NCBI RefSeq assembly: GCF_003054705.1
Contig: NZ_QAYX01000023.1
Span: forward strand, 248,001 to 312,000
Source of the DNA: Opitutus sp. ER46
Lineage (GTDB): Bacteria; Verrucomicrobiota; Verrucomicrobiia; Opitutales; Opitutaceae
DNA length: 64,000 nt
Reading direction: 5' to 3'
Shown here piece after piece: positions 1 through 64,000 of this stretch. Under the pieces are notes generated by a model that did no database searches, was not told the DNA's origin, and saw nothing but the letters and a program-made list of their open reading frames with translations. The position numbers and the translations under genes were made by a program. Position 1 is the stretch's first letter. Every line of letters begins with the position of its first letter.

Positions 1-1
1 A

Positions 2-481
2 GCACTGCGGGACTGCGTGGCCTCGCTACGCGCGAGCCGGCTCGATGGCGCGGTGCGCGAGTGGGTTCGGGCGGACCGGCCGTTCCTCGGCGTTTGCCTC
101 GGCATGCAGGCGTTGTTCGAGCACTCGGAGGAGGGTGGGGTGAAGGGACTCGGCGTTTTCGCGGGCCAGGTCGTGAGATTCCAGCGCCCGCGTGAGTACA
201 AGATTCCGCACATGGGCTGGAATACCGTGCGGTTCATGCAGGCTGATTCGCCGTTGGCCGCCGGACTTCCCGCCGCCCCCTCATTCTATTTTGTGCACAG
301 CTTCCACTGCGTGCCGGCCGACCCGACGCTCGTATTGGCTGAGTGTGACTATGGCGGCGCGTTCTGTGCGGCGATTGGGCGGGGTCGTGTGTTCGCCACC
401 CAGTTCCACCCGGAGAAGAGCCAGGCGAACGGGCTGCGCGTGTACGGCAATTTTGCCGCCGCCGCGTGCACTCGCGGCTAA
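2..481 (+). CDS. hisH: Imidazole glycerol phosphate synthase glutaminase subunit HisH (3' part)
   Basis: This is the C-terminal part of HisH, the glutaminase that feeds ammonia to HisF in histidine biosynthesis. The reading frame is open to the left edge of the window, so the true start lies outside. A class I glutamine amidotransferase pattern is visible: the nucleophile elbow GVCLGMQALF with its cysteine, a conserved KIPHMGWN segment typical of HisH, and the His/Glu pair in FHPEKSQ near the C-terminus. The segment PSFYFVHSFHC also matches the family. The next gene is citrate synthase after about 180 bp, so no further his gene follows on this strand. The identification is strong; only the N-terminus is missing. 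Confidence 0.93.
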   Translation, partial: ALRDCVASLRASRLDGAVREWVRADRPFLGVCLGMQALFEHSEEGGVKGLGVFAGQVVRFQRPREYKIPHMGWNTVRFMQADSPLAAGLPAAPSFYFVHSFHCVPADPTLVLAECDYGGAFCAAIGRGRVFATQFHPEKSQANGLRVYGNFAAAACTRG

Positions 482-663
482 TCCCGCCGCCTTGCGGTTC
501 CCATGTTCTCGCGGCCGCCCCGGCCGCCGCGTGCGCGTTCTGGGCGCGCCCTATTAGCGGCCGATCAATATGCCTAACTCCATGTTGATGTTCTTCTAAT
601 AGGCGATCTGGCGGCATCTTTCCTTTGCAAGTGGCCCCGTTCTGAGTTCGTTCCGGAACTACT

Positions 664-1968
664 ATGCCCACGTCCGCTATCCTTAAGGTGGATGACAAGG
701 AATACCCCTTTCCCGTCATCGAAGGTACTGAGGGGGAGAAGGCCATCGACACGCGAACCCTGCGTGCGACGACCGGTTTGATCAGTTACGACCAAGGCTA
801 CGGCAACACCGGCTCCTGCGAGAGCCAGATCACCTACCTTGACGGTGATAAAGGCATTCTGCGGCACCGCGGCTATCCCATCGACCAGCTCGCGCAGTAC
901 AGCGAGTTCGTCGAGACCGCGTACCTGATCATCTACGGCGAGCTGCCGAACCCGAAGCAGCGCAAGGAATTTGGCCAGCTGCTCCGCCGCAACGCGCCCG
1001 TCGAGATGCAGGCGCAGAAGATTCTCGAGGGCTTCCCCACCAACGCGTCCCCGATGGCCATGCTGTCGGCGATGGTGGCCGCGCTGCCGGCCTACCATCC
1101 GGAACTCGCGGCGAACAATTTCGAGAAGGACCTGAAGACCTTCGATCTGGCCGCAGGCATGGCGATCTCGAAGATCCGCACGATGGTGGCGATGATCTAT
1201 CGCTACACCCACGGGCTGCCGTTCGTTTTTCCAAAGCAGGAACTGCCGTTCTGCGACAACTTCCTGCACATGATGTTTTCGGAACCTTACCAGGACTACA
1301 TCCCGGTGCCTGAGGTCTCCAAGGCCCTCAATCTCGTGCTCCTGTTGCACGCCGACCACGAACAGAACTGCTCGACGTCGACGGTACGCATGGTCGCTTC
1401 GAGCCAAGCCAATCTTTTCACGTCGATGTCGGCGGCCATCAGTGCGCTCTCCGGTCCGCTCCACGGCGGCGCGAACGTAGCCGTCATGCAGATGCTGCAG
1501 CAGATCCACGACGATGGCGACGACGGCTCGCGGTTCATTGAGGCCGCCAAGTCGGGCAAGAAGGGCTCGCGTCTGATGGGTTTCGGCCACGCGGTGTACC
1601 GCAACTTCGACCCGCGCGCGAAGATCGTTGGCGCCGCCTGCGACACCCTCCTGAAGCGTCTCGGCATCGATGATCCGCTCCTCGCCATCGCCAAGCACCT
1701 CGAGGAGGCCGCGCTCCGCGACGATTACTTCATCTCCCGCAAGTTGTACCCGAACGTCGACTTCTACTCCGGCATCATCATGCGCGCCATCGGCATTCCG
1801 ATGAGCATGTTCACGACGATGTTCGCGATCGGTCGCGCGCCCGGATACATCGCCAACTGGCACGAAGTCGCTTCCGATCCGAAGGGTCGTATTTACCGCC
1901 CACGTCAGATCTATCAGGGCAAACTCGCGCGCGAGTATGTGCCCATGGCGCTCCGCGGGGAAAAGTAA
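664..1968 (+). CDS. gltA: Citrate synthase (type II, hexameric-like)
   Basis: Condenses acetyl-CoA with oxaloacetate to citrate in the TCA cycle, in the cytoplasm. The 434-residue length fits bacterial type II citrate synthases. The catalytic triad can be placed: His267 in GPLHGGAN, His309 in GFGHAVYRNFDPRAK, and Asp366 in VDFYSGI. A further conserved stretch HADHEQN lies around 229-235. The N-terminal 50 residues include GLISYDQGYGNTGSC, typical of the small N-terminal domain of this class. It stands alone, with its own 5' region of about 180 bp and a strong intrinsic terminator 24 bp after the stop, so it is probably monocistronic. Confidence 0.97.
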   Translation: MPTSAILKVDDKEYPFPVIEGTEGEKAIDTRTLRATTGLISYDQGYGNTGSCESQITYLDGDKGILRHRGYPIDQLAQYSEFVETAYLIIYGELPNPKQRKEFGQLLRRNAPVEMQAQKILEGFPTNASPMAMLSAMVAALPAYHPELAANNFEKDLKTFDLAAGMAISKIRTMVAMIYRYTHGLPFVFPKQELPFCDNFLHMMFSEPYQDYIPVPEVSKALNLVLLLHADHEQNCSTSTVRMVASSQANLFTSMSAAISALSGPLHGGANVAVMQMLQQIHDDGDDGSRFIEAAKSGKKGSRLMGFGHAVYRNFDPRAKIVGAACDTLLKRLGIDDPLLAIAKHLEEAALRDDYFISRKLYPNVDFYSGIIMRAIGIPMSMFTTMFAIGRAPGYIANWHEVASDPKGRIYRPRQIYQGKLAREYVPMALRGEK

Positions 1969-1991
1969 CCGCTCCCGGATTTGTCCAGCTG

Positions 1992-2022
1992 CGCCCGGCC
2001 TGCCTCGTGGGCCGGGCGTTTT
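1992..2022 (+). terminator. Intrinsic terminator after gltA
   Basis: A 9-bp perfect GC stem (CGCCCGGCC / GGCCGGGCG, 1992-2000 with 2010-2018) with a 9-nt loop is followed directly by TTTT. It lies 24 bp past the gltA stop and ahead of the next ribosome binding site, so it should end the gltA transcript. Confidence 0.8.
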
Positions 2023-2085
2023 GCGTATTTCCCCGCCCCGGTCTGGCGGCAACTTTCCCGCGGGCGGAGTGTCCAATTTCCCGCT

Positions 2086-2094
2086 GGAGGAGGG
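2086..2094 (+). promoter_or_regulatory. Strong Shine-Dalgarno site fixing the lipoprotein start
   Basis: GGAGGAGGG lies five bases before the ATG at 2100. It selects this start over the more upstream in-frame ATG at 2007, which falls inside the gltA terminator stem-loop. Confidence 0.75.
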
Positions 2095-2099
2095 AATCT

Positions 2100-2555
2100 A
2101 TGAAGCTCAAGAATTTCGGAAAAATTGGACTCCTGCTCGCCGCCGTGCTCGCACTGGCGGGCTGCAATACGTTCGAATCCCGGGCGCGGGAAAAGGCGCA
2201 GGTGTACGAACGCCTGCCCGTCGACACCCGGCAGCGGTTGCAGCAGGGGCAGATCAGCATCGGCGACTCGCCGGACATGGTCTACATCGCCCTCGGCTAT
2301 CCCGACGAGCGGCGCGAGACGCGCACCCTGCAGGGCGAGCAGACGTTGTGGATCTATCGCACGTACTGGCAGCAATACGAGGGGCGCGCCTGGGTTGGCT
2401 GGCGGCGCGTGATCATCCCGGTGCGGGGCGGGCGCGGCTATATGGTCGTCCACGAGCCGGTCACGACCGACGTCTACAGCACTCACGCCGACGACACGAT
2501 TCGGGTGACGTTCGAACGTGGCGCCGTCGTGGCCGTCGAACAGCGCCGGAGTTGA
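2100..2555 (+). CDS. Small outer-membrane lipoprotein, unknown function
   Basis: A 151-residue secreted protein. The start is chosen from a strong ribosome binding site and because it gives a clean lipoprotein signal: MKLKNFGKIG, then a hydrophobic stretch ending in the canonical lipobox LAGC, with the lipidated cysteine at about residue 22. The mature part is soluble and basic/acidic mixed, with ISIGDSPDMVYIALGYPDE resembling the start of SmpA/OmlA-type small lipoprotein domains, where a GMT/GDS-plus-hydrophobic motif precedes a short beta structure. That resemblance is an inference. The C-terminal half is rich in Tyr, Trp and Val and ends in a beta-like VTFERGAVVAVEQ. It is not in an operon: gltA terminates before it and the next gene is convergent. 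Confidence 0.75.
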   Translation: MKLKNFGKIGLLLAAVLALAGCNTFESRAREKAQVYERLPVDTRQRLQQGQISIGDSPDMVYIALGYPDERRETRTLQGEQTLWIYRTYWQQYEGRAWVGWRRVIIPVRGGRGYMVVHEPVTTDVYSTHADDTIRVTFERGAVVAVEQRRS

Positions 2556-2680
2556 GGCTCGTCGATGGCGATGTCGGCGTTCACGCCGCTCTCAGCTGTA
2601 ACCGGCGATTACTGACCGCCGTGGGCGGCGCGAAGATCTGCGCGCAAACTTGCGCTCTCGTCAGCGGCTCCTGCCCTCGG

Positions 2681-3412
2681 TCAGCTCTTCGGCTTCTCCG
2701 GATGGAAGATCTCGTCGGAGCTGAGCCCGGTGAGCTCGCTGAGGCCGCGCATGAGTTTCCAGAAAACGTACATGAGGACGACCATGCTGGGGATCACGAT
2801 CACCGGCCAGACGAGGATGTGCATCTTGCCCAGCTCGGCGTTGAACTCCGGCGTCGCCGGCGGGCTGCGCAGGATCCAGCGCGCGAGGATGAAGTTGAGA
2901 ATCGCGCTGCCCACGAATGCGAACGCCAGCCACAGGCTGGCGTTCCGCAGCAGCCGGTCGAAGGCCGGCATCGTCTGCCGCGCCTCAAGGGCCGCCGTCA
3001 CCTTCTCCACGTCCACGATCTGCTCGTTCAGGAGCAGCTCGCGGACCAGGGGCTTCTTGCTGCGCAGGGACAACAGCACGGCCGCCCCGATCACCAGCGG
3101 CACCGCGGCGTCCTTGATTGCGAAACCCAACCCGCCGACCTTCATCAGCCCGAGCCCGCCCGAGAGCAGCACGCTGATGAAGCCGAGGATCGAGAGCAGG
3201 TTGGTCTTCCGGCGGACCAGCAGGTCGTACACGCCGTAGGCGAAGGGAAACGCGAGCGCGACGAGCAGCCCCCACAGTGGCCCTAGGAAACGGTCCGTGC
3301 TGAACTTCATCAGGATCACCGTCGGGATGACGATGTTGCACAGCAGGTTCAGCAGGACGTTCTCTCTCTTCGGTGGCGGTTTCGACACAGGTGGTGGATT
3401 TTGGGCTAACAA
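2681..3412 (-). CDS. Integral membrane protein, VC0807-like
   Basis: A 243-residue polytopic membrane protein. After a short proline-rich cytoplasmic N-terminus (to about residue 18) there are five or six hydrophobic segments, including NLLCNIVIPTVILMKF, LWGLLVALAFPFAYGVYDLL, ILGFISVLLSGGLGLM, AAVPLVIGAAVLLSL, ASLWLAFAFVGSAILNFILA and MHILVWPVIVIPSMVVLMYVF. The arrangement and the YDLLVRRKTN loop resemble the poorly characterised VC0807 family; no catalytic motif is visible. It is transcribed leftward, divergent from pdxJ, and convergent with the lipoprotein gene at 2100. The function is unknown. Confidence 0.7.
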   Translation of the reverse strand: MLAQNPPPVSKPPPKRENVLLNLLCNIVIPTVILMKFSTDRFLGPLWGLLVALAFPFAYGVYDLLVRRKTNLLSILGFISVLLSGGLGLMKVGGLGFAIKDAAVPLVIGAAVLLSLRSKKPLVRELLLNEQIVDVEKVTAALEARQTMPAFDRLLRNASLWLAFAFVGSAILNFILARWILRSPPATPEFNAELGKMHILVWPVIVIPSMVVLMYVFWKLMRGLSELTGLSSDEIFHPEKPKS

Positions 3413-3490
3413 GCTGGGATCCTCCGAAGCTTGGCAAATTCATTTTCCGGGTTCCCTGCCTCGGTGATTTGTGCCAATGCTGCCCGTCCC

Positions 3491-4237
3491 ATGATCCTCC
3501 TCGGCGTAAACATCGACCACTGTGCGACCGTCCGGCAGGCCCGCTACCGTGAGGTCGGCAGTTGCGGGGGGGCCATCGAACCGGATCCGGTCACGTTCGC
3601 GCTCGCGGCCGAACGCGCCGGCGCCGACGGAATCACTGTCCACTTGCGCGAGGATCGCCGCCACATCCAGGAGCGCGACGTCCAGCGGTTGCGCGAGTCG
3701 ATCGCCACGCGCCTCAACCTCGAGATGGCGTGCACGCCCGAGATGACCGCCTTTGCGCTGAAGCTCCGTCCGGATTCAGTCTGCCTCGTGCCCGAGAACC
3801 GTCGTGAGGTCACGACCGAGGGCGGCCTTGATATCGTGGGCAACCGGGAACGCGTTGCGGCCGTGGTCGATGCCATGAACGCCGCGGGCATCATCACCAG
3901 CCTCTTCATCGATCCGGACGAGCCGCAGATTGAGCTCAGCGCCGCCTTGCGCGCGCCGTGGATCGAGCTGCACACCGGCGCCTATGCCAACGCGTATGGG
4001 ACGCCCCGGCGGGCGGCTGAACTGCAGCGGCTCCGCATCGGGGCGGTGCGCGCGCACGATCTCGGCCTCGCGGTCAACGCGGGCCACGGCATCAACTACG
4101 TCAACATCGCCGAGATTCGCACGCTGCCCCACCTGCACGAACTCAACATTGGCCACTCGATCGTGAGCCGCGCGCTGTTCACCGGCGTCGACGAGGCGGT
4201 GCGCGAGATGCAGGCGCGCATGCGCGGACAGCGCTGA
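3491..4237 (+). CDS. pdxJ: Pyridoxine 5'-phosphate synthase
   Basis: Condenses 1-deoxyxylulose 5-phosphate with 3-amino-2-oxopropyl phosphate to pyridoxine 5'-phosphate, the last step of DXP-dependent vitamin B6 synthesis. The 248-residue length and TIM-barrel signatures fit: LGVNIDHCATVRQAR at the N-terminus, DGITVHLREDRRHI, LNLEMA, CLVPENRREVTTEGGLD, VSLFIDPD-like SLFIDPD, ELHTGAYA, and the C-terminal phosphate site GHGINYVNI and NIGHSIVSRALF. An upstream in-frame ATG at 3431 would add 20 residues unlike the family, so 3491 is preferred. It heads a tightly packed rightward run; acpS follows after 13 bp, the same pairing seen in E. coli. Confidence 0.96.
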   Translation: MILLGVNIDHCATVRQARYREVGSCGGAIEPDPVTFALAAERAGADGITVHLREDRRHIQERDVQRLRESIATRLNLEMACTPEMTAFALKLRPDSVCLVPENRREVTTEGGLDIVGNRERVAAVVDAMNAAGIITSLFIDPDEPQIELSAALRAPWIELHTGAYANAYGTPRRAAELQRLRIGAVRAHDLGLAVNAGHGINYVNIAEIRTLPHLHELNIGHSIVSRALFTGVDEAVREMQARMRGQR

Positions 4238-4250
4238 AGCAGCGACCCCC

Positions 4251-4658
4251 ATGAACCTCGACCTTCCTCCCGGCGGCATCCTGATCGGCATCGGGACGGA
4301 CATCATCGAGGTTGAACGCGTGCGGGGCGTGCTCGAACGGCAGGGAGAGCGTTTCCTCGAGCGCGTGTTCACCGCTGAGGAGCGGGCTTACTGCGCCCAG
4401 ATGGCGCACCCGCACAAACATTACGCCGCGCGCTTCGCCGCGAAGGAGGCGGTGTCCAAGTGCTTCTCGACCGGGATCGGGGCCGAGCTCGGCTGGCGGT
4501 CCGTCTCCATCTATCACGGGCCCCGCCACCAGCCGCTCGTGCGGCTCGACGCCCAGGGCGAGGCGCTCCTGCGCCAGGTGGGTGCGACGCATGTGCATAT
4601 CAGCCTTTCGCATACGGACACGGTCGCCATGGCGGTGGCGGCGCTGGTCCGGGCCTGA
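4251..4658 (+). CDS. acpS: Holo-[acyl-carrier-protein] synthase
   Basis: Transfers 4'-phosphopantetheine from CoA to a serine of apo-ACP, which activates fatty acid synthesis. At 135 residues it is the normal size. The Mg-binding motif GIGTDIIEVERV is near the N-terminus (residues about 12-24), the second conserved block FAAKEAVSKCF is present with its Glu and Lys, and the C-terminal HISLSHTDTVAMA matches the family. It sits 13 bp after pdxJ and 19 bp before the next gene, so it is almost certainly cotranscribed. Confidence 0.95.
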   Translation: MNLDLPPGGILIGIGTDIIEVERVRGVLERQGERFLERVFTAEERAYCAQMAHPHKHYAARFAAKEAVSKCFSTGIGAELGWRSVSIYHGPRHQPLVRLDAQGEALLRQVGATHVHISLSHTDTVAMAVAALVRA

Positions 4659-4677
4659 CCCTCGCATTCCTCCCTTC

Positions 4678-5295
4678 ATGGCTGACGAGTTCTCCCCCCG
4701 TCCCTCGGTCGCGCAGCTCTCGAAGACGCCTTCGTGGGTGATGCTTGGTTTCGTTCTCGGCGCACTGGTGGTCTGGGCGCTACCGCGCCGCGCCCCCGCC
4801 CCGGCGCCGCGTCCGGTTGTGGTCGCCCCGCCTGTGGCCGAACCGGCCCGGCCGGCTCGGCCGCCCGAGGTGCCTTCGCTCACCACCATCGAGGCGGTGT
4901 TCGCCGAATGGTCCTCAGGCGCGGTCTGGGATGACAACCGCACGGAGGTGGCGCTTTGGAACGCGGCGGTTGGCGATTACGTCGAGTTCTATGAGGTGCG
5001 GCGGATCGAAGGCACGTTCTACTTCCGAAGCATTCCCCAGCTCACCGGCGTGCCGCTCCGTCACGGAAAGCCGGCGCCGCCGGAATGTCCGCTGCGCTTT
5101 ACCGAAACCGAGGCGCAGTACCGCGAATGGCTCGAGCATGGCCGCCGCGAGCGGCCGGTGGAGCGCGTGCGCCCCACGGTGGTGTTGCCGCCCCCAACGC
5201 CGCCGAACGTGCAGCCTCGGGTGGAGTCGGTCCCGGTTTCGCCCAACATAACAGGGACCGTGCCGCAGCTGACGCCCGGCGCAGGCAGCTACTAG
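4678..5295 (+). CDS. Membrane-anchored proline-rich protein, unknown
   Basis: A 205-residue protein not assigned to a family. The ATG at 4678 is used because it is the first start after acpS in this frame and gives a single-pass topology: a short cytoplasmic N-terminus, one transmembrane helix at about residues 19-36 (SWVMLGFVLGALVVWALP), and a long Pro/Ala/Arg/Val-rich linker to about residue 65. Then comes a compact folded-looking region (TTIEAVFAEWSSGAVWDDN through FRFTE-like CPLRFTETEAQYREWLEHG), and finally a Pro-rich tail. The central part has many aromatic and charged residues, suggesting a periplasmic domain. It lies in the pdxJ-acpS-nnr run, 9 bp before nnr. Confidence 0.7.
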   Translation: MADEFSPRPSVAQLSKTPSWVMLGFVLGALVVWALPRRAPAPAPRPVVVAPPVAEPARPARPPEVPSLTTIEAVFAEWSSGAVWDDNRTEVALWNAAVGDYVEFYEVRRIEGTFYFRSIPQLTGVPLRHGKPAPPECPLRFTETEAQYREWLEHGRRERPVERVRPTVVLPPPTPPNVQPRVESVPVSPNITGTVPQLTPGAGSY

Positions 5296-5304
5296 ATTTG
5301 CGCC

Positions 5305-6798
5305 ATGCCGTCCGTCCTTGCCTCGTGTCCTCCGGTTCTCTCCTGCGCCGCGGCGCAGGCACTCGAGTCGGATTTGTTCGGCGGCGACGAGGCTCGGGAG
5401 TGGGCGGCCATGAAGCACGCCGGCGCCGCGGTGGCCGCAGGCATCGTCGAGGACCTGCGCGAAATCGGTGGGCTGCGGGCTGGCGTACGTCTGCTTGTGC
5501 TGGTCGGCAAGGGCCACAATGGCGGCGACGCGCTGATCGCCGCGGGTGAGCTGTTGCAGCGCTTCCCCGACGCGAGGGCTGACATCGTGTTTGTCTTTGG
5601 TCCGCGGGGACTGCGACCGCTCGCCGTGCGCGCGTGGCGTGAACTGGCCCAGTCGGCCCGCGAGCGCGTTGGCACCTTGTCCCCGTCCGAGGTCGGCAGG
5701 CAGGGCGCCGCCTATGCGGTCGCCCTCGATGGCGTCTTCGGATTTCAGTTCCGACCGCCGATCGCCCCCGAGGTCGCCGCGCTCCTGCAGGCGGTGAATG
5801 CGCTCCCCATCGCCTTGCGCGCGGCGGTCGACCTGCCCAGCGCTGACCTCTTCCAGGCGGATTTCACCTACGCCACCGGCAGCGTGAAGCAGCCGCTGCT
5901 TGGGAGCGAAGCCGCGGGACGCGTCCGCTACCTCGACTTGGGCTTCTTCCGTGGCGGCGCTGCCGCCGACGCTTCCGATCGGGTGCTCACCGGCGCGCTG
6001 CTGGACCCCCTGCGGCGATTTCGCCCGATGCGCAGCGACAAGCGCACCTACGGCCACGTTTTTCTCCTGGGCGGTTCGCGCAGTTTCCCGGGGGCCATCC
6101 TGATGAGCGCGCACGCGGCGATCCGCAGTGGCGCCGGCCTGGTGACGGCGTTCGTGCCGGAATCCGTGGCCGCGGCCTTTGCCGCCCGGCTTCCCGAGGT
6201 CATCTGGGTGGGCTGGCCGGAGACGCCGGGCGGCGGCCTCGCCCTCGAGGGCGAGCACCTCTGGCGTGAACGCCTCGAGCGGGCGGACGCGGCGGTGATC
6301 GGCCCGGGATTGGGACGTGAACCTGAGACCCTGGCGTTGGCGCAATCGCTCGTCGCCAGCGCGACCGTCCCAGTGGCCATCGATGCCGACGCGCTGCAGC
6401 CGGAGATCGTCCGGGCGCGCCGCGGCCTAGCGCCGCGGGTGGTGACCCCGCATGCCGGCGAACTCGCGCGCATTGCAGGCGCGGCGGATCTGCGGACATT
6501 TGCGGAGGAGACCGGGTTGACGGTGGTCGCCAAGGGCCCCGTTACGCGGATCTGCGCGGGCGGCCCCGTGTATCACTCCTTTTTCGGCGGCCCGGTGCTC
6601 GCTCGCGGCGGCAGTGGCGATCTTCTGGCGGGGATGATCGGCACGCAGTTGGCGCAGCCGTGGGACGACCCCCTGCTCGCGGCGGCGCGCGCGGTGGTGT
6701 GGCATGGTCTCGCCGCGGATGCGCTCGCGCGCGCCGAGGGTGCCGTGGCGGTGGAGACGACCCGGTTGCTCGATTATCTGGGGGCCGTGCTCCGCTGA
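5305..6798 (+). CDS. nnr: Bifunctional NAD(P)H-hydrate repair enzyme (epimerase + ADP-dependent dehydratase)
   Basis: Repairs hydrated NAD(P)H. The N-terminal half is the epimerase (YjeF_N) and the C-terminal half the ADP-dependent dehydratase (YjeF_C/carbohydrate kinase fold); 497 residues is typical for the fusion. In the epimerase, residues 68-75 read GKGHNGGD, where the family usually has GxGNNGGD, so His71 replaces an Asn. In the dehydratase, visible motifs are FLLGGSRSFPGAILMSA, SGAGLVTAFVPE, IGPGLGREPE, DADALQ, TPHAGELARI and GGSGDLLAGMIG, the last containing the catalytic Asp. It is 9 bp downstream of the membrane-anchored gene and 76 bp upstream of dprA. Confidence 0.93.
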   Translation: MPSVLASCPPVLSCAAAQALESDLFGGDEAREWAAMKHAGAAVAAGIVEDLREIGGLRAGVRLLVLVGKGHNGGDALIAAGELLQRFPDARADIVFVFGPRGLRPLAVRAWRELAQSARERVGTLSPSEVGRQGAAYAVALDGVFGFQFRPPIAPEVAALLQAVNALPIALRAAVDLPSADLFQADFTYATGSVKQPLLGSEAAGRVRYLDLGFFRGGAAADASDRVLTGALLDPLRRFRPMRSDKRTYGHVFLLGGSRSFPGAILMSAHAAIRSGAGLVTAFVPESVAAAFAARLPEVIWVGWPETPGGGLALEGEHLWRERLERADAAVIGPGLGREPETLALAQSLVASATVPVAIDADALQPEIVRARRGLAPRVVTPHAGELARIAGAADLRTFAEETGLTVVAKGPVTRICAGGPVYHSFFGGPVLARGGSGDLLAGMIGTQLAQPWDDPLLAAARAVVWHGLAADALARAEGAVAVETTRLLDYLGAVLR

Positions 6799-6874
6799 GG
6801 ACCCGACTCGCGATTGAGGGCGTGGGTAAAAAAACATAGTCGCCACGACTCCTGCCGGCGTCACCTTTGCTTCC

Positions 6875-7999
6875 ATGGCCAACGAGCTCACCGAGCGACA
6901 GGCGTTCCTGATCCTGAACGCGCTGCCCAACATCGGGCCGATCACCCTCAATCGGCTGCTCGCGGAATTGGGCGGCGATCCGCGCGCGGTGCTCGCCGCT
7001 GATCGCAAGCGCCTCGAGGCCGTGAAGGGTGTCGGTGCAGTGATTGCCAGCACGCTGGTGAACTGGTCGGCCCAGTTTGATCTCGCCCGCGAGGAGGACC
7101 GCATGGCGAAGAGTGGCGCCGATTTCATCACCACCCGCGATGAGGCCTATCCGAAGCTCCTGCGGGAGATCCACGATCCGCCGATTGGTCTCTATCGCCG
7201 CGGGGGGTACGACCTTGGCCAGCGCTGTGTGGCCATCATCGGTTCGCGCCGCACCACGCTGTACGGCCAGGCCACGGCCAGGAAGCTCGCCATCGAACTG
7301 GCGCAGGTCGGCTTCTGCATCGTCAGCGGCCTGGCGCGCGGCATCGACACCGCGGCGCACGAGGGCGCGCTTGCCGCGGGCGGAAAAACCGCCGCCGTCG
7401 TCGGCACCGGCATCGATATCATCTACCCGCCGGAGAACCTTGGCTTGTACCGGAAGATCGAAGCAGAGGGCGCGGTGCTCTCGGAGTTCCCCTTTGGCCG
7501 CCGCGCCGACCGGCAGTCGTTCGCCATGCGCAATCGCATCGTCGCGGGCATGTCCGAGGCCGTGATCGTGGTCGAGAGTGACGTCGACGGCGGCGCGATG
7601 ATCACGGCCCGCTTTGCCGGTGAGCAGGGGCGCCTGCTCTTTGCCGTGCCCGGCCGCATCGACCAGAGCACCAGCGCCGGTTGCCATCAGCTCATCCGCG
7701 ATGGCGCCACCTTGCTGACGAGCGTGGACGACCTGCTCTCCGAGCTCAGTTACCTCGACGGTCTCAGGCCGTCGCCGATTCCGCAGAAGGGCAGCGAGGT
7801 TGCCGCTGGCGTGCCGCCGAATCTCAACCCCGAGGAGGCGAGGGTGTACGAGTGTTTCCGGGGTGGGGCGATCATCACGCCGGACGCGCTGGGAACGCAG
7901 ACCGGCCTCTCGTCCGCGCAGATCTCGGCGACGTTGATGATGCTGGAGCTGAAACGGCTGATCGCGAAGCGGACCGACGGGGCCTACGAGGCCCAGTGA
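6875..7999 (+). CDS. dprA: DNA processing protein DprA
   Basis: Loads RecA on incoming single-stranded DNA during natural transformation; it is also widely present in bacteria not known to be competent. The 374 residues show three parts. The N-terminal helix-hairpin-helix/SAM-like region (to about 75) includes LEAVKGVGAVIAS. The Rossmann-like core (about 105-300) includes IIGSRRTTLYGQ, SGLARGIDTAAHEGAL, VVGTGIDIIYPPEN, FPFGRRADRQSFAMRNRI and AVPGRID. The C-terminal winged-helix domain covers the last 60 residues or so (EARVYECFRGGA to LIAKRTDGAYE). It stands between nnr and the S9 peptidase gene with short gaps. Confidence 0.94.
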   Translation: MANELTERQAFLILNALPNIGPITLNRLLAELGGDPRAVLAADRKRLEAVKGVGAVIASTLVNWSAQFDLAREEDRMAKSGADFITTRDEAYPKLLREIHDPPIGLYRRGGYDLGQRCVAIIGSRRTTLYGQATARKLAIELAQVGFCIVSGLARGIDTAAHEGALAAGGKTAAVVGTGIDIIYPPENLGLYRKIEAEGAVLSEFPFGRRADRQSFAMRNRIVAGMSEAVIVVESDVDGGAMITARFAGEQGRLLFAVPGRIDQSTSAGCHQLIRDGATLLTSVDDLLSELSYLDGLRPSPIPQKGSEVAAGVPPNLNPEEARVYECFRGGAIITPDALGTQTGLSSAQISATLMMLELKRLIAKRTDGAYEAQ

Positions 8000-8066
8000 G
8001 CATCGGCCGGAGCGGAGCGCCGTTTTGCCGCTGGATTCCGGCCGGCTGGTTCCGCAGAAACGGGGG

Positions 8067-10163
8067 ATGAAGTTCCCCATCCTCTTCCTCGGCGCCCTGC
8101 TCGTGGTGAGTTTCGTGCGGGCGGCCGAACCGGCCCGCCGCGCCATTACCCATGAAGACCTCTGGCTCCTGAAGCGGGTCGGAGCGCCCGTCGCCAGTCC
8201 GGACGGCAAATGGGCGGTCTTCTCCGTGACCCAGCCCGCGTACGAGGCGAAGGACCTGAGCATTGATCTCTGGATCGTCGCGCTCGATGGCCAGTCACCC
8301 GCGCGCCGGCTCACGCAGACCAAGGCCGGCGAGACCGGCCCGCGCTGGAGCCCGGATGGCACCCGCCTCGCCTTCGTGGCGAAGCGCGATGCGGACGAGG
8401 TGCCGCAGGTGTACGTATTGAACCTAGCGCAGGGAGGCGAAGCCGAACGCCTCACCCGTCTTTCGACGGGCGCCCGCTCTCCCGAGTGGAGCCCGGATGG
8501 CACTCGGCTCCTATTCGTCAGCGAAGTGTATCCTGGTGCGACGGACGATACGGCCAACAAGGCCGCCGCCAAGGCGCTCAAGGAGCGCAAGTACAACGCG
8601 CGCGTTTACGAAGGCTTCCCGATCAAGCATTGGGATCACTGGCGTGACGAGAAGGTCGCCCACCTCTTTGTGCAGGAGGCGCGGGCCGGCGCGCCCGCCC
8701 GCGACCTGCTCGCTCGCACCAAGCTCGCGGCGCTCACCGGCTTCGGTGGTCGCCAGACCGATTCCGGCGAGGATCTGCCCGCGACGTGGGCGCCCGACGG
8801 TCGGTCGGTGGTGTTCAGCGCGACCACCACCCGCGAGCGTTCCGCCTACGCCGACGTGCCGCTGCAGATGTTCGTGGTGGCCGCGGACGGAGGCGAACCG
8901 CAAGCGCTCACGCAGGACGCGAACAGCTACGGCGAGGTCGAGTTCACTCCCGATGGCCGGACCTTGGTCGTCAACATGGAGACCGGAGGCGATGGCCAGA
9001 CGTACCACCACAATCGAATCGTCAGCTTTCCGTGGCCGTTCGACGCGGCGCGCCGGAAGGTCCTCACGCAAACGCTGGATCTCTCGGCGGGGCGTTTCGC
9101 CGTCAGCGACGACGGGGCAACCGTGTACTTCCTCGCGGAAGACGGTGTGCAGGTGAGACTCTTCTCCGTGCCGCTGGCCGGCGGGGACATCAAGGCGCAC
9201 GCCGTGAACCCGGAGGGGTGTCTCGGGGCGCTCAGCATCGGTGGTGAGGCGCTCGTCGCCACGTACGATAGCGCGGTGCAGCCGGCAGAGATCGTACGGA
9301 TCGACCCGGCACGCGGCCTGCGCGTGCTTACGCATTTCAACGACGAGGCGCTCGCCAAGTTGGATCTGGGAAAGCCCGAGCGCTTCGCCTTCCGGAGCCG
9401 CCAGGGCCGCCCGATCGACAACCTCCTGGTGCGCCCGGCCGGCTTCGACGCGACGAAGAAATATCCGCTGCTCGTCGTGATGCACGGCGGGCCCGCGCCG
9501 CAGTTCAAGGACCAGTGGGGCCTGCGTTGGAACTACCAGCTCCTTGCCGCGCCCGGCTACGTGCTGGTCTTGACGAACTACTCCGGCTCGAGCGGCTATA
9601 CGGAGGCATTCGGCCAGGCGATCCAGCAGGACCCGCTGCGCGGACCGGCGGATGAAATCAACCAGGGTGCGGATGAGGCAATCCGCCGCTTCGCGTTCAT
9701 CGACGCCACCCGGCAGGCGGCGGCGGGGGCGAGCTATGGCGGTCACCTGGCGAACTGGATGCAGGCCACCACGACGCGTTACCGCTGCCTCATCTCGCAC
9801 GCCGGACTGGTGAACCTGGAAACGCAGTGGTCCACCAGCGACAGCATCTACCATCGCGAACTGAACAACGGCGGCCCCATCTGGGAGCAGGGGCCGATCT
9901 GGCGGGAGCAGAATCCCGTGCGGCTCGTCGGCAATCACTTCAAGAAGACCGGGTGGATCACGCCGATCCTCGTCAGCGTCGGGGAGAATGATTTCCGCGT
10001 GCCGGCGAACAACGCCTACGAGAACTGGGCGTACCTCCAGCGGCTGCAGATTCCGAGCAAGCTCATCGTGTTCCCGGACGAGAACCACTGGATCCTGAAG
10101 GGCGAGAACAGCCGCTTCTGGTTCTCCGAAGTGCACGCCTGGCTGGCGCGCTGGCTGAAGTAG
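8067..10163 (+). CDS. Secreted S9 prolyl-oligopeptidase-family peptidase
   Basis: A 698-residue periplasmic or secreted serine peptidase. The ATG at 8067 gives a signal peptide (MKFPILFLGALLVVSFVRAA, cleavage after about residue 20) and is preceded by a G-rich stretch. A beta-propeller follows (about 25-420), with TolB/WD40-like repeats such as PDGKWAVFSV, RWSPDGTRLAFVA and EWSPDGTRLLFVS. The C-terminal alpha/beta-hydrolase domain carries a catalytic triad: Ser556 in GASYGGH, Asp642 in VGENDFRVP and His674 in ENHWILKG. Family members are dipeptidyl- or acylaminoacyl-peptidases that feed on oligopeptides. It ends the pdxJ run and converges with the HIT gene. Confidence 0.92.
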   Translation: MKFPILFLGALLVVSFVRAAEPARRAITHEDLWLLKRVGAPVASPDGKWAVFSVTQPAYEAKDLSIDLWIVALDGQSPARRLTQTKAGETGPRWSPDGTRLAFVAKRDADEVPQVYVLNLAQGGEAERLTRLSTGARSPEWSPDGTRLLFVSEVYPGATDDTANKAAAKALKERKYNARVYEGFPIKHWDHWRDEKVAHLFVQEARAGAPARDLLARTKLAALTGFGGRQTDSGEDLPATWAPDGRSVVFSATTTRERSAYADVPLQMFVVAADGGEPQALTQDANSYGEVEFTPDGRTLVVNMETGGDGQTYHHNRIVSFPWPFDAARRKVLTQTLDLSAGRFAVSDDGATVYFLAEDGVQVRLFSVPLAGGDIKAHAVNPEGCLGALSIGGEALVATYDSAVQPAEIVRIDPARGLRVLTHFNDEALAKLDLGKPERFAFRSRQGRPIDNLLVRPAGFDATKKYPLLVVMHGGPAPQFKDQWGLRWNYQLLAAPGYVLVLTNYSGSSGYTEAFGQAIQQDPLRGPADEINQGADEAIRRFAFIDATRQAAAGASYGGHLANWMQATTTRYRCLISHAGLVNLETQWSTSDSIYHRELNNGGPIWEQGPIWREQNPVRLVGNHFKKTGWITPILVSVGENDFRVPANNAYENWAYLQRLQIPSKLIVFPDENHWILKGENSRFWFSEVHAWLARWLK

Positions 10164-10175
10164 TGGCCTGGTTGG

Positions 10176-10209
10176 CGCGGCGCAGCCGGACCGGCCGGCG
10201 CCGCGCCGA
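10176..10209. terminator. GC hairpin between convergent S9 peptidase and HIT genes
   Basis: A 10-bp perfect arm pair, GGCGCGGCGC (10176-10185) with GCGCCGCGCC (10200-10209), lies between the two convergent stops. There is no T-run on either side, so it could be a weak bidirectional terminator or an mRNA-end stabiliser. Confidence 0.4.
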
Positions 10210-10226
10210 ATCAAGCGGGCGGCCGG

Positions 10227-10568
10227 TTAACCCGGAGGCCAGCCCATCTGCCGCTTGGCCAGCATATGTACGTGCAGATGCGGGACGGACTCCGACGCGT
10301 GCGGGCCGTTGTTGACGACAAGGCGGAAGCCCTGCTCGAGCTTGAGCTTCTTCGCCATTTCGCTGGCCACCAGCAGCAGGTGGCCGAGCGTGGCCTGATC
10401 CGCCGGGGTCGCTTCGGCCACGCGCGGGATGGGCTGCTTCGGCACGATCAGCAGGTGGACCGGCGCCTGGGGCTGGATGTCGTGCAACACCACACAGACA
10501 TCGTCCTCGTGCTCGATCTTGGCCGGGATCTCCCGGTCGATGATTTTCTGGAAGAGGGTCTTGGCCAT
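10227..10568 (-). CDS. HIT-family nucleotide hydrolase (HinT-like)
   Basis: A histidine-triad protein of 113 residues that hydrolyses purine nucleoside phosphoramidates and related AMP-lysyl compounds. The signature His97-x-His99-x-His101 (HLHVHML) is intact. The N-terminus TLFQKIIDREIPA, the block DVCVVLHDIQPQAPVHLLIVPK and RLVVNNGPHASESV all match HinT. The start at 10568 is chosen by homology; the open frame extends further upstream but with unrelated sequence. It is the last gene of a leftward group with nrdR, 94 bp after the preceding unknown gene. Confidence 0.95.
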   Translation of the reverse strand: MAKTLFQKIIDREIPAKIEHEDDVCVVLHDIQPQAPVHLLIVPKQPIPRVAEATPADQATLGHLLLVASEMAKKLKLEQGFRLVVNNGPHASESVPHLHVHMLAKRQMGWPPG

Positions 10569-10662
10569 GGCAGGACGGGCATTACGCGCAAGTTTCTGCC
10601 GCCGGCAAACGCCGAATGGTGCGCGGTGCCGCCGGGCCTCCGGCCGCCGATCCGGCGCGCGG

Positions 10663-11181
10663 CTAGAGAAACAGCAACTGCAGGTTCGCGCTCCGCGCGG
10701 TGCGGGCGGCGGCGAGATCGCGGATGAAGGCGAGCGCCTCCTCGTACTCACGCCGGCGGCGCGGCGTCGCCCGACGATTCGGTGGGAGCAGCGCGTGCCG
10801 GAGATTCGTGATGAGCAGCGTGGATTCGCGGAAGGGGGCGAGCCGCTTCAGCCCGGCCATGACCTCCGCGCGCGTGAACAGGGGCGTGGCGGAAGCCAGC
10901 GTGAGCGAAGCGTCCCAATGATAGAAGCCGTGGCGCGGGTGCGTGGCGAAGACCTTGGTCAGGAGTTCCGCGGCCGCGGCGTTGAACGCGGCGTCGTATT
11001 TTTGCGCCAGCTCGGGATGCGCCGTGGTCTGGGCCTCGAGCTCCGCCAGGCTGAAGGTGATCGCGGACTTGATCTGCTCGGCCAGATACAGGTCGTGGCC
11101 GGTCGCGTGGGCGAAGAGGCTGTTGATGAAATGGAGCCGGCGCAGGTCGTCGCTCGTCCGGGAGGGGGTGCGTTGGGCCAC
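10663..11181 (-). CDS. Conserved-looking hypothetical protein
   Basis: A 172-residue soluble protein, predominantly alpha-helical by composition, with no signal peptide, membrane segment or recognised motif. A central aromatic patch HPRHGFYHWDASLTLA is the most distinctive segment, followed by TPLFTRAEVMAGLKRLAPFRES, which suggests helices packing on a small domain. Codon third positions are G/C-rich as in its neighbours, supporting real coding. It lies 36 bp downstream of nrdR on the same strand, so it is probably cotranscribed. The function is unknown. Confidence 0.65.
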   Translation of the reverse strand: MAQRTPSRTSDDLRRLHFINSLFAHATGHDLYLAEQIKSAITFSLAELEAQTTAHPELAQKYDAAFNAAAAELLTKVFATHPRHGFYHWDASLTLASATPLFTRAEVMAGLKRLAPFRESTLLITNLRHALLPPNRRATPRRRREYEEALAFIRDLAAARTARSANLQLLFL

Positions 11182-11217
11182 GGAAAATCGGGAGGACGGG
11201 GCGCCCGGGCGGGGGCG

Positions 11218-11685
11218 TTACGGAAGCTCCTTCTTGGTCTTCGCGAGCGAGCTGATTTCGTCCACGAACTCGGTCACGTCACGGAACTCCTTATACACGC
11301 TGGCGAAGCGGACGTAGGCCACCTGGTCGACGGTGCGCAAGCGCTGCATGACGCCCTCGCCGATCGCGCGGGAGGGAATCTCGTTTTCGAACTGCGCCTC
11401 CATCGCATCCATCACGTCCTCGACCAGCATCGCGATCTGCTCGGGGTCGACCGGCCGTTTGTGGCAGGCCGCGCGCACGGCGCGGACCAGCTTCTCGCGG
11501 TCAAAGTCCTCGCGGCGGCCGTCGCGTTTCAGGACGATGATGCCGTCGCGGATCAGCGTCTCGGTCGTGCTGTAGCGATGGCCGCACTCAAGGCATTCGC
11601 GCCGCCGGCGGATCGTCGATCCCTCCTTGCTGATGCGGGAGTCGATGACCTTGTCCTCAATCGATGTGCATTTCGGGCAGCGCAT
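11218..11685 (-). CDS. nrdR: Transcriptional repressor NrdR
   Basis: An ATP-cone/zinc-ribbon regulator that represses ribonucleotide reductase genes when dATP is abundant. At 155 residues it has the family length. The N-terminal zinc ribbon uses Cys3, Cys6, Cys31 and Cys34 (MRCPKC and CLECGHRYST). The ATP-cone follows from about residue 49 (IVLKRDGRREDFDREKLVRAV). No ribonucleotide reductase gene is in the window, so its target boxes are elsewhere. It lies between the amidotransferase gene (69 bp upstream) and the unknown gene at 10663. Confidence 0.96.
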   Translation of the reverse strand: MRCPKCTSIEDKVIDSRISKEGSTIRRRRECLECGHRYSTTETLIRDGIIVLKRDGRREDFDREKLVRAVRAACHKRPVDPEQIAMLVEDVMDAMEAQFENEIPSRAIGEGVMQRLRTVDQVAYVRFASVYKEFRDVTEFVDEISSLAKTKKELP

Positions 11686-11754
11686 GAAAATGAAGCGGAA
11701 TTCTGCAGGTAGACGCTGAGCGGGCGGATTGGTGCCGTGGGAATGAGGGGCCGA

Positions 11755-12321
11755 TCAGCTGAGCTGCAGGAAGTTCTCCAGGATGCGCATGCCGCCTTCG
11801 GTGGCGATGGATTCCGGGTGGAACTGCACGCCCCAGATGGGCAGGGTGCGATGGCGCAGGCCCATGATTTCGCCTTCGGCCGTCTCGGCCGTGATCTCGA
11901 GCTCAGCCGGGAACGAGGCGCGCTCCACCAGGAGCGAGTGATAACGAGTGGCGGCAAATCCCTGGGGCATGCCGCGAAAGACGTCGGTGTCTCGGTGCCG
12001 GATCGGGGAGGTCTTCCCGTGCATGAGGCGGTCGGCCCGCACCACCTTGCCGCCAAAGTAATGCCCGATCGACTGATGGCCTAGGCATACACCGAACAGA
12101 GGTTTCTTTCCCGCAAATGCCTTGATGATATCGAGGGTCACGCCGGCCTCCCGCGGCGAACAGGGACCCGGGGAGATCAGCACGCGTTCGGGGTTGAGCG
12201 CAAGCGCTTGTTCCGGAGTGATTTCGTCGTTTCGGTACACCCGCTGTTCCACCCCCAACTGGCCAAAATATTGGACTAGGTTGTAGGTGAAGGAGTCGTA
12301 GTTATCGATGACGAGCAGCAC
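11755..12321 (-). CDS. pabA: Anthranilate / aminodeoxychorismate synthase glutaminase component
   Basis: A class I glutamine amidotransferase that supplies ammonia for chorismate amination, either to anthranilate (TrpG) or to 4-amino-4-deoxychorismate (PabA). The 188 residues show [20 protein letters not shown], the oxyanion strand GPCSPREAG, the nucleophile Cys79 in [22 protein letters not shown] and the His/Glu pair in QFHPESIAT. One such protein often serves both pathways, and the sequence alone does not separate the two. No partner component I (TrpE/PabB) is in the window. It is the first gene of a leftward group leading to nrdR and divergent from tgt. Confidence 0.88.
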
Positions 12322-12532
12322 GGGTTTCGTGGGGCGGGACGCCGGGTTTAAGACACGAGGGTAGAGCGATAGCGGGCGGAATCTAGCGCGTACAGCTTAG
12401 ACTCGCAAAGCGGGCGATTCAGTTGATGGTCGGAAGGGCGTGCGCAGATTCGCCGCACGCCGCCGCCGCCGGTGGCTTTATCCTTCAAATCTCTCTGTCT
12501 TCCTCCCTTCTGCCGCATCGTCGGCACTCGCG

Positions 12533-13681
12533 ATGGCCGCCCATTTCCAGCTGCTCAAGACCGATACAAACACCGCCGCCCGCCGGGGCCGGCTCCAGAC
12601 GCGCCACGGCACGATCGAGACGCCCATCTTCATGCCCGTGGGCACCCAGGGAACGGTGAAGGCGATAACACCCAATCACTTGCGTGAGATTGGGGCGCAG
12701 ATCATCCTCGGGAATACCTACCACCTGAGCCTGCGGCCCGGCAGCGACCTGATTCGCGAACTGGGGGGGCTGCATGCCTTCATGGGCTGGAACGGCCCGA
12801 TTCTGACGGACAGCGGTGGCTTCCAGGTATTTTCGTTGGCGAAGCTACGCGACATCAGCGATGCGGGCGTGGCGTTTCAGTCCCACTTGGATGGCGCGCG
12901 GCATTTTCTTGGCCCGCGTGAGGTGATGAAGATCCAGCAGGATCTTGGCAGCGACATCGCGATGGTGCTCGACGAGTGCCCACCTTGGCCGTGCGAACGG
13001 GACGCGTGCGCCAAGGCGGTGGCGCGGAGCCTCCGCTGGGCGGCGCAGTGCCGCGACATCGCGACCGGAAGCGGCTTTCTGGCGGCCGGCCATCACGTTT
13101 TCGCGATCGTCCAAGGGTCCACCTTCGATGACCTGCGGCGCGAGGCGGCCGAGGCTCTGGCCGCCTTCGATTTTCCCGGCTACGCGGTCGGCGGGGTGAG
13201 CGTGGGCGAACCCGAGCCGGAGATGCTCAAGCAGGTGGGGGCCACCACGCCCTTCATGCCGGCCGACAAGCCGCGCTACACGATGGGCCTCGGCACGCCC
13301 CCGCAGCTCCTGCGCATGATCGCGCTTGGTGTCGACATGTTCGATTGCGTGATGCCCACGCGCGTGGCGCGCAACGGACTGGTCTTTACGCCGGATGGGC
13401 CGATCAACCTCCGCAACGAGCAGTTCCGTGCCGATCCTCGCCCCATTGTCGAGGGCATGGACAACTACACCTGCCGGAATTTCTCCCGCGCCTATCTGCG
13501 GCACCTGACCGTCGCGGGCGAGATGCTGAGCGGGACGCTCCTGACCATCCACAATCTCCACTTCTTCCTCGACCTGATGGCGCAGGCTCGGGCGCACATC
13601 GAAGCTGGCGACTATGCCTCCTGGCACCTCGCGTGGATTGCGCGCTATGAGGCCGGGGCGCACGCGCGCCGGGCGTCGTAG
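12533..13681 (+). CDS. tgt: tRNA-guanine transglycosylase with an altered zinc site
   Basis: Exchanges guanine-34 of GUN anticodon tRNAs for preQ1 on the way to queuosine. The 382-residue protein has the TIM-barrel signatures PIFMPVGTQGTVK, LGNTYHL, the general base Asp93 in DSGGFQVFS, GYAVGGVSVGEP, and the nucleophile Asp271 in MFDCVMPTRVARNG. The zinc site is unusual. Where E. coli Tgt has CxCxxC...H (Cys302, Cys304, Cys307, His333), this protein has Met309, Asn311, Cys314 and His340, so two of four ligands are replaced while the spacing is kept. The start at 12533 is the first in-frame ATG matching the family N-terminus. Confidence 0.93.
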   Translation: MAAHFQLLKTDTNTAARRGRLQTRHGTIETPIFMPVGTQGTVKAITPNHLREIGAQIILGNTYHLSLRPGSDLIRELGGLHAFMGWNGPILTDSGGFQVFSLAKLRDISDAGVAFQSHLDGARHFLGPREVMKIQQDLGSDIAMVLDECPPWPCERDACAKAVARSLRWAAQCRDIATGSGFLAAGHHVFAIVQGSTFDDLRREAAEALAAFDFPGYAVGGVSVGEPEPEMLKQVGATTPFMPADKPRYTMGLGTPPQLLRMIALGVDMFDCVMPTRVARNGLVFTPDGPINLRNEQFRADPRPIVEGMDNYTCRNFSRAYLRHLTVAGEMLSGTLLTIHNLHFFLDLMAQARAHIEAGDYASWHLAWIARYEAGAHARRAS

Positions 13682-13725
13682 TGGGAAGTTGGATTCCTCT
13701 CAGGCCGGAGGCGGGCAGAAAAAAA

Positions 13726-13748
13726 CCCGCCCGGCGGGGCCGGGCGGG
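13726..13748 (-). terminator. Intrinsic terminator of the outer-membrane barrel gene
   Basis: A 9-bp perfect stem (CCCGCCCGG 13726-13734 with CCGGGCGGG 13740-13748) is followed, on the minus strand, by a run of T (plus-strand A-run 13719-13725). It lies 29 bp past the stop of the leftward gene and may also stop tgt read-through. Confidence 0.85.
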
Positions 13749-13776
13749 GGCGTTAGATTTCAGACTTAATCCGACC

Positions 13777-14403
13777 TTAGAACTTCAGACGCGCACCGAT
13801 CGAATAGACGATCGCGTCCTGGTTCGAATTACGGACGTTCTCGAAGCCGGCCGAGGCGTAAACCGCGGCGGTCTTCGTCACCCAGTAGTTGCCCTCGACC
13901 TCATAGGTGTAGGATTGGGAGCTTTCCTTGGTGTTGTTGAAGTCGTCGTTATAAACGACGCGGGGGGTCAGCGTGAAGGCGCCCATCGGAATCTCGACGC
14001 CGACCGAGGTCATCCAAATGGTGTCCTCATTGTTGTCGGAGTCGTGGTTCCAGCGGTAGCCGACGCCGGCGCCGACGAACGGCTTCACGGTGCCGACGGT
14101 CTTGTAGGCCGTCGCGGACGCACCGATCGTGTTGGCATGCGCCAGGCCGCGGACCCAGTTGTAGCTGTAGCCGGCGCCCAGGTCGAGGTACGCAGTGACG
14201 GGCACATTGGCGGCAATGCCGACGCTGTGCACATCCTTGTGCATGTCCTGGACGTCCGCCGCAGCGTAACCGAGCTCGGTGTAGCTCTGGCCGAGAAGGC
14301 CGGACGGCACCGCGACACTGGCATTGGACGTTTCCGGTTGAGCATAACCCGCCGTGGCCGCAATGAGGCCGACGACGAGCATCGTTTTCTTAGTCAGGTT
14401 CAT
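13777..14403 (-). CDS. Small outer-membrane beta-barrel protein
   Basis: A 208-residue exported protein with a signal peptide (MNLTKKTMLVVGLIAATAGYAQ, cleavage near residue 21). Alternating hydrophobic/polar strands fill the rest: YLDLGAGYSYNWVRG, KPFVGAGVGYRWNHD, FTLTPRVVYNDDF, YTYEVEGNYWVTK, AAVYASAGFENVR. It ends in the outer-membrane signature strand YSIGARLKF with a terminal phenylalanine. Eight strands are plausible, as in OmpA/OmpX-like or opacity-like barrels. It has a clear terminator and a divergent 165-bp promoter region shared with the UDP-glucuronate decarboxylase gene. The specific function is unknown. Confidence 0.8.
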   Translation of the reverse strand: MNLTKKTMLVVGLIAATAGYAQPETSNASVAVPSGLLGQSYTELGYAAADVQDMHKDVHSVGIAANVPVTAYLDLGAGYSYNWVRGLAHANTIGASATAYKTVGTVKPFVGAGVGYRWNHDSDNNEDTIWMTSVGVEIPMGAFTLTPRVVYNDDFNNTKESSQSYTYEVEGNYWVTKTAAVYASAGFENVRNSNQDAIVYSIGARLKF

Positions 14404-14568
14404 AGTTTGTTAGTTTCCCGAACGAATCGGGGGACTCGCGGAGGTATCGCGGCGTTCCTTTTGCGCCACAAAAAAAGTTGCATGTCGTAATGGAACATTT
14501 TGCCGCGTTTGTTGTTGGCCGCCTGTTTTGCTCGAAACTGATCTGCAACTACCTCACCACTTTCCTCC

Positions 14569-15495
14569 ATGCGCATACTCGTCACCGGCGGTGCCGGCTT
14601 TCTCGGTTCCCATCTCTGCGACCGTCTCGTGCGGGAAGGGCATGAAGTCGTCTGTGTCGACAACCTCTTCACGGGGCAGAAGGCGAACATCGCGCACCTG
14701 CTCGCGCATCCGAATTTTGAATTCGTCCGGCACGACGTGATCGACCCCTTCAAGTTCGAAGTGGATCAGATCTACAACCTGGCATGCCCGGCCTCGCCGC
14801 CGCACTACCAGTACAACCCCATCAAGACGATCAAGACCTCGGTCATGGGCGCCATCAACTGCCTCGGCCTCGCGAAGCGCGTGCGCGCGCGTATCCTCCA
14901 GGCGAGTACGAGCGAGGTGTACGGCGACCCGACCGTGCATCCGCAGCCCGAGGCCTACTGGGGCAACGTCAACCCGATCGGGCGCCGCTCCTGCTACGAC
15001 GAGGGCAAGCGGTGCGCCGAGACGCTGTGCTTCGACTATCACCGCGAGAACAAGGTCGATATCCGCGTCGTCCGCATCTTCAACACTTACGGCCCACGCA
15101 TGCACCCGCACGACGGCCGCGTGGTCTCCAACTTCATCGTGCAGGCGCTTCAGGGCCAGGACCTGACCGTCTACGGCGACGGCCAGCAGACGCGTTCGTT
15201 CTGCTATGTGGACGACCTTATCGAGGGGTTCGTGCGCTTCATGGCGCAGACCGAGACCGTCGGGCCGATGAACCTGGGCAACCCGGGGGAGTTCACGATG
15301 CTCGAACTCGCCGAACTCACGATCAAGCTGGTCGGCGGTCGTTCGAAGATCGTGCACCGCCCGCTGCCCTCCGATGATCCGAAGCAGCGGCAACCCGACA
15401 TCGGCCTTGCGCGCAAGGTGTTGGGCTGGGAACCGCGGGTGCCGCTGGAGGAGGGCCTCGGGCGTACCATCGCCTACTTTCGCGGCCGCGTGTGA
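14569..15495 (+). CDS. UDP-glucuronate decarboxylase (UDP-xylose synthase), extended SDR
   Basis: Converts UDP-glucuronate to UDP-xylose using bound NAD, supplying pentose for surface glycans. The 308-residue protein begins with the nucleotide-binding [10 protein letters not shown]. It has the active-site region [10 protein letters not shown] (residues 112-121), the catalytic pair Tyr143/Lys147 in [10 protein letters not shown], and the UXS-type segments [21 protein letters not shown] and [16 protein letters not shown]. These distinguish UXS from dTDP-glucose dehydratases and UDP-galactose epimerases. It is a single gene, divergent from the barrel protein and about 220 bp ahead of secA. Confidence 0.9.
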
Positions 15496-15716
15496 CCTTG
15501 GCCGGCGTTTTGGCGGCCGCGGCGCGGCCGTTGCCGGCTGGCGGCACCGGCTCCTGAAATCCACATTCCGAGCGACGCAGCCGGTGGGATGGGCGCAATT
15601 TGGGCCGGCGCGAGGGCGCGTTGCGGCACTGGATTTGTCGCCTCCGGCCGCTCTGCTGGCGTTCGGCCATTTGTCGTTTGCCAAGGGGGGGGCGGCGGGT
15701 AACGTCTCCGCCCTTC

Positions 15717-18740
<3,024 letters not shown>

Positions 18741-18851
18741 CGCGCGGTCCGGTCCGCCTCCCGAAGACGCGCGGCTGCGGCCGCCCGCCGGCGCGCGAGT
18801 CCGCGGTGCCGGGGAGTCCGCCATCCGCCTTCGCCAACCTGAGCCCTTCCC

Positions 18852-20567
18852 GTGCCTCCCGCTTCTGATCCGGCGCCCACGCCGTCCTTCGACCCTTACA
18901 CGCCGCAGCCGACCTTTGTGCAGCGCCACTCCGCTCCGCTCGGCGCTGCGGCGGTGTTCGTCCTGACCCTCGTGTTCGCGGTGGTCGCCTTTCCGCCGTT
19001 CAACGCGCCGGAGGCCGCCTATGCGATGCTCCTCCCGGGGGTGTACTGGGCCTACACCCGGCCGTCCTTCCGCACCTTTGCGCTCACGATCGGCATCGCG
19101 CAGATGATCGCGTGGACGTTGATCCTGGGCTGGCTACACCATGTCACCTGGGTCGGACTGTTTCTGCTGGGACCGTTCGTTGGACTCTGGGTTGGTTCCT
19201 GGTACCTGGCGGTGTGGTGGGCGATTCCCCGGATGCATGGCAAGGCAACGCCGACGCGCCTGCTGGTGATGCTCGGCCTGTGCGGCGCATGGGTGCTGAT
19301 CGAGTGGACGCGTACCTGGTTCCTGGGCGGCTTCCCCTGGCTGCCCTTGGCGGCCAGCCAATGGCAGCGCCCCAGCATCCTGCAGATCGCCTCGCTCACC
19401 GGCAGCTACGGCGTGTCGTTCGTCCTCGTCGCGGTGAACATCGGGTTCGCCGCCTACGCGCATCGCCTCCTGCGGGAGGAAAGCACCGGCTTCGCCAAGC
19501 GCAGCCAGGAGTTCTTCCTCGCATTGTTCCTGCTCATGGGCTGCCTCGCGATGTTCTTCCAGGACGCCTTCGGCCGGCTCCATTACACCGAGACCCTGGG
19601 CCGCATCGCCTTTGTCCAGCCCGACATCCCGCAGAACGTGAAGTGGGATCCGACAAAGGCACCGGAGATCGTCAACGTCCTCCGCGACACCACCGGCCAG
19701 GCGGCGAAGACTCTGCCTTCATTGATTGTCTGGCCGGAGGCATCGACTCCCTGGGCCGTGCGCGGCGACGAGTCCATGAAGGCCTTTGTGGAGTCGCTGG
19801 CGAAGGACGCCAAAGCGCCGGTGCTGCTCGGTTCCATCGGGATCGAGGAGGGCGGCAAGCCCGACGCGCGCTGGTACAACGGCGCCTTCGTGGTCTCGCC
19901 CGAGCTCGGATTGCAGCAAACCTGGTACGCCAAGCGTCACCTCGTGCCCTTCGGAGAATACGTACCGCTGAAGCCTGTCCTGGGCTGGTTGCGCAAGGTC
20001 GTGCCGATCGGTGACGACTTCACCCCGGGGCTGGATGCCGCGCCCGTGCTGGTGAATCTGATCGACCAGCCGGTGCTGCTTGGCCCGTTGATTTGCTACG
20101 AAGATATTTACCCGCAACTGGCTCGTGAGAGTGTCTTGTCCGGCGCGAGCGCGCTGACCGTGCTGACCAACAACGGCTGGTTCGGGCAGGGTGGGGCGGC
20201 CTACCAGCATGCCGCCCATTCGGTCCTCCGCGCCGTCGAGTTTCGGCGGCCGGTCATCCGCTGCGGCAATGCCGGCTGGAGCGGCTGGATCGACGAGTTT
20301 GGCGCGATCCGAGCCGTGCTGACCAAGGGCCGGGACGGCGCGATCCATACTGAGCTCAAGGACGCCCCCGAGGGCACCGTCTATTTCCGGGGTACGGCCA
20401 CCGTGCGGGTCCATCGCGACAAGCGCTGGGACTCCGTGCAGACCTTCTACGCCCGCCATGGCGACTGGTTCGTGCTGGTGAGCGCCGCGCTTGTGGCGCT
20501 CGGTTTCGGGGCGCTGCGCCTCGGGCAGGTCAAGCCCTCCCCCCGCCGTCGGCGGGCGGACGCCTGA
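18852..20567 (+). CDS. lnt: Apolipoprotein N-acyltransferase
   Basis: Adds the third acyl chain to the N-terminal cysteine of lipoproteins at the inner membrane. The 571 residues start from GTG. The N-terminal half holds about six membrane segments; the periplasmic nitrilase-like domain carries the Glu-Lys-Cys triad at Glu296 (VWPEAS), Lys361 (AKRHLVPFGEYVP) and Cys415 (LICYEDIYP). The spacing matches E. coli Lnt. A last membrane helix (WFVLVSAALVALGFGALRL) and a basic tail end the protein. It follows secA by 111 bp. The predicted lipoproteins in this window would be its substrates. Confidence 0.94.
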   Translation: MPPASDPAPTPSFDPYTPQPTFVQRHSAPLGAAAVFVLTLVFAVVAFPPFNAPEAAYAMLLPGVYWAYTRPSFRTFALTIGIAQMIAWTLILGWLHHVTWVGLFLLGPFVGLWVGSWYLAVWWAIPRMHGKATPTRLLVMLGLCGAWVLIEWTRTWFLGGFPWLPLAASQWQRPSILQIASLTGSYGVSFVLVAVNIGFAAYAHRLLREESTGFAKRSQEFFLALFLLMGCLAMFFQDAFGRLHYTETLGRIAFVQPDIPQNVKWDPTKAPEIVNVLRDTTGQAAKTLPSLIVWPEASTPWAVRGDESMKAFVESLAKDAKAPVLLGSIGIEEGGKPDARWYNGAFVVSPELGLQQTWYAKRHLVPFGEYVPLKPVLGWLRKVVPIGDDFTPGLDAAPVLVNLIDQPVLLGPLICYEDIYPQLARESVLSGASALTVLTNNGWFGQGGAAYQHAAHSVLRAVEFRRPVIRCGNAGWSGWIDEFGAIRAVLTKGRDGAIHTELKDAPEGTVYFRGTATVRVHRDKRWDSVQTFYARHGDWFVLVSAALVALGFGALRLGQVKPSPRRRRADA

Positions 20568-20972
20568 CGGGCGGCGGACGCGGCGCGCGCCTGTAGCCAT
20601 TTTTTGGAGACGGAAGCGCGCGGAAGCCGCGACCGGCCGCGGGGTTGAATGCGGCCGGTTCGATTCGACTCAAGTGGCCGGTTTCCAGGCCGTCCTCTCT
20701 TCGGTCGGACCGCGACTTCACGCCCGGCCACGGGGGCCGTTTAGGCCTCCCCGGGGGCCTGCGTAATGACCGCGGTCCGGCTCTGTCAGCCGCCCGCCGG
20801 ACTGTCAGTTTACAATGACCTTTGCCCGGTGCATGGCCAAACCTACCATCCGTTTATCCCGCTCAGAACCCCTGCCTCACGTACACCCCGGCCTACGTTC
20901 CTGTCGTGCGTCTGCACGTGCTCGCATCGCCCGGCGTGAACCTTTCACCGCAAACCTAACCCTGACCAACGC
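20568..20972. other. Intergenic region upstream of the TonB receptor
   Basis: About 400 bp without a convincing gene. The first 200 bp are GC-rich with several short inverted repeats around GGCCGG and CCCCGGGGG. Nearer the receptor gene is a small AT-richer island (about 20804-20816, containing TTTACAAT) that could be a -10 region, but no well-spaced -35 box is visible. No riboswitch consensus was recognised. It probably holds the receptor promoter and a long leader. Confidence 0.4.
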
Positions 20973-23900
20973 ATGAACCCGAATCGATGGCTTCCGCCGG
21001 TTAATCCGGCGCTGATCGTTGCCCTTGCCGGATTGGCAATCGCGACGAGCCCGGCTCGCGCCCAGACGGCTCCCGGAGTCGACGCTGCGACGCTCGCCAA
21101 GTACGACACCAACCACAATGGCGTCCTGGATACGGACGAACAGGCGGCCATGCGGGCCGCGCAGGCTGCACCGGCTGCTAGTACCACTGCTGCCAAGCCG
21201 GAGGCTGGCGCCGGCGATATCATCGAACTCAGCCCGTTCCAGGTCGACGCCTCGCGCGACAAGGGTTACTTCGCGGAGAACACGCTCGCGGGTAGCCGGA
21301 TGAACACCAACATCTCGGACCTCGGCGCTTCGATCTCCGTCATCACCAAGCAGCAGCTCGAGGACACCGCGTCTGTCGACATCAACGACGTGTTCCGGTA
21401 CGAGCTCAACACCGAGGGTTCCTCGACGTATACCCCGGCGGTCGCCTCGCAAAAGAGCGACGGCATGCTCGACACGATTGCCGGCGGCACCAACGGCGGC
21501 ACGGTTGCGAGTTCGACGAACGCGACGGCCAATCGTATCCGCGGCATCGGCACCCCGAGCCGCGCGATCAACTACTATCCGTCAATCAGCCAGGTTCCGA
21601 TGGACGCGTACAACGTCCAGTCGGTCGAAATCAGCCGCGGTCCGAACTCCATGCTTTTCGGTATGGGCAGCCCGGCCGGCATCGTGAACCAGACGAACGC
21701 GCAGGCGCTGCTCAACCGGAATACCAACCGAGTTGATGTCCGCGCGGACCAGAACGGTTCCTATCGTGCCAGCCTGTCGTTCAACCGCAGCCTCATTCAG
21801 GACAAGTTGGCGGTCTATGGCGCGCTGCTGTACGATGATCGCCAGTTCGAGCGCAAGCCGTCGTACGACCGCACCCGCCGCCAGTACGGCGCCCTGACCT
21901 TCAAGCCGTTCGAGCGCACTATCCTGCGCGCGAGCGTTGAGGGCTATAACAACGACAACCGCCGTCCGAACTCGATCACCCCGCGTGACTTCGTGACGGA
22001 ATGGAAGACCGCCGGCCAACCGGTGTGGGACTCCCTCAATAAGAAGATTACCAAGCTCTCCACGGGCGAGGTCGTTGGCCCCTACGTCAGCAACTCGCTT
22101 TCGCCGCGTGCCGCCGAGGTGATCGCCTACATCAAGTCGCGTTCCGACTTCGATGCCGCCAAGTGGAACGCCAGCAAGAATACCTATAATGGTGTTTCGA
22201 TCTTTGGCTCCGGTGCGATGACCAACACGTCGTCGATCCTTTATGTGCCCGGCGTTGGCTACCCCAACGCGGCGCGCAGCATAATGCAGATTTACGGCGG
22301 CCAGCTCATGAACTGGTTCTCTTCTCCGTACAACACCACCTACCGCACCGCGTGGGGCACCAGCACCAATCCGGCGGCGAGCGCGACGGCGATTCCGAGT
22401 TCTGGCTCGGCCTCTTCCCAGGTGTGGTCCAGCACGCTTAACGCGGACGTCTGGGACCGGGCTTTCGTGCAGTCCAACGGTTGGTCATTCAATCCCAACG
22501 CGGCGATCATCGGCGGCAACAAGTACGCGGGTGTCTCGGATCAATCGGTTTACGACTGGACCGACATCAATATCAGCCAAGCCAACTATGGCCGCGAGCG
22601 GAACACTAACCTCAACCTCGAGCTCGAACAGGAGATCACGAAGAACCTGTTCCTGACTGCCGGCTGGATGCGCGAGGACTTTGATGCGGTGTCGAACTAC
22701 ACGGTCGCCCAGCAGTACACGTCGACGCTTTATATCGACAACAATAAGTACATGCCGGACGGCTCCGCGAACCCAGGGTACCTGATGCCCTACGTCATGG
22801 ACTTCGAGCCGGATCGGTACACCAACGCCCAGCTCAACGACCACTTCCGCGCGATGCTCGCCTACACGCCAGATTTCACCCGCAACTCGGGGTGGACGAA
22901 GTGGCTTGGCCGGCATCAGATTCTCGGTCTGTGGTCGCGCGACGAGTACATGGCCACGAACTACCGCCAGCGCGTCTCGTACGTCGACGCCGCCACGGCG
23001 GCCGGCAAGTACCGTTTCCTGAATAACCAGAACAAGAATGCCGACGGGACCGAGACCGGCTGGAGCTATCAGGGCACCGGCGTGCAGCGCTTCTACTACC
23101 TCGGCACGCAGGGCGCCACGAACGGGGCCGTGACCCGCTCCTCGGGCGAATGGAACGCCGAGAAGTACAATGGCAACGTGCGCGTGTTCAATTACGACAC
23201 CGGCCAATTCGAGGACGTCAACGTCACCACCGATCACTTCACCCGCAGTGAAGGCACCGGTCGCAACCAGCGCCTGCTGAACACGGTCAGTGCCGCAACC
23301 ACGAATTACCTCTGGAATGACCGGCTCGTCACCACGTTCGGCTACCGCAAGGACGTGCTCAAGCTTCGGAATACCACCACGGCCGCGATCAAGCAGCCGG
23401 ACGGCAGCACGATGCCGACGATGACGAACCCGCAGATGTGGGTTAACGGCCAGTACAACACCGATGTGATCTTCAATCGCTGGGAGAATTGGACGCGCCT
23501 GAACGGCTACACCAGCACTGCTGGCGGCGTGCTGCGTCCGTTCCGCGGCTGGGATAGCATCGAGAACCGTGCGAATTCCGGCAGCCTCTTCTGGCAGTTT
23601 GTTCGTGATCTGGGCTTCAGCTACAATACGTCGGACAACTTCAACGCGCCGGATGGTGCCTATGTGGACGCGTTTGGCACGCCGCTGCCGAAGCCCACGG
23701 GCAACGGCAAGGACTACGGCTTCCAGTTCGCGCTCTTCGACAACAAGCTGTTCGCGCGCGTGTCGTGGTTCGAGGCGAGCAACCAGAACGAGCTCGCGCC
23801 CGGCAAGACGGCTCTTGACCGCTTGGTCATCAACATGGACCAGACGCTCTTCCGCGGATGGGCCCGGACGATCGCCATGATCAACCTGGGCATGGATCCG

Positions 23901-24809
23901 ACCTCCGATACGTTCTTTAGCCAGACCCTTGACCAATCGGTCGAAAATCAGGTTCAGGACGCCGCAGAAAAAATCTGGCAGCAGGATTACCTCTACTACG
24001 ACGGCAAGTCGATCCGTGCGACGCAGGATGCCGAGGCCAAGGGTATGGAAATCTCGCTCAACTATAACCCGTCCCGGAACTGGACGATGCGAGCGACCTT
24101 CAGCAAGCAGGACACCAAATACTCCAACGTGCAGAAGCAATACGATGCCTGGTATGCCCAGCGCGGCACGATCTGGCAGAAGGCCAAGGCTGCCGACTAC
24201 CTGCTCCCGCAGTACCAGCAGTACAAGACCTTCACCCGTGCGAACGGCGAGCTGGTTGACCTGACGAACTTCTGGACGAGCTATGGCTTCAACGCGAATG
24301 TCCTGGCGTCCGCCACGAACGGGCAGACCAACGTGCAGAACTATTACAATGTCGTGGTCATGCCGCAATATGCGCTGAATCGTGACCTCAACGGCCAGTC
24401 GTCTCCCGGCCAGCGCAAGTATCGCTGGTCCTACCTCACCAACTACACGTTCGACAGCGGCAAGCTGAAGGGCTGGGGGGTGGGCGGTGCCGAGCGTTGG
24501 GAAGACAAGTCGATCATCGGGTATTACGGCAAGGCCTCGGGTGCGATCGCCGCTACGCCCAACCTGCTCGATATCTCTGATACGACTCGTCCGATCTACG
24601 ACGACGCCCAGTTCTACACGGACCTGTGGGTCAGCTATCGCACCAAGATCTTCAACGATCGCGTGCGGATGAAGGTCCAGCTGAACGTCAGCAATGTCTT
24701 CGAAAGTGGCGAACTGCGCGTCGTTCGCGTGAACCTCGACGGTTCCCCGTACGGCTACCGCATCATCGATCCGCGTCAGTTCAATCTGACCGCCTCGTTC
24801 GAGTTCTAA
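20973..24809 (+). CDS. Very large TonB-dependent outer-membrane receptor with an N-terminal EF-hand loop
   Basis: A 1278-residue outer-membrane transporter. The signal peptide ends near residue 30 (SPARAQ). Residues 45-56 (DTNHNGVLDTDE) form a perfect canonical EF-hand calcium loop, with acidic/amide residues at positions 1, 3, 5, 9, 12 and Gly at 6. An Ala-rich linker then leads to IIELSPFQV (about 80-88), a probable TonB box of the type common in large Opitutaceae receptors. The plug domain follows (NTLAGSRMNTNISDLGASISVI ... ISRGPNSMLFGMGSPAGIVN). The rest is the beta-barrel, ending in RQFNLTASFEF with terminal Phe. The substrate is unknown; saccharide or peptide uptake is a guess from lineage. 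It is monocistronic with a strong terminator. Confidence 0.93.
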   Translation: MNPNRWLPPVNPALIVALAGLAIATSPARAQTAPGVDAATLAKYDTNHNGVLDTDEQAAMRAAQAAPAASTTAAKPEAGAGDIIELSPFQVDASRDKGYFAENTLAGSRMNTNISDLGASISVITKQQLEDTASVDINDVFRYELNTEGSSTYTPAVASQKSDGMLDTIAGGTNGGTVASSTNATANRIRGIGTPSRAINYYPSISQVPMDAYNVQSVEISRGPNSMLFGMGSPAGIVNQTNAQALLNRNTNRVDVRADQNGSYRASLSFNRSLIQDKLAVYGALLYDDRQFERKPSYDRTRRQYGALTFKPFERTILRASVEGYNNDNRRPNSITPRDFVTEWKTAGQPVWDSLNKKITKLSTGEVVGPYVSNSLSPRAAEVIAYIKSRSDFDAAKWNASKNTYNGVSIFGSGAMTNTSSILYVPGVGYPNAARSIMQIYGGQLMNWFSSPYNTTYRTAWGTSTNPAASATAIPSSGSASSQVWSSTLNADVWDRAFVQSNGWSFNPNAAIIGGNKYAGVSDQSVYDWTDINISQANYGRERNTNLNLELEQEITKNLFLTAGWMREDFDAVSNYTVAQQYTSTLYIDNNKYMPDGSANPGYLMPYVMDFEPDRYTNAQLNDHFRAMLAYTPDFTRNSGWTKWLGRHQILGLWSRDEYMATNYRQRVSYVDAATAAGKYRFLNNQNKNADGTETGWSYQGTGVQRFYYLGTQGATNGAVTRSSGEWNAEKYNGNVRVFNYDTGQFEDVNVTTDHFTRSEGTGRNQRLLNTVSAATTNYLWNDRLVTTFGYRKDVLKLRNTTTAAIKQPDGSTMPTMTNPQMWVNGQYNTDVIFNRWENWTRLNGYTSTAGGVLRPFRGWDSIENRANSGSLFWQFVRDLGFSYNTSDNFNAPDGAYVDAFGTPLPKPTGNGKDYGFQFALFDNKLFARVSWFEASNQNELAPGKTALDRLVINMDQTLFRGWARTIAMINLGMDPTSDTFFSQTLDQSVENQVQDAAEKIWQQDYLYYDGKSIRATQDAEAKGMEISLNYNPSRNWTMRATFSKQDTKYSNVQKQYDAWYAQRGTIWQKAKAADYLLPQYQQYKTFTRANGELVDLTNFWTSYGFNANVLASATNGQTNVQNYYNVVVMPQYALNRDLNGQSSPGQRKYRWSYLTNYTFDSGKLKGWGVGGAERWEDKSIIGYYGKASGAIAATPNLLDISDTTRPIYDDAQFYTDLWVSYRTKIFNDRVRMKVQLNVSNVFESGELRVVRVNLDGSPYGYRIIDPRQFNLTASFEF

Positions 24810-24838
24810 GCTGAACAAAGCGTTCGCTCTCACTTCGA

Positions 24839-24867
24839 GCCCCCTCCCTCCGGAGGGGGCTTTTCTT
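24839..24867 (+). terminator. Intrinsic terminator after the TonB receptor
   Basis: A 9-bp perfect stem (GCCCCCTCC 24839-24847 with GGAGGGGGC 24852-24860), a 4-nt loop, and a TTTTCTTT tract starting at 24861, 30 bp past the stop. Confidence 0.9.
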
Positions 24868-25004
24868 TGGTGCGCCCGGCCAAGCGCGCCCCACCGCGAC
24901 GATTCGGCGACGCGACGTTACTCTCCGGGGGCTGATCTGTTTCTGGATCGCCGCTGCGCCGCGCGGCCGCACTATGCCGTGCGTCTCCGCCGGTCAGATC
25001 TCCC

Positions 25005-27173
25005 GTGAATAGACCGTCATTCTCTGCCTTTCCCCAACCAGCTCCCGCCCTAAAGGCGTGGCTCTGCGCGGCTGTGATTGTTGCGCTGGTTTTCCTCGCG
25101 TGGGCCAACTCCTTGTCCGGCCCGTTCGTGCTCGATGACCAGAGTTCGATCGTCGACAACCCGACAATCCGCGACTTCGGCTCCTTCCGCTGGATCTCGC
25201 CACCTGCTGGCCGCGGCGAGACGGTCGGCGGTCGCCCGGTCCTCAATCTCTCATTTGCTCTCAATCACGCCACGGGCGGACTCGACGTTCGCGTCTATCA
25301 CGCGACCAACCTAGCCATCCACGCCTTGGCAGCGCTCGCCCTGTTTGGCCTCCTTCGCCGCGCGCTGGCTCTGCCCGGCCTGTCGTCATGCGGGCGCAGC
25401 CGGACACTATTCCTGCCGGCGGTGCTCGCCGCGCTCTGGGCCGTCCATCCGCTCAACACCCAGGCGGTCACGTATGTCGTCCAGCGGGCCGAGTCGCTCA
25501 TGGGCCTGTTCTACCTCACGACGCTCTATGCGTTCGCGCGCAGCCTCGAAGGACCTCATCGCCGCGTCTGGCAGACCGTAGCCATCGCCGCCTGCTGGCT
25601 CGGCATGGGCACCAAGGAGAATATGGTCTCCGCGCCGATCGTCGTCTTGCTGTTCGACCGCGCGTTTGGCGCCGGCTCGTTTGCCGGCGCCTGGCGGGCA
25701 CGTCGCGGCCTCTACCTCGGGTTGGCGACCGCATGGGTGTTCCTCGCGGTGCTGTTGGCGAGCACGGGAGGGAATCGTGGTGGCACCTCCGGGTTTGATG
25801 TCGGTGTGAGCTGGATCGGTTATGTCCTCACGCAGGCGCCCGCGCTGGTACGCTACGCCTTGCTCGCCATATGGCCGCACCCACTCGTGTTCGAGTACGG
25901 CGACTTCTCCGTCGCTTCGGCAATTGATGTCGCGTGGCCGCTCCTCCTCGTCACCGGCGCCCTCGGCGCGACGCTCTATGCCTTGTGGCGACATCCTGCC
26001 GTGGGGGCGATTGCGACTCTCGCGTGGGCGGTGCTCGCACCTACGTCCCTCGTTCCCGGCACGCTGCAGATGATCGTCGAACACCGGATGTATCTTCCGC
26101 TGGCCGCAGTCATGGTGCTGGCGGGCCTTGGCCTCGAAGCGCTGACGGGCAGTCGAGGCCAACGGATTCTCGCGTTCGGCGGCGCCGGGCTCGTGCTGGC
26201 TTTCACGCTGCTAACCCATGCCCGCAACCAGGCCTACCGATCTGAGCTGGCGCTCTGGCAGGATACGGTAGCGAAGCGCCCCCTGAATCCGCGTGCGCAC
26301 AATAACCTGGGCCGGGCTCAACTCCTGGCGGGGCGCAGCGACGAGGCCGTTGCCTCATTCAAGGAGGCGATCCGCCTGCAGCCGAACCACGCCTACGCGC
26401 AGGCAAATCTCGGCGCCTGCTACAGGCTGCAGCGGCGCTGGCCCGAGGCGGCTGAGCACTTTGAACGCGCGCTCGCCGCTGACCCGGCCCTCCCTGACGT
26501 TCGCGTCAACTTGGCCGTCGCGCTGACGCAGCTCGGGCGCATCGATGCTGCCGTCAGCCAGTATCGTGCCGAACTCGCGACCCATCCCGATGACATCGAG
26601 GCGAAGACTAACCTCGCGGCCTTGTTGATCGACCAAGGGCTCCACGCCGAAGCTGCCCGATTGCTGCGGGAGGCGCTCGCCGCCTCCCCGGATCTCGCCG
26701 AGGCGCATCTCCATCTGGGGCGTATCGAGGAGCTCCAACGGCAAACCTCCGTGGCCGAGGCCGAGTTTCGCGCCGCCCTTCGGCTCAAGCCCACGCTCGC
26801 CGCCGCCCATCTCGCGCTCGGCAATCTCCTGCTCGGCCGGGGCGACGCTTCCGGCGCTGAGGATTCCTACCGGGAGGCGCTGCGCCACGACGCCACGCTC
26901 GCGTCCGCTCATTACGGCCTCGGCAACATCCGGGCGCGCCAGCAACAGTTCGAGCCCGCCATGCAGGAATTTCTCGAGTGCCTCCGGCTTGATCCGGGCC
27001 ATGTCGCCGCCCGCAACAATCTTGCCAACTGCCAGCTCGTCACCGGCCGACTCGCCGACGCCATCGCGAACTACGAAAAGGTGCTCCAGGCGCGGCCCGG
27101 CGACACCTCGGTCCGCCGCAATCTCGACCTGGCCCGCGAACTTGCGCGGCAGCGGGGCGGGGTGGGGCGCTGA
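25005..27173 (+). CDS. GT-C-type membrane glycosyltransferase with C-terminal TPRs (TMTC/PMT-like)
   Basis: A 722-residue polytopic protein. The N-terminal 400 residues contain about ten hydrophobic segments. The first extracytoplasmic loop carries an Asp-Asp (FVLDDQSSIVDNP), as in GT-C enzymes such as PMT/TMTC, where acidic residues bind the donor. Further conserved blocks are GRPVLNLSFALNHA, HPLNTQAVTYVVQRAESL, MGTKENMVSAP and MIVEHRMYLPLAAVMVL. Residues from about 415 to 710 form some eight tetratricopeptide repeats (for example NNLGRAQLLAGRSDEAVASF). By analogy with animal TMTC proteins it may O-glycosylate exported proteins; the substrate is unknown. GTG start. A paralogue lies at 30273-32216 on the other strand. 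Confidence 0.8.
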   Translation: MNRPSFSAFPQPAPALKAWLCAAVIVALVFLAWANSLSGPFVLDDQSSIVDNPTIRDFGSFRWISPPAGRGETVGGRPVLNLSFALNHATGGLDVRVYHATNLAIHALAALALFGLLRRALALPGLSSCGRSRTLFLPAVLAALWAVHPLNTQAVTYVVQRAESLMGLFYLTTLYAFARSLEGPHRRVWQTVAIAACWLGMGTKENMVSAPIVVLLFDRAFGAGSFAGAWRARRGLYLGLATAWVFLAVLLASTGGNRGGTSGFDVGVSWIGYVLTQAPALVRYALLAIWPHPLVFEYGDFSVASAIDVAWPLLLVTGALGATLYALWRHPAVGAIATLAWAVLAPTSLVPGTLQMIVEHRMYLPLAAVMVLAGLGLEALTGSRGQRILAFGGAGLVLAFTLLTHARNQAYRSELALWQDTVAKRPLNPRAHNNLGRAQLLAGRSDEAVASFKEAIRLQPNHAYAQANLGACYRLQRRWPEAAEHFERALAADPALPDVRVNLAVALTQLGRIDAAVSQYRAELATHPDDIEAKTNLAALLIDQGLHAEAARLLREALAASPDLAEAHLHLGRIEELQRQTSVAEAEFRAALRLKPTLAAAHLALGNLLLGRGDASGAEDSYREALRHDATLASAHYGLGNIRARQQQFEPAMQEFLECLRLDPGHVAARNNLANCQLVTGRLADAIANYEKVLQARPGDTSVRRNLDLARELARQRGGVGR

Positions 27174-27335
27174 AGCCGCGTCCCTCGGCACCTCCCTTCC
27201 GCCCGCAGCGCGATCGTCTTTAGTTAGCACGGGCTGCAGGTTGCGGCATCTCCCGGCCCGGCGAACCGTCTGGCCGTTCTGTCGGCTTGCCACCCCTCGG
27301 CTGCTCCGCGGCCCAACGTTCCGTATTCCTCGCCC

Positions 27336-29132
27336 ATGAACCTGCGCTCCGTTCTTCGCGCCCTTCCGTTCACCTGCTTCGCGTTGTTTGCTCCCGTCGG
27401 CTACGCCCAGCCCTCCGGCGGGCCCTATGGTCCGCTCGACCAGGATTATGCCGTGCCTGCCAACGCGGCGCACGTCATCTATGTGGCCTCCGACGCATCC
27501 GCCCACGGCTCCGGCGCGAGCCTCGCCGAACCCACCGACCTTGCCACCGCGTTCGCGCGGGCAGTCACGGGCGACGCCATCATTCTCCGCGGCGGCACCT
27601 ATCGCATCGGCGGACTCAAGCTGAACCAGGGGATCACCCTCCAGCCCTACGGCACCGAGCGCCCCGTGCTCAAGGGCACGCGCGTTGCCACCGAGTGGAA
27701 AGCCCAGAAGAACGGCCTCTGGCGCACGGCCTGGCCCACGCTCTTTCCGATGAAGCCGGCCGACTGGTGGCAGCGCGACCGCTCCGGCCGTGAGACTCCC
27801 CTGTATCGCTTCAACAACGACATGGTGTTCGTCGATGGAAAACTCCTGCACGCCGTGGGTTGGGAGGGCGTTATCAACGAGAACTCCTACTACATCGATT
27901 ACGAGGCCGGACAGGTCTATATCGGCGTCGACCCGACCCACCGCCTCGTTGAGATCACCGCCTTCGACAGCGCCTTCACCCGCGTCACCGGCGACCTCCA
28001 CGGCCGGGCGTCCGACCACCTTGGCCCCACGATTCGTGGGCTCACGTTCACCCAGTACGCCTACCGCGCGATCGAGATCGAGGGCCGCGAAGCCGAGGGC
28101 CTGTCCGATCCCGCCACGTTCGGCAAGGATGTCGTTGGCACCACCCTCGAGCACGTCACCATCACGTTCTGCTCCCGCGTCGCCGGCTATTTCCGCGGCG
28201 ACAAGCTCACCATCCGCCACTGCCTCGTCAGCGACACCCGCACCGAGGGCGTGTACGTGCTGAGCTCCGGCGACGTGCTGCTGGAAAGGAATATTTTCCG
28301 CCGCAATAACATCGAGGCCATGACCGGCTACTACCCGGCGGCGGTGAAGATCTTCGACCAGTGCTACCGCACCGTCTGCCGCGACAACCTCGTCATCGAT
28401 CATCCGCACTCCAACGGCATCTGGTACGACGTGGGCAACGTCGACGGCGTGTTCGTCAACAACTGGGTCCAGGGAGTGCAGGACGGGTTCTTCTTCGAGA
28501 TTTCCAAGGGCGCCATCTGCGCCGGCAACGTCTTCGTCGATTGCGACAAGGGAATCCGCGTCCTCAACAGCTCCAACGTCCACGCCTACCACAACACGCT
28601 GCTGAATACCGTCGCCTCCTTCGAACGCACCGAACGCAGCGCCGCCGCCGACCACTTCGGCTGGCATCCCGCCACCGGTCCCGATGTCGACCAGCGCGAG
28701 GGCCACATCTTCGTCGGCAACCTCCTCGTGGCCGACGCCAACTTCACCAAGGCCATGCTGCGCTTCGAGCAAACCAAGCCGCTCTGCGGTCGGCTCACCC
28801 GCCCGCAGCCCACGCAGCTCGACGGCAATGTCTACATTCGCCGCGCCGGCTCGCCCGCCGCGTCACTCATCGTCTGGAGCCCGACGCCGGGTGAGAACTG
28901 CACGACTGAGTATTCCTCGCTCGACGCATTTCGCGCGGCCCAGGCCGCCTACGAACAGCATGGCTTTCAGGTGACGGACGCAGGCGCCGTTTTCCGGAGC
29001 CCCGAACTCAGCCAGTTGCAGCCCAGCCGAAATTTCCCTGTCGCGGTCGAGACCCCTGCGGCCGTGCGTAAGCACGCGGGCTGGTCCGAGACCGGCTCGC
29101 TCGCCGCCGGAGCCTACCAGCCGGGGCGCTGA
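27336..29132 (+). CDS. Secreted right-handed beta-helix protein
   Basis: A 598-residue exported protein with a signal peptide (cleavage near residue 25, GYAQ). After an N-terminal lyase-like segment with HVIYVASDASAHGSG and DAIILRGGTYRIGGL, typical of DUF1565/parallel beta-helix starts, the middle (about 200-480) shows stacked short strands: TLEHVTITFCSRVAGYF, KLTIRHCLVSDTRTEGVYVL, GDVLLERNIFRRNNIEAM, CRDNLVIDHPHSNGIWY. This fold is shared by pectate lyases, alginate epimerases and related polysaccharide-active proteins. No catalytic residue can be assigned. It lies between the two GT-C/TPR genes, 162 bp after the first. Confidence 0.8.
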   Translation: MNLRSVLRALPFTCFALFAPVGYAQPSGGPYGPLDQDYAVPANAAHVIYVASDASAHGSGASLAEPTDLATAFARAVTGDAIILRGGTYRIGGLKLNQGITLQPYGTERPVLKGTRVATEWKAQKNGLWRTAWPTLFPMKPADWWQRDRSGRETPLYRFNNDMVFVDGKLLHAVGWEGVINENSYYIDYEAGQVYIGVDPTHRLVEITAFDSAFTRVTGDLHGRASDHLGPTIRGLTFTQYAYRAIEIEGREAEGLSDPATFGKDVVGTTLEHVTITFCSRVAGYFRGDKLTIRHCLVSDTRTEGVYVLSSGDVLLERNIFRRNNIEAMTGYYPAAVKIFDQCYRTVCRDNLVIDHPHSNGIWYDVGNVDGVFVNNWVQGVQDGFFFEISKGAICAGNVFVDCDKGIRVLNSSNVHAYHNTLLNTVASFERTERSAAADHFGWHPATGPDVDQREGHIFVGNLLVADANFTKAMLRFEQTKPLCGRLTRPQPTQLDGNVYIRRAGSPAASLIVWSPTPGENCTTEYSSLDAFRAAQAAYEQHGFQVTDAGAVFRSPELSQLQPSRNFPVAVETPAAVRKHAGWSETGSLAAGAYQPGR

Positions 29133-29263
29133 GCGAAGGCCGCGCCCGGCCGTCGCTCGCCGAGACCGGCAAGCCGGTTGCCGGACGGTCCGATCGGCCC
29201 CCCGGTTGCATCACCGCGGGCCGTTCGCTGTGGTCGCTGTACCGCGATGGGTCGCTGCGACTC

Positions 29264-30220
29264 ATGCGGTTACGGCTGATGAGACCCCTGACTCTTCGCG
29301 CCGCCACGTGGCTGGTGTTCAGTGCGTGCGCGCTTCTCCATACCGGTTGCGCCGGCCTCGGCGATCCCGCCGTGATCGTGAGCTCCTCTGCGGTGGCAGA
29401 CTATACGGCGCGCAAGTTCCAGGACGGCCGTCCGGTACGCGAGACCTACGTCTTTATGCCTGGGCGCTACTATCCCGGCGCCACGGTCGACCGCTCGCTC
29501 GAACGCATGAGCTTTCGGCAGCTCGCCGAGCCCCTTGCCCAGGAATTGGCTCGCAAGCAGTACTTCCCCGCGCCCGACCTCAAAAGTGCGGACCTGCTGA
29601 TCGTGGTTCACTGGGGTGTCACCGATCCGCGGATCTCCTCCTCCGAGATGCGCGGGCAGGTGACGTACCACTTCGATGCTTCTATGTCCGACGCTGGCGT
29701 TGATCGGCCGCCTTCGGAAACAGACGCAATGTTCGCCAGCAATCTCCCGGAGGGGCACGACGCGTTGACGCTTTACCCCGACCTGCCGAACGACGCCGTG
29801 CGCGCCATGGAGTTCGAGGAGACCGAGCGGCTGACGGACCAGCTAGGCGGCGACATGGCCAATGCCAATGCCATCCTGTTGCTTGGCTACAGCCGGCAGC
29901 TTCGCCAGCTCTCCGAGCTGCCCTTTATCACGACGGCCGAGTTGGCGCTTCGATCCGATCTCAAGAACGAACGGTATTTTATCGTGCTTCGCGCCTACGA
30001 TCTTCGTCATCGGACTGGCCGTCGGCCCCGGGTTCTCTGGACTCTGCACCTGAACATGCGCTCGGCTGGGGTGAATTTCCGCGAAGCCATGGCAAGCATG
30101 GGAGACGTCGCCGTGCATTACGTGGGCCGCAATGTCGACCAGGTCGAAACGGCGTTGCCGAAACTCAAACAGGGCACCGTCACTATCGGCGAGGTGAAGA
30201 TCATCGGCGAGGCGAAGTAG
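29264..30220 (+). CDS. Lipoprotein-like protein, unknown function
   Basis: A 318-residue exported protein; an alternative in-frame ATG at 29279 gives an equally good signal. The hydrophobic signal ends in LLHTGC, with Leu at -4 rather than the usual -3, so lipidation is likely but not certain. The mature part is soluble, with YVFMPGRYYPGATVDRSLERMSFRQLAEPLA near the start, a beta-like ADLLIVVHWGVTDPR, and a C-terminal segment KQGTVTIGEVKIIGEAK. The helical KYxxxPD-type part resembles DUF4136-style periplasmic lipoproteins only loosely. It follows the beta-helix gene by 131 bp and converges with the second GT-C/TPR gene, 52 bp away. Confidence 0.6.
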   Translation: MRLRLMRPLTLRAATWLVFSACALLHTGCAGLGDPAVIVSSSAVADYTARKFQDGRPVRETYVFMPGRYYPGATVDRSLERMSFRQLAEPLAQELARKQYFPAPDLKSADLLIVVHWGVTDPRISSSEMRGQVTYHFDASMSDAGVDRPPSETDAMFASNLPEGHDALTLYPDLPNDAVRAMEFEETERLTDQLGGDMANANAILLLGYSRQLRQLSELPFITTAELALRSDLKNERYFIVLRAYDLRHRTGRRPRVLWTLHLNMRSAGVNFREAMASMGDVAVHYVGRNVDQVETALPKLKQGTVTIGEVKIIGEAK

Positions 30221-30272
30221 CGGGCGCACGTCTTGCCTCGCCTTGGCCGCGGCCTTCTCGAACGGCTGCCTG

Positions 30273-32216
30273 TCAGGGTTGGCGTCCTCCGCTCAGACGA
30301 CGCGCATTCGCCCGGGCCTCGGCGTGCGCCGGATTGATCCGCACCGCCGCTTCAAACGCCGCGAGCGCCTCCGGACGATGTCCGCTCTGCGCCAGCGCCA
30401 TGCCCAGCCGGTTGTGCAGCTCGGCATCGTTCGGGGCCAGCTGCACCGCGGCGCTGAGCGCGGCGGCCGCTTCGTCGGGGCGTCCGAGCTCCATCAACAC
30501 CGCGCCGTGGTTTGCATGCACCGCCACGTTTCCCGGCATCACCTTTGCCAGCGCCGCAAACTGCTCCGCCGCCTCCGTCAGTCGCCCGGCGTCGGCCAGC
30601 GCGTGGGCGAGGCCGAAAAGCACGCGTGACGAGTCGGGCGCGATCCGCTGCGCCTCCTGGAGGCGGCGGATGCCTTCGCTCGAACGGCCCGCGAGCACCA
30701 GTGCCGTTCCCAGGTTGTTGAGCAGGTCGGCGTCGCCCGGCTTGCGCGCGACCGCCGCCGCGTAGCATTCCGCCGCCCGCGCGGCATCGCCCAGCTCCTG
30801 GCTGACGGCTCCCAGGTTGCTCCACACGGCGGCGACACTCGGATCGATCGCGAGGGAGCGTTCGAGCCACTGGCGCGCCTCCTCGCGTTGGCCCTCCACG
30901 CGCAGGTACTCCGCGAGCAGCGCCATGGCTCGCGCATTCTGCGGCCGCTTGGCCACCGTGTCCTCAAACAACCGCACCGGCGTGGCATAGTCCTGGTTGC
31001 GGCGCGCGGTCAGCCCGCCGAGCGCCACCGCTACGGCCAGCCCCAGCCACAACGCCCGGCGGCCGCCCAGCACGGCGTCGAGCAGGAGCACACCCAGCAC
31101 CGCTACCGCTGCGAGTGGCAGGTACATCCGATGCTCGACGATCATCTGGATCGTGCCCGGCGGCAGACTGCTGGGCGCCAGGGTCACGAAAAACCACGCG
31201 CCAAGGAATCCGAGCATCGGCCAGCGTCGCAGCGCGACGAGGGTGGCTACGATGAAACCCACCGCGACCGGGACGTGCGGCCACACGTCGATGGCGCGCG
31301 TGACCCAGAACGTGCCGTATTCGATCGTCAGCGGCGCCGGCCAGACCGCCAGACGCAGGTACTGGCTCAGCGCGGAAAACTGCGTGAGGTCATAGCGCCA
31401 CCAGGCGGCGAGCGAGAAATCGAAGGTGCCGTCGCGTCCATGCGTCGATACGACGAGCGCGCCGAGCACGACCCAGGAGGCGAGGAGCGCGGCGTAGAAC
31501 CAGCGCCGCGCCGCCCAGGCGCCGCGCCAATTGCCGGCGACGAAGGTCCGCTCGTACAGCAGCACGAGCAGCGGTGCGACGACCGCGACCTCCTTGGTCA
31601 GCACGCCGAGCATTGCGCTTCCCGCGGCCGCCGCCAGCCAGCCGCGGGCGGGTTCCGATGTGCGCGTCGCGCGAATGAAGCAGGCGAGGGTGAGGAGAAC
31701 GAAGAGGCCGCAGAGCGATTCCGCCCGCTGCACCGTGTAGGTGACGGATTCGGTCTGCAGCGGGTGCAGGACCCAGAGCAGCGCCGCACCGAGCGCAATT
31801 CCCTCCGCGCGGTCGCCGTAGCGGCGCGCGAGCCGCGGTCCGCGCAGCGTCTGCGCCACCACCCACCACAGCGTGATTCCGGCCGTGGCGTGAATCAGCA
31901 GGTTCAGCGCGTGGTAACTCCACACCGCCGTGCCGCTGACGGCGTGGTTGAGCGCGAAGGAAAAATTCAGGAGTGGCCGTCCGCTGACGGTCAGGCTCCC
32001 CGGCGGCGGCACCCACGCACCCGGGAGCGTCTGCAACGTGGGGTTGGCCAGGATCGCTGGTTCATCGTCGAACACGAACGGCACCTGAAAGCTGTTGTGG
32101 TAGGCGGCCAGCGCTGCGACGACGATTAGCGCTGCCGCCGTCCAGAACGCGATTCGCCGCGGCGGGTCACACCGCCCGTCTCGGGAACTCGTTCGCGGCT
32201 GGGGCATGCCCCGCAT
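30273..32216 (-). CDS. GT-C-type membrane glycosyltransferase with C-terminal TPRs (TMTC/PMT-like), paralogue
   Basis: A 647-residue paralogue of the protein at 25005. Starts at 32216 or 32207 (MPQPRTS) both fit; the open frame upstream is not protein-like. The GT-C core has FVFDDEPAILANP in the first loop with its Asp-Asp, GRPLLNFSFALNHA, HPLQTESVTYTVQRAESL, LTKEVAVVAPLLVLLYERTF and MIVEHRMYLPLAAVAVL, the same blocks and order as the paralogue. About six TPRs follow from residue 430 (ARAMALLAEYLRVEGQREEA, LLNNLGTALVLAGRSSEGI and others). It is transcribed towards the lipoprotein-like gene. A role in surface protein glycosylation is inferred. Confidence 0.8.
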   Translation of the reverse strand: MRGMPQPRTSSRDGRCDPPRRIAFWTAAALIVVAALAAYHNSFQVPFVFDDEPAILANPTLQTLPGAWVPPPGSLTVSGRPLLNFSFALNHAVSGTAVWSYHALNLLIHATAGITLWWVVAQTLRGPRLARRYGDRAEGIALGAALLWVLHPLQTESVTYTVQRAESLCGLFVLLTLACFIRATRTSEPARGWLAAAAGSAMLGVLTKEVAVVAPLLVLLYERTFVAGNWRGAWAARRWFYAALLASWVVLGALVVSTHGRDGTFDFSLAAWWRYDLTQFSALSQYLRLAVWPAPLTIEYGTFWVTRAIDVWPHVPVAVGFIVATLVALRRWPMLGFLGAWFFVTLAPSSLPPGTIQMIVEHRMYLPLAAVAVLGVLLLDAVLGGRRALWLGLAVAVALGGLTARRNQDYATPVRLFEDTVAKRPQNARAMALLAEYLRVEGQREEARQWLERSLAIDPSVAAVWSNLGAVSQELGDAARAAECYAAAVARKPGDADLLNNLGTALVLAGRSSEGIRRLQEAQRIAPDSSRVLFGLAHALADAGRLTEAAEQFAALAKVMPGNVAVHANHGAVLMELGRPDEAAAALSAAVQLAPNDAELHNRLGMALAQSGHRPEALAAFEAAVRINPAHAEARANARRLSGGRQP

Positions 32217-32368
32217 CGCAGCCGCCCGGTCCAGTCTTGTCCAGTTCGCTCCCGGCGGCCTGATCAGCGTCGAACGCGACGCGGCGACCGTGGCGACGTT
32301 GCGCACCAGTGCGGAAGCCGCCGGGCTTTCCTTGCCTCTGCCGTGCTGAGCCGGCGGGATCGCGCCCG

Positions 32369-33175
32369 TTACGGCGCGTCGTCGACGGAGAAGCGAATCT
32401 TCCGCACCACGCGGGCGTACAGCCACGGCACGTAGCGCTGCAGGTAAATGCCAAGAACCTCCCAGCCGCCGACATGGACCTCGTTCCGCCGCCGCCACAC
32501 GCCACGCACGATCGCGGCGGCACATTTCTCCGGGGCGATCCCGCGGATGTGCGTGCCCTCACGGCGGCCTCGCTTCTCGCCAGTCGGGCCGAGCGCGTTG
32601 TCGGTCACGGCCGTGTTCACGTAGCCGGGGCACGCGATCATCACGTGGATGCCCTCGCGCCAGACTTCGGTGCGAAGCGAGTCGAAGTATCCGTGCAGCG
32701 CATGCTTGGCCGCCGCGTAGGTCGAGCGTCCAGGCGTGCCGACGTAACCCATGACACTGCTGACGACGACGACCTGGCCGGAGCGACGGGCGAGCATGGA
32801 GGGCAGGACGGCCTTGGTGAGCGCGACCGGGCCGAAGTAGTTCACGTCCATCAAAGCTCGCTCGGTCGCAAAGGAGGCGTCGATGGCCCTGGCCCGCTGG
32901 GAGACGCCACCGTTGTTCACCAGCACGTCGATCCGGCCGCAGCGGGCGAGAACCTCGGCCGTGAGCGCGGGGAAAGTCGCGGGCTGGGCGAGGTCGAGGG
33001 CCAGCACCAGGTGCTCTTCCGGTCGCGCACAGGTGCGACGCACGCGTTCGAGTTCCTCGGTGCGGCGGCTGGACAACACCAGGCGCGCGCCGGCGGCGGC
33101 AAACGCCCGCGCGAGCGCCTCGCCGATGCCGGAGGACGCTCCGGTGATCCAGACGACCTGGCCCGCGAAGTTCAT
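32369..33175 (-). CDS. Short-chain dehydrogenase/reductase
   Basis: A 268-residue classical SDR oxidoreductase. The dinucleotide site GASSGIGEAL is at residues 12-21, NNGG at 87-90, and the catalytic Ser140, Tyr153 and Lys157 are visible in VVVVSSVMG and TYAAAKHAL. The start at 33175 places the Rossmann motif at the normal distance from the N-terminus. The C-terminal part carries a hydrophobic, aromatic segment (VGGWEVLGIYLQRYVPWLYARVV), which resembles DHRS7-like membrane-associated SDRs. The substrate cannot be inferred. It is divergent from rhaT but shows no specific link to rhamnose metabolism. Confidence 0.85.
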   Translation of the reverse strand: MNFAGQVVWITGASSGIGEALARAFAAAGARLVLSSRRTEELERVRRTCARPEEHLVLALDLAQPATFPALTAEVLARCGRIDVLVNNGGVSQRARAIDASFATERALMDVNYFGPVALTKAVLPSMLARRSGQVVVVSSVMGYVGTPGRSTYAAAKHALHGYFDSLRTEVWREGIHVMIACPGYVNTAVTDNALGPTGEKRGRREGTHIRGIAPEKCAAAIVRGVWRRRNEVHVGGWEVLGIYLQRYVPWLYARVVRKIRFSVDDAP

Positions 33176-33335
33176 CGCCCGCACTGCATCGGCGGCACCC
33201 TCGCGGAGCAAGCCACGACTGCGGCGCCACCGCCGGGGTGCGTCCCGCCGATCGCCGGAGCTGGTGCAACACGATGCCTTCATACGCTCCTTGGAGGGTC
33301 GCGCGGCCGGGGCGGCCAGACTGTCCACAAACGCG

Positions 33336-33369
33336 CAGCGTCGCTCCCGCTTTTGGGAGCCGCACGCTG
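33336..33369 (+). promoter_or_regulatory. Two-tier hairpin upstream of rhaT
   Basis: An outer arm CAGCGT (33336-33341) pairs with ACGCTG (33364-33369), and an inner arm GCTCCC (33343-33348) with GGGAGC (33355-33360). It ends 77 bp before the rhaT start. No T-run follows, so it is more likely an operator or leader structure than a terminator. Confidence 0.35.
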
Positions 33370-33446
33370 GCTACTGCATATCCACGCACCCGGAATTTGG
33401 TTCCGGTCCCGGCAACTTTGCTCCATTCCATACGCCTTTCTTTCTT

Positions 33447-34616
33447 ATGAATCCCTTCCTTGGTGTTGTCTTCCACTGGCTAGGTGGGCTCGCGTCCGGC
33501 TCCTTCTACGTCCCGTACAAGGGCGTGAAAAAGTGGTCCTGGGAGACCTACTGGCTGGTGGGCGGCTTCTTCTCTTGGATCATCTGCCCGTCGCTGCTCG
33601 CGTCCATTCTCACCAAGGACCTGTGGGGTTCGATCGGTCAGCAGAGCATGACCACCCTGTGGTGGACCTACTTCTTCGGTGCCATGTGGGGCTTTGGCGG
33701 CCTGACCTTCGGCCTCACGATGCGCTATCTCGGCATGTCGCTCGGCATGGGCGTGGCGCTTGGCTACTGCGCGGCATTCGGCACCTTGCTGCCGCCGATC
33801 TTCAAGGCGTTCATCCCGAGTATTCCGGTACCGGAGACGCTGGCCCAGATCGCGTCGACCACGCCGGGCCAGATCACGCTCGTTGGCGTGACCGTCACCC
33901 TGCTGGGCATCGGCGTCGCGGCGCTGGCGGGTCTGACCAAGGAGCGCGAGATGCCGGAGGCCGAGAAGAAGAAGGCCATCTCGGAGTTCAGCTTCAAGAA
34001 GGGCATCATCGTCGCGACGTTCTCGGGCATCATGAGCGCGTGCTTCGCGTTCGCCCTCACTGCCGGCAACCCGATCGGCGAGGCCTCGCTGAAAGCCGGC
34101 ACCGATCCGATCTGGACGGGACTGCCGAAGCTCGTGGTCGTGCTCCTCGGCGGCTTCACGACCAACTTCGTCTGGTGCGTCATCCTCAATATTCGCAACC
34201 GCACCGGCTACCAGTACCTCGCCGCGCACGTTCGCCCCGAGCACGCCGGGCTCACCGCTTCGGGTGGCGAGGGCGCCAGCAGCTCGTCCGCCACGCCGCG
34301 CGCCGCCGTAGCGGAGGCTGACCTGCGCGTGCCGCGGTTTGGCAACTTCTTCTTTTCCGCCCTGGCCGGCACCACGTGGTACTTCCAGTTCTTCTTCTAC
34401 ACGATGGGCGAAACCCAGATGGGCAAGTTCGGGTTCGCCAGTTGGACGCTGCACATGGCCAGCATCATCATCTTCTCCACCATGTGGGGCTGGATCTTCC
34501 ACGAGTGGAAGGGCTCCAGCCGGAAGGCGCATACCCTGATCGGGCTCGGTATCGCCACGCTCATTCTCTCCACCATCATCATCGGCTACGGCACCTACCT
34601 GAAGGCCGGCCACTGA
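33447..34616 (+). CDS. rhaT: L-rhamnose-proton symporter
   Basis: Inner-membrane transporter that imports L-rhamnose with protons. The 389-residue protein has about ten hydrophobic segments and clear RhaT signatures at the N-terminus (GVVFHWLGGLASGSFYVPYK and WSWETYWLVGGFFSWIICP). Others follow: MWGFGGLTFGLTMRYLGMSLG, SGIMSACFAFALTAG and, near the C-terminus, GTTWYFQFFFYTMGETQMG. The start at 33447 matches the family; the longer open frame overlaps the divergent SDR gene. It lies 99 bp upstream of rhaA and is very probably cotranscribed with it. Confidence 0.93.
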   Translation: MNPFLGVVFHWLGGLASGSFYVPYKGVKKWSWETYWLVGGFFSWIICPSLLASILTKDLWGSIGQQSMTTLWWTYFFGAMWGFGGLTFGLTMRYLGMSLGMGVALGYCAAFGTLLPPIFKAFIPSIPVPETLAQIASTTPGQITLVGVTVTLLGIGVAALAGLTKEREMPEAEKKKAISEFSFKKGIIVATFSGIMSACFAFALTAGNPIGEASLKAGTDPIWTGLPKLVVVLLGGFTTNFVWCVILNIRNRTGYQYLAAHVRPEHAGLTASGGEGASSSSATPRAAVAEADLRVPRFGNFFFSALAGTTWYFQFFFYTMGETQMGKFGFASWTLHMASIIIFSTMWGWIFHEWKGSSRKAHTLIGLGIATLILSTIIIGYGTYLKAGH

Positions 34617-34639
34617 TCGCTCTCCGCAGCCGGATCGAA

Positions 34640-34657
34640 GGCGGCGCTCCCGCCGCC
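34640..34657 (+). promoter_or_regulatory. Intercistronic hairpin between rhaT and rhaA
   Basis: GGCGGCG (34640-34646) pairs with CGCCGCC (34651-34657) over a 4-nt loop, 24 bp after the rhaT stop. There is no strong T-run, so it may stabilise the rhaT mRNA end or partly attenuate rather than fully terminate. Confidence 0.35.
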
Positions 34658-34715
34658 GTCGTTTCGGCTCCCATTATCCCGCCCCGCTCTCTCCATCACG
34701 AAATCATCCAAGACC

Positions 34716-35972
34716 ATGGCACCCTCGACTGGTTACGCATACGCAAAGGACGTCTATTCCGCTCTCGGCGTCGATACCGAGGCCGCAATGAAGCGCCTCG
34801 CGAAGGTTTCGATCTCCCTCCATTGCTGGCAGGGCGACGACGTCGGCGGCTTCGAAAGCGCCGGTGATCTCTCCGGCAGCGGCCTGGCCGCCACCGGCAA
34901 TTACCCGGGCAAGGCGCGGACGATCGACGAACTCCGGTCCGATCTCGAACTCGCGTACCGTCTGATCCCCGGCAAACACCGGCTGAACCTGCACGCCATC
35001 TACGGCGATTTCGCGGGCAAGAAGGTGGAGCGAAATGAGATCACGGTGAAACAGTTCCAGAGCTGGATCGACTGGGCCAAGTCGCTCGGCCTGGGCCTCG
35101 ATTTCAATCCGACCTGCTTCGCGCATCCCAAGGCCGCCTCCGGCTTCACGCTCGCGCACCAGGACAAGGCCATCCGCAAGTTCTGGGTCGAGCACTGCAT
35201 CGCCTGCCGCAAGATCGGCGCCGCGATGGGCAAGCAGCTCGGCTCCACCACCGTCACCAATATCTGGATTCCGGACGGCATGAAGGACGTGCCCGTCGAT
35301 CGCCTCGCCCCGCGCGAGCGCCTGGCCGACTCGCTCGACGCCATCTTCAAGGAGAAGATCAACCCGAAGCACCACCTCGACGCGGTCGAGAGCAAGCTGT
35401 TCGGCATCGGCTCCGAGAGCTACGTCGTCGGTTCGCACGAGTTCTACCTGGGCTACGCCGTGCAGAACCAGAAGCTGATCTGCCTCGACGCCGGTCACTT
35501 CCATCCGACGGAAATGCTGACCGACAAGATCAGCTCTGTGCTCATGTACGTCCCCGAGCTGCTGCTCCACGTCAGCCGCGGCGTCCGTTGGGACAGCGAC
35601 CACGTCGTCCTGCTCGATGATCACCTGCGTGGCATCATGGAGGAACTGGTGCGCGGTGACTTCCTCGAGCGCACGCACATCGGCCTCGACTACTTCGACG
35701 CTTCCATCAACCGCATCGCGGCCTGGACGATCGGCACGCGCAACGCGATCAAGGCCCTCCTGCTCGCGATGCTCGAGCCGACGGACGATCTGCGCGCGCT
35801 GGAGAACGCCGGCGACAACACCGCCCGGCTCGCGCTCCTCGAGGAGCTCAAGTCGCTGCCATTCGGTGCCGTGTGGGACGAGTATTGCCGCCGCCAAGAC
35901 GCCCCCGTCGGCCCGGCCTGGCTCGAGGCGATTCGCGACTACGAGAAGCAGGTCCTCTCGAAGCGCTGCTGA
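34716..35972 (+). CDS. rhaA: L-rhamnose isomerase
   Basis: Converts L-rhamnose to L-rhamnulose, the first catabolic step after uptake by RhaT. The 418-residue sequence follows E. coli RhaA closely throughout: [106 protein letters not shown] and [17 protein letters not shown]. These include the metal-binding Glu, Asp and His residues of the TIM barrel. No rhamnulokinase, aldolase or rha regulator is present here, so the rest of the pathway must be elsewhere. A strong terminator follows. Confidence 0.95.
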
Positions 35973-35991
35973 GCGCGGCAGGACACATTTC

Positions 35992-36022
35992 AGGCGCGGC
36001 CCGCAAGGCCGCGCCTCTTTTT
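35992..36022 (+). terminator. Intrinsic terminator after rhaA
   Basis: A 10-bp perfect stem (AGGCGCGGCC 35992-36001 with GGCCGCGCCT 36007-36016), a 5-nt loop and a T-run (36018-36022). Its T-tract overlaps the stop codon of the convergent TPR gene. Confidence 0.9.
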
Positions 36023-36488
36023 ATGCCGACCGCAGGGCCTCGAGGTCGGGGTCGGTTTCGGCGGCTTCGCGGAACTTCGGATCGAGTTCGATCGCGCGGG
36101 CGACTCGCGCTCGGGCGGCGACGAGATCGCCCCGGACGCAGGCGTAGCAGCCGAGGTTGAACTGGATCGTCGCGTCTTCCGGGTGGCTCGTTTCCGCTTC
36201 CAGCAAGATCTGCTCGGCCGCGGCGAGCGTGTGCGCACGGCGCGTGGCGTACGCCCAAGTCACCCAGCCGCCCGGCTCCTCGGGCGCGCGTTGGACAAAC
36301 TCGGCTGCGACCGACACGAGCGCGCGCCAGTCAGCCTGTTCCTGCAGCACGGCCATCTTGAGCGAAAGATAATCGAGGCCATCCGTGTGCGGCGCCTGGA
36401 TCTTGGCCAACTCGGCCTCGGCGTCGCGCAGCATTCCAAGCTCCAGATAGCCTTTCGCATACGAGAGGTGCCGCTTGGGTGGGATCAC
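36021..36488 (-). CDS. Small TPR-containing protein
   Basis: A 155-residue cytoplasmic protein from a GTG start at 36488; an internal ATG at 36432 is a shorter alternative. It contains about three degenerate tetratricopeptide repeats: SYAKGYLELGMLRDAEAELAKI, then a helical pair around WRALVSVAAEFVQRAPEEPGGW, and a clear last repeat IQFNLGCYACVRGDLVAARARV. Such proteins are usually protein-protein adaptors. No partner is suggested by the surroundings. The longer open frame upstream of the chosen start is Arg-rich and not protein-like. Confidence 0.65.
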   Translation of the reverse strand: MIPPKRHLSYAKGYLELGMLRDAEAELAKIQAPHTDGLDYLSLKMAVLQEQADWRALVSVAAEFVQRAPEEPGGWVTWAYATRRAHTLAAAEQILLEAETSHPEDATIQFNLGCYACVRGDLVAARARVARAIELDPKFREAAETDPDLEALRSA

Positions 36489-36715
36489 GGGCGCAGCAAA
36501 GCCGGCGTCCCAAGGTCGGTCAACGCGCCGCTGGCTTCGCTCGCGGCGCGGGCGAAGGAGCGCGCTCGTGGCTTGTCGCGGAAAACCTTCGGCAGGTGCT
36601 TCGGGTTCACCGACCTTTTGCCCGGCGGTTCGCCATCGTTCGCGGCACTGCGCCGGTCTGACGGGCACCCGAACCGATGCGCGAACTGGCGGCCGCGGCA
36701 CCGGTCTCTCCGCGC

Positions 36716-37081
36716 ATGAAATCGCCACGTCAACGCCCTCCCTCGTCCGACCGTGCGCCGGGCAAACCCGAATCGCGTCCCACCGCGGAGACGTTTCCCC
36801 ATCGTACCGAGGCACCTGGCGACGCTGGACTTGCCAATGAAGCCCGCCCCGGCTTGGGCACTCGGCGCGACGATCCGTTTCCGGGCGAGCCCGCGTCGGG
36901 AGCGTCGCCCGTGGCGCGACCGCCGACGAAGAAGGGCAAGAGCGTGGCCGAGCGCCAGCGCTCCAGCCGCGAGCCCAACGACCAGCCGCTGCCGCGCGAT
37001 CCGGTGGAGCAGCGTTCCGACACCTGGGCCCGCGAAGCCGAGCGCTCCACCGGCGTCTCCGGCCACATGAGCGCCGACTGA
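36716..37081 (+). CDS. Small disordered hydrophilic protein, unknown
   Basis: A 121-residue protein rich in Pro, Arg, Ser, Glu and Asp with almost no hydrophobic residues, so it is probably intrinsically disordered. An in-frame ATG at 36677 would add 13 residues. Codon third positions become strongly G/C in the second half (from the segment PPTKKGKSVAERQR onwards), which supports coding in this frame rather than in the overlapping opposite-strand frame. No motif is recognised. A near-perfect inverted repeat follows directly after the stop. Confidence 0.5.
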   Translation: MKSPRQRPPSSDRAPGKPESRPTAETFPHRTEAPGDAGLANEARPGLGTRRDDPFPGEPASGASPVARPPTKKGKSVAERQRSSREPNDQPLPRDPVEQRSDTWAREAERSTGVSGHMSAD

Positions 37082-37083
37082 GA

Positions 37084-37150
37084 TGTGACGCCGTGACGCC
37101 CCGTCTCAGGCAAACGGGCGTCACCGCGTCACATATTTTGGGTCTGACCC
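37084..37150 (+). repeat. Long inverted repeat plus GGGTC palindrome, terminator- or REP-like
   Basis: 18-nt arms at 37084-37101 and 37116-37133 pair with a single mismatch. Each arm contains a doubled GTGACGC unit. A second palindrome GGGTC-T-GACCC follows at 37140-37150. The first hairpin starts two bases after the stop of the upstream gene and is followed by TATTTT, so it can terminate; the composite layout also resembles REP-type intergenic elements. Confidence 0.55.
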
Positions 37151-37369
37151 GCGGCTTGCATCCGTGACGACGGGTGCGAGGCACCCTCGAAAGGGGGCGG
37201 TCGTTTTGTAGCGTGCCGAGATACGTGTCCCCCGGGGTGGCGGCGTAGTGCACCGAGGGACAGCGGCGTGAGGTGACTCGACGTGAGGAGGGCGGGGCGC
37301 TTTCGTCGGGGCAGCGTCCGCTCGGGCCTCGGCCCGCCGGCGCCGCTACCTCACCCCGCTCCCCCCGCC

Positions 37370-39004
37370 ATGCTCCGCGCCCTGCTGCTGCTCCTGCTTT
37401 CCCCTGCTGCACTCCTCGCCGCCGATCCGGCGGCTGTCCGCCGGATCGAGGCGGACGTGTCGCAGCCTGCGCACCCTCTCAACCGCATGTACAACCTCTG
37501 CGTCGGCGCGGGCCGCGCCAACGAGGGGCTGCGTGCCGACTGGCAACGACAGCTCCAGCAGGTGCGCGCCGACTGTGGGTTTCGCTACATCCGCTTTCAC
37601 GGGCTGTTCTGCGACGACATGGGCGTGTACCGCGAGGACGCCCAGGGCCGCGCGATCTATAACTGGCAGTACATCGACGAGCTCTTCGATTTTCTCCAAC
37701 GGATCGGGATAAAGCCGTTCGTGGAACTCGGCTTCATGCCGTCCGCCCTGGCGAGCGGCCCGCACACGATCTTCTGGTACAAGGCCAACGTCACCCCGCC
37801 GAAGGATTACGCGAAGTGGGAGGCATTCGTCGCTGCCTTCGTCCGGCACGTCACCGAACGCTACGGCGCCGACGAGGTGCGCCGCTGGTACTTCGAGGTG
37901 TGGAATGAGCCCAACCTCACCGGCTTCTGGATGGGCACCACCCAGGGCAAAACCGAGGCCGAGTTCGCCCCCATCGCCCGTGCCGAGTACCTGAAGCTTT
38001 ACGCGGCCTCCGCCCGTGCCGTGAAGTCCGTCGACTCCACCTACCGCGTTGGCGGACCCGCTACCGCCGGCAGCGGCTGGATCGACGAGACGCTTGCCGC
38101 GTGCGCGGAGCGGCAGCTGCCGCTCGATTTCGTCAGCACGCACACCTACGCGACCTCCAGCGGTTACCTCGACGAACACGGCAACGCCGGCACCGTCTTC
38201 TCCCCGGATCGCAACGCCGTGACCGACGAGGTGAAGGGCGTCCGCCAAAAGATCGCCCGCTCCGCCTTCCCCGGCGCCGAGCTGCACTACACTGAGTGGA
38301 GCAGTTCCTACACGCCGGCAGACCCGCTCCACGACAGCTACCACAGCGCCGCCTTCATCCTGGATAAGGTCCGGCACATTGGCGCCGCTGCAGACTCCAT
38401 GTCGTATTGGACTTTCACCGACATCTTTGAGGAGGCGGGTCCGCGGATGACGCCGTTTCACGGCGGCTTCGGCCTGCTGAACTACCAGGATCTCATGAAA
38501 CCCTCGTACTTTGCGTACGCGTGGCTGAACCGTCTCGGCGACCACGAGATCGCCGCTTCGGACTCCGACGCCTTCATCTGCCGCAACGACGCGGGCGCGG
38601 TCCAGGCGCTGTTCTGGGATTTCACGATCACGCATCCCGGTGCGTCGGTGATCAACCAGGAGTTCTATCTTGCCGACCAGCCGGCGAAGGCCAAAGGCAC
38701 GGTCGAACTCAACCTCCGCGGCCTCGCGCCCGGTCGGTATCAGCTCACCGCCCGCAAGGTCGGCTACCGCGCCAACGACGTGCAGTCCGCCTGGCGCGAT
38801 CTCGGCTCACCGGCGCAGCTTACCCGCGCCCAGGTGCGGCAGCTCCGCGCTGCGAGTTCCGGAGAGCCGTTCGTGCAGGAGTCCGTGACGGTCGCGGCGG
38901 ACGGCCATTTCTCGCGCCCCTTCGCCATGCGCGAGAATGACGTCTGGCTCGTGGAACTCAGCCCCGCGCCCGCGAAGTCCACCCGCGCCACCGCGTCGCC
39001 GTAA
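37370..39004 (+). CDS. Secreted family 39 glycoside hydrolase
   Basis: A 544-residue exported retaining glycosidase of the GH39 type (beta-xylosidase/alpha-iduronidase-like). The start at 37370 gives a leucine-rich signal peptide ending near AALLAA (residue 18). The TIM barrel carries the acid/base Glu180 in FEVWNEPNLTGFW and the nucleophile Glu309 in LHYTEWSSSYTP. Also seen are YIRFHGLFCDDMGVY, FVELGFMPSAL and SYWTFTDIFEE, all typical of the family. The C-terminal 130 residues or so form a beta-sandwich. The likely substrate is xylose-containing plant polysaccharide, but this is not certain from sequence. It converges with the DsbA-like gene. Confidence 0.9.
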   Translation: MLRALLLLLLSPAALLAADPAAVRRIEADVSQPAHPLNRMYNLCVGAGRANEGLRADWQRQLQQVRADCGFRYIRFHGLFCDDMGVYREDAQGRAIYNWQYIDELFDFLQRIGIKPFVELGFMPSALASGPHTIFWYKANVTPPKDYAKWEAFVAAFVRHVTERYGADEVRRWYFEVWNEPNLTGFWMGTTQGKTEAEFAPIARAEYLKLYAASARAVKSVDSTYRVGGPATAGSGWIDETLAACAERQLPLDFVSTHTYATSSGYLDEHGNAGTVFSPDRNAVTDEVKGVRQKIARSAFPGAELHYTEWSSSYTPADPLHDSYHSAAFILDKVRHIGAAADSMSYWTFTDIFEEAGPRMTPFHGGFGLLNYQDLMKPSYFAYAWLNRLGDHEIAASDSDAFICRNDAGAVQALFWDFTITHPGASVINQEFYLADQPAKAKGTVELNLRGLAPGRYQLTARKVGYRANDVQSAWRDLGSPAQLTRAQVRQLRAASSGEPFVQESVTVAADGHFSRPFAMRENDVWLVELSPAPAKSTRATASP

Positions 39005-39052
39005 CGCACCCCGCGGGGCGTCGGCACTGGGGGCTTCACCGGCGACCCACGC

Positions 39053-39706
39053 TTATGCTTGCGGCGGCTCGCCGTAGTGCGCCGCATGCGCGGCGTAGGC
39101 CGCGCTGTCGGCCAGCATCGCATCGATCGTGGCGACGAGCGGCTCGAGCCGGACCAGCCCGGAGAACACGGCCTTGTCGCCGATGCGATCCGTGAGCACG
39201 AACGCCGGACGCTGGTCGATCTGGTGCGCGAAAAACTCCTTCGTGCTGGCCTCGACCCGCGCCCGCACGGCCGGCGACTCGGCCGCCGCGCGCAGCTTCC
39301 GCGGGTCCAGTTGTCCGGCCTTCGCCGCGACTGCGACCGCCGCCTCCACGCTGCCGATCTTCTCGCCGCGTCGCATCGCCGCCTCCGCCAGCGCGAGCCG
39401 GATCTCATCACCGGTGTAACTGAAATCCTTCGCCGCCTCGGCGACCAGGTCGGGCGCGGTGTAGTCGGCCTTCGGGTCGACCCACCCGGAGTTCAGCATG
39501 AACGGCGAACGCATGCAGGTGCCGCCACTTCGCCGGTAGAACCAATCGCATTGCGCGGGTGACACCGGAAAATCCTGGGGCCGCATCAGCGCGATCTTCC
39601 ACTCGAACTCCGCCCGGCCCGCGTACCGCGTCTTCAACTCCGTCCAGGTCGGCTCGGCCCAGTAGCACCACGAGGAGAAGATTTCGACGAAGTAGGTGAC
39701 CTTCAT
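39053..39706 (-). CDS. DsbA/FrnE-family thioredoxin-fold protein lacking the first active-site Cys
   Basis: A 217-residue cytoplasmic thioredoxin-fold protein. The N-terminal strand-turn MKVTYFVEIFSSWCYWAEP matches the DsbA/FrnE family, but the CxxC position reads Ser11-Ser12-Trp13-Cys14. Only the second cysteine is kept, so it cannot form the usual active-site disulfide. The helical insert domain is in the middle (about 60-160) and the cis-Pro-like QRPAFVLTDRIGDKAVFSGL occurs near 170-190. It might act as an isomerase or glutathione-linked enzyme, as in the HCCA-isomerase/kappa-GST branch; that is inference. The start at 39706 follows the family. Confidence 0.75.
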   Translation of the reverse strand: MKVTYFVEIFSSWCYWAEPTWTELKTRYAGRAEFEWKIALMRPQDFPVSPAQCDWFYRRSGGTCMRSPFMLNSGWVDPKADYTAPDLVAEAAKDFSYTGDEIRLALAEAAMRRGEKIGSVEAAVAVAAKAGQLDPRKLRAAAESPAVRARVEASTKEFFAHQIDQRPAFVLTDRIGDKAVFSGLVRLEPLVATIDAMLADSAAYAAHAAHYGEPPQA

Positions 39707-39895
39707 GGCACCTACGCAACGCACGCGCCTTCGTTCGTCAACGAGCGCGCCGGCTTCAGCCTGCACAGCGCGCGACGACGGCAGCCGATACACGGCGGGC
39801 GCCGCAGCCCCTGACAGGCGTGGGCAAACTCCGGCTCGCGCCATCCTCCGCCGCCGCCGCGTCGCTTCGTTACGGTCGTGTCGCCCGGCGACCGC

Positions 39896-40642
39896 CTACT
39901 TCTTCTTCCCGCCGAACCAGCCTTTGATCGCCTCGCCAGCCTGCTTGGCGGCTTCCGCCGCCGCCGCGCCGGACGTGCCGCCGACCTTGGACAACGCCTC
40001 GGTGGACGCGGTGACGACGCTGGCCGTCACACTGCGCATCACGGCAAACGTCACGGCGGCGGGCGTGATGCCACCCTCGGCCGTCCCGAGATTGGTGAGC
40101 TCGATCGGCGGCATTGGCATCGTTACCGCGGTGCCGGCGACGCCGAGCGTTACCTTCCCGTCGCGGAGCACGAATTTCTTGATCTCGAGCTTCAGCGGCT
40201 GGCCGTTCTTGGCCTTTGGCTGCTGGCTGCCGGACTGCGCGCCCATCGATTTTTCAATGTTCTTCAGCAGGTCGTTGATGTTGCTCGAGACGATCTTGGT
40301 CTCGTAGCTGAACTCCGGTGCCTCGATCACGATCTCATTGATCACGATGTGATCGCCGAAGACGGAGAACGGCTCCATGTCGACGTGCACGCGGCCGAGG
40401 GCAAACGCGTTGCGCGGGCTCCAGCCCGCCGGGTTCGCGACCGTGAGCCCGGTCAGCGTTCCCGCGCCGGAGAGCGGCGAGATGCTCGCACCCTCGAGGT
40501 TCACCGCGGTCTGCGTGATCGTCGGGCCGAATTTGTTCACGCCGGCCTTCACGATCGAGCCCAGGAAGAACTGGAGCGTGACGTAGGCGACGAGCGCGAG
40601 CAGGGCGACGGTACCGAGGGCGATGAGGAGGATCTTCTTCAT
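39896..40642 (-). CDS. AsmA-like membrane-anchored protein
   Basis: A 248-residue protein with an N-terminal signal anchor (KKILLIALGTVALLALVAYVTLQFFLG). The periplasmic part begins IVKAGVNKFGPTITQTAVNLEGASISPLSGAGTLTGLTV, which resembles the start of AsmA-family proteins, where a membrane anchor precedes a repeated beta-layer for lipid transport. It is much shorter than full AsmA/TamB proteins, so it would be a single-domain relative. The C-terminus is Ala/Gly-rich and ends in a lysine cluster (GWFGGKKK). It is a single gene, divergent from the topoisomerase B gene. The family assignment is an inference. Confidence 0.6.
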   Translation of the reverse strand: MKKILLIALGTVALLALVAYVTLQFFLGSIVKAGVNKFGPTITQTAVNLEGASISPLSGAGTLTGLTVANPAGWSPRNAFALGRVHVDMEPFSVFGDHIVINEIVIEAPEFSYETKIVSSNINDLLKNIEKSMGAQSGSQQPKAKNGQPLKLEIKKFVLRDGKVTLGVAGTAVTMPMPPIELTNLGTAEGGITPAAVTFAVMRSVTASVVTASTEALSKVGGTSGAAAAEAAKQAGEAIKGWFGGKKK

Positions 40643-40871
40643 GGATAGGTGAGCGGCCCAAGTGGCCGGGCCGGGGAAGGTTGCAGCACCGGGCGGCGTC
40701 CGCAAGCGCCGGGCATGCGCCCAGACCGCGGGGCCGTCCCCATGTTTCCGTGGCCCCGGCGGGCCGCGCGTCCGGCCCGGTTTGCCTCCACTCATCTGCG
40801 CCACGCGCGCCAAGGATTCCGCTTGTCAGGTGCGTCCGAGGTCAAACGCTTGGCAGCTTTCCTTCCTCCTC

Positions 40872-42713
40872 ATGGCGCAAGCGTACACCGAAGCCAGCAT
40901 CAAGACCCTCTCCTCCCTCGAGCACATCCGGCTGCGGCCGGGTATGTACATCGGACGTTTGGGTGCCGGCGGACACGCGGAGGACGGCATCTACGTGCTG
41001 CTCAAGGAGACCATCGATAACTCGATCGACGAGTTCACGATGGGCTACGGCCGCAAGATCGAGGTCGAACTCCACGAACGCACCCTGCGCGTGCGCGACT
41101 ACGGCCGCGGCATCCCGCTCGGCAAACTCGTCGACTGCGTCTCGATCATCAACACGGGCGCCAAGTACGACAGTGAGACCTTCCAGAAGGCCGTCGGCCT
41201 CAACGGCGTCGGCCAGAAAGCCGTCAATGCCCTCTCCGCCATGTACCGCGCGCAGGCGTTCCGCGATGGGCAGACCAAGCTCGTCGAATTCGAGCGCGGC
41301 AAGCTGAAGAAGGACAACCGCCTCGCGAAGTCCGACGAGCGCAACGGCACGCTGATCGAGTTCACCCCGGACGAAGCGCTCTTCGGCAAGGACTTCCGGT
41401 TCCGCACCGAGTTCATCGAGGACATGCTGTGGAACTACGCCTTCCTGAACCGCGGGCTCACGCTCACGTTCAACGGCAAGGCATTCCGCTCCGAGAACGG
41501 CCTGCGCGACCTCCTGCAGAAGAATCTCTCGGGCGAACCGCTGTATCCGATCATCCACCTCGAGGGCGACGACATCGAGGTAGCGTTCACCCACGGCGGC
41601 CACTACGGCGAGGAGTACTACTCGTTCGTCAACGGCCAGCACACCACGATGGGCGGCACGCACCTCGCCGCCTTCCGCGAGGCCCTCGTCGAGACGCTCC
41701 GCAACTTCTACAAGAAGGACTACGACGCCGGCGATGTGCGCCAGGCGATCGACGCCGCGATCGCGGTGCGCGTGATGGAGCCCGTCTTCGAGTCGCAGAC
41801 CAAGACCAAGCTGGGCTCGACTTCCGTCGGCCCCGATGGCCCCACACTGCGCGAGTTCGTCGGCAAGTTCATCCAGCAGTCCCTCGACGTCTTCCTCCAC
41901 AAGAACAAGGAGGTCGCCGACGCGCTGAAGGCGAAGATCGAGGACAGCGAGCGCGAGCGGAAGGAGCTCGCCGGCATTCGCAGCCTGGCCCGCGAGCGCG
42001 CGAAGAAGGCCTCGCTGCACAACCGCAAGCTGCGCGACTGCCGTCTGCATCTCGGCGACCGCAACGAACGCGCCGAGGAGAGCACGATCTTCATCGTCGA
42101 GGGCGACAGCGCCGCCGGCTCCCTCACCGCCACGCGGGATGTGCAGACCCAGGCCGTCTTCGCGTTGAAGGGCAAGCCGCTCAACACCTACGGGCTGTCC
42201 AAGAAGGTCATCTACGAGAACGAGGAGTTTCATCTCCTGCAGTCCGCGCTCAACGTGGAGGAGGGGCTCGACGGCCTGCGCTACAACAAGATCGTCATCG
42301 CCACCGATGCCGACGTCGACGGCATGCACATCCGACTGCTCCTGATCTCGTTCTTCCTGCAGTTCTTCCCGGACCTCATTCGCAACGGTCACCTGTACAT
42401 CCTCGAGACCCCGCTCTTCCGGGTTCGGAACAAGAAGAAGACGATCTATTGCTACTCCGAGGAGGAGAAGCAGGCGGCGATGGTCGAGCTTGGCGCCTCG
42501 CACGAGATTACGCGGTTCAAAGGTCTCGGTGAGATCTCCGCAGGTGAATTCAAGGACTTCATCGGCGAGAATATCCGCTTGGAAACCGTGACGCTGGCGC
42601 ACCTCTACGACAGCGCCGACCTGCTCGGCTTCTTCATGGGCAAGAACACGCCGGAACGGCAGGACTTCATCATCGACAACCTCCGGGTCGAAAAGGACTT
42701 GGTGGAGGCCTGA
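40872..42713 (+). CDS. Type IIA topoisomerase ATPase subunit (ParE/GyrB-like)
   Basis: ATP-dependent subunit of a topoisomerase IV-like enzyme that decatenates or relaxes DNA. The 613 residues are short for GyrB but normal for ParE-type subunits. The GHKL ATPase has [17 protein letters not shown], and [14 protein letters not shown]. The transducer has a lysine in QTKTKLGS, and the TOPRIM domain shows VEGDSAAGS and [10 protein letters not shown]. The C-terminal end has [13 protein letters not shown]. Homologues in Bacteroidetes-type genomes pair with a ParC-like subunit lacking GyrA-type wheels. Its partner is probably the protein at 46296, separated by two unrelated genes and repeat tracts. 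Confidence 0.9.
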
Positions 42714-42742
42714 GCCCCAGCGCGCACTAGCGCGCCAGAGTC

Positions 42743-42856
42743 TTTCTCTTACTCCTACTCTTCCTCTTTCTCTCCCCCGGCGCCGCCGTGCACCGGCCCG
42801 GGCGGTGCGCCCTCGAGAACGAGAACGAGAACGAGAACGAGAACGAGAACGAGAAC
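42743..42856. repeat. Hexanucleotide repeat element: pyrimidine arm, GC core, seven GAGAAC units
   Basis: Five degenerate units of the TTTCTC type (42743-42772) are followed by a GC-rich core (GGCGCCGCCGTGC onward) and by seven perfect GAGAAC units (42815-42856). GAGAAC read on the other strand is GTTCTC, so the two arms form a large imperfect inverted repeat. It fills the gap between the topoisomerase B gene and the S41 peptidase gene. The same elements recur downstream of the peptidase gene. Confidence 0.9.
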
Positions 42857-42893
42857 CCTGCTACGACCCCGAACGCCTTTCCCCCACGCCCCC

Positions 42894-44120
42894 GTGAAAC
42901 ACGCCCCACGTCGTCTCGTTTCTCTCGGATTGCTCCTCCTGGCGCTTGCGGGCGTGGCGCTGCAGCCGGGCTGCGCCACGCGGCCGCGCACGCCGATCAC
43001 CGTGACCAGCCTGCCGCCGGAGCAGCGGGCGCGGGCCGAGCGGAATCTGGCAGTGTTTCACTCGGTGTGGGACCTCGTTAACCGGAAGCATTATCAGCCG
43101 CAGACCCACGGCGCGCGTTGGGAAGAAGCCGCGGCCAAGTACGGCCCGCGGGCCGCGGCCGCCGCGGACGAGCCTGCGCTCTACGTCGTGCTCAACGAGA
43201 TGCTCGACGGCCTCAACGACAGCCACACGCACGCGCTGTCGCCCCGCCGCGCGCTTGAACGGCACACGCACGAGAAGGCTCGCACCGGTTTTTCGATGGT
43301 GCGCGTGGAGCAGCAGTGGGTCGTCACCGACGTCGCGCCCGACTCGCCGGCCGGCGGCGCCGGCGTCAGTCCCGGTTGGATTGTCGTGAGCCGCAACGGC
43401 GTGCCGGTGGGCGACCAGCCGAACTTCAATGCGGGGGAAGGCGAGGAGGCGGTGTGGGTTTTCCGCGACACGCGTGACCGCGACGTGCCGGTAAGGCTCG
43501 TGGCAAAGCGGCTCTCCATCGCGGCGTTGCAGGTGGTGCGTCCGTTGCCTGACGGCTTCGTTTACCTGCGTTTCGACGCCTTTGATGCGAAGGACCGCCG
43601 CTGGCTCAGCCGGCAACTGCAGGAGCACGCGCGCGCGCCCGGCGTCGTGATCGACCTGCGCCGCAACCCGGGCGGCGAGACGTTCTCGCTCGGTATCTCC
43701 ATCGGCGAGTTCTTCGACCGGCGCGTGGACTGCGGGACCTTTGTGACGCGCGAGGGCGCGAAGAAGGTGAAGAACTCGTGGCAACTCGGGTCGGCGCGCT
43801 ACCGCGGCAAGGTCGTGGTGCTCGTCGACGCGACGAGCGCCAGCGCCGCGGAGATCTTCGCTGCGGTGCTGCAGGATCACGGCCGCGCGACAATCGTCGG
43901 ACGCAAGACCGCGGGTGCGGTGCTCGCGAGCTGGTTCTATACGCTGCCCGACGGCGGAGAGCTGCAGTTGAGCCGCGAGGATTATCGCGCCCCCCACGGG
44001 CGGCGAATCGAAGGCCACGGCGTCGAGCCCGACATCGTCGTGAAGCGAACCCTCGCCGACGTCCGGGTTGGCCGGGATCCGGACCTCGAGGCCGCGATGG
44101 CGGTCTTGCGGGGGCGTTGA
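42894..44120 (+). CDS. S41-family (CtpA/TSP-like) peptidase, probable lipoprotein
   Basis: A 408-residue exported C-terminal-processing-type serine protease, from a GTG start. The signal ends in LQPGC, a loose lipobox with Leu at -4. A helical N-domain precedes a PDZ domain (about 130-195, with WVVTDVAPDSPAGGAGVSPG). The S41 core has VVIDLRRNPGG, the serine in ATSASAAEIFAAVLQ and the lysine in VGRKTAGAV, the usual Ser/Lys dyad. The ordered segment DYRAPHGRRIEGHGVEPDIVV closes the domain. The gene is enclosed on both sides by GAGAAC-type repeat elements, and separates the two topoisomerase subunit genes together with the phosphoesterase. Confidence 0.9.
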   Translation: MKHAPRRLVSLGLLLLALAGVALQPGCATRPRTPITVTSLPPEQRARAERNLAVFHSVWDLVNRKHYQPQTHGARWEEAAAKYGPRAAAAADEPALYVVLNEMLDGLNDSHTHALSPRRALERHTHEKARTGFSMVRVEQQWVVTDVAPDSPAGGAGVSPGWIVVSRNGVPVGDQPNFNAGEGEEAVWVFRDTRDRDVPVRLVAKRLSIAALQVVRPLPDGFVYLRFDAFDAKDRRWLSRQLQEHARAPGVVIDLRRNPGGETFSLGISIGEFFDRRVDCGTFVTREGAKKVKNSWQLGSARYRGKVVVLVDATSASAAEIFAAVLQDHGRATIVGRKTAGAVLASWFYTLPDGGELQLSREDYRAPHGRRIEGHGVEPDIVVKRTLADVRVGRDPDLEAAMAVLRGR

Positions 44121-44452
44121 TCGCGCGCGCCCACAGGCGCCGCTCCTATCTTTCTCGTTCTCTTTCTCTTTCTCTTTCTCTCAAACCCGGCGCCGCCGTG
44201 CCTGCGCGGGCGGCGCGACATTACGATTTGGAGAACGACCTCGATCTCGAATCCGAATCCGAGAACGAGAACGCCTTCGGAGTGAGAGTGAAAGTGAGAG
44301 TGCTGCGCCCGGCATTTTTGCGTGCAAATTAGGCCGCCCTGAAGGGGCGGCTTGAGAGAAAGAGAAAGAGTAAGAGTAAGAGAAAGAGGGTAGCCCCCTC
44401 CGGGTTGCGTTGAGAGGGGCGGAGGGCATCGTGAGGGACTTTTCTCCCTGCC
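44121..44452. repeat. Intergenic region with second and third hexanucleotide repeat elements
   Basis: No gene is seen here. A pyrimidine tract of five TTTCTC/GTTCTC units (44151-44182) is followed by a GC core similar to the one upstream of the peptidase gene. Then come seven in-phase, partly decayed units from GAGAAC to GAGAAC (44231-44272), and four GAGTGA-type units (44280-44302). A separate hairpin GCCGCCC/GGGCGGC (44333-44351) leads into five GAGAAA/GAGTAA units (44356-44385). The units keep a 6-base phase although their sequence has diverged. Confidence 0.85.
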
Positions 44453-45658
44453 GTGCGAATCCCCCTGATCATCTTCCTCATCGTCTTCTCGAGCCTGGCG
44501 CTGACGCTCCTGTGGTGGTGGTGGGCGGATACGCGACTGCGGACGTTGCGGCGCGCCGGCTGGCTGCGGGTCGCGGTGGGATTGTTCGCCACCATCTTCC
44601 TGTCGGGCGTCACGTACTACATCCTCATGCGGCGGATGGGATGGAAATGGTCGCCGCCGGATTGGTGGGTGGCGGTGGTGATGCTGTGGGCATTGATCGG
44701 GCTGCCCCTGATGGCGCTGCCGCTCATGGACATCGCGGGTATCGCGTGGCTCGTCGGCTGGTGGCGCCGCCGCCGGCGCAAGTCGGCCCACATGCCTGCC
44801 GCGATTCCGGTCGCGGGCGAGCCGGCGCTGACACGCCGCGAGGCGCTGGCAGCGGGCATGGCGCTCGCGCCCATGGTGCTGACGTTGGGGACGGTCGGGG
44901 TGGGCCTGATCCAGAACCGGCGATTTCGCATTCGGCGGATCGAAGTCGATCTTCCGCAACTGCCCTCGGTGCTCGATGGAATGACGATTGCGCACGTGAG
45001 CGACTCGCATGTTGGCAAGTTCACCTACGGGCCGATTGTCGATCGGATTGCCCGGGCAACACTCGAACTCGACGCCGACCTCACGCTGTTCACGGGCGAC
45101 CTCATCGACAGCCGGCTTGAGGAGTTGCCCGAGGCCGTGGCGTTCCTGCAGCGGATTCACCGTCCTGGGCGCTTTCTTGCGATCGAGGGCAACCACGACC
45201 TGTTCGGCGGACGTGAGCCATTTGAGCGGGCGGTCCGCGGCGCGGGGCTCCCGCTGCTGCTGGATGAAAAGGCGACGCTGCGCGTGCGCGGTCACCCGGT
45301 GGAGGTGATCGGGCTGCGCTGGAGTTATGATGCGGCGCACCCGGATCCGCGGAACTTTGGGCGCGTGGTGGCAGGCCGCGATCCGGACGCGTTCCCAATC
45401 GTGCTCGCCCACCATCCGCATGCGTTCGACGTCGCCGCGCAGGCGGGGCTGCCGCTTACGCTCGCCGGCCACACCCATGGCGGGCAACTCATGCTGACGC
45501 CGGAGTTCGGGGCGGGCCCGATGCTCTTCCGCTACTGGTCCGGTTTGTACCGGCAAGGCGCGGCGCGGCTCGTCGTGAGCAACGGCGTCGGCAACTGGTT
45601 TCCCCTTCGGACCGCGGCACCGGCGGAGATCGTTCATCTGACGCTGCGCGCCAGATGA
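44453..45658 (+). CDS. Membrane metallophosphoesterase (YkuE/YaeI-like)
   Basis: A 401-residue calcineurin-like phosphoesterase, GTG start. The N-terminal 160 residues hold three or four hydrophobic segments (from RIPLIIFLIVFSSLALTLL; YYILMRRMGW; VVMLWALIGLPLMALPLM) and an arginine pair before LAAGMALAPMVLTLGTVGV. The catalytic domain carries all dimetal motifs: HVSDSHVGK, FTGDLID, EGNHDLFGG, LAHHPHAFD and AGHTHGGQL. Family members act on UDP-diacylglucosamine or other phospholipid or peptidoglycan-precursor substrates, but the exact substrate is not determined here. Its stop codon TGA is embedded in the first unit of a heptanucleotide repeat. Confidence 0.9.
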   Translation: MRIPLIIFLIVFSSLALTLLWWWWADTRLRTLRRAGWLRVAVGLFATIFLSGVTYYILMRRMGWKWSPPDWWVAVVMLWALIGLPLMALPLMDIAGIAWLVGWWRRRRRKSAHMPAAIPVAGEPALTRREALAAGMALAPMVLTLGTVGVGLIQNRRFRIRRIEVDLPQLPSVLDGMTIAHVSDSHVGKFTYGPIVDRIARATLELDADLTLFTGDLIDSRLEELPEAVAFLQRIHRPGRFLAIEGNHDLFGGREPFERAVRGAGLPLLLDEKATLRVRGHPVEVIGLRWSYDAAHPDPRNFGRVVAGRDPDAFPIVLAHHPHAFDVAAQAGLPLTLAGHTHGGQLMLTPEFGAGPMLFRYWSGLYRQGAARLVVSNGVGNWFPLRTAAPAEIVHLTLRAR

Positions 45659-45691
45659 AGGCTGAAAGCTGAAGGCGGAAGGCTGAAACTG
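45657..45691 (+). repeat. Heptanucleotide repeat, GAAGGCT type, five units
   Basis: Units GAAGGCT, GAAAGCT, GAAGGCG, GAAGGCT, GAAACTG run without gaps and begin within the TGA stop of the phosphoesterase gene. The unit belongs to the same family as the 24 heptamers inside the topoisomerase A gene 0.7 kb downstream. Confidence 0.8.
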
Positions 45692-45815
45692 GACCCGCCG
45701 GATTCAGGACATCGTCGTTTGAAAGCTGGTCACATTCGGCTCTCAAGTGGACGACAACCGACGATACGGAGGGAACGAGGGCAGCAATTATAAAGACCCG
45801 AATAGCAGGTGGTAC

Positions 45816-45880
45816 CGGAATAATGTCCAGATACTCGGGAATAATGTCCAGATACTGGCGCGATAATTTCCGGATACTCC
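45816..45880. repeat. Three 21-bp direct repeats (iterons)
   Basis: Two copies share GGAATAATGTCCAGATACT exactly, 21 bp apart, and a third degenerate copy (GATAATTTCCGGATACTCC) follows at 22 bp. Multiple short repeats of this kind occur at transposon ends, as protein-binding arrays, or at replication origins. Which applies here is unknown. Confidence 0.75.
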
Positions 45881-45928
45881 GCGCGCCTCGGCGTGAGTAA
45901 CTGAAGGAGGACGGCGAAGAGATCTGAG

Positions 45929-46034
45929 GAGAATCGACCGCGAATTGACGCGAACCGGCGCGAAAACAATCACGGCATTCGCGTCCCGGTGTACCACTGA
46001 TTTTCGCGGCTCTTCGCGATCGTTCGCGGTTCTC
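45929..46034. repeat. Long imperfect inverted repeat
   Basis: The left arm 45929-45966 and right arm 46001-46034 are imperfect reverse complements built around GAGAA, CCGCGAA and CGCGAAAA blocks. They are separated by a 34-bp spacer. The CGCGAA-rich arms look like an intergenic repeat family rather than a terminator. Confidence 0.55.
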
Positions 46035-46295
46035 CAATCGATCCGTTTCTGGAATCGGTGTTTCTGGCGTCAGGTGTCCATCCGTTGTCGCGCTCCAGCC
46101 CGCGGCGGTAAGCGCCGGATTTTGGCGGACGACACGCATCTCGCTGCCTCTCAAGCACGGTTTTCCTTTTGCGACTTCTGCGCGTTTTCGAGGCCGCTCG
46201 CGCTCGGATCCTCGCAGGTATGTGGGCTGAGCGGTCGCTTGACGTGCGCCGCCGCCGCGTGACACCGTGCCCGTTTTCAACCGTCCCGATAAGCG

Positions 46296-48623
46296 ATGCC
46301 GAAGAAGAAACCGTCCTCCGATCAACCTGAGCTGCCGCTGGGCAATGACGTGCAGAAGCCGGAGGCCGGAAGCCGGAAGCCAGAAGCCGGAGGCCAGAAG
46401 CCGGAGGCCGGAAAGCAGAAGCCAGAGGCAGGAAGCCGGAAGCCCGAGGACGGAGGCCGGAAGCCGGAGGCCGGAAAGCAGAAGCCAGAGGCAGGAAGCC
46501 GGAAGCCCGAGGACGGAGGCCGGAAGGAAGGCCCCGAAGGCGGAACGCTGGAAACGGCCGCGAAAGAAGAAGCGCAGCCGGCCGGGCACGAAGAGGGCAA
46601 CGGCAATGGCGACGCGTTGCCGGCGGCGGCGTTGGCGCCGGCCCGCGTGGGCAAGGTGCAGGATGAGCAGGCCCCGCTCGCGGAACACTACCGCAACTGG
46701 TTCCTCGACTATGCCAGCTACGTGATTCTCGACCGCGCGGTGCCGCACATCGATGATGGCCTCAAGCCGGTGCAGCGCCGCGTTCTCCACACCATGTGGG
46801 AGATGGACGACGGTCGTTTTCACAAGGTCGCCAACATCGTGGGCGCCACGATGCGTTTTCACCCGCACGGCGACGCCTCGATCGGCGCCGCGCTCGTGGG
46901 CATCGCGCAACGCGGCTGGCTGATCGAGCCGCAGGGCAATTTCGGCAACACCCTCACCGGCGACGACGCGGCCGCGCCGCGTTACATCGAGGCGCGGCTG
47001 ACCGGCTTCGCGAAGGAGGTCCTGTTCAATCCGAAGACCACGACCTGGCAGCTCAGCTACGACGGCCGCGCGAAGGAGCCGGTCACGCTGCCGGCCAAGT
47101 TCCCCATCGTGCTGCTCGAGGGCGCCGAGGGCATCGCCGTCGGCCTCTCGACGAAGATCCTGCCGCACAATTTCAACGACCTCTGCCGCGCCGCCATCAA
47201 TCACCTGCAGGGGAAAACCTTCCGGATCTTCCCCGATTTTCCGACGGGCGGCATCGCCGATTTCTCGGAGTACAACGACGGCGAGCGCGGCGGCAAAGTG
47301 AAGATCCGCGCCCGGATCGAGCAGCGCTCGAAGTACCTGCTCGCGATCACCGAGCTGCCGTTCGGCCTCTCCACCGAGGCGCTCATCGAGTCCATCCTCG
47401 CCGCCAACGCGAAGGGGAAGATCAAGATCAAGCACGTCGACGACAACACCGCCGACAAGGTCGAGATCCTCGTCCATCTCCCGCAGGGCGCCGACGCCGA
47501 GCAGCTCATCCAACAGCTCTACGTCTTCACGAGCTGCCAGCTGAACATCTCGCCCGCGGCGTGCGTCATCGTGCGCGACGAGCGCGGCAACGACCGTCCG
47601 CAGTTCCTGGGCGTGCGCGACATCCTCAAGCGGGCGGTCGAGCAGACGCGCGAGCTGCTGAAGCGCGAACTCGAGATCAAGCTCGAGGAACTCGAGCAGC
47701 AGTGGCACTGGGACTCGCTCGAGCGGATTTTCATCGAGGAGCGCATCTATCGCCGCATCGAAAAGTCGAAGACCTGGGAAAACGTGCTCGAGGAGATACG
47801 CGAGGGATTGAAGCCCTTCCTCAAGCAGCTCCGCCGCCCGGTGACGGAGGATGACATCGTCCGCCTCACCGAAATCCGCATCAAACGCATCTCGGCCTAC
47901 AACCGGTTCCAGGCCGACGAGGCGATCACCAAGATCGAGGCGGGCATCAAGGAGACGAAGGCCAACCTGAAGAACCTCACCGGCTACACGGTCGCCTGGT
48001 ACGAGATGCTGCAGGAAAAGTACGGCAAGGGGCACAAGCGTCGCACCGAGTACGACGAGATCGAGCAGATCAATGCCGCAGAGGTCGTCTCGGCCAACCA
48101 GCGCCTGTATGTGAATCGCGAGGATGGCTTCATCGGCCTCAACTGGCGCCAGCACGAGTTCGTCACCGAGTGCACCATCCTCGACAGCGTGCTGTGCATC
48201 ATGCGCGACGGCTCGCTGAAGGTGAGCAAGGTGGCCGACAAGGTCTTCATGGGCCGCGATATCATCCACTGCGCGGTTTTCCCGAAGGACGGCGACCCGA
48301 ACTTTTACACCATGGTGTACCAGGACAAGGACACCGGGAAGGCGTTCGCCAAGCGCTTCCAGATTGGCGGCCTCTCGCGCGACAAGCTCTATCCGCTGAC
48401 CAAGTCCGAGGGTTCGAAGATCGTCTATCTCGACGTGAGCAAGACCGAGAAGGAGATGCCGCAGAAGCTGATGATCTACATCGACGGCCGCAGCGGCGCG
48501 CGGGTGCGCGAGTTCGAGTTCGAGGTCGCGCACGTGCCGATCAGCTCGCGCAACGCCAAGGGCCTTACCGTCTCGAAATGGCCGGTGAAGGACGTGCGGC
48601 GCGTGGACCTGGCACTGCGCTGA
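46296..48623 (+). CDS. Type IIA topoisomerase DNA-cleavage subunit (ParC/GyrA-like) with a heptapeptide-repeat N-terminus
   Basis: A 775-residue cleavage/religation subunit, the likely partner of the ParE-like protein at 40872. The conserved core starts near residue 125 (HYRNWFLDYASYVILDRAVPH). It includes LKPVQRRVLHTMWEM, FHPHGDASIG, the catalytic Tyr230 in APRYIEARLT, LLEGAEGIAVGLSTKILPHN and SLERIFIEERIYRRIE. The C-terminal region (about 600-775) is short and lacks a GyrA box, which favours a topoisomerase IV-like role. Residues 21-76 are eight tandem heptapeptides of the KPEAGSR type encoded by a 7-nt microsatellite, followed by an acidic/Ala-rich linker. The first 20 residues (PKKKPSSDQPELPLGND) precede the repeat. 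Confidence 0.9.
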   Translation: MPKKKPSSDQPELPLGNDVQKPEAGSRKPEAGGQKPEAGKQKPEAGSRKPEDGGRKPEAGKQKPEAGSRKPEDGGRKEGPEGGTLETAAKEEAQPAGHEEGNGNGDALPAAALAPARVGKVQDEQAPLAEHYRNWFLDYASYVILDRAVPHIDDGLKPVQRRVLHTMWEMDDGRFHKVANIVGATMRFHPHGDASIGAALVGIAQRGWLIEPQGNFGNTLTGDDAAAPRYIEARLTGFAKEVLFNPKTTTWQLSYDGRAKEPVTLPAKFPIVLLEGAEGIAVGLSTKILPHNFNDLCRAAINHLQGKTFRIFPDFPTGGIADFSEYNDGERGGKVKIRARIEQRSKYLLAITELPFGLSTEALIESILAANAKGKIKIKHVDDNTADKVEILVHLPQGADAEQLIQQLYVFTSCQLNISPAACVIVRDERGNDRPQFLGVRDILKRAVEQTRELLKRELEIKLEELEQQWHWDSLERIFIEERIYRRIEKSKTWENVLEEIREGLKPFLKQLRRPVTEDDIVRLTEIRIKRISAYNRFQADEAITKIEAGIKETKANLKNLTGYTVAWYEMLQEKYGKGHKRRTEYDEIEQINAAEVVSANQRLYVNREDGFIGLNWRQHEFVTECTILDSVLCIMRDGSLKVSKVADKVFMGRDIIHCAVFPKDGDPNFYTMVYQDKDTGKAFAKRFQIGGLSRDKLYPLTKSEGSKIVYLDVSKTEKEMPQKLMIYIDGRSGARVREFEFEVAHVPISSRNAKGLTVSKWPVKDVRRVDLALR
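46355..46522 (+). repeat. Coding heptanucleotide microsatellite, 24 units of GAAGCCG type
   Basis: Twenty-four consecutive 7-bp units with consensus GAAGCCG lie in frame within the topoisomerase A gene. Three units (21 bp) encode one heptapeptide, giving eight KPE[AD]Gxx repeats. All three forward frames are open across the tract. It includes a perfect 63-bp tandem duplication (46398-46460 and 46461-46523). Confidence 0.95.
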
Positions 48624-48644
48624 ACGCGGCCGGGGCCGCCTGGC

Positions 48645-50645
48645 TTAGCTGGGCGGCGCGACGGTGGGCGGCGGCTTCGGCAGCAGCCGGGCCACCACGA
48701 TGAGGAGCACGACCACGACGCCGGCGAGCACCGACCAGAAGACCAGGCCGGATCGGCCCACCGCGCGCGTGGCCCAGCCGTCGGGATTCAGGACCTCCTC
48801 GGGGCCGGGTTGGGCGCGCTGGCGGTCGGCGCGCAGGAGCGGTTCGGCGAGGAGCGCGAGGTCGTAGCGGGGAGTGGCTGCTCCGGGATTGCCGTAGTAC
48901 AGCATGAGCGGGCCGGGCTCGGCCCGGAACAGCAGGCGCGTGACCGGATACTCCGCCTGGACCGCGCTCAGAACGATTGGCGGATTGTCGCCGTTATTGG
49001 TCTCGATCCACAGCTCGTCCTGGCTCGGGTGGGAGACGAAGGTGAGAACCAGGTTTGCGCCGCCATCGGGGGTGCGGTTCCAGGTGCCATCCGCCAGCAC
49101 GCGGTCGCGCCAGCCGCCGCGATCGTCCGAGGCGGTCTCATAAACGCGCAGGTAGCGGGTGAAGAGCGGCGAAGTGGACGTGAGCGTCAGGGTCGAGAGC
49201 GGCAGACGGGCGCGCGGCAACGGGACGCGCCAGCGGGAGAACGTGGGCTCACCGCGCCGCTCGACCGGCTGAAAGGGCAGTGGAAGCGCCCGGGCGAGGG
49301 CGGGACGTTCGACGAGATACGGCACCTGCTCGCCGTCCCGGACGAGGCGGACGTCGGCGAGCTGGTTGCGCGTGCCCGCGAGGACGTCGAGGTCGATCTC
49401 GAGCTGCTGCACGGCGTCGCCCGCGAACTGCACCGGTTTGCGAAACTGCCACGCGGAGACGTCGATCACCCCGCCCCGCAGCGGCGCGGCGGCCAGCGGA
49501 TCGCGCGGCGTATGGCCGGGCATCGGGCGCAGCGTACCGGGTTCGGCCGCGGTGTCGGGAATCTCGGGCAAGTCGCGCGGGAGGCGGGCGAGATCGTAGT
49601 GCGGCGCCGGCACGTTCGGGTTGCCGGTGAGCAGGTTGTAGGTGCCGGCGAGCGGGGCGGCGAAGACGAGCCATACGGGCCGGTGGCGTACCCGCACGCC
49701 GCGGATTTCCAGCGGTGGGCTGTCACCATTCTCCACATACACCAGGAGCTCGCGGGCCGGGGCATCCAGGTCGAGGGGCACGCTGAGTTCGGCCGCGGTG
49801 GCTGCGCCGCCGACGCCGAGGCGGAAGATCACCCCCTGGGCGAGCACCCGTTCGGTGGCCACCTCATTGCGGAGTTCGCGGACGGCGACCTTCACGCGCC
49901 GCGTGAACAGCGCGTCGCCGATGTCGAACTGCAGCTCCGCGAGCGGGAGGTGGCGGGCGCCGAGATCGAGCGTCAGCACGGTGACGCCGGCGAATTCCTC
50001 GCGTTGCGTGAGACCGACGTCGGGCAGCTCGCGGGTGGAGTCCGGGGCTTGGGGCACGGCGACGCAGAGCGTGGCACCGAGAAAGGGCACGGGCGTATTG
50101 CGGGTGTCGTCCAGCGTCACGCGCAGCCAGGCGGTGCTCACCCCGGCGAGCGGCAGCGTCAGCAGTTCGGCGCCGTGCTGGCGGAAGAGCGGCGCGCCGG
50201 AGCGAAGCGGGGACCACTGGACGCCATCGTCGGACCGCTCGAGGAGCGCGCCCTTGATGAAGCCGTCCGCGGGCGTGCGCAGGGTGAGGCCGGTGAGGGG
50301 GGCGGAGGTGCCGGTTTCAATCAGGAGCTGGGTGTGGTTGTCGCGCAGCGTGGCCTGGAATGAGTGCGGGGCACGCGCAGGCGAGGGGAGGGGTGGCGGG
50401 GCGGACCACAGGAGAAACGCCGTCTCGCGCCCGGTCGGGTCGAGCAGCCGCAGGTCGCCGCGGTCGGGGCGGGCGGCGTCGAGCGTGGCCGGGGGCAGGG
50501 CCACGCGCGTGAGCCCGGGCTGGCCGAGCAGGAACGGCTGGCGGTTGGCCCAGTTGGTGGGCTCCAGCGCGCGGGCGGCGCTGAGGGTGAGGAGCAGGAG
50601 GCCGGCGCGGCCGAGGTTAAGGAGCACGCGGCGGGGTCTTTTCAT
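48645..50645 (-). CDS. DUF3999-family membrane-anchored protein
   Basis: A 666-residue protein with a signal peptide (cleavage near ARALE, residue 26), a long beta-rich periplasmic region and one C-terminal membrane helix (GLVFWSVLAGVVVVLLIVVARLL). The periplasmic part shows repeated jelly-roll-like segments (for example TLRDNHTQLLIETGTSAPLTGLTLRT and ELWIETNNGDNPPIVLSAVQ), which fits DUF3999. Its start overlaps the end of the upstream DUF2339 gene by 29 bp, so translation is probably coupled. DUF2339/DUF3999 pairs are widespread in Gram-negative bacteria with no established function. A cell-envelope role is likely. Confidence 0.8.
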   Translation of the reverse strand: MKRPRRVLLNLGRAGLLLLTLSAARALEPTNWANRQPFLLGQPGLTRVALPPATLDAARPDRGDLRLLDPTGRETAFLLWSAPPPLPSPARAPHSFQATLRDNHTQLLIETGTSAPLTGLTLRTPADGFIKGALLERSDDGVQWSPLRSGAPLFRQHGAELLTLPLAGVSTAWLRVTLDDTRNTPVPFLGATLCVAVPQAPDSTRELPDVGLTQREEFAGVTVLTLDLGARHLPLAELQFDIGDALFTRRVKVAVRELRNEVATERVLAQGVIFRLGVGGAATAAELSVPLDLDAPARELLVYVENGDSPPLEIRGVRVRHRPVWLVFAAPLAGTYNLLTGNPNVPAPHYDLARLPRDLPEIPDTAAEPGTLRPMPGHTPRDPLAAAPLRGGVIDVSAWQFRKPVQFAGDAVQQLEIDLDVLAGTRNQLADVRLVRDGEQVPYLVERPALARALPLPFQPVERRGEPTFSRWRVPLPRARLPLSTLTLTSTSPLFTRYLRVYETASDDRGGWRDRVLADGTWNRTPDGGANLVLTFVSHPSQDELWIETNNGDNPPIVLSAVQAEYPVTRLLFRAEPGPLMLYYGNPGAATPRYDLALLAEPLLRADRQRAQPGPEEVLNPDGWATRAVGRSGLVFWSVLAGVVVVLLIVVARLLPKPPPTVAPPS

Positions 50646-53600
50646 TGCCGGGGAGAAAGCGTTGGTAGGCAAAGGAGGCGCCGATCGCCACGAGCGCAAC
50701 GGCGAACAGGGCGCCGACGCGATAGAGCGAATCGAGGCGGGCGAGGTCGTGGAGGAAGAGCTTGAGGGCGGTGACGCCCAGCAGCGCGAGCGCGGCGAGC
50801 CGGGCGGGACGGAGCCGCCGCGCGATGCCCACGAGCAGCAGCGACAGCGCGAAGAGCGCCCAGCCAATGGTGTAGCTCATGTCGCGGGCGAAGTTGCCGG
50901 AAAATTGGAAAGTGAGGACGTGGCTGCCCGGCGCGGTGAAGAAGTCGGCGATCTGGATGTTGAGGAGCAGGAAGGCAAGGACCGTGCCAAGGACGCTGAG
51001 GACGGCGGGCGCGTTGACGCCGAGCACGCGCTCACGCGGTGGGGCGAGCAGGCGCGCGCCGGTGAACAGCGCCGCCAGGACCAGCCCGTAGCTGTAAAGA
51101 TACCAATTGAACAGCGGGGTGGTGCTGCGGGCGTGGTACGAGAGCACCGCGGGATTCAGCGCCAGCCGCACGAACGCGATCGTCAGCAGCACGACCCCGG
51201 TGGCGCGCAGGCCGGGGTGAGGCACGCGGTGGAACAGCCAGAGAAGCGCGGCGCCCTCGAGCGCCCAGGCGACGGTGAGCCATTGGCGTTCGAACTGGAT
51301 CGGGAAAATCAGCGTGACGAACAGCAGCGTCGCGCCGCCGAACCACGCCAGTTGGTTGAGCCGCGCGGCGGGGGTGGTTGGCGGGCGCCGGAGCACCGCG
51401 ACCAAACTGCCGAGCGGCAGGAGGGCGAACGCGGCCGGTAGCAGGCCCATCACGTCGTTGGGCCAGCCCGCCTGCACGCTGCGATACACCAGGGGAAAGT
51501 GAATCATGGCGCCGAGCGCGGCGACCGCCCATGGACCAGTGGTTTCCGCGAGCCGCCGCCGGAACACGAATGGGTAGGCGGCGAACACCGCGGTGAAAGC
51601 CAAGGCCCACGTCGAGGTCAGAAGAGCGGACAACGGAGTGAACTGCGTGGTCTGCCACGCAAACTGAACGGCGGCCGCGCCGACGAGCGCGCAGAGCGGC
51701 AGCCAGTCGATGGCCAGCAGCACGGCGAGCCCGAGCGTCAACCCCACCAGCAACAGCGCGAGTCCGTACACGCCGGAGGGATTGGGAAGCGGCAGGCGGA
51801 ACGTCACCAGGATCAGCAGCACGAACGGGAGCAGGGCGGAGAACGCTGGCAGTTGTGCGCGCGGTCCGCCCAGCCACGCGCCGAGCCGGCTGGAGTCTGC
51901 TGCGCCGAGGCCAAGGCGCCGCGCGAGCCACACGCTGGCGGCGAAAAAGGCGACGGCAAAGCCGCCGACCACGAGCAGAAATTCACCCGCGACGGGGACG
52001 ACGGGCGATAGATGAAACAGCCACACGGCGGCGGCGCCCAGGGTAAGCAGGAGCACGGCGGCGACCACGGCGACCGAAGCGGACAGGACCGCGATGCCGA
52101 GCGCGAGGAGATCGACGAGCAGCACGGCGAACCACAGCCCGATGGATACCGGCTCGAGGCGGAAGAGCGGAATGACGAGCAGCAGCAGCGTGAGCGGGGC
52201 GAAAAGCTGGCTCCACCACGCGGGCGCCGCGTCCGGCCGCCGGCGGGCGAGCACGAGCGGAAAGGCGGAATGCAGGGCGGCGTAGATGAGGGAGAATGCG
52301 AGCGCCCACGGCAGGAGGTCAGCGGTCAGCCGCCGGGTGGTCCAGGTGCCGAGGAGCGCGAAGACCACGAGCCCGGCGACCAGGTGCACGCGTGGCAGGC
52401 GCTCGTCGCGCCACGCGACGGCGAGAAGCACGAGGTCGGCGCCGAGGATGAAGGGGAGCAGGAGCCCGGGCCGCGCGGAGACGCTGGCGTAATCGAGAAA
52501 CGCAAACGCGAATCCGAGGGCGACGAATGGCAGGGCAATGGCAGAGCCGCTCAGCGCAACACTGGTCTGCCCGCGGTGACGCGCCCACGCGTACCCGGCG
52601 AAGAATAGCGCGGAGAATCCCAGCGTGACGACCATCGCCACCGGCGCTTTCTCCGGCGTGAGGAAGTGGATCGCCCAGCCGACTTCCATTGCGATGGTGC
52701 CGGCCGCCCCCAGGACGACGAGGAAGTGCCAGCGCCGGTGGAGCGCCACCGCGATGAGCCCGGCGTCGAGCACGGCCAGGTAGCCGAACAGGCCGACGGG
52801 GTTGTCCTGTCCGGTCGAGAGCAGGACAGGCGTGAGGAAACCGCCGAGGATGCCGAGGACGGCGACCACCCGCGCCTCGAGTCGAACCGCGAGGAGAAAC
52901 GCCGCGGTGGTGATCAAGGCCATCAGCAGGAACGTCGCGACCGGACCGAAGAACGCGAAGTGGTAGAAGCCATTGCACGCGTAGGTGACCGCGTAGAGCG
53001 AGACGATGCCCGTGGCGATGAAGGTCTGCGCGGTGACGGCGTAGCGGTCGCGCGGCACGCGCAGGCCGCCGACCACGAGTCCGACAGCGAAGACGAAACC
53101 GATCGCGACCCGCACCTCAGGCGGGATCAGCTCATGCTCGAACGAGTACTTGACGAAGAACGCGAGGGCCAGGAGGGCAGCGAGACCGCCGAGCCAGGCG
53201 AAGAACTTCGCGCCCATGAACTGTTCCCAGTTGCGCCGCGCGGCCGGGACGGCGCCAGCGGGCTCCGGTGTTTCGGCCAACGATTCAACCGGGCGGCTCG
53301 GCGACGCGGAACCGACCGGGGCGCGGGAGGCGGCGGCGGGAAGAAGCGGTGGGGGCAGCGGAGCGGCGGCGGAGGGAGTCGACGCCGTGGCGGGTGGAAG
53401 CGGCGAAGGCGTGACCGCAATCGAGGGCGGCGACACCACGCGTGCGGGCGCAGGCGCAGGGGCCACGGCGCTGGGAGTTGCCGTCGGGGCCGACGAGATG
53501 ACGGGGCGAGAACTGCGGCGCAGCGTGTCGAGGTCGGACTCCAGTGCGAGGAGTCGGCGGGCGAGCGCGTCGTTTTCGCGGCCCAGGGCGAGAATTCGGA

Positions 53601-53673
53601 TGATGGCCCAGACGGGGAACGCGACAAAGGCCAGGGCCAGGACCAACACCACAAGCGCGACGAGGGGTTCCAT
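50617..53673 (-). CDS. DUF2339-family polytopic membrane protein
   Basis: A 1018-residue protein with an N-terminal helix (LVALVVLVLALAFVAFPVWAII), a short coiled coil (ENDALARRLLALESDLDTLRR), a Pro/Ala/Ser-rich linker to about 175, then roughly 25 hydrophobic helices to the end. The first core segment, WEQFMGAKFFAWLGGLAALLALAFFVKYSFE, is the characteristic DUF2339 entry with its conserved G-x-K. No enzymatic motif is evident. The start at 53673 is the only one giving the N-terminal anchor directly. It overlaps the DUF3999 gene and is divergent from the SPFH operon across 163 bp. Confidence 0.85.
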   Translation of the reverse strand: MEPLVALVVLVLALAFVAFPVWAIIRILALGRENDALARRLLALESDLDTLRRSSRPVISSAPTATPSAVAPAPAPARVVSPPSIAVTPSPLPPATASTPSAAAPLPPPLLPAAASRAPVGSASPSRPVESLAETPEPAGAVPAARRNWEQFMGAKFFAWLGGLAALLALAFFVKYSFEHELIPPEVRVAIGFVFAVGLVVGGLRVPRDRYAVTAQTFIATGIVSLYAVTYACNGFYHFAFFGPVATFLLMALITTAAFLLAVRLEARVVAVLGILGGFLTPVLLSTGQDNPVGLFGYLAVLDAGLIAVALHRRWHFLVVLGAAGTIAMEVGWAIHFLTPEKAPVAMVVTLGFSALFFAGYAWARHRGQTSVALSGSAIALPFVALGFAFAFLDYASVSARPGLLLPFILGADLVLLAVAWRDERLPRVHLVAGLVVFALLGTWTTRRLTADLLPWALAFSLIYAALHSAFPLVLARRRPDAAPAWWSQLFAPLTLLLLVIPLFRLEPVSIGLWFAVLLVDLLALGIAVLSASVAVVAAVLLLTLGAAAVWLFHLSPVVPVAGEFLLVVGGFAVAFFAASVWLARRLGLGAADSSRLGAWLGGPRAQLPAFSALLPFVLLILVTFRLPLPNPSGVYGLALLLVGLTLGLAVLLAIDWLPLCALVGAAAVQFAWQTTQFTPLSALLTSTWALAFTAVFAAYPFVFRRRLAETTGPWAVAALGAMIHFPLVYRSVQAGWPNDVMGLLPAAFALLPLGSLVAVLRRPPTTPAARLNQLAWFGGATLLFVTLIFPIQFERQWLTVAWALEGAALLWLFHRVPHPGLRATGVVLLTIAFVRLALNPAVLSYHARSTTPLFNWYLYSYGLVLAALFTGARLLAPPRERVLGVNAPAVLSVLGTVLAFLLLNIQIADFFTAPGSHVLTFQFSGNFARDMSYTIGWALFALSLLLVGIARRLRPARLAALALLGVTALKLFLHDLARLDSLYRVGALFAVALVAIGASFAYQRFLPGNEKTPPRAP

Positions 53674-53836
53674 GGGGAGGGGCGATGTCTTTCTGGTGCG
53701 GACCAGACCAAACGCAAGCGCCCGGCGGTCGGTGCGGCCGACGCGTTGGAAATTCGCAGCCCGTTTCCCCCGCGACCGCAAAACCCTTGAGTGACCGCGC
53801 GCCCACGGCAGCATGCCCATCAGTTTGTCTACCACT

Positions 53837-54673
53837 ATGAAACCCAGAACCATCGTCGGCCTGATTGGCGGCGCGGTGTTGATCTTCATCCTGATCCTCG
53901 CGGCGACCTCGGCCAGCTACGTTGTCGAACCCGGCAACCGCGGCGTCCAGGTGACGCTCGGCAAGGTGTCGTCGGAATTCAAACCCGAGGGGTTTGGCTT
54001 CAAGATGCCCTTCATCACGACGGTCGTGCCGCAGGCGATCCGGCAGCAGACGGCGAAGATGCGCGCGGACTGCTATTCGTCGGACCTGCAGCAGGTGAAG
54101 ATCGACGTGCGGCTGCTCTATCGCGTGCCGCAGGCCTCCGTCGTCACGATCTACCGCGACTACGCAGGCGATCCGTTTGACACGCTGATTCGGCCCCGCG
54201 TGGCGGAGGCGCTGAATGAAGTCACGGCCTCGCGGACGGCGGAACTCATCGTGAAGAAGCGCGAGGAGGTGAAGTCGATGGCCCTGCAGAGTGCCCGCCG
54301 GAAGGTGGGCGACCTCCTCGTGATTGAGGACGTGGTGCTGGAGAATATCGACCTGACGAACGCGCTGGAGGCGGCGATTGAGGCCAAGATGGTGCAGGAG
54401 CAGGAGGCGGCCCGTTCGCGCTTCGCCCAGCAGCAGGCGCAGATCGAGGCCAACACCGCCGTCATCAAGGCGCGCGGCGAGGCGGAATCGATCGTGCTGC
54501 GCGGCAAGGCGCTGCGGGAAAACCCGAGCGTCCTCGAACTGCAGGTGATCGAACATTGGGACGGCATCACGCCGCTGGTGGTGGGACCCGGGGCAACCGG
54601 GGCCAACATGATGCTGCCGCTGGGTGATTTCACGACCGGCGCGAAGCCGGTACAGAAGGAGGAAAAACCATGA
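53837..54673 (+). CDS. SPFH/band 7 protein A (prohibitin/HflC-like)
   Basis: A 278-residue membrane-anchored SPFH protein; an in-frame ATG at 53813 would add eight residues. One N-terminal helix (TIVGLIGGAVLIFILILAATSASYVV) leads into the SPFH domain (about 30-200, with VEPGNRGVQVTLGKV and PFDTLIRPRVAEALNEV). A coiled coil follows (KMVQEQEAARSRFAQQQAQIEA), with the ARGEAE motif common to prohibitins and HflK/C. Such proteins form oligomeric membrane rings that scaffold proteases or lipids. It shares the unusual block CYSSDLQQVK with its neighbour. It heads a three-gene operon joined by ATGA overlaps. Confidence 0.85.
   Translation: MKPRTIVGLIGGAVLIFILILAATSASYVVEPGNRGVQVTLGKVSSEFKPEGFGFKMPFITTVVPQAIRQQTAKMRADCYSSDLQQVKIDVRLLYRVPQASVVTIYRDYAGDPFDTLIRPRVAEALNEVTASRTAELIVKKREEVKSMALQSARRKVGDLLVIEDVVLENIDLTNALEAAIEAKMVQEQEAARSRFAQQQAQIEANTAVIKARGEAESIVLRGKALRENPSVLELQVIEHWDGITPLVVGPGATGANMMLPLGDFTTGAKPVQKEEKP
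54656..54662 (+). promoter_or_regulatory. Strong Shine-Dalgarno site for the second SPFH gene
   Basis: AAGGAGG lies 7 bp before the ATG at 54670, inside the 3' end of the upstream gene. Together with the ATGA overlap it indicates coupled, efficient translation of the second subunit. Confidence 0.7.
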
Positions 54674-55572
54674 ACCGCGCGCAATTTGGTGGGGCAAACG
54701 ATGGTGAGTTCGACGGCCGCAGCCTGAAGCGGCTGATCGGCGGCGCCATCCTCGTGTTCGCCGTCGTTATCCTGGCCTCGGCCACCGCCTACGTGGTGCA
54801 GCCGGGCTATCGTGGCGTGGAGGTGACGCTCGGCACCGTGTCGCCCGAATTCAAGACGGAGGGCTTTGGCCTGAAGCAGCCCTTTGTGACGCGCATCCAT
54901 CAGATCTCGGTGCGGCAGCAGACGCGGCCGATGCCGGCGGAGTGCTACTCGTCGGACCTGCAGCAGGTGAAGATGGAGGTGCACGTCCTCTACCGCGTGC
55001 CGGAACAGTCGGTGGTGAAGATCTTCCGCGAGTACGCGGGCGAGCCCTTCGACACGCTGATCGCGCCGCGGGTGCAGGAAGCGCTGAAGGAAGTCGCCGC
55101 GACGCAGAGCGCGGAGCAGATCGTGAAGAAGCGTGAGGAGATCAAGACGCGGGCGCTCGAACTCGCGCGCAAGAAGATCGGCTCCGACTTCCTCGTCGTG
55201 AGCGACCTCGTGATCTACAACCTGGCGCTGTCCTCCGAGCTCGAGACGGCCATTGAAATGAAGATGGTGCAGGAGCAGGAGGCCGAGAAGGCGAAGTTCA
55301 CCCAGCTCAAGGCGCAGATCGAGGCGGACACCGCGATCATCCGGGCCCGCGGTGAAGCCGAAGCCATCCAGGTCCGTGGCACCGCGCTGAAAGCGAACCC
55401 TGACTTCATCAAGCTGCAGATCCTGCAGAATTGGAACGGACGTTCCCCACTCGTGGTGGGCGGCGGCGAATCCAGCGTCATCCTGTCCCTCGATGAATTG
55501 ACCAAGCATGTTGCGCCGGTGAAGACCCGGGCCGGTTCTCCGGCGCCGGCTGCCGTGCGCCCGACCCGATGA
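54670..55572 (+). CDS. SPFH/band 7 protein B (prohibitin/HflK-like)
   Basis: A 300-residue paralogue of the preceding gene. A 20-residue cytoplasmic N-terminus is followed by the anchor (LKRLIGGAILVFAVVILASATAYVV), the SPFH domain (VQPGYRGVEVTLGTV, EPFDTLIAPRVQEALKEV) and a coiled coil (KMVQEQEAEKAKFTQLKAQI, ARGEAEAI). It ends in a Pro/Ala-rich tail. The two proteins are colinear and share CYSSDLQQVK, YRVP and FDTLI blocks, so they are probably hetero-oligomer partners. The start overlaps the upstream stop (ATGA), and the next gene starts in its own stop codon. Confidence 0.85.
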   Translation: MNRAQFGGANDGEFDGRSLKRLIGGAILVFAVVILASATAYVVQPGYRGVEVTLGTVSPEFKTEGFGLKQPFVTRIHQISVRQQTRPMPAECYSSDLQQVKMEVHVLYRVPEQSVVKIFREYAGEPFDTLIAPRVQEALKEVAATQSAEQIVKKREEIKTRALELARKKIGSDFLVVSDLVIYNLALSSELETAIEMKMVQEQEAEKAKFTQLKAQIEADTAIIRARGEAEAIQVRGTALKANPDFIKLQILQNWNGRSPLVVGGGESSVILSLDELTKHVAPVKTRAGSPAPAAVRPTR

Positions 55573-55766
55573 ATCCTAGGCTGAAGGCGTTTCTCCAGTT
55601 CGGCGTGCTGCTGCTTGCGGTCGCCGTGCTCTTTCTCCTGTTCCCGGCCGCGCTGCGGTTCGCCGAGATGGCGGCGCGGGAGCTGCGCTACCTCTGGTGG
55701 CTCGTGCTGCTGGTGGCGCTGGCGCTCTGGCTGATCTGGGCCGGGAACCGCAAGCCGCCGGAGTGA
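55569..55766 (+). CDS. 65-residue two-helix membrane protein of the SPFH operon
   Basis: A small protein with two membrane helices (FLQFGVLLLAVAVLFLLFP and YLWWLVLLVALALWLIWAG) joined by a short acidic/basic loop (RFAEMAARELR) and a basic C-terminus. Its ATG overlaps the SPFH B stop as ATGA, the same linkage as between A and B, which strongly supports real translation as part of the operon. The size and topology suggest an accessory subunit of the SPFH complex. No family is recognised. Confidence 0.75.
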   Translation: MNPRLKAFLQFGVLLLAVAVLFLLFPAALRFAEMAARELRYLWWLVLLVALALWLIWAGNRKPPE

Positions 55767-55787
55767 CGGCGGCCTGTGGGCAAAAAA

Positions 55788-55816
55788 AGAAGCCACGCGC
55801 CTCACGCGTGGCTTCT
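55788..55816 (-). terminator. Intrinsic terminator for the coiled-coil protein gene (convergent with SPFH operon)
   Basis: A 12-bp perfect stem (AGAAGCCACGCG 55788-55799 with CGCGTGGCTTCT 55805-55816) with a 5-nt loop. On the minus strand it is followed by a T-run (plus-strand A-run 55782-55788), 23 bp past the stop of the leftward gene. It may also act on the rightward operon. Confidence 0.9.
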
Positions 55817-55839
55817 GAATTGGCGCGGACGAAAGTGAC

Positions 55840-56754
55840 TCAGGTCTTCTGCTGACCCGGACGCTGCGGATGAGCCGTCGGCGTCGGTGCCGGCGTCGGG
55901 GCAGGTGCCGCGGCCGGCGTGCCCTCGGTGGCGGCGGGAGTCCCGGTGTCGGGGTTCTGCGCCTGGAGGGTGGCGAGCTGCTTCTCGATCTGCGACATCC
56001 GGGTGACGAGGCTTTCCTCGACCTTTTTACGATCGCTGCTCGAGACGATGGAGAGGCTGGCGGCGTCCTTGACGACGTTGGCGGGCAGGGTGAGCAGGCG
56101 GGTGATGAGGCCCTGGTCCTTGAACGTGCTCAGGTAGAGGGCGGTGATTTCATGCGAGAGCTTCAGCGCGTCCTGGGCGGCGGCCTGCGTCTGCTGCAGG
56201 TTGTTGTTCAGTTGCTGATTCCGGTTCATCTCCGACGCCAGCACGTGGCCGACCTGTTCGGAGATGCGGTTGCTGTACTGCGCAATCGAGTCGCGGGTGA
56301 GATTCTGGTCCTTGGCCATTTCCGAGAGGATCGGCTGGATGCGCTCGGCCATGCGGCTCGAGACCTTGTCGACCTGCTCGTTCTGCATGCGCTCGGCTTC
56401 CTCGGGCGTCTTCGGGAGCGGATTGTACGGCTGGATCTTCTTGGCGATGGCCTCGGCCAGGAGGTCCATGCGCTCGGTGTTCATCTTCTGCACCTCCTCG
56501 TCGGTGCGGAAGACGTCGGCCTCGCGCTTGGCGATGGCCTCGTTGAGGGTTTTGCGCATGTCCGCGAGTTGCCGCTGGGCTTCGTCGAGCGCGGCGCCCT
56601 GGCGGTCATTTTGTTCACGCAGCGGGGCGAGTTCGGCCTGCTGCTTGGCGATCATTTCGTTGACGGCCTGCTGACGGAGCCAGAACGCCCCGCCGATGAC
56701 CAGCAGCGCGGTGAGAATGACGGCTGGGATCTGTTCCTTGAATTTCTGCCACAT
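55840..56754 (-). CDS. Membrane-anchored coiled-coil protein, unknown
   Basis: A 304-residue protein with a short N-terminus, one membrane helix (IPAVILTALLVIGGAFWL, about residues 9-26) and a long helical, heptad-rich periplasmic region to about 245. Gln/Glu/Lys-rich segments are visible (AVNEMIAKQQAELAPLREQN, EIT-type ALKLSHEITALYL). It ends in a Pro/Ala/Thr-rich disordered tail. No motif identifies it. It is a single gene with its own terminator. It could be a scaffold or cell-envelope spacer; that is a guess. Confidence 0.7.
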   Translation of the reverse strand: MWQKFKEQIPAVILTALLVIGGAFWLRQQAVNEMIAKQQAELAPLREQNDRQGAALDEAQRQLADMRKTLNEAIAKREADVFRTDEEVQKMNTERMDLLAEAIAKKIQPYNPLPKTPEEAERMQNEQVDKVSSRMAERIQPILSEMAKDQNLTRDSIAQYSNRISEQVGHVLASEMNRNQQLNNNLQQTQAAAQDALKLSHEITALYLSTFKDQGLITRLLTLPANVVKDAASLSIVSSSDRKKVEESLVTRMSQIEKQLATLQAQNPDTGTPAATEGTPAAAPAPTPAPTPTAHPQRPGQQKT

Positions 56755-56868
56755 AGGGTGAGGAGGGGTTACGGTGTCTTGTTAACCACGGATACCATTT
56801 GAATGCAACGACGGCGTCCGTGGGGAGTTTGCAGTTGTTTTCGGGGACTCGTCGCCCACGTTGCCGGC

Positions 56869-57180
56869 ATGAGTCTCAACCGGAGCGAGCAAAGGGTCTT
56901 CGATTACCTGCAGGGTCACGCTGAGGAGCGACAATTCTGGGTCTCCAAAGTTCAATCTATCTGCCGCGGTGAGCGGGAGGACGCTGCGGCGGTGCTGCGC
57001 ATCGAGCCTGAGCTGTGGGCTTACTATCAGGAGCGTAGCGTGGTCGTGCCGGTGTTCCGCGAGGCGGCGCGGCACGAGGGCCCGCAGCGAACCAGCATGA
57101 AGAACCTCGCCGAACTACTGGTGCGTTTGTGGGTCGAACCGCGGCCCAAGAAGAAGCCCATACCACCGCAGATGCCATGA
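56869..57180 (+). CDS. Small hypothetical protein
   Basis: A 103-residue soluble protein. An in-frame start at 56803 exists but the extension is Cys/Arg-rich and unconvincing. The first 70 residues look helical (LNRSEQRVFDYLQGHAEERQF, WVSKVQSICRGEREDAAAVL) and the middle has RIEPELWAYYQERS; the C-terminus is Pro/Lys-rich. The layout suggests a small winged-helix or helical domain, but nothing is recognised. G/C-ending codons support coding. Confidence 0.6.
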   Translation: MSLNRSEQRVFDYLQGHAEERQFWVSKVQSICRGEREDAAAVLRIEPELWAYYQERSVVVPVFREAARHEGPQRTSMKNLAELLVRLWVEPRPKKKPIPPQMP

Positions 57181-57225
57181 GCTTGCAGCCCCGGCCGGCG
57201 TTACGCGAACGGGCGGAAAGCGTTC

Positions 57226-57394
57226 AATATTTTCCCGAAAAAATCTCCGGCGGTTCATTGGAACTGTGCCGATATCTGGGTTACTTAGGGCGCATCACTT
57301 TTGGAATTTCTCCTCCGCATAGCGGTGGAGAATTGGGGTAAGTAAGAAAGCAATGGGCGGGCCGCTTAGGGGTAGGCGGCCCGCCCTCTTTTTT
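57226..57394 (+). ncRNA. Candidate non-coding RNA ending at a strong terminator
   Basis: An AT-rich segment (TTCAATATTTTCCC near 57229) could supply a promoter. Downstream, a hairpin around TCTCCTCCGC/GCGGTGGAGA (57309-57331) precedes a terminator hairpin and T-run. The terminator is 175 bp past the nearest upstream stop, with no reading frame filling the gap. An RNA of about 100-170 nt is possible; a long 3' UTR of the upstream gene is the alternative. Confidence 0.35.
57355..57394 (+). terminator. Strong intrinsic terminator
   Basis: An 11-bp perfect stem (GGGCGGGCCGC 57355-57365 with GCGGCCCGCCC 57376-57386) with a 10-nt loop and a TCTTTTTT tract (57387-57394). Confidence 0.9.
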
Positions 57395-57587
57395 GCCCAT
57401 GGTCCGACGCTCGTGGGCTAAGTTCCCGCGGGAGAAAAGAATGCGAATCGCGGGGCAGCGCGGACGCGACGCGGTCAATGCCGCCATTTCTGGATCCAAC
57501 TCATTGCCGGCGTGGGTGTGGCGGCCGGCCTTTTTCTGGCCGAGGCCATCAAACCACGCGCAATGGAACCCGCGACAGGTTCGACTG

Positions 57588-57626
57588 CGCGAACGTCACC
57601 GGCGCCTGACGCCGGTGACGTTCGCG
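57588..57626. repeat. Perfect 17-bp inverted repeat downstream of cysI
   Basis: CGCGAACGTCACCGGCG (57588-57604) and its exact reverse complement (57610-57626) flank a 5-nt loop, 14 bp beyond the cysI stop. There is no T-run on the cysI strand, so it is more likely an mRNA 3'-end stabiliser or factor-dependent end. Confidence 0.8.
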
Positions 57627-57639
57627 TGAGGGATAATCC

Positions 57640-59394
57640 TCAGATCGCTTCGCCGAGCGACGCGTGGCGCTGCTCGTGGAAGTCGTGCGGGGTGCCGGTC
57701 TGATGGACGTACCCGGTGCGCAAGACGAAATCACCGAAGCGTTCGCCGGGCATGCGCCGCGTGGCGTAGTCGCGCAGGATCGGGCTGAGCAGCGGACGGA
57801 CCTCGGCAAGCGGAACGGAGGCCTTGTAGAGGACGTTCATGCGGGTGCCGTTGAACGCGGCGCCGAGGTGAATGTTGTACTTGCCGGGGGCGCGGCCGAT
57901 CAGGCCGATCTCCGCCAGGAAGGGGCGGCCGCAGCCGTTCGGGCAGCCGGTGATGCGCAACGTGATCTCGTCGTCGCGCAGTCCGACGGCCTCGAGCTCC
58001 TGCTCAAAGTTCGTCACGAGCTCCGGCAGCACGCGCTCGCTCTCCGCCAGCGCGAGACCGCAGGTCGGCAGGGCCACGCACGACATGGCGCTGCGCTTGA
58101 GCCCGGTGGCGCGGTTGCCGGTATCCAGCTTGTAGTGACGCAGGAGGGCCTCGATCTGCGGCCGGTCGGTGGGGGCAACATTGCCGATGATGAGATTCTG
58201 ATTGGGCGTCAGGCGGAGGTCGCCGCGGTGCACGCGGGCGATCTCGCGCAGTCCCGTCCGCAGCGGGTAGTCCGCGGTGTCCTTCACGCGCCCGCTCTGG
58301 ATGAACAGCGTGTAGTGGCCGTGGCCGCCGGCGAGTTCGGTCCAGCCGTAGCGGTCGCCCGAGTGGGTGAACTCGAAGCGCCGCGCGGGCGCGAGCGCGT
58401 AGCCGAGCCGCCGCTCGACCTCGCCGCGGAACCAGCCGAGGCCGCGGTCCTCGATGGTGTACTTGAGCCGCGCGTGCTTGCGGTCGGTGCGGTCGCCGTA
58501 ATCACGCTGCACGAGCACGACCTTCTCCGCCACGTCGACGACCTGGTCGGGGCGGCAGAAGCCCATGACGTCGGCGATCCGGGGAAACGTCTCGAGCTGG
58601 TTGTGGGACATGCCCATGCCGCCGCCCACGAGCACGTTGTAGCCGGCCAGCGCGCCGGACTCGTCGGTGATCGCGACGAAGCCCAGGTCGTTGCCGTAAA
58701 CATCGACGTCGTTGCTCGGCGGCACCGCGATCGCGACCTTGAACTTTCGGGGCAGGTACGTGCGACCGTAGATCGGCTCGTCCTCCGGCTCGCCGCCGGA
58801 GACCAGTTCGTCGTTCACCCAAAGCTCGTGGTAGGCGCGGGTGCGCGGCAGGAGGTGATCGCTGATGGCCTTGGCCGTGGCCCAGACCTGCGCGTGCAGC
58901 GTGGATTGGTCCGGGTTGGGATTGCACATGACGTTGCGGTTGATGTCGCCGCAGGCGGCCACGGTGCTGAGCCCGGCCGCGAGATTGATCTGCTGGACGA
59001 GCGGGCGGAGGTTGCCCTTCACGACGCCGTGAAACTGGAACGCCTGCCGCGTGGTGAGTTTCAGCGTGCCGTTGCCGTGCGAGTCGGCGAGGCGGTCGAG
59101 CTCGAGCCACTGCTGCGGGGTGCAGACGCCGCCGGGGACGCGGACGCGTGCCATGAAGATGAACGCCTTCTCGCGTCCCTCCTTGCGGCGCTGGTTTCGC
59201 AGGTCGCGATCGTCCTGCTGGTACACGCCGTGGAATTTGCAGAGCTGGTTACTCTCCTCGGAGATGGCGCCGGTGGATGCGTCGGCGAGGTCATGGCGGA
59301 TCTGGCCGCGGAGCCAATTGCTCTCGGCTTTGAGCTGCTCGTTCTTGTGCAGCGGTTTTTCGGGAATGGGTGAGAGATCGGTGGGCAGGCTCAT
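57640..59394 (-). CDS. cysI: Assimilatory sulfite reductase hemoprotein subunit
   Basis: Reduces sulfite to sulfide with six electrons at a siroheme-4Fe4S centre. The 584-residue protein has two ferredoxin-like/siroheme repeats. The cluster ligands are Cys439, Cys445, Cys484 and Cys488 (CVALPTC and CPNGC), the typical C-x5-C...C-x3-C. Further family blocks are VPGGVCTPQQWLELD, TLKLTTRQAFQFHG, GDINRNVMCNP and LLVGGGMGM-like NVLVGGGMGMSH. Its start overlaps the chelatase stop as ATGA. No flavoprotein (cysJ) is in the window, so the electron donor is undecided. Confidence 0.93.
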   Translation of the reverse strand: MSLPTDLSPIPEKPLHKNEQLKAESNWLRGQIRHDLADASTGAISEESNQLCKFHGVYQQDDRDLRNQRRKEGREKAFIFMARVRVPGGVCTPQQWLELDRLADSHGNGTLKLTTRQAFQFHGVVKGNLRPLVQQINLAAGLSTVAACGDINRNVMCNPNPDQSTLHAQVWATAKAISDHLLPRTRAYHELWVNDELVSGGEPEDEPIYGRTYLPRKFKVAIAVPPSNDVDVYGNDLGFVAITDESGALAGYNVLVGGGMGMSHNQLETFPRIADVMGFCRPDQVVDVAEKVVLVQRDYGDRTDRKHARLKYTIEDRGLGWFRGEVERRLGYALAPARRFEFTHSGDRYGWTELAGGHGHYTLFIQSGRVKDTADYPLRTGLREIARVHRGDLRLTPNQNLIIGNVAPTDRPQIEALLRHYKLDTGNRATGLKRSAMSCVALPTCGLALAESERVLPELVTNFEQELEAVGLRDDEITLRITGCPNGCGRPFLAEIGLIGRAPGKYNIHLGAAFNGTRMNVLYKASVPLAEVRPLLSPILRDYATRRMPGERFGDFVLRTGYVHQTGTPHDFHEQRHASLGEAI

Positions 59395-60209
59395 GCGGCG
59401 GCGGAAGCGTGGAAGAGGGATTGTTGGAGGGCGTCGGCCAGCGCCTCGGTGATGAGGGAGTGCGAGCCGATGAGTTCGGTGAAATGGCAGCGCAGCGGCG
59501 CCGCGGTGAGGCGATCCTCCGCCGCGGTGGCGATCTCGACGAGATCGCCACGCGGGCCGGCGTGCCGGCCGGGCGCGAGAAAGAGTGGGGCGATCACGAC
59601 GTCGCCGTGGTCGAATTCCGGCGCGGCGAGCACGTCGGCGAAGAGGGGACGGTTGTGCGGGTGCTCGGCGCCTTCCATCGAGGCGGCGGCGAGTGGGCCG
59701 ATCTCGGCCCCGAGCAGATCCTGAATCTGCCCCGCGAGTGCATTGCGCAGGGCGGCCGACGCGCGCGACGGGCCTCCGTGGTCGACGACGATTACGGGCG
59801 GGCGCTCCAGGTGAGTCGCGCGGACCGTGGTGCGAATGCGGTCGGCGATGACGGGGGCGAGCACGCCTTGGTCGGCAAGGCTGGCCGCCAGTTGAAAGCG
59901 AAAGGGATGTTCGCGTTGCAGACGCTCGAGGTCGCGCTGCAGGCGGGAGCCGATCGCGCCCTGAGGACTGACGAAGAACGGCAGGAAGACGAAGTCGCGT
60001 TCGCCTCGGGCCAGTTGGGCGCGGAGCCATGAGTCGAGGACCGCTGCCGGTTCATGACTGAGCGAGGCGGCAGGGATACGGTCGCTGTGTTTCCAGGACA
60101 CCGCCTGCACCGGAACGCCGGTGCGCCGTGCGACAGCGGTGGCGACGGCGCGCAGGTTGCGATGCGCCGCGGGCTCCAGGGAGCCGTTGTCGATGAGCGC
60201 GGCGATCAT
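59391..60209 (-). CDS. Sirohydrochlorin ferrochelatase, CbiX/SirB-like two-domain protein
   Basis: Inserts iron into sirohydrochlorin to make siroheme for CysI; a cobalt role (CbiX) cannot be excluded. The 272-residue protein has two half-domains. The second half carries the metal-site His in VIVVDHGGPSRAS and a His in FLAPGRHAGPRGDL. The first half has ALIDNGSLEPAAH where canonical CbiX/SirB has HGS near the N-terminus, so the first-domain His is an Asn. It sits between cobA and cysI with 4-nt overlaps on both sides, which strongly supports the siroheme role. Confidence 0.85.
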   Translation of the reverse strand: MIAALIDNGSLEPAAHRNLRAVATAVARRTGVPVQAVSWKHSDRIPAASLSHEPAAVLDSWLRAQLARGERDFVFLPFFVSPQGAIGSRLQRDLERLQREHPFRFQLAASLADQGVLAPVIADRIRTTVRATHLERPPVIVVDHGGPSRASAALRNALAGQIQDLLGAEIGPLAAASMEGAEHPHNRPLFADVLAAPEFDHGDVVIAPLFLAPGRHAGPRGDLVEIATAAEDRLTAAPLRCHFTELIGSHSLITEALADALQQSLFHASAAA

Positions 60210-61021
60210 GACGCAAGGGCTATGCCGGCCTCGAGCGACTGCCGCGCCGGCCCGAACCAGGCGAGTTTGTCCGCGAGCGCCGCGACCTCGCCAATGACCA
60301 CCATCGCGGGCGCACCCATGCCCTCGTGTTCGCTGTCCAGTGCCACGTTGGCCACCGTGGAAAGCAACTGGCGGTGCTCGCCGGTCGTGGCCGATTGCAC
60401 GACCAGCGCCGGCGTGCTGGCGGGCAGGCCGCCGGCCTGCAGGCGCCGCGTGATCGTCTCGAGGTTTTTCATCCCCATGTAGATGCACAGGGTGGCGCGC
60501 AGCCGCCCGTAATCCTCCCAATGGATCGACGTGTCAGGCTTGGCCGGATCCTCATGGCCGGTAAGGAAGACGACGGCCGAGGCATGTGCCCGGTGGGTGA
60601 GGGGGACGCCCGCATAGGCCGCCGCACCGAGAGCGGAGGTGATGCCGGGAACAACTTCGAAGGAGATCCCGGCCTCAGCCAACGCCTCGGCTTCCTCTCC
60701 GCCCCGGCCGAAGACAAATGGATCGCCGCCCTTGAGGCGCACGACGTGGTTACCTTCGCGGGCGAGCCGGAGGAGGATGTCTTCGATCTCTCGCTGCGGG
60801 CAGCAGAAGCCGCCTCCCTTTTTCCCGACAAACACCCGCTCGGCCTCAGGCCGGGCAAATGCCAGCACCTCGGGCGACACGAGGTAATCGTACACGATCG
60901 CGTCGGCCTCGGAGATGAGCCGCCTGGCCTTGAGCGTCAGGAGCTCAGCGTCTCCCGGACCGGCACCGACCAGGTGGACGGTGCCGGTGGGGGACGACAG
61001 GTGGGTGGGTGCGTGGAACAT
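60206..61021 (-). CDS. cobA: Uroporphyrinogen-III C-methyltransferase
   Basis: Dimethylates uroporphyrinogen III to precorrin-2, entry to siroheme. The 271 residues show the SUMT motifs: VHLVGAGPGDAELLTLKA near residue 15-32, VGKKGG, VRLKGGDPFVFGRGGEE around 95-110, and VVPGITSALGAAAYAGVPLTHR. It lacks the CysG N-terminal dehydrogenase/chelatase domain, and the chelatase is a separate gene. The precorrin-2 dehydrogenase is not in this window. First gene of the leftward cobA-chelatase-cysI operon, divergent from cysH. Confidence 0.94.
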   Translation of the reverse strand: MFHAPTHLSSPTGTVHLVGAGPGDAELLTLKARRLISEADAIVYDYLVSPEVLAFARPEAERVFVGKKGGGFCCPQREIEDILLRLAREGNHVVRLKGGDPFVFGRGGEEAEALAEAGISFEVVPGITSALGAAAYAGVPLTHRAHASAVVFLTGHEDPAKPDTSIHWEDYGRLRATLCIYMGMKNLETITRRLQAGGLPASTPALVVQSATTGEHRQLLSTVANVALDSEHEGMGAPAMVVIGEVAALADKLAWFGPARQSLEAGIALAS

Positions 61022-61335
61022 GGGTGTGGGAACAAGCGATCTCGGGCGGCAGGCCGGGCTGCCGTGGTGTGGGTGGGTGTGGTTAGCGGAAGGGCGGCGG
61101 AAACGGGTTCGGGATCAGGTGAAAAGCGTGGTTGGTTTGTTTAACATGACATCTTGAGTCAATATGACGGCGTTTAAACTTTACCAACTCGCTAACTTGG
61201 GCAAGCGTTCTCGGTGTCATGCGCCAATAAAAGGCCTGCATGTTCTGTTAGTGCCATAATACACAACACTTTAAAACTCAGCTTTGCCGACCTAAGATAG
61301 CCGTAGAAATCCACATATTCTTTTGTCCCACACTC
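61022..61335. promoter_or_regulatory. Divergent control region between cobA and cysH
   Basis: About 314 bp, clearly AT-richer than its surroundings in its right half (61130-61320), with no gene. It holds a palindrome TTGAGTCAA (61154-61162) flanked by two ATGAC copies (61146-61150 and 61164-61168), and AT-rich stretches (GCCATAATAC near 61252, TTTAAAACT near 61270) that could be -10 regions. Both sulfur-assimilation operons start here. No known sulfur riboswitch consensus was recognised. Confidence 0.5.
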
Positions 61336-61992
61336 ATGACCACTGCTGATCTCGCCCGCTGGAACACCGAACTTCGCTCCCAAACGCCGCTCGAAATCGT
61401 CCGCTGGGCTATCGACTACGCCGGCGGGCGCGCCCTCGTTTCCACGAACTTCAGGCCCTACGAGGCGGCGATCCTTCACCTCGCCGTCCAGGTGCAGCCG
61501 GACATTCCGGTGCTCTGGGTTGACCACGGGTACAACCGGCCTGCCACCTACCGGCACGCCGAGCTCCTGCGGGAACGTCTGAAACTCAACCTCAAGAGCT
61601 ACGTGCCACGCATCACTGCAGCGCATCGCGACGCGATCCACGGGCCGATTCCCACGACCGACGATGAGGCGGGCCTGAAGCGGTTCAGCGCGGTGATGAA
61701 ACTGGAGCCGTTTCAGCGCGGGATGCGCGAACTGGCGCCGACCGTCTGGATCACCGCGCTCCGCCGGGTGCAGAACCCGAACCGCGCCGGCCTCGACATC
61801 GTGTCGCGCGACGAAAACTTCGGCGCCCTGAAGGTCAACCCGCTCTTCTACTTCGCCGATGACGATGTCGAAGCCTACCTCGCCGAGCACCAGCTGCCCA
61901 ACGAGTGGGACTACTTCGATCCGGCCAAGGCCGACGAGAAACGCGAGTGCGGGCTGCACGCGTCCTGGGGCAAGCAGGCGGTCAACGCCTGA
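61336..61992 (+). CDS. cysH: Phosphoadenylyl-sulfate (PAPS) reductase
   Basis: Reduces PAPS (or APS) to sulfite with thioredoxin. The 218-residue protein has the adenylyl-binding segments ALVSTNFRPYEAAILHL and PDIPVLWVDHGYNRPATY, the ITALRRVQNPNRAGL block and the catalytic Cys in the C-terminal KRECGLHASWG. It lacks the two CC pairs that bind a 4Fe-4S cluster in APS reductases, so it resembles the E. coli PAPS-type enzyme. However, no APS kinase is visible in this window unless cysN carries one. It precedes cysD by 24 bp. Confidence 0.92.
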   Translation: MTTADLARWNTELRSQTPLEIVRWAIDYAGGRALVSTNFRPYEAAILHLAVQVQPDIPVLWVDHGYNRPATYRHAELLRERLKLNLKSYVPRITAAHRDAIHGPIPTTDDEAGLKRFSAVMKLEPFQRGMRELAPTVWITALRRVQNPNRAGLDIVSRDENFGALKVNPLFYFADDDVEAYLAEHQLPNEWDYFDPAKADEKRECGLHASWGKQAVNA

Positions 61993-62016
61993 ACCCGAAC
62001 CCCGTCGCGTTCCAAC

Positions 62017-62919
62017 ATGACGAATTACCATCTCGACCACCTCCAGCATCTCGAGACTGAAGCCATCCATGTAATGCGGGAGGTCGCCGGCGAGTTTGAG
62101 CGCCCGGCCCTGCTGTTCTCCGGTGGCAAGGACTCCATCTGCCTTCTCCGTCTCGCGGAGAAGGCGTTTCGTCCCTCCGAGATTCCGATGCCGCTGCTCA
62201 ACGTCGACACCGGTCATCACTTCCCGGAGTTGAACGAGTTTCGCGACCGCCGTGCCAAGGAACTTGGCGCCAAGCTCATCGTGCGTCGTGTCGAGGACGC
62301 GATCGCGCAGGGGATCGCCCAGCCCGCGCCCGGCGAGATCAGCCGCAACCGGCTGCAGATCCCGACGCTGCTGGCGGCGATCGAGGAGTTTCGCTTCGAC
62401 TGCTGCATCGGCGGCGCGCGCCGCGATGAGGAGAAGGCCCGCGCCAAGGAGCGCTTCTTCAGCTACCGCGACAGCTTCGGTCAGTGGGATCCCAAGAACC
62501 AGCGGCCTGAGATCTGGAACCTCTACAACGGCCGGCTCCATCCCGGTGAAAACATGCGCGTGTTTCCGTTGAGCAACTGGACCGAGATGGACGTCTGGGA
62601 GTACATCCAGCGCGAGCGGCTCGAAGTCCCGGGCATCTACTTCAGCCATCGGCGCGACTGCGTGCGCCGGGCCGGCCAATGGCTGCCGGTCAATACCCTC
62701 GTGCCCCCGAAGCCCAGCGAGGAGGTGCGCGAACTCGTCGTCCGCGTGCGCACCATCGGCGACATCATCAGCACGGGTTGCGTCGAGTCGCCGGCCACCA
62801 CCGTCGCCGACATCATCGCCGAGATCGCCGCCGCCCGCGTGACCGAGCGCGGCTCGCGCGCCGACGATAAGTCCTCCGAGGCCGCCATGGAGGACCGCAA
62901 AAAGGCCGGTTACTTCTGA
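62017..62919 (+). CDS. cysD: Sulfate adenylyltransferase small subunit
   Basis: With CysN converts sulfate and ATP to APS. The 300-residue protein carries the PP-loop [14 protein letters not shown] (residues about 34-47), [64 protein letters not shown] and the C-terminal TGCVESPA. All match CysD. It lies between cysH (24 bp) and cysN (104 bp), a sulfate-activation operon. Confidence 0.96.
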
Positions 62920-63023
62920 CCCGCCGTGCGCGCGTGGCGCCGGCGCCCGTCGCCGCGCCTTCGCCGCGGCGAACCTCTTTCCACGCTCCCAACCTTTCAC
63001 GTTCCGCTCCTTTCGTCGCTTCC

Positions 63024-64000
63024 GTGACCTCCCTCACCGCCAGCACTCCTCCCGTTCCCGTCGACATCCTGCGCTTCAACACCTGCGGCAGCGTGGATGA
63101 CGGGAAATCTACGCTCATCGGCCGCCTGCTCTACGACTCGAAGTCGCTCATGGAGGACCAGCTCGAAGCGCTCGAACGTTCGGCCGACATCACGGGCGGC
63201 GGACAGATCAACCTGGCGAATCTCACCGACGGCCTGCGCGCCGAACGCGAGCAGGGGATCACCATTGATGTTGCGTACCGCTACTTCGCCACGCCGCGCC
63301 GCAAGTTCATCATCGCGGACACGCCCGGGCACGTGCAGTACACGCGCAACATGGTGACGGGCGCCTCGACGGCCAACCTCTCCATCGTGCTCGTCGATGC
63401 TCGCGCCGGCGTGATCGAGCAGAGCCGCCGCCACACGGCCATCGCTTCGCTCCTGCGCATCCCGCACCTGGTGGTCGCGGTCAACAAGATGGACCTCGTG
63501 GGCTGGAGCGAGCAGCGCTTCCTCGAGATTCGCGCACAGTTCGAGGAGTTCCTGCCCCGGCTCGACATCAAGGACGTGAAGTTCATCCCGCTGAGCGCGC
63601 TCAACGGCGACAACGTCGTCGACCCGTCGCCGCATACGCCGTGGTACACGGGGCCGACGCTGCTCGGCCATCTTGAGAGCGTGCACATCGCGAGCGACTG
63701 GAACCTGCAGGGACTTCGTTTCCCGGTGCAATGGGTCAACCGGCCGCATCACCCGACCGATCCCGCGCTGCATGATTTCCGCGGCTTCAGCGGGCAGATC
63801 GCCGGCGGCATCGTGCGCGTGGGCCAGAAGGTCCTCGCGCTCCCCGCCGGGCTCACCTCCACGGTGAAGCAGATCTGGACCTACGACGGCCCGGTCGAGG
63901 AAGCGTTCAGCCCGCAATCCGTCACGCTCGTGCTTGAGCACGACATCGACGTGAGCCGGGGCAGCACGATCATCGGACTCGAAACGCCGCTGCCTGGAAA
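63024..64000 (+). CDS. cysN: Sulfate adenylyltransferase large subunit (5' part)
   Basis: GTPase subunit of ATP sulfurylase, truncated by the window edge; about 325 residues are seen from a GTG start. Motifs: GSVDDGKST (22-30), the G3 site [12 protein letters not shown], and the G4 site NKMD. The stretch [21 protein letters not shown] and [15 protein letters not shown] are typical CysN/NodQ. Whether an APS kinase (CysC) domain is fused at the C-terminus cannot be told from this window. Confidence 0.95.

Follow-up and report, generated by a model that had tools for sequence, protein, structure and literature searches.

A heptanucleotide array in the N-terminal linker of a ParC/GyrA-type gene as a probable in-frame copy of a dispersed IVP-element arm repeat

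The window (the whole 64,000-nucleotide stretch of Opitutus sp. ER46 DNA analysed here; G000:C23:248001-312000 of the 5.71-Mb host genome G000) contained a heptanucleotide array in frame near the 5' end of a gene for a ParC/GyrA-type topoisomerase subunit A, and this tract was probably (at a rough probability of 70%) a tolerated in-frame copy of the dispersed arm repeat of an "IVP element". Such an element would be composed of a PF05635 four-helix-bundle gene (IVP gene) located between two inverted arrays with a unit of usually 7 bp, and these two arms may pair as a long hairpin. The ParC tract would have originated in two steps: (i) one of the host's dispersed heptanucleotide arrays was copied in frame into a length-tolerant N-terminal linker and (ii) the tract later grew by a frame-keeping 63-bp duplication. 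The insertion would have been tolerated because the unit is stop-free in every sense frame and encodes a hydrophilic heptapeptide, and the resulting KPEAGSR stretch is probably without a separate function in ParC. The features in the window are listed in Table 1.

Table 1. Features of the topoisomerase gene and its upstream spacer, in window coordinates
Feature	Position	Strand	Remarks
Short AAGGCTG-type heptamer array	45656..45687	+	Begins at stop codon of upstream metallophosphoesterase gene (44453-45658); sense
ParC/GyrA-type topoisomerase subunit A gene, 775 aa	46296..48623	+	PF00521 over residues 147-568; PRK12758; orthologues
Conserved N-terminal motif MPKKK..DQPELPL (residues 1-15)	46296..46340	+	Common to nearly all relatives read
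Hypervariable linker with array (residues 16-129)	46341..46682	+	Relatives differ in length and sequence
Heptanucleotide array	46355..46526	+	24 whole units (46355-46522) plus one partial; codes residues 21-76
63-bp tandem duplication, copy 1 (9 units, 21 codons)	46401..46463	+	63/63 identical to copy 2
63-bp tandem duplication, copy 2	46464..46526	+	63/63 identical to copy 1

The product of the topoisomerase gene exceeded the family cut-offs of PF00521 (352 bits vs 31) and NCBIfam PRK12758 (945 vs 780), in agreement with the earlier note, which had placed the repeat upstream of the conserved core of a predicted ParC/GyrA-type subunit; a second homologue, presumably GyrA, was found at G000:C24:600870 (36% identity, open frame of 869 aa). 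N-terminal extensions were collected from 110 loci (the relatives are Opitutaceae); whole-genome relatives supplied 30 of them, and named GTDB records, with partly overlapping species, the other 80; the anchor pattern missed 8 of the 110 (L018 and L021 among them were still read otherwise), and L137 was incomplete. In nearly all relatives read, the linker was flanked by the start motif M-[PA]-K-[KR]..DQ[PSA]ELPL and the core entry ..VQ-x-E-x-x-PLA-x-x-YR-x-W, and the complete extensions ranged from 64 to 135 aa, that of the window being the longest. Since the start motif was common to nearly all of these relatives, the ATG at 46296 looks inherited. The idea that an alternative start rescues translation thus gained no support, as only the linker between the shared start motif and core differed.

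The tract was called by TRF at period 7 (24.6 copies, 0% indels) and also at period 21 and period 63 (94% match), and TRF together with the unit count bore out the 24 gapless in-frame heptamers described before. Translation of 46356-46523 gave, in this order, KPEAGSR, KPEAGGQ, KPEAGKQ, KPEAGSR, KPEDGGR, KPEAGKQ, KPEAGSR, and KPEDGGR, which confirmed the eight KPEAGSR-type heptapeptides. Three forward frames were open through the tract, as the earlier note had also stated: 46293-48623 (that of the topoisomerase gene), 46243-46725, and 46349-46666. The tract contained no T, and therefore a stop codon was impossible inside it in any forward frame; the two other frames ended at 46725 and 46666, and thus a net gain or loss of one or two units would stop translation at or before the core entry, which upheld the claim that such a change shifts the frame ahead of the core. 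With 7 and 3 being coprime, this arrangement could speak for a contingency locus, in which changes of unit number would toggle ParC or select between N-termini, but the tract did not display near-perfect units, since eight unit types were found among the 24 heptamers (seven GAAGCCG, five GAGGCCG, three GAAGCCA, four types with two each, and one GAGGCCA); moreover, the visible duplication was frame-keeping, the start was common to relatives, and the gene is probably essential, and a contingency locus is therefore scarcely credible. The two identical 63-bp copies comprised 21 codons each, so that this growth step preserved the reading frame; the exact in-frame duplication fits the suggestion that the tract is held in triplets. 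Rfam, applied to the whole window at the gathering threshold, gave 0 matches.

Heptamer arrays of other units recurred in the same linker of relatives. Period-7 DNA was detected in 11 of the 79 other distinct ParC linkers (the 79 included the incomplete and empty L137) at a level reached by at most 2 of 500 codon shuffles, with about 0.5 linkers expected: (i) L130, L115, L134, L078, L038, and L082, with 0 shuffles as high; (ii) L110, L139, L100, and L097, with 1; and (iii) L145, with 2. The heptamer units differed from species to species. This per-linker shuffle test was relied on because the pooled lag autocorrelation of the 79 linkers was unspecific for period 7 (z 2.4 at lag 7, 5.7 at lag 14, and 5.0-6.7 at lags 6, 8, and 9). 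Inverted pairs within the linker were present in 8 of the 79 at a score that none of 40 shuffles reached (about 2 expected); five of the eight (L011, L114, L123, L126, and L104) were outside the period-7 set, and only L130, L115, and L145 passed both tests.

Including ParC, five genes of the host genome contained internal in-frame arrays, the other four encoding an HrpA-type helicase (L216), an HTH_20 protein (L198; which we take to be GbsR-like), an HDOD-sigma70 fusion (L213), and a DUF3667 protein (L154); three further arrays extended across gene ends and gave C-terminal tails in L192 (Hsp33 domain), L199 (Cys/Met enzyme), and L201 (no family). A 33-bp stretch following the array was common to the HrpA and HTH_20 insertions with one mismatch, and thus at least these two inserts contained more than the array. 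A large dispersed repeat of CACGAAGAGGCACGAAAAGGCACC type was also seen in L198 (2438-3605, 4407-6125, and 6477-7332), with several copies on both strands. The HrpA query gave 30 loci, 19 of which (host genome included) were readable between LLEELGA and ARLPVDP, the 11 without a motif match being mostly weaker homologues. Period-7 inserts of 37-92 aa were identified in 6 of the 19 readable HrpA loops (at most 2 of 500 shuffles as high), namely those of the host genome and of five relatives with other units; the remaining 13 loops measured 10-26 aa, which in eight cases left too little sequence for the period test. All five internal coding arrays of the host genome displayed the hydrophilic KPEAGSR-type orientation, as would be seen if the tail had been selected in ParC for a function such as DNA or partner binding; however, this orientation bias is expected from tolerance alone, the linker was unconserved among relatives, and similar peptides were present in four unrelated proteins, which makes selection for function highly improbable.

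Under the reading of the ParC tract as a tolerated copy, its source would be the family of arrays dispersed in the host genome. The exact double unit occurred 48 times in this genome vs 2 for the reversed control; the degenerate triple unit occurred 89+75 times forward vs 66+73 for its reversed control, the high value of which may reflect sibling repeats such as CGGAAGG, and because that control was nearly as high, the degenerate counts were not used as evidence. At the score threshold of at least 20, nine period-7 arrays were found in 864 kb of the host genome (40 sampled stretches plus the window) vs none in one order-1 Markov simulation, and the ParC tract had the top score of the nine. The interpretation in the earlier note was supported in part: the tract does lie in a ParC/GyrA homologue, but it is not a private microsatellite, being one of a dispersed array family. 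The rival that slippage on a short stretch native to parC created it, with no relation to the other arrays, could draw on its tandem structure and exact 63-bp internal duplication, both signs of local growth, but local growth after arrival would explain the duplication, and arrays of the ParC unit family were found by the dozen outside parC, including four that lay in frame within unrelated genes; an origin wholly within parC is hence improbable.

The 66 family arrays classed (from the 864-kb sample plus 31 stretches picked for holding the pattern) were mostly intergenic in 60 cases and mostly coding in 6, relative to uncurated gene calls of our own codon-usage caller (631 genes, 88% coding). 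The GAAGCC strand pointed away from the nearest gene in 51 of the 60 intergenic arrays (35 sense after a stop and 16 antisense before a start), the other 9 breaking this rule, and the rule held for 28 of 32 single arrays. Fourteen spacers carried two arrays each, with 12 pairs inward-facing, 2 parallel, and 0 outward; the genes on either side of the inward pairs were tandem in 6 cases, convergent in 4, and divergent in 2. Two other kinds of repeat were observed in the window: (i) hexamer arrays (CGAGAA, TCTTTC, and AGAGAA types) at 42814-42856, 44149-44181, and 44355-44388, which were situated to both sides of an S41 peptidase gene (42894-44120) and within the next spacer, in inverted orientation, resembling the hexamer arms of the IVP loci L223 and L225, and (ii) a 21-22-bp repeat AATAATGTCCAGATACTCG x3 at 45816-45879, with similar stretches in several other spacers of the genome.

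One inward array pair (L217/L222) enclosed a PF05635 gene (98 bits) between lysC and thrC (gene names according to our own reading of the products). This locus, L222, had the PF05635 ORF between complementary arms of period 7 (arm score 74) and lay outside any 23S rRNA gene; the PDB relatives of its protein were 2rld and 2gsc. Eight PF05635 places were found in the host genome, seven of them above the cut-off, and inverted short arrays, each with its own unit, were recognized by eye at most of them. The arm units recurred in the 864-kb sample at the following numbers of places, relative to the reversed arm: L222, 9 vs 0; L220, 2 vs 0; L227, 3 vs 0; L221, 0 vs 0; L224, 9 vs 0, and L226, 3 vs 0 (own locus counted in both); L223, 33 vs 10; and L225, 24 vs 24.

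The arm test scored the best local match between the 250 bp upstream of an IVP gene and the reverse complement of the 250 bp downstream, with a threshold of at least 26. It was applied to 76 of 77 Opitutaceae loci (the incomplete L260 being dropped), 59 of them non-redundant, in a non-random sample leaning to top PF05635 scores: 49 of the 59 had inverted arms vs 4 with direct ones (p=7e-17), relative to 221 of 3422 mismatched pairs and 19 of 540 other genes of the host-genome sample. The best arm period of the 49 inverted loci was 7 in 40, 8 in 5, 6 in 3, and 13 in 1. This non-redundant test replaced a first one (14 of 37 IVP loci at threshold 40), because that threshold was strict and its mismatched pairs included copies of one site. 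A separate set of 27 IVP loci gave 21 inverted and 0 direct, and it was not counted as independent since several of its loci repeated earlier genomes (L331/L242, L330/L232, L332/L244, and L335/L256 had equal coordinates). Across the phylum, inverted arms were found at 19 of 26 IVP loci (26 usable of 27), direct ones at 3, and matches in 26 of 650 mismatched pairs; the period of the 19 was 7 in 15 and 8 in 4. For plasmids outside the phylum, 16 of 21 records with a PF05635 match were read, the rest being near-duplicates by organism: inverted arms were present at 10 of the 16 (three from Nostoc and one each from Anabaena, Calothrix, Picosynechococcus, Aulosira, Stanieria, Azospirillum, and Riemerella) and direct ones at 3, and 95% of the 240 mismatched plasmid pairs scored at most 24 (highest 51). 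Most of the PF05635 loci examined thus had inverted short-period arms, and such loci came from four phyla, the two beyond Verrucomicrobiota and Cyanobacteriota being represented by one locus each; detectable inverted arms were absent from 10 of 59 Opitutaceae, 7 of 26 phylum-wide, and 6 of 16 plasmid IVP loci. The open-access papers listed did not include a link of PF05635 to short tandem arrays, which is weak evidence of novelty.

Other mobile genes of the host genome (14 usable: 2 reverse transcriptases and 12 Y1_Tnp; L416 incomplete) displayed no period-7 arms, and the inverted ends found at two of the 14 (L415 and L422) had a REP-like look and not period 7. Thirteen Y1_Tnp (RAYT-like) matches, several near-identical, were observed in L415-L427, with REP-like palindromes at the ends of L415. 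Four plasmid IVP genes, L431, L435, L437, and L428 (Anabaena sp. 90, Pseudanabaena galeata, Picosynechococcus sp. PCC 7003, and Nostoc edaphicum, respectively), were seen within operon-like gene rows, flanked by cas6 and cas4 on the two sides (two plasmids), by cas10 and a cmr3-type gene, or by ribonucleotide reductase subunits.

The ParC unit matched the arms of the own-genome IVP locus L222. Among 38 IVP loci compared (8 of the host genome and 30 of 11 other genomes, with 2-3 IVPs each), L222 was the best arm match of the ParC tract, with a score of 115, and the best of the 30 other-genome loci reached 31. An own-genome IVP beat those of all other genomes for only 3 of 12 ParC linkers (those of the window, L038, and L100), and the linkers of L130 and L134 matched an IVP of another genome clearly better than their own; with an own-genome match in only 2 of the 11 other linkers, few IVPs having been examined, unit identity is no general rule. 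Arms were common to 27 of 48 pairs of related IVPs (at least 60% identity, different sites) vs 49 of 1706 less related pairs, and the rank correlation over 1756 IVP pairs was no higher than 0.096, a value that 10 of 2000 permutations attained; related IVPs were mostly at one same site, and the support for mobility thus rests on two clades.

Of 30 loci, 29 allowed the lysC-thrC spacer to be read, and this spacer displayed three states: (i) an IVP gene plus arms in three loci (L297, L307, and L322); (ii) an inverted pair of other units with no IVP gene in several loci, recognized by eye in several species (e.g., L298, L300, L301, L308, L302, L304, and L306); and (iii) a near-empty spacer in L320, L321, L323, L325, and L326, with 64-65 bp to the anchor, about 54 of which were already thrC. 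The IVP proteins from this site were each other's closest among the IVPs compared, and hence the site was either filled at an early stage and then emptied many times or is one to which the element homes. The array pairs without IVP gene, that of the relative L298 folding at z -7.1, fit another explanation as well, in which the arrays serve the host at gene edges as signals in RNA or DNA (hairpin terminators or RNase III sites), hairpins that already existed captured IVP genes or had them inserted between their arms, and an accident produced the ParC copy; in its favour, a stop codon was no more than about 20 bp from the beginning of many family arrays in the host genome. However, 2 of the 12 inward pairs were between divergent genes, where a terminator role makes little sense, and every IVP locus had its own unit in both arms. 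An origin as host signals is a serious but unlikely alternative.

Returning to the IVP element as the source of the ParC tract, the solo arrays and array pairs would stem from such elements and would have spread through the genome by copying, and the IVP protein may recognise the arms and drive their copying or upkeep. As a tentative generalization, less likely true than false, bacterial heptamer arrays might be hairpin arms or remains of minimal mobile elements with an Avd-like IVP as the sole gene: the IVP would recognise its own unit and, by means of a polymerase or reverse transcriptase that the host supplies or that is borrowed, copy the arms into spacers and now and then, in frame, into coding sequences such as parC, and both arms would drift in concert. 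Only two reverse transcriptases, both of group II type, were found in the host genome. Both the heptamer arrays of bacteria and the PF05635 family have long lacked an explanation, and the bracketing suggests a testable common origin for them; it would offer a reason for the location of arrays at gene edges with fixed polarity, and it would explain heptapeptide repeats in the topoisomerase, the helicase, and other proteins. Annotators should bear in mind that a KPEAGSR-like stretch may stem from inserted DNA and need not be a domain.

Rickettsia palindromic elements, which are palindromic units of defined sequence located in frame in unrelated protein genes, resembled the arrays described here in the in-frame insertion into unrelated genes (five in the host genome), but the ParC tract was a one-arm tandem array with neither a palindromic unit nor a special fold (z 0.23 for 46355-46500). 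As a single arm enclosing no ORF, the tract was not itself a whole IVP element, and its tandem 7-bp unit together with many dispersed, mostly intergenic arrays placed it among the dispersed heptameric repeats, which in cyanobacteria go by the name STRR. In 23S rRNA intervening sequences, an S23/IVP ORF lies between complementary stem-forming ends and the sequence is excised by RNase III (PMC4990558); the PF05635-type ORF between complementary ends was a shared trait, but those sequences reside inside 23S rRNA, whereas the IVP elements resided in spacers of protein genes and their ends were short tandem arrays. PF05635 is related to Avd of diversity-generating retroelements, according to PMC10053308; the L222 IVP protein was below the Avd cut-offs (bAvd, 36.3 bits vs 40; DivGenRetAVD, 35.2 vs 80). 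The heptameric SSRs of Xanthomonas and Nostoc (GGGNATC type), as presented in the accessible portion of PMC4692102, are dispersed and mostly non-coding, lie within 50 bp in sense after stops and in antisense before starts, and form convergent plus/minus pairs (70 in Xcc and 75 in Xac). The 7-bp unit, dispersal, mostly non-coding location, and polarity agreed with those of the host-genome arrays, while the G-quadruplex unit of those heptamers was not shared; that portion of the text ties no gene to the heptamers, gives no mobile-element association, and contains neither "four-helix" nor XCC0516. The TAACTGA heptamers of Beggiatoaceae (PMC4679880) consist of a single invariant unit that carries stops in all forward frames and are proposed translational regulatory sites, unlike the variable, stop-free units of ParC type; they are mostly intergenic, and some form in-frame heptapeptides at the protein periphery, so that heptamers within coding genes, as in the ParC linker, have a precedent.
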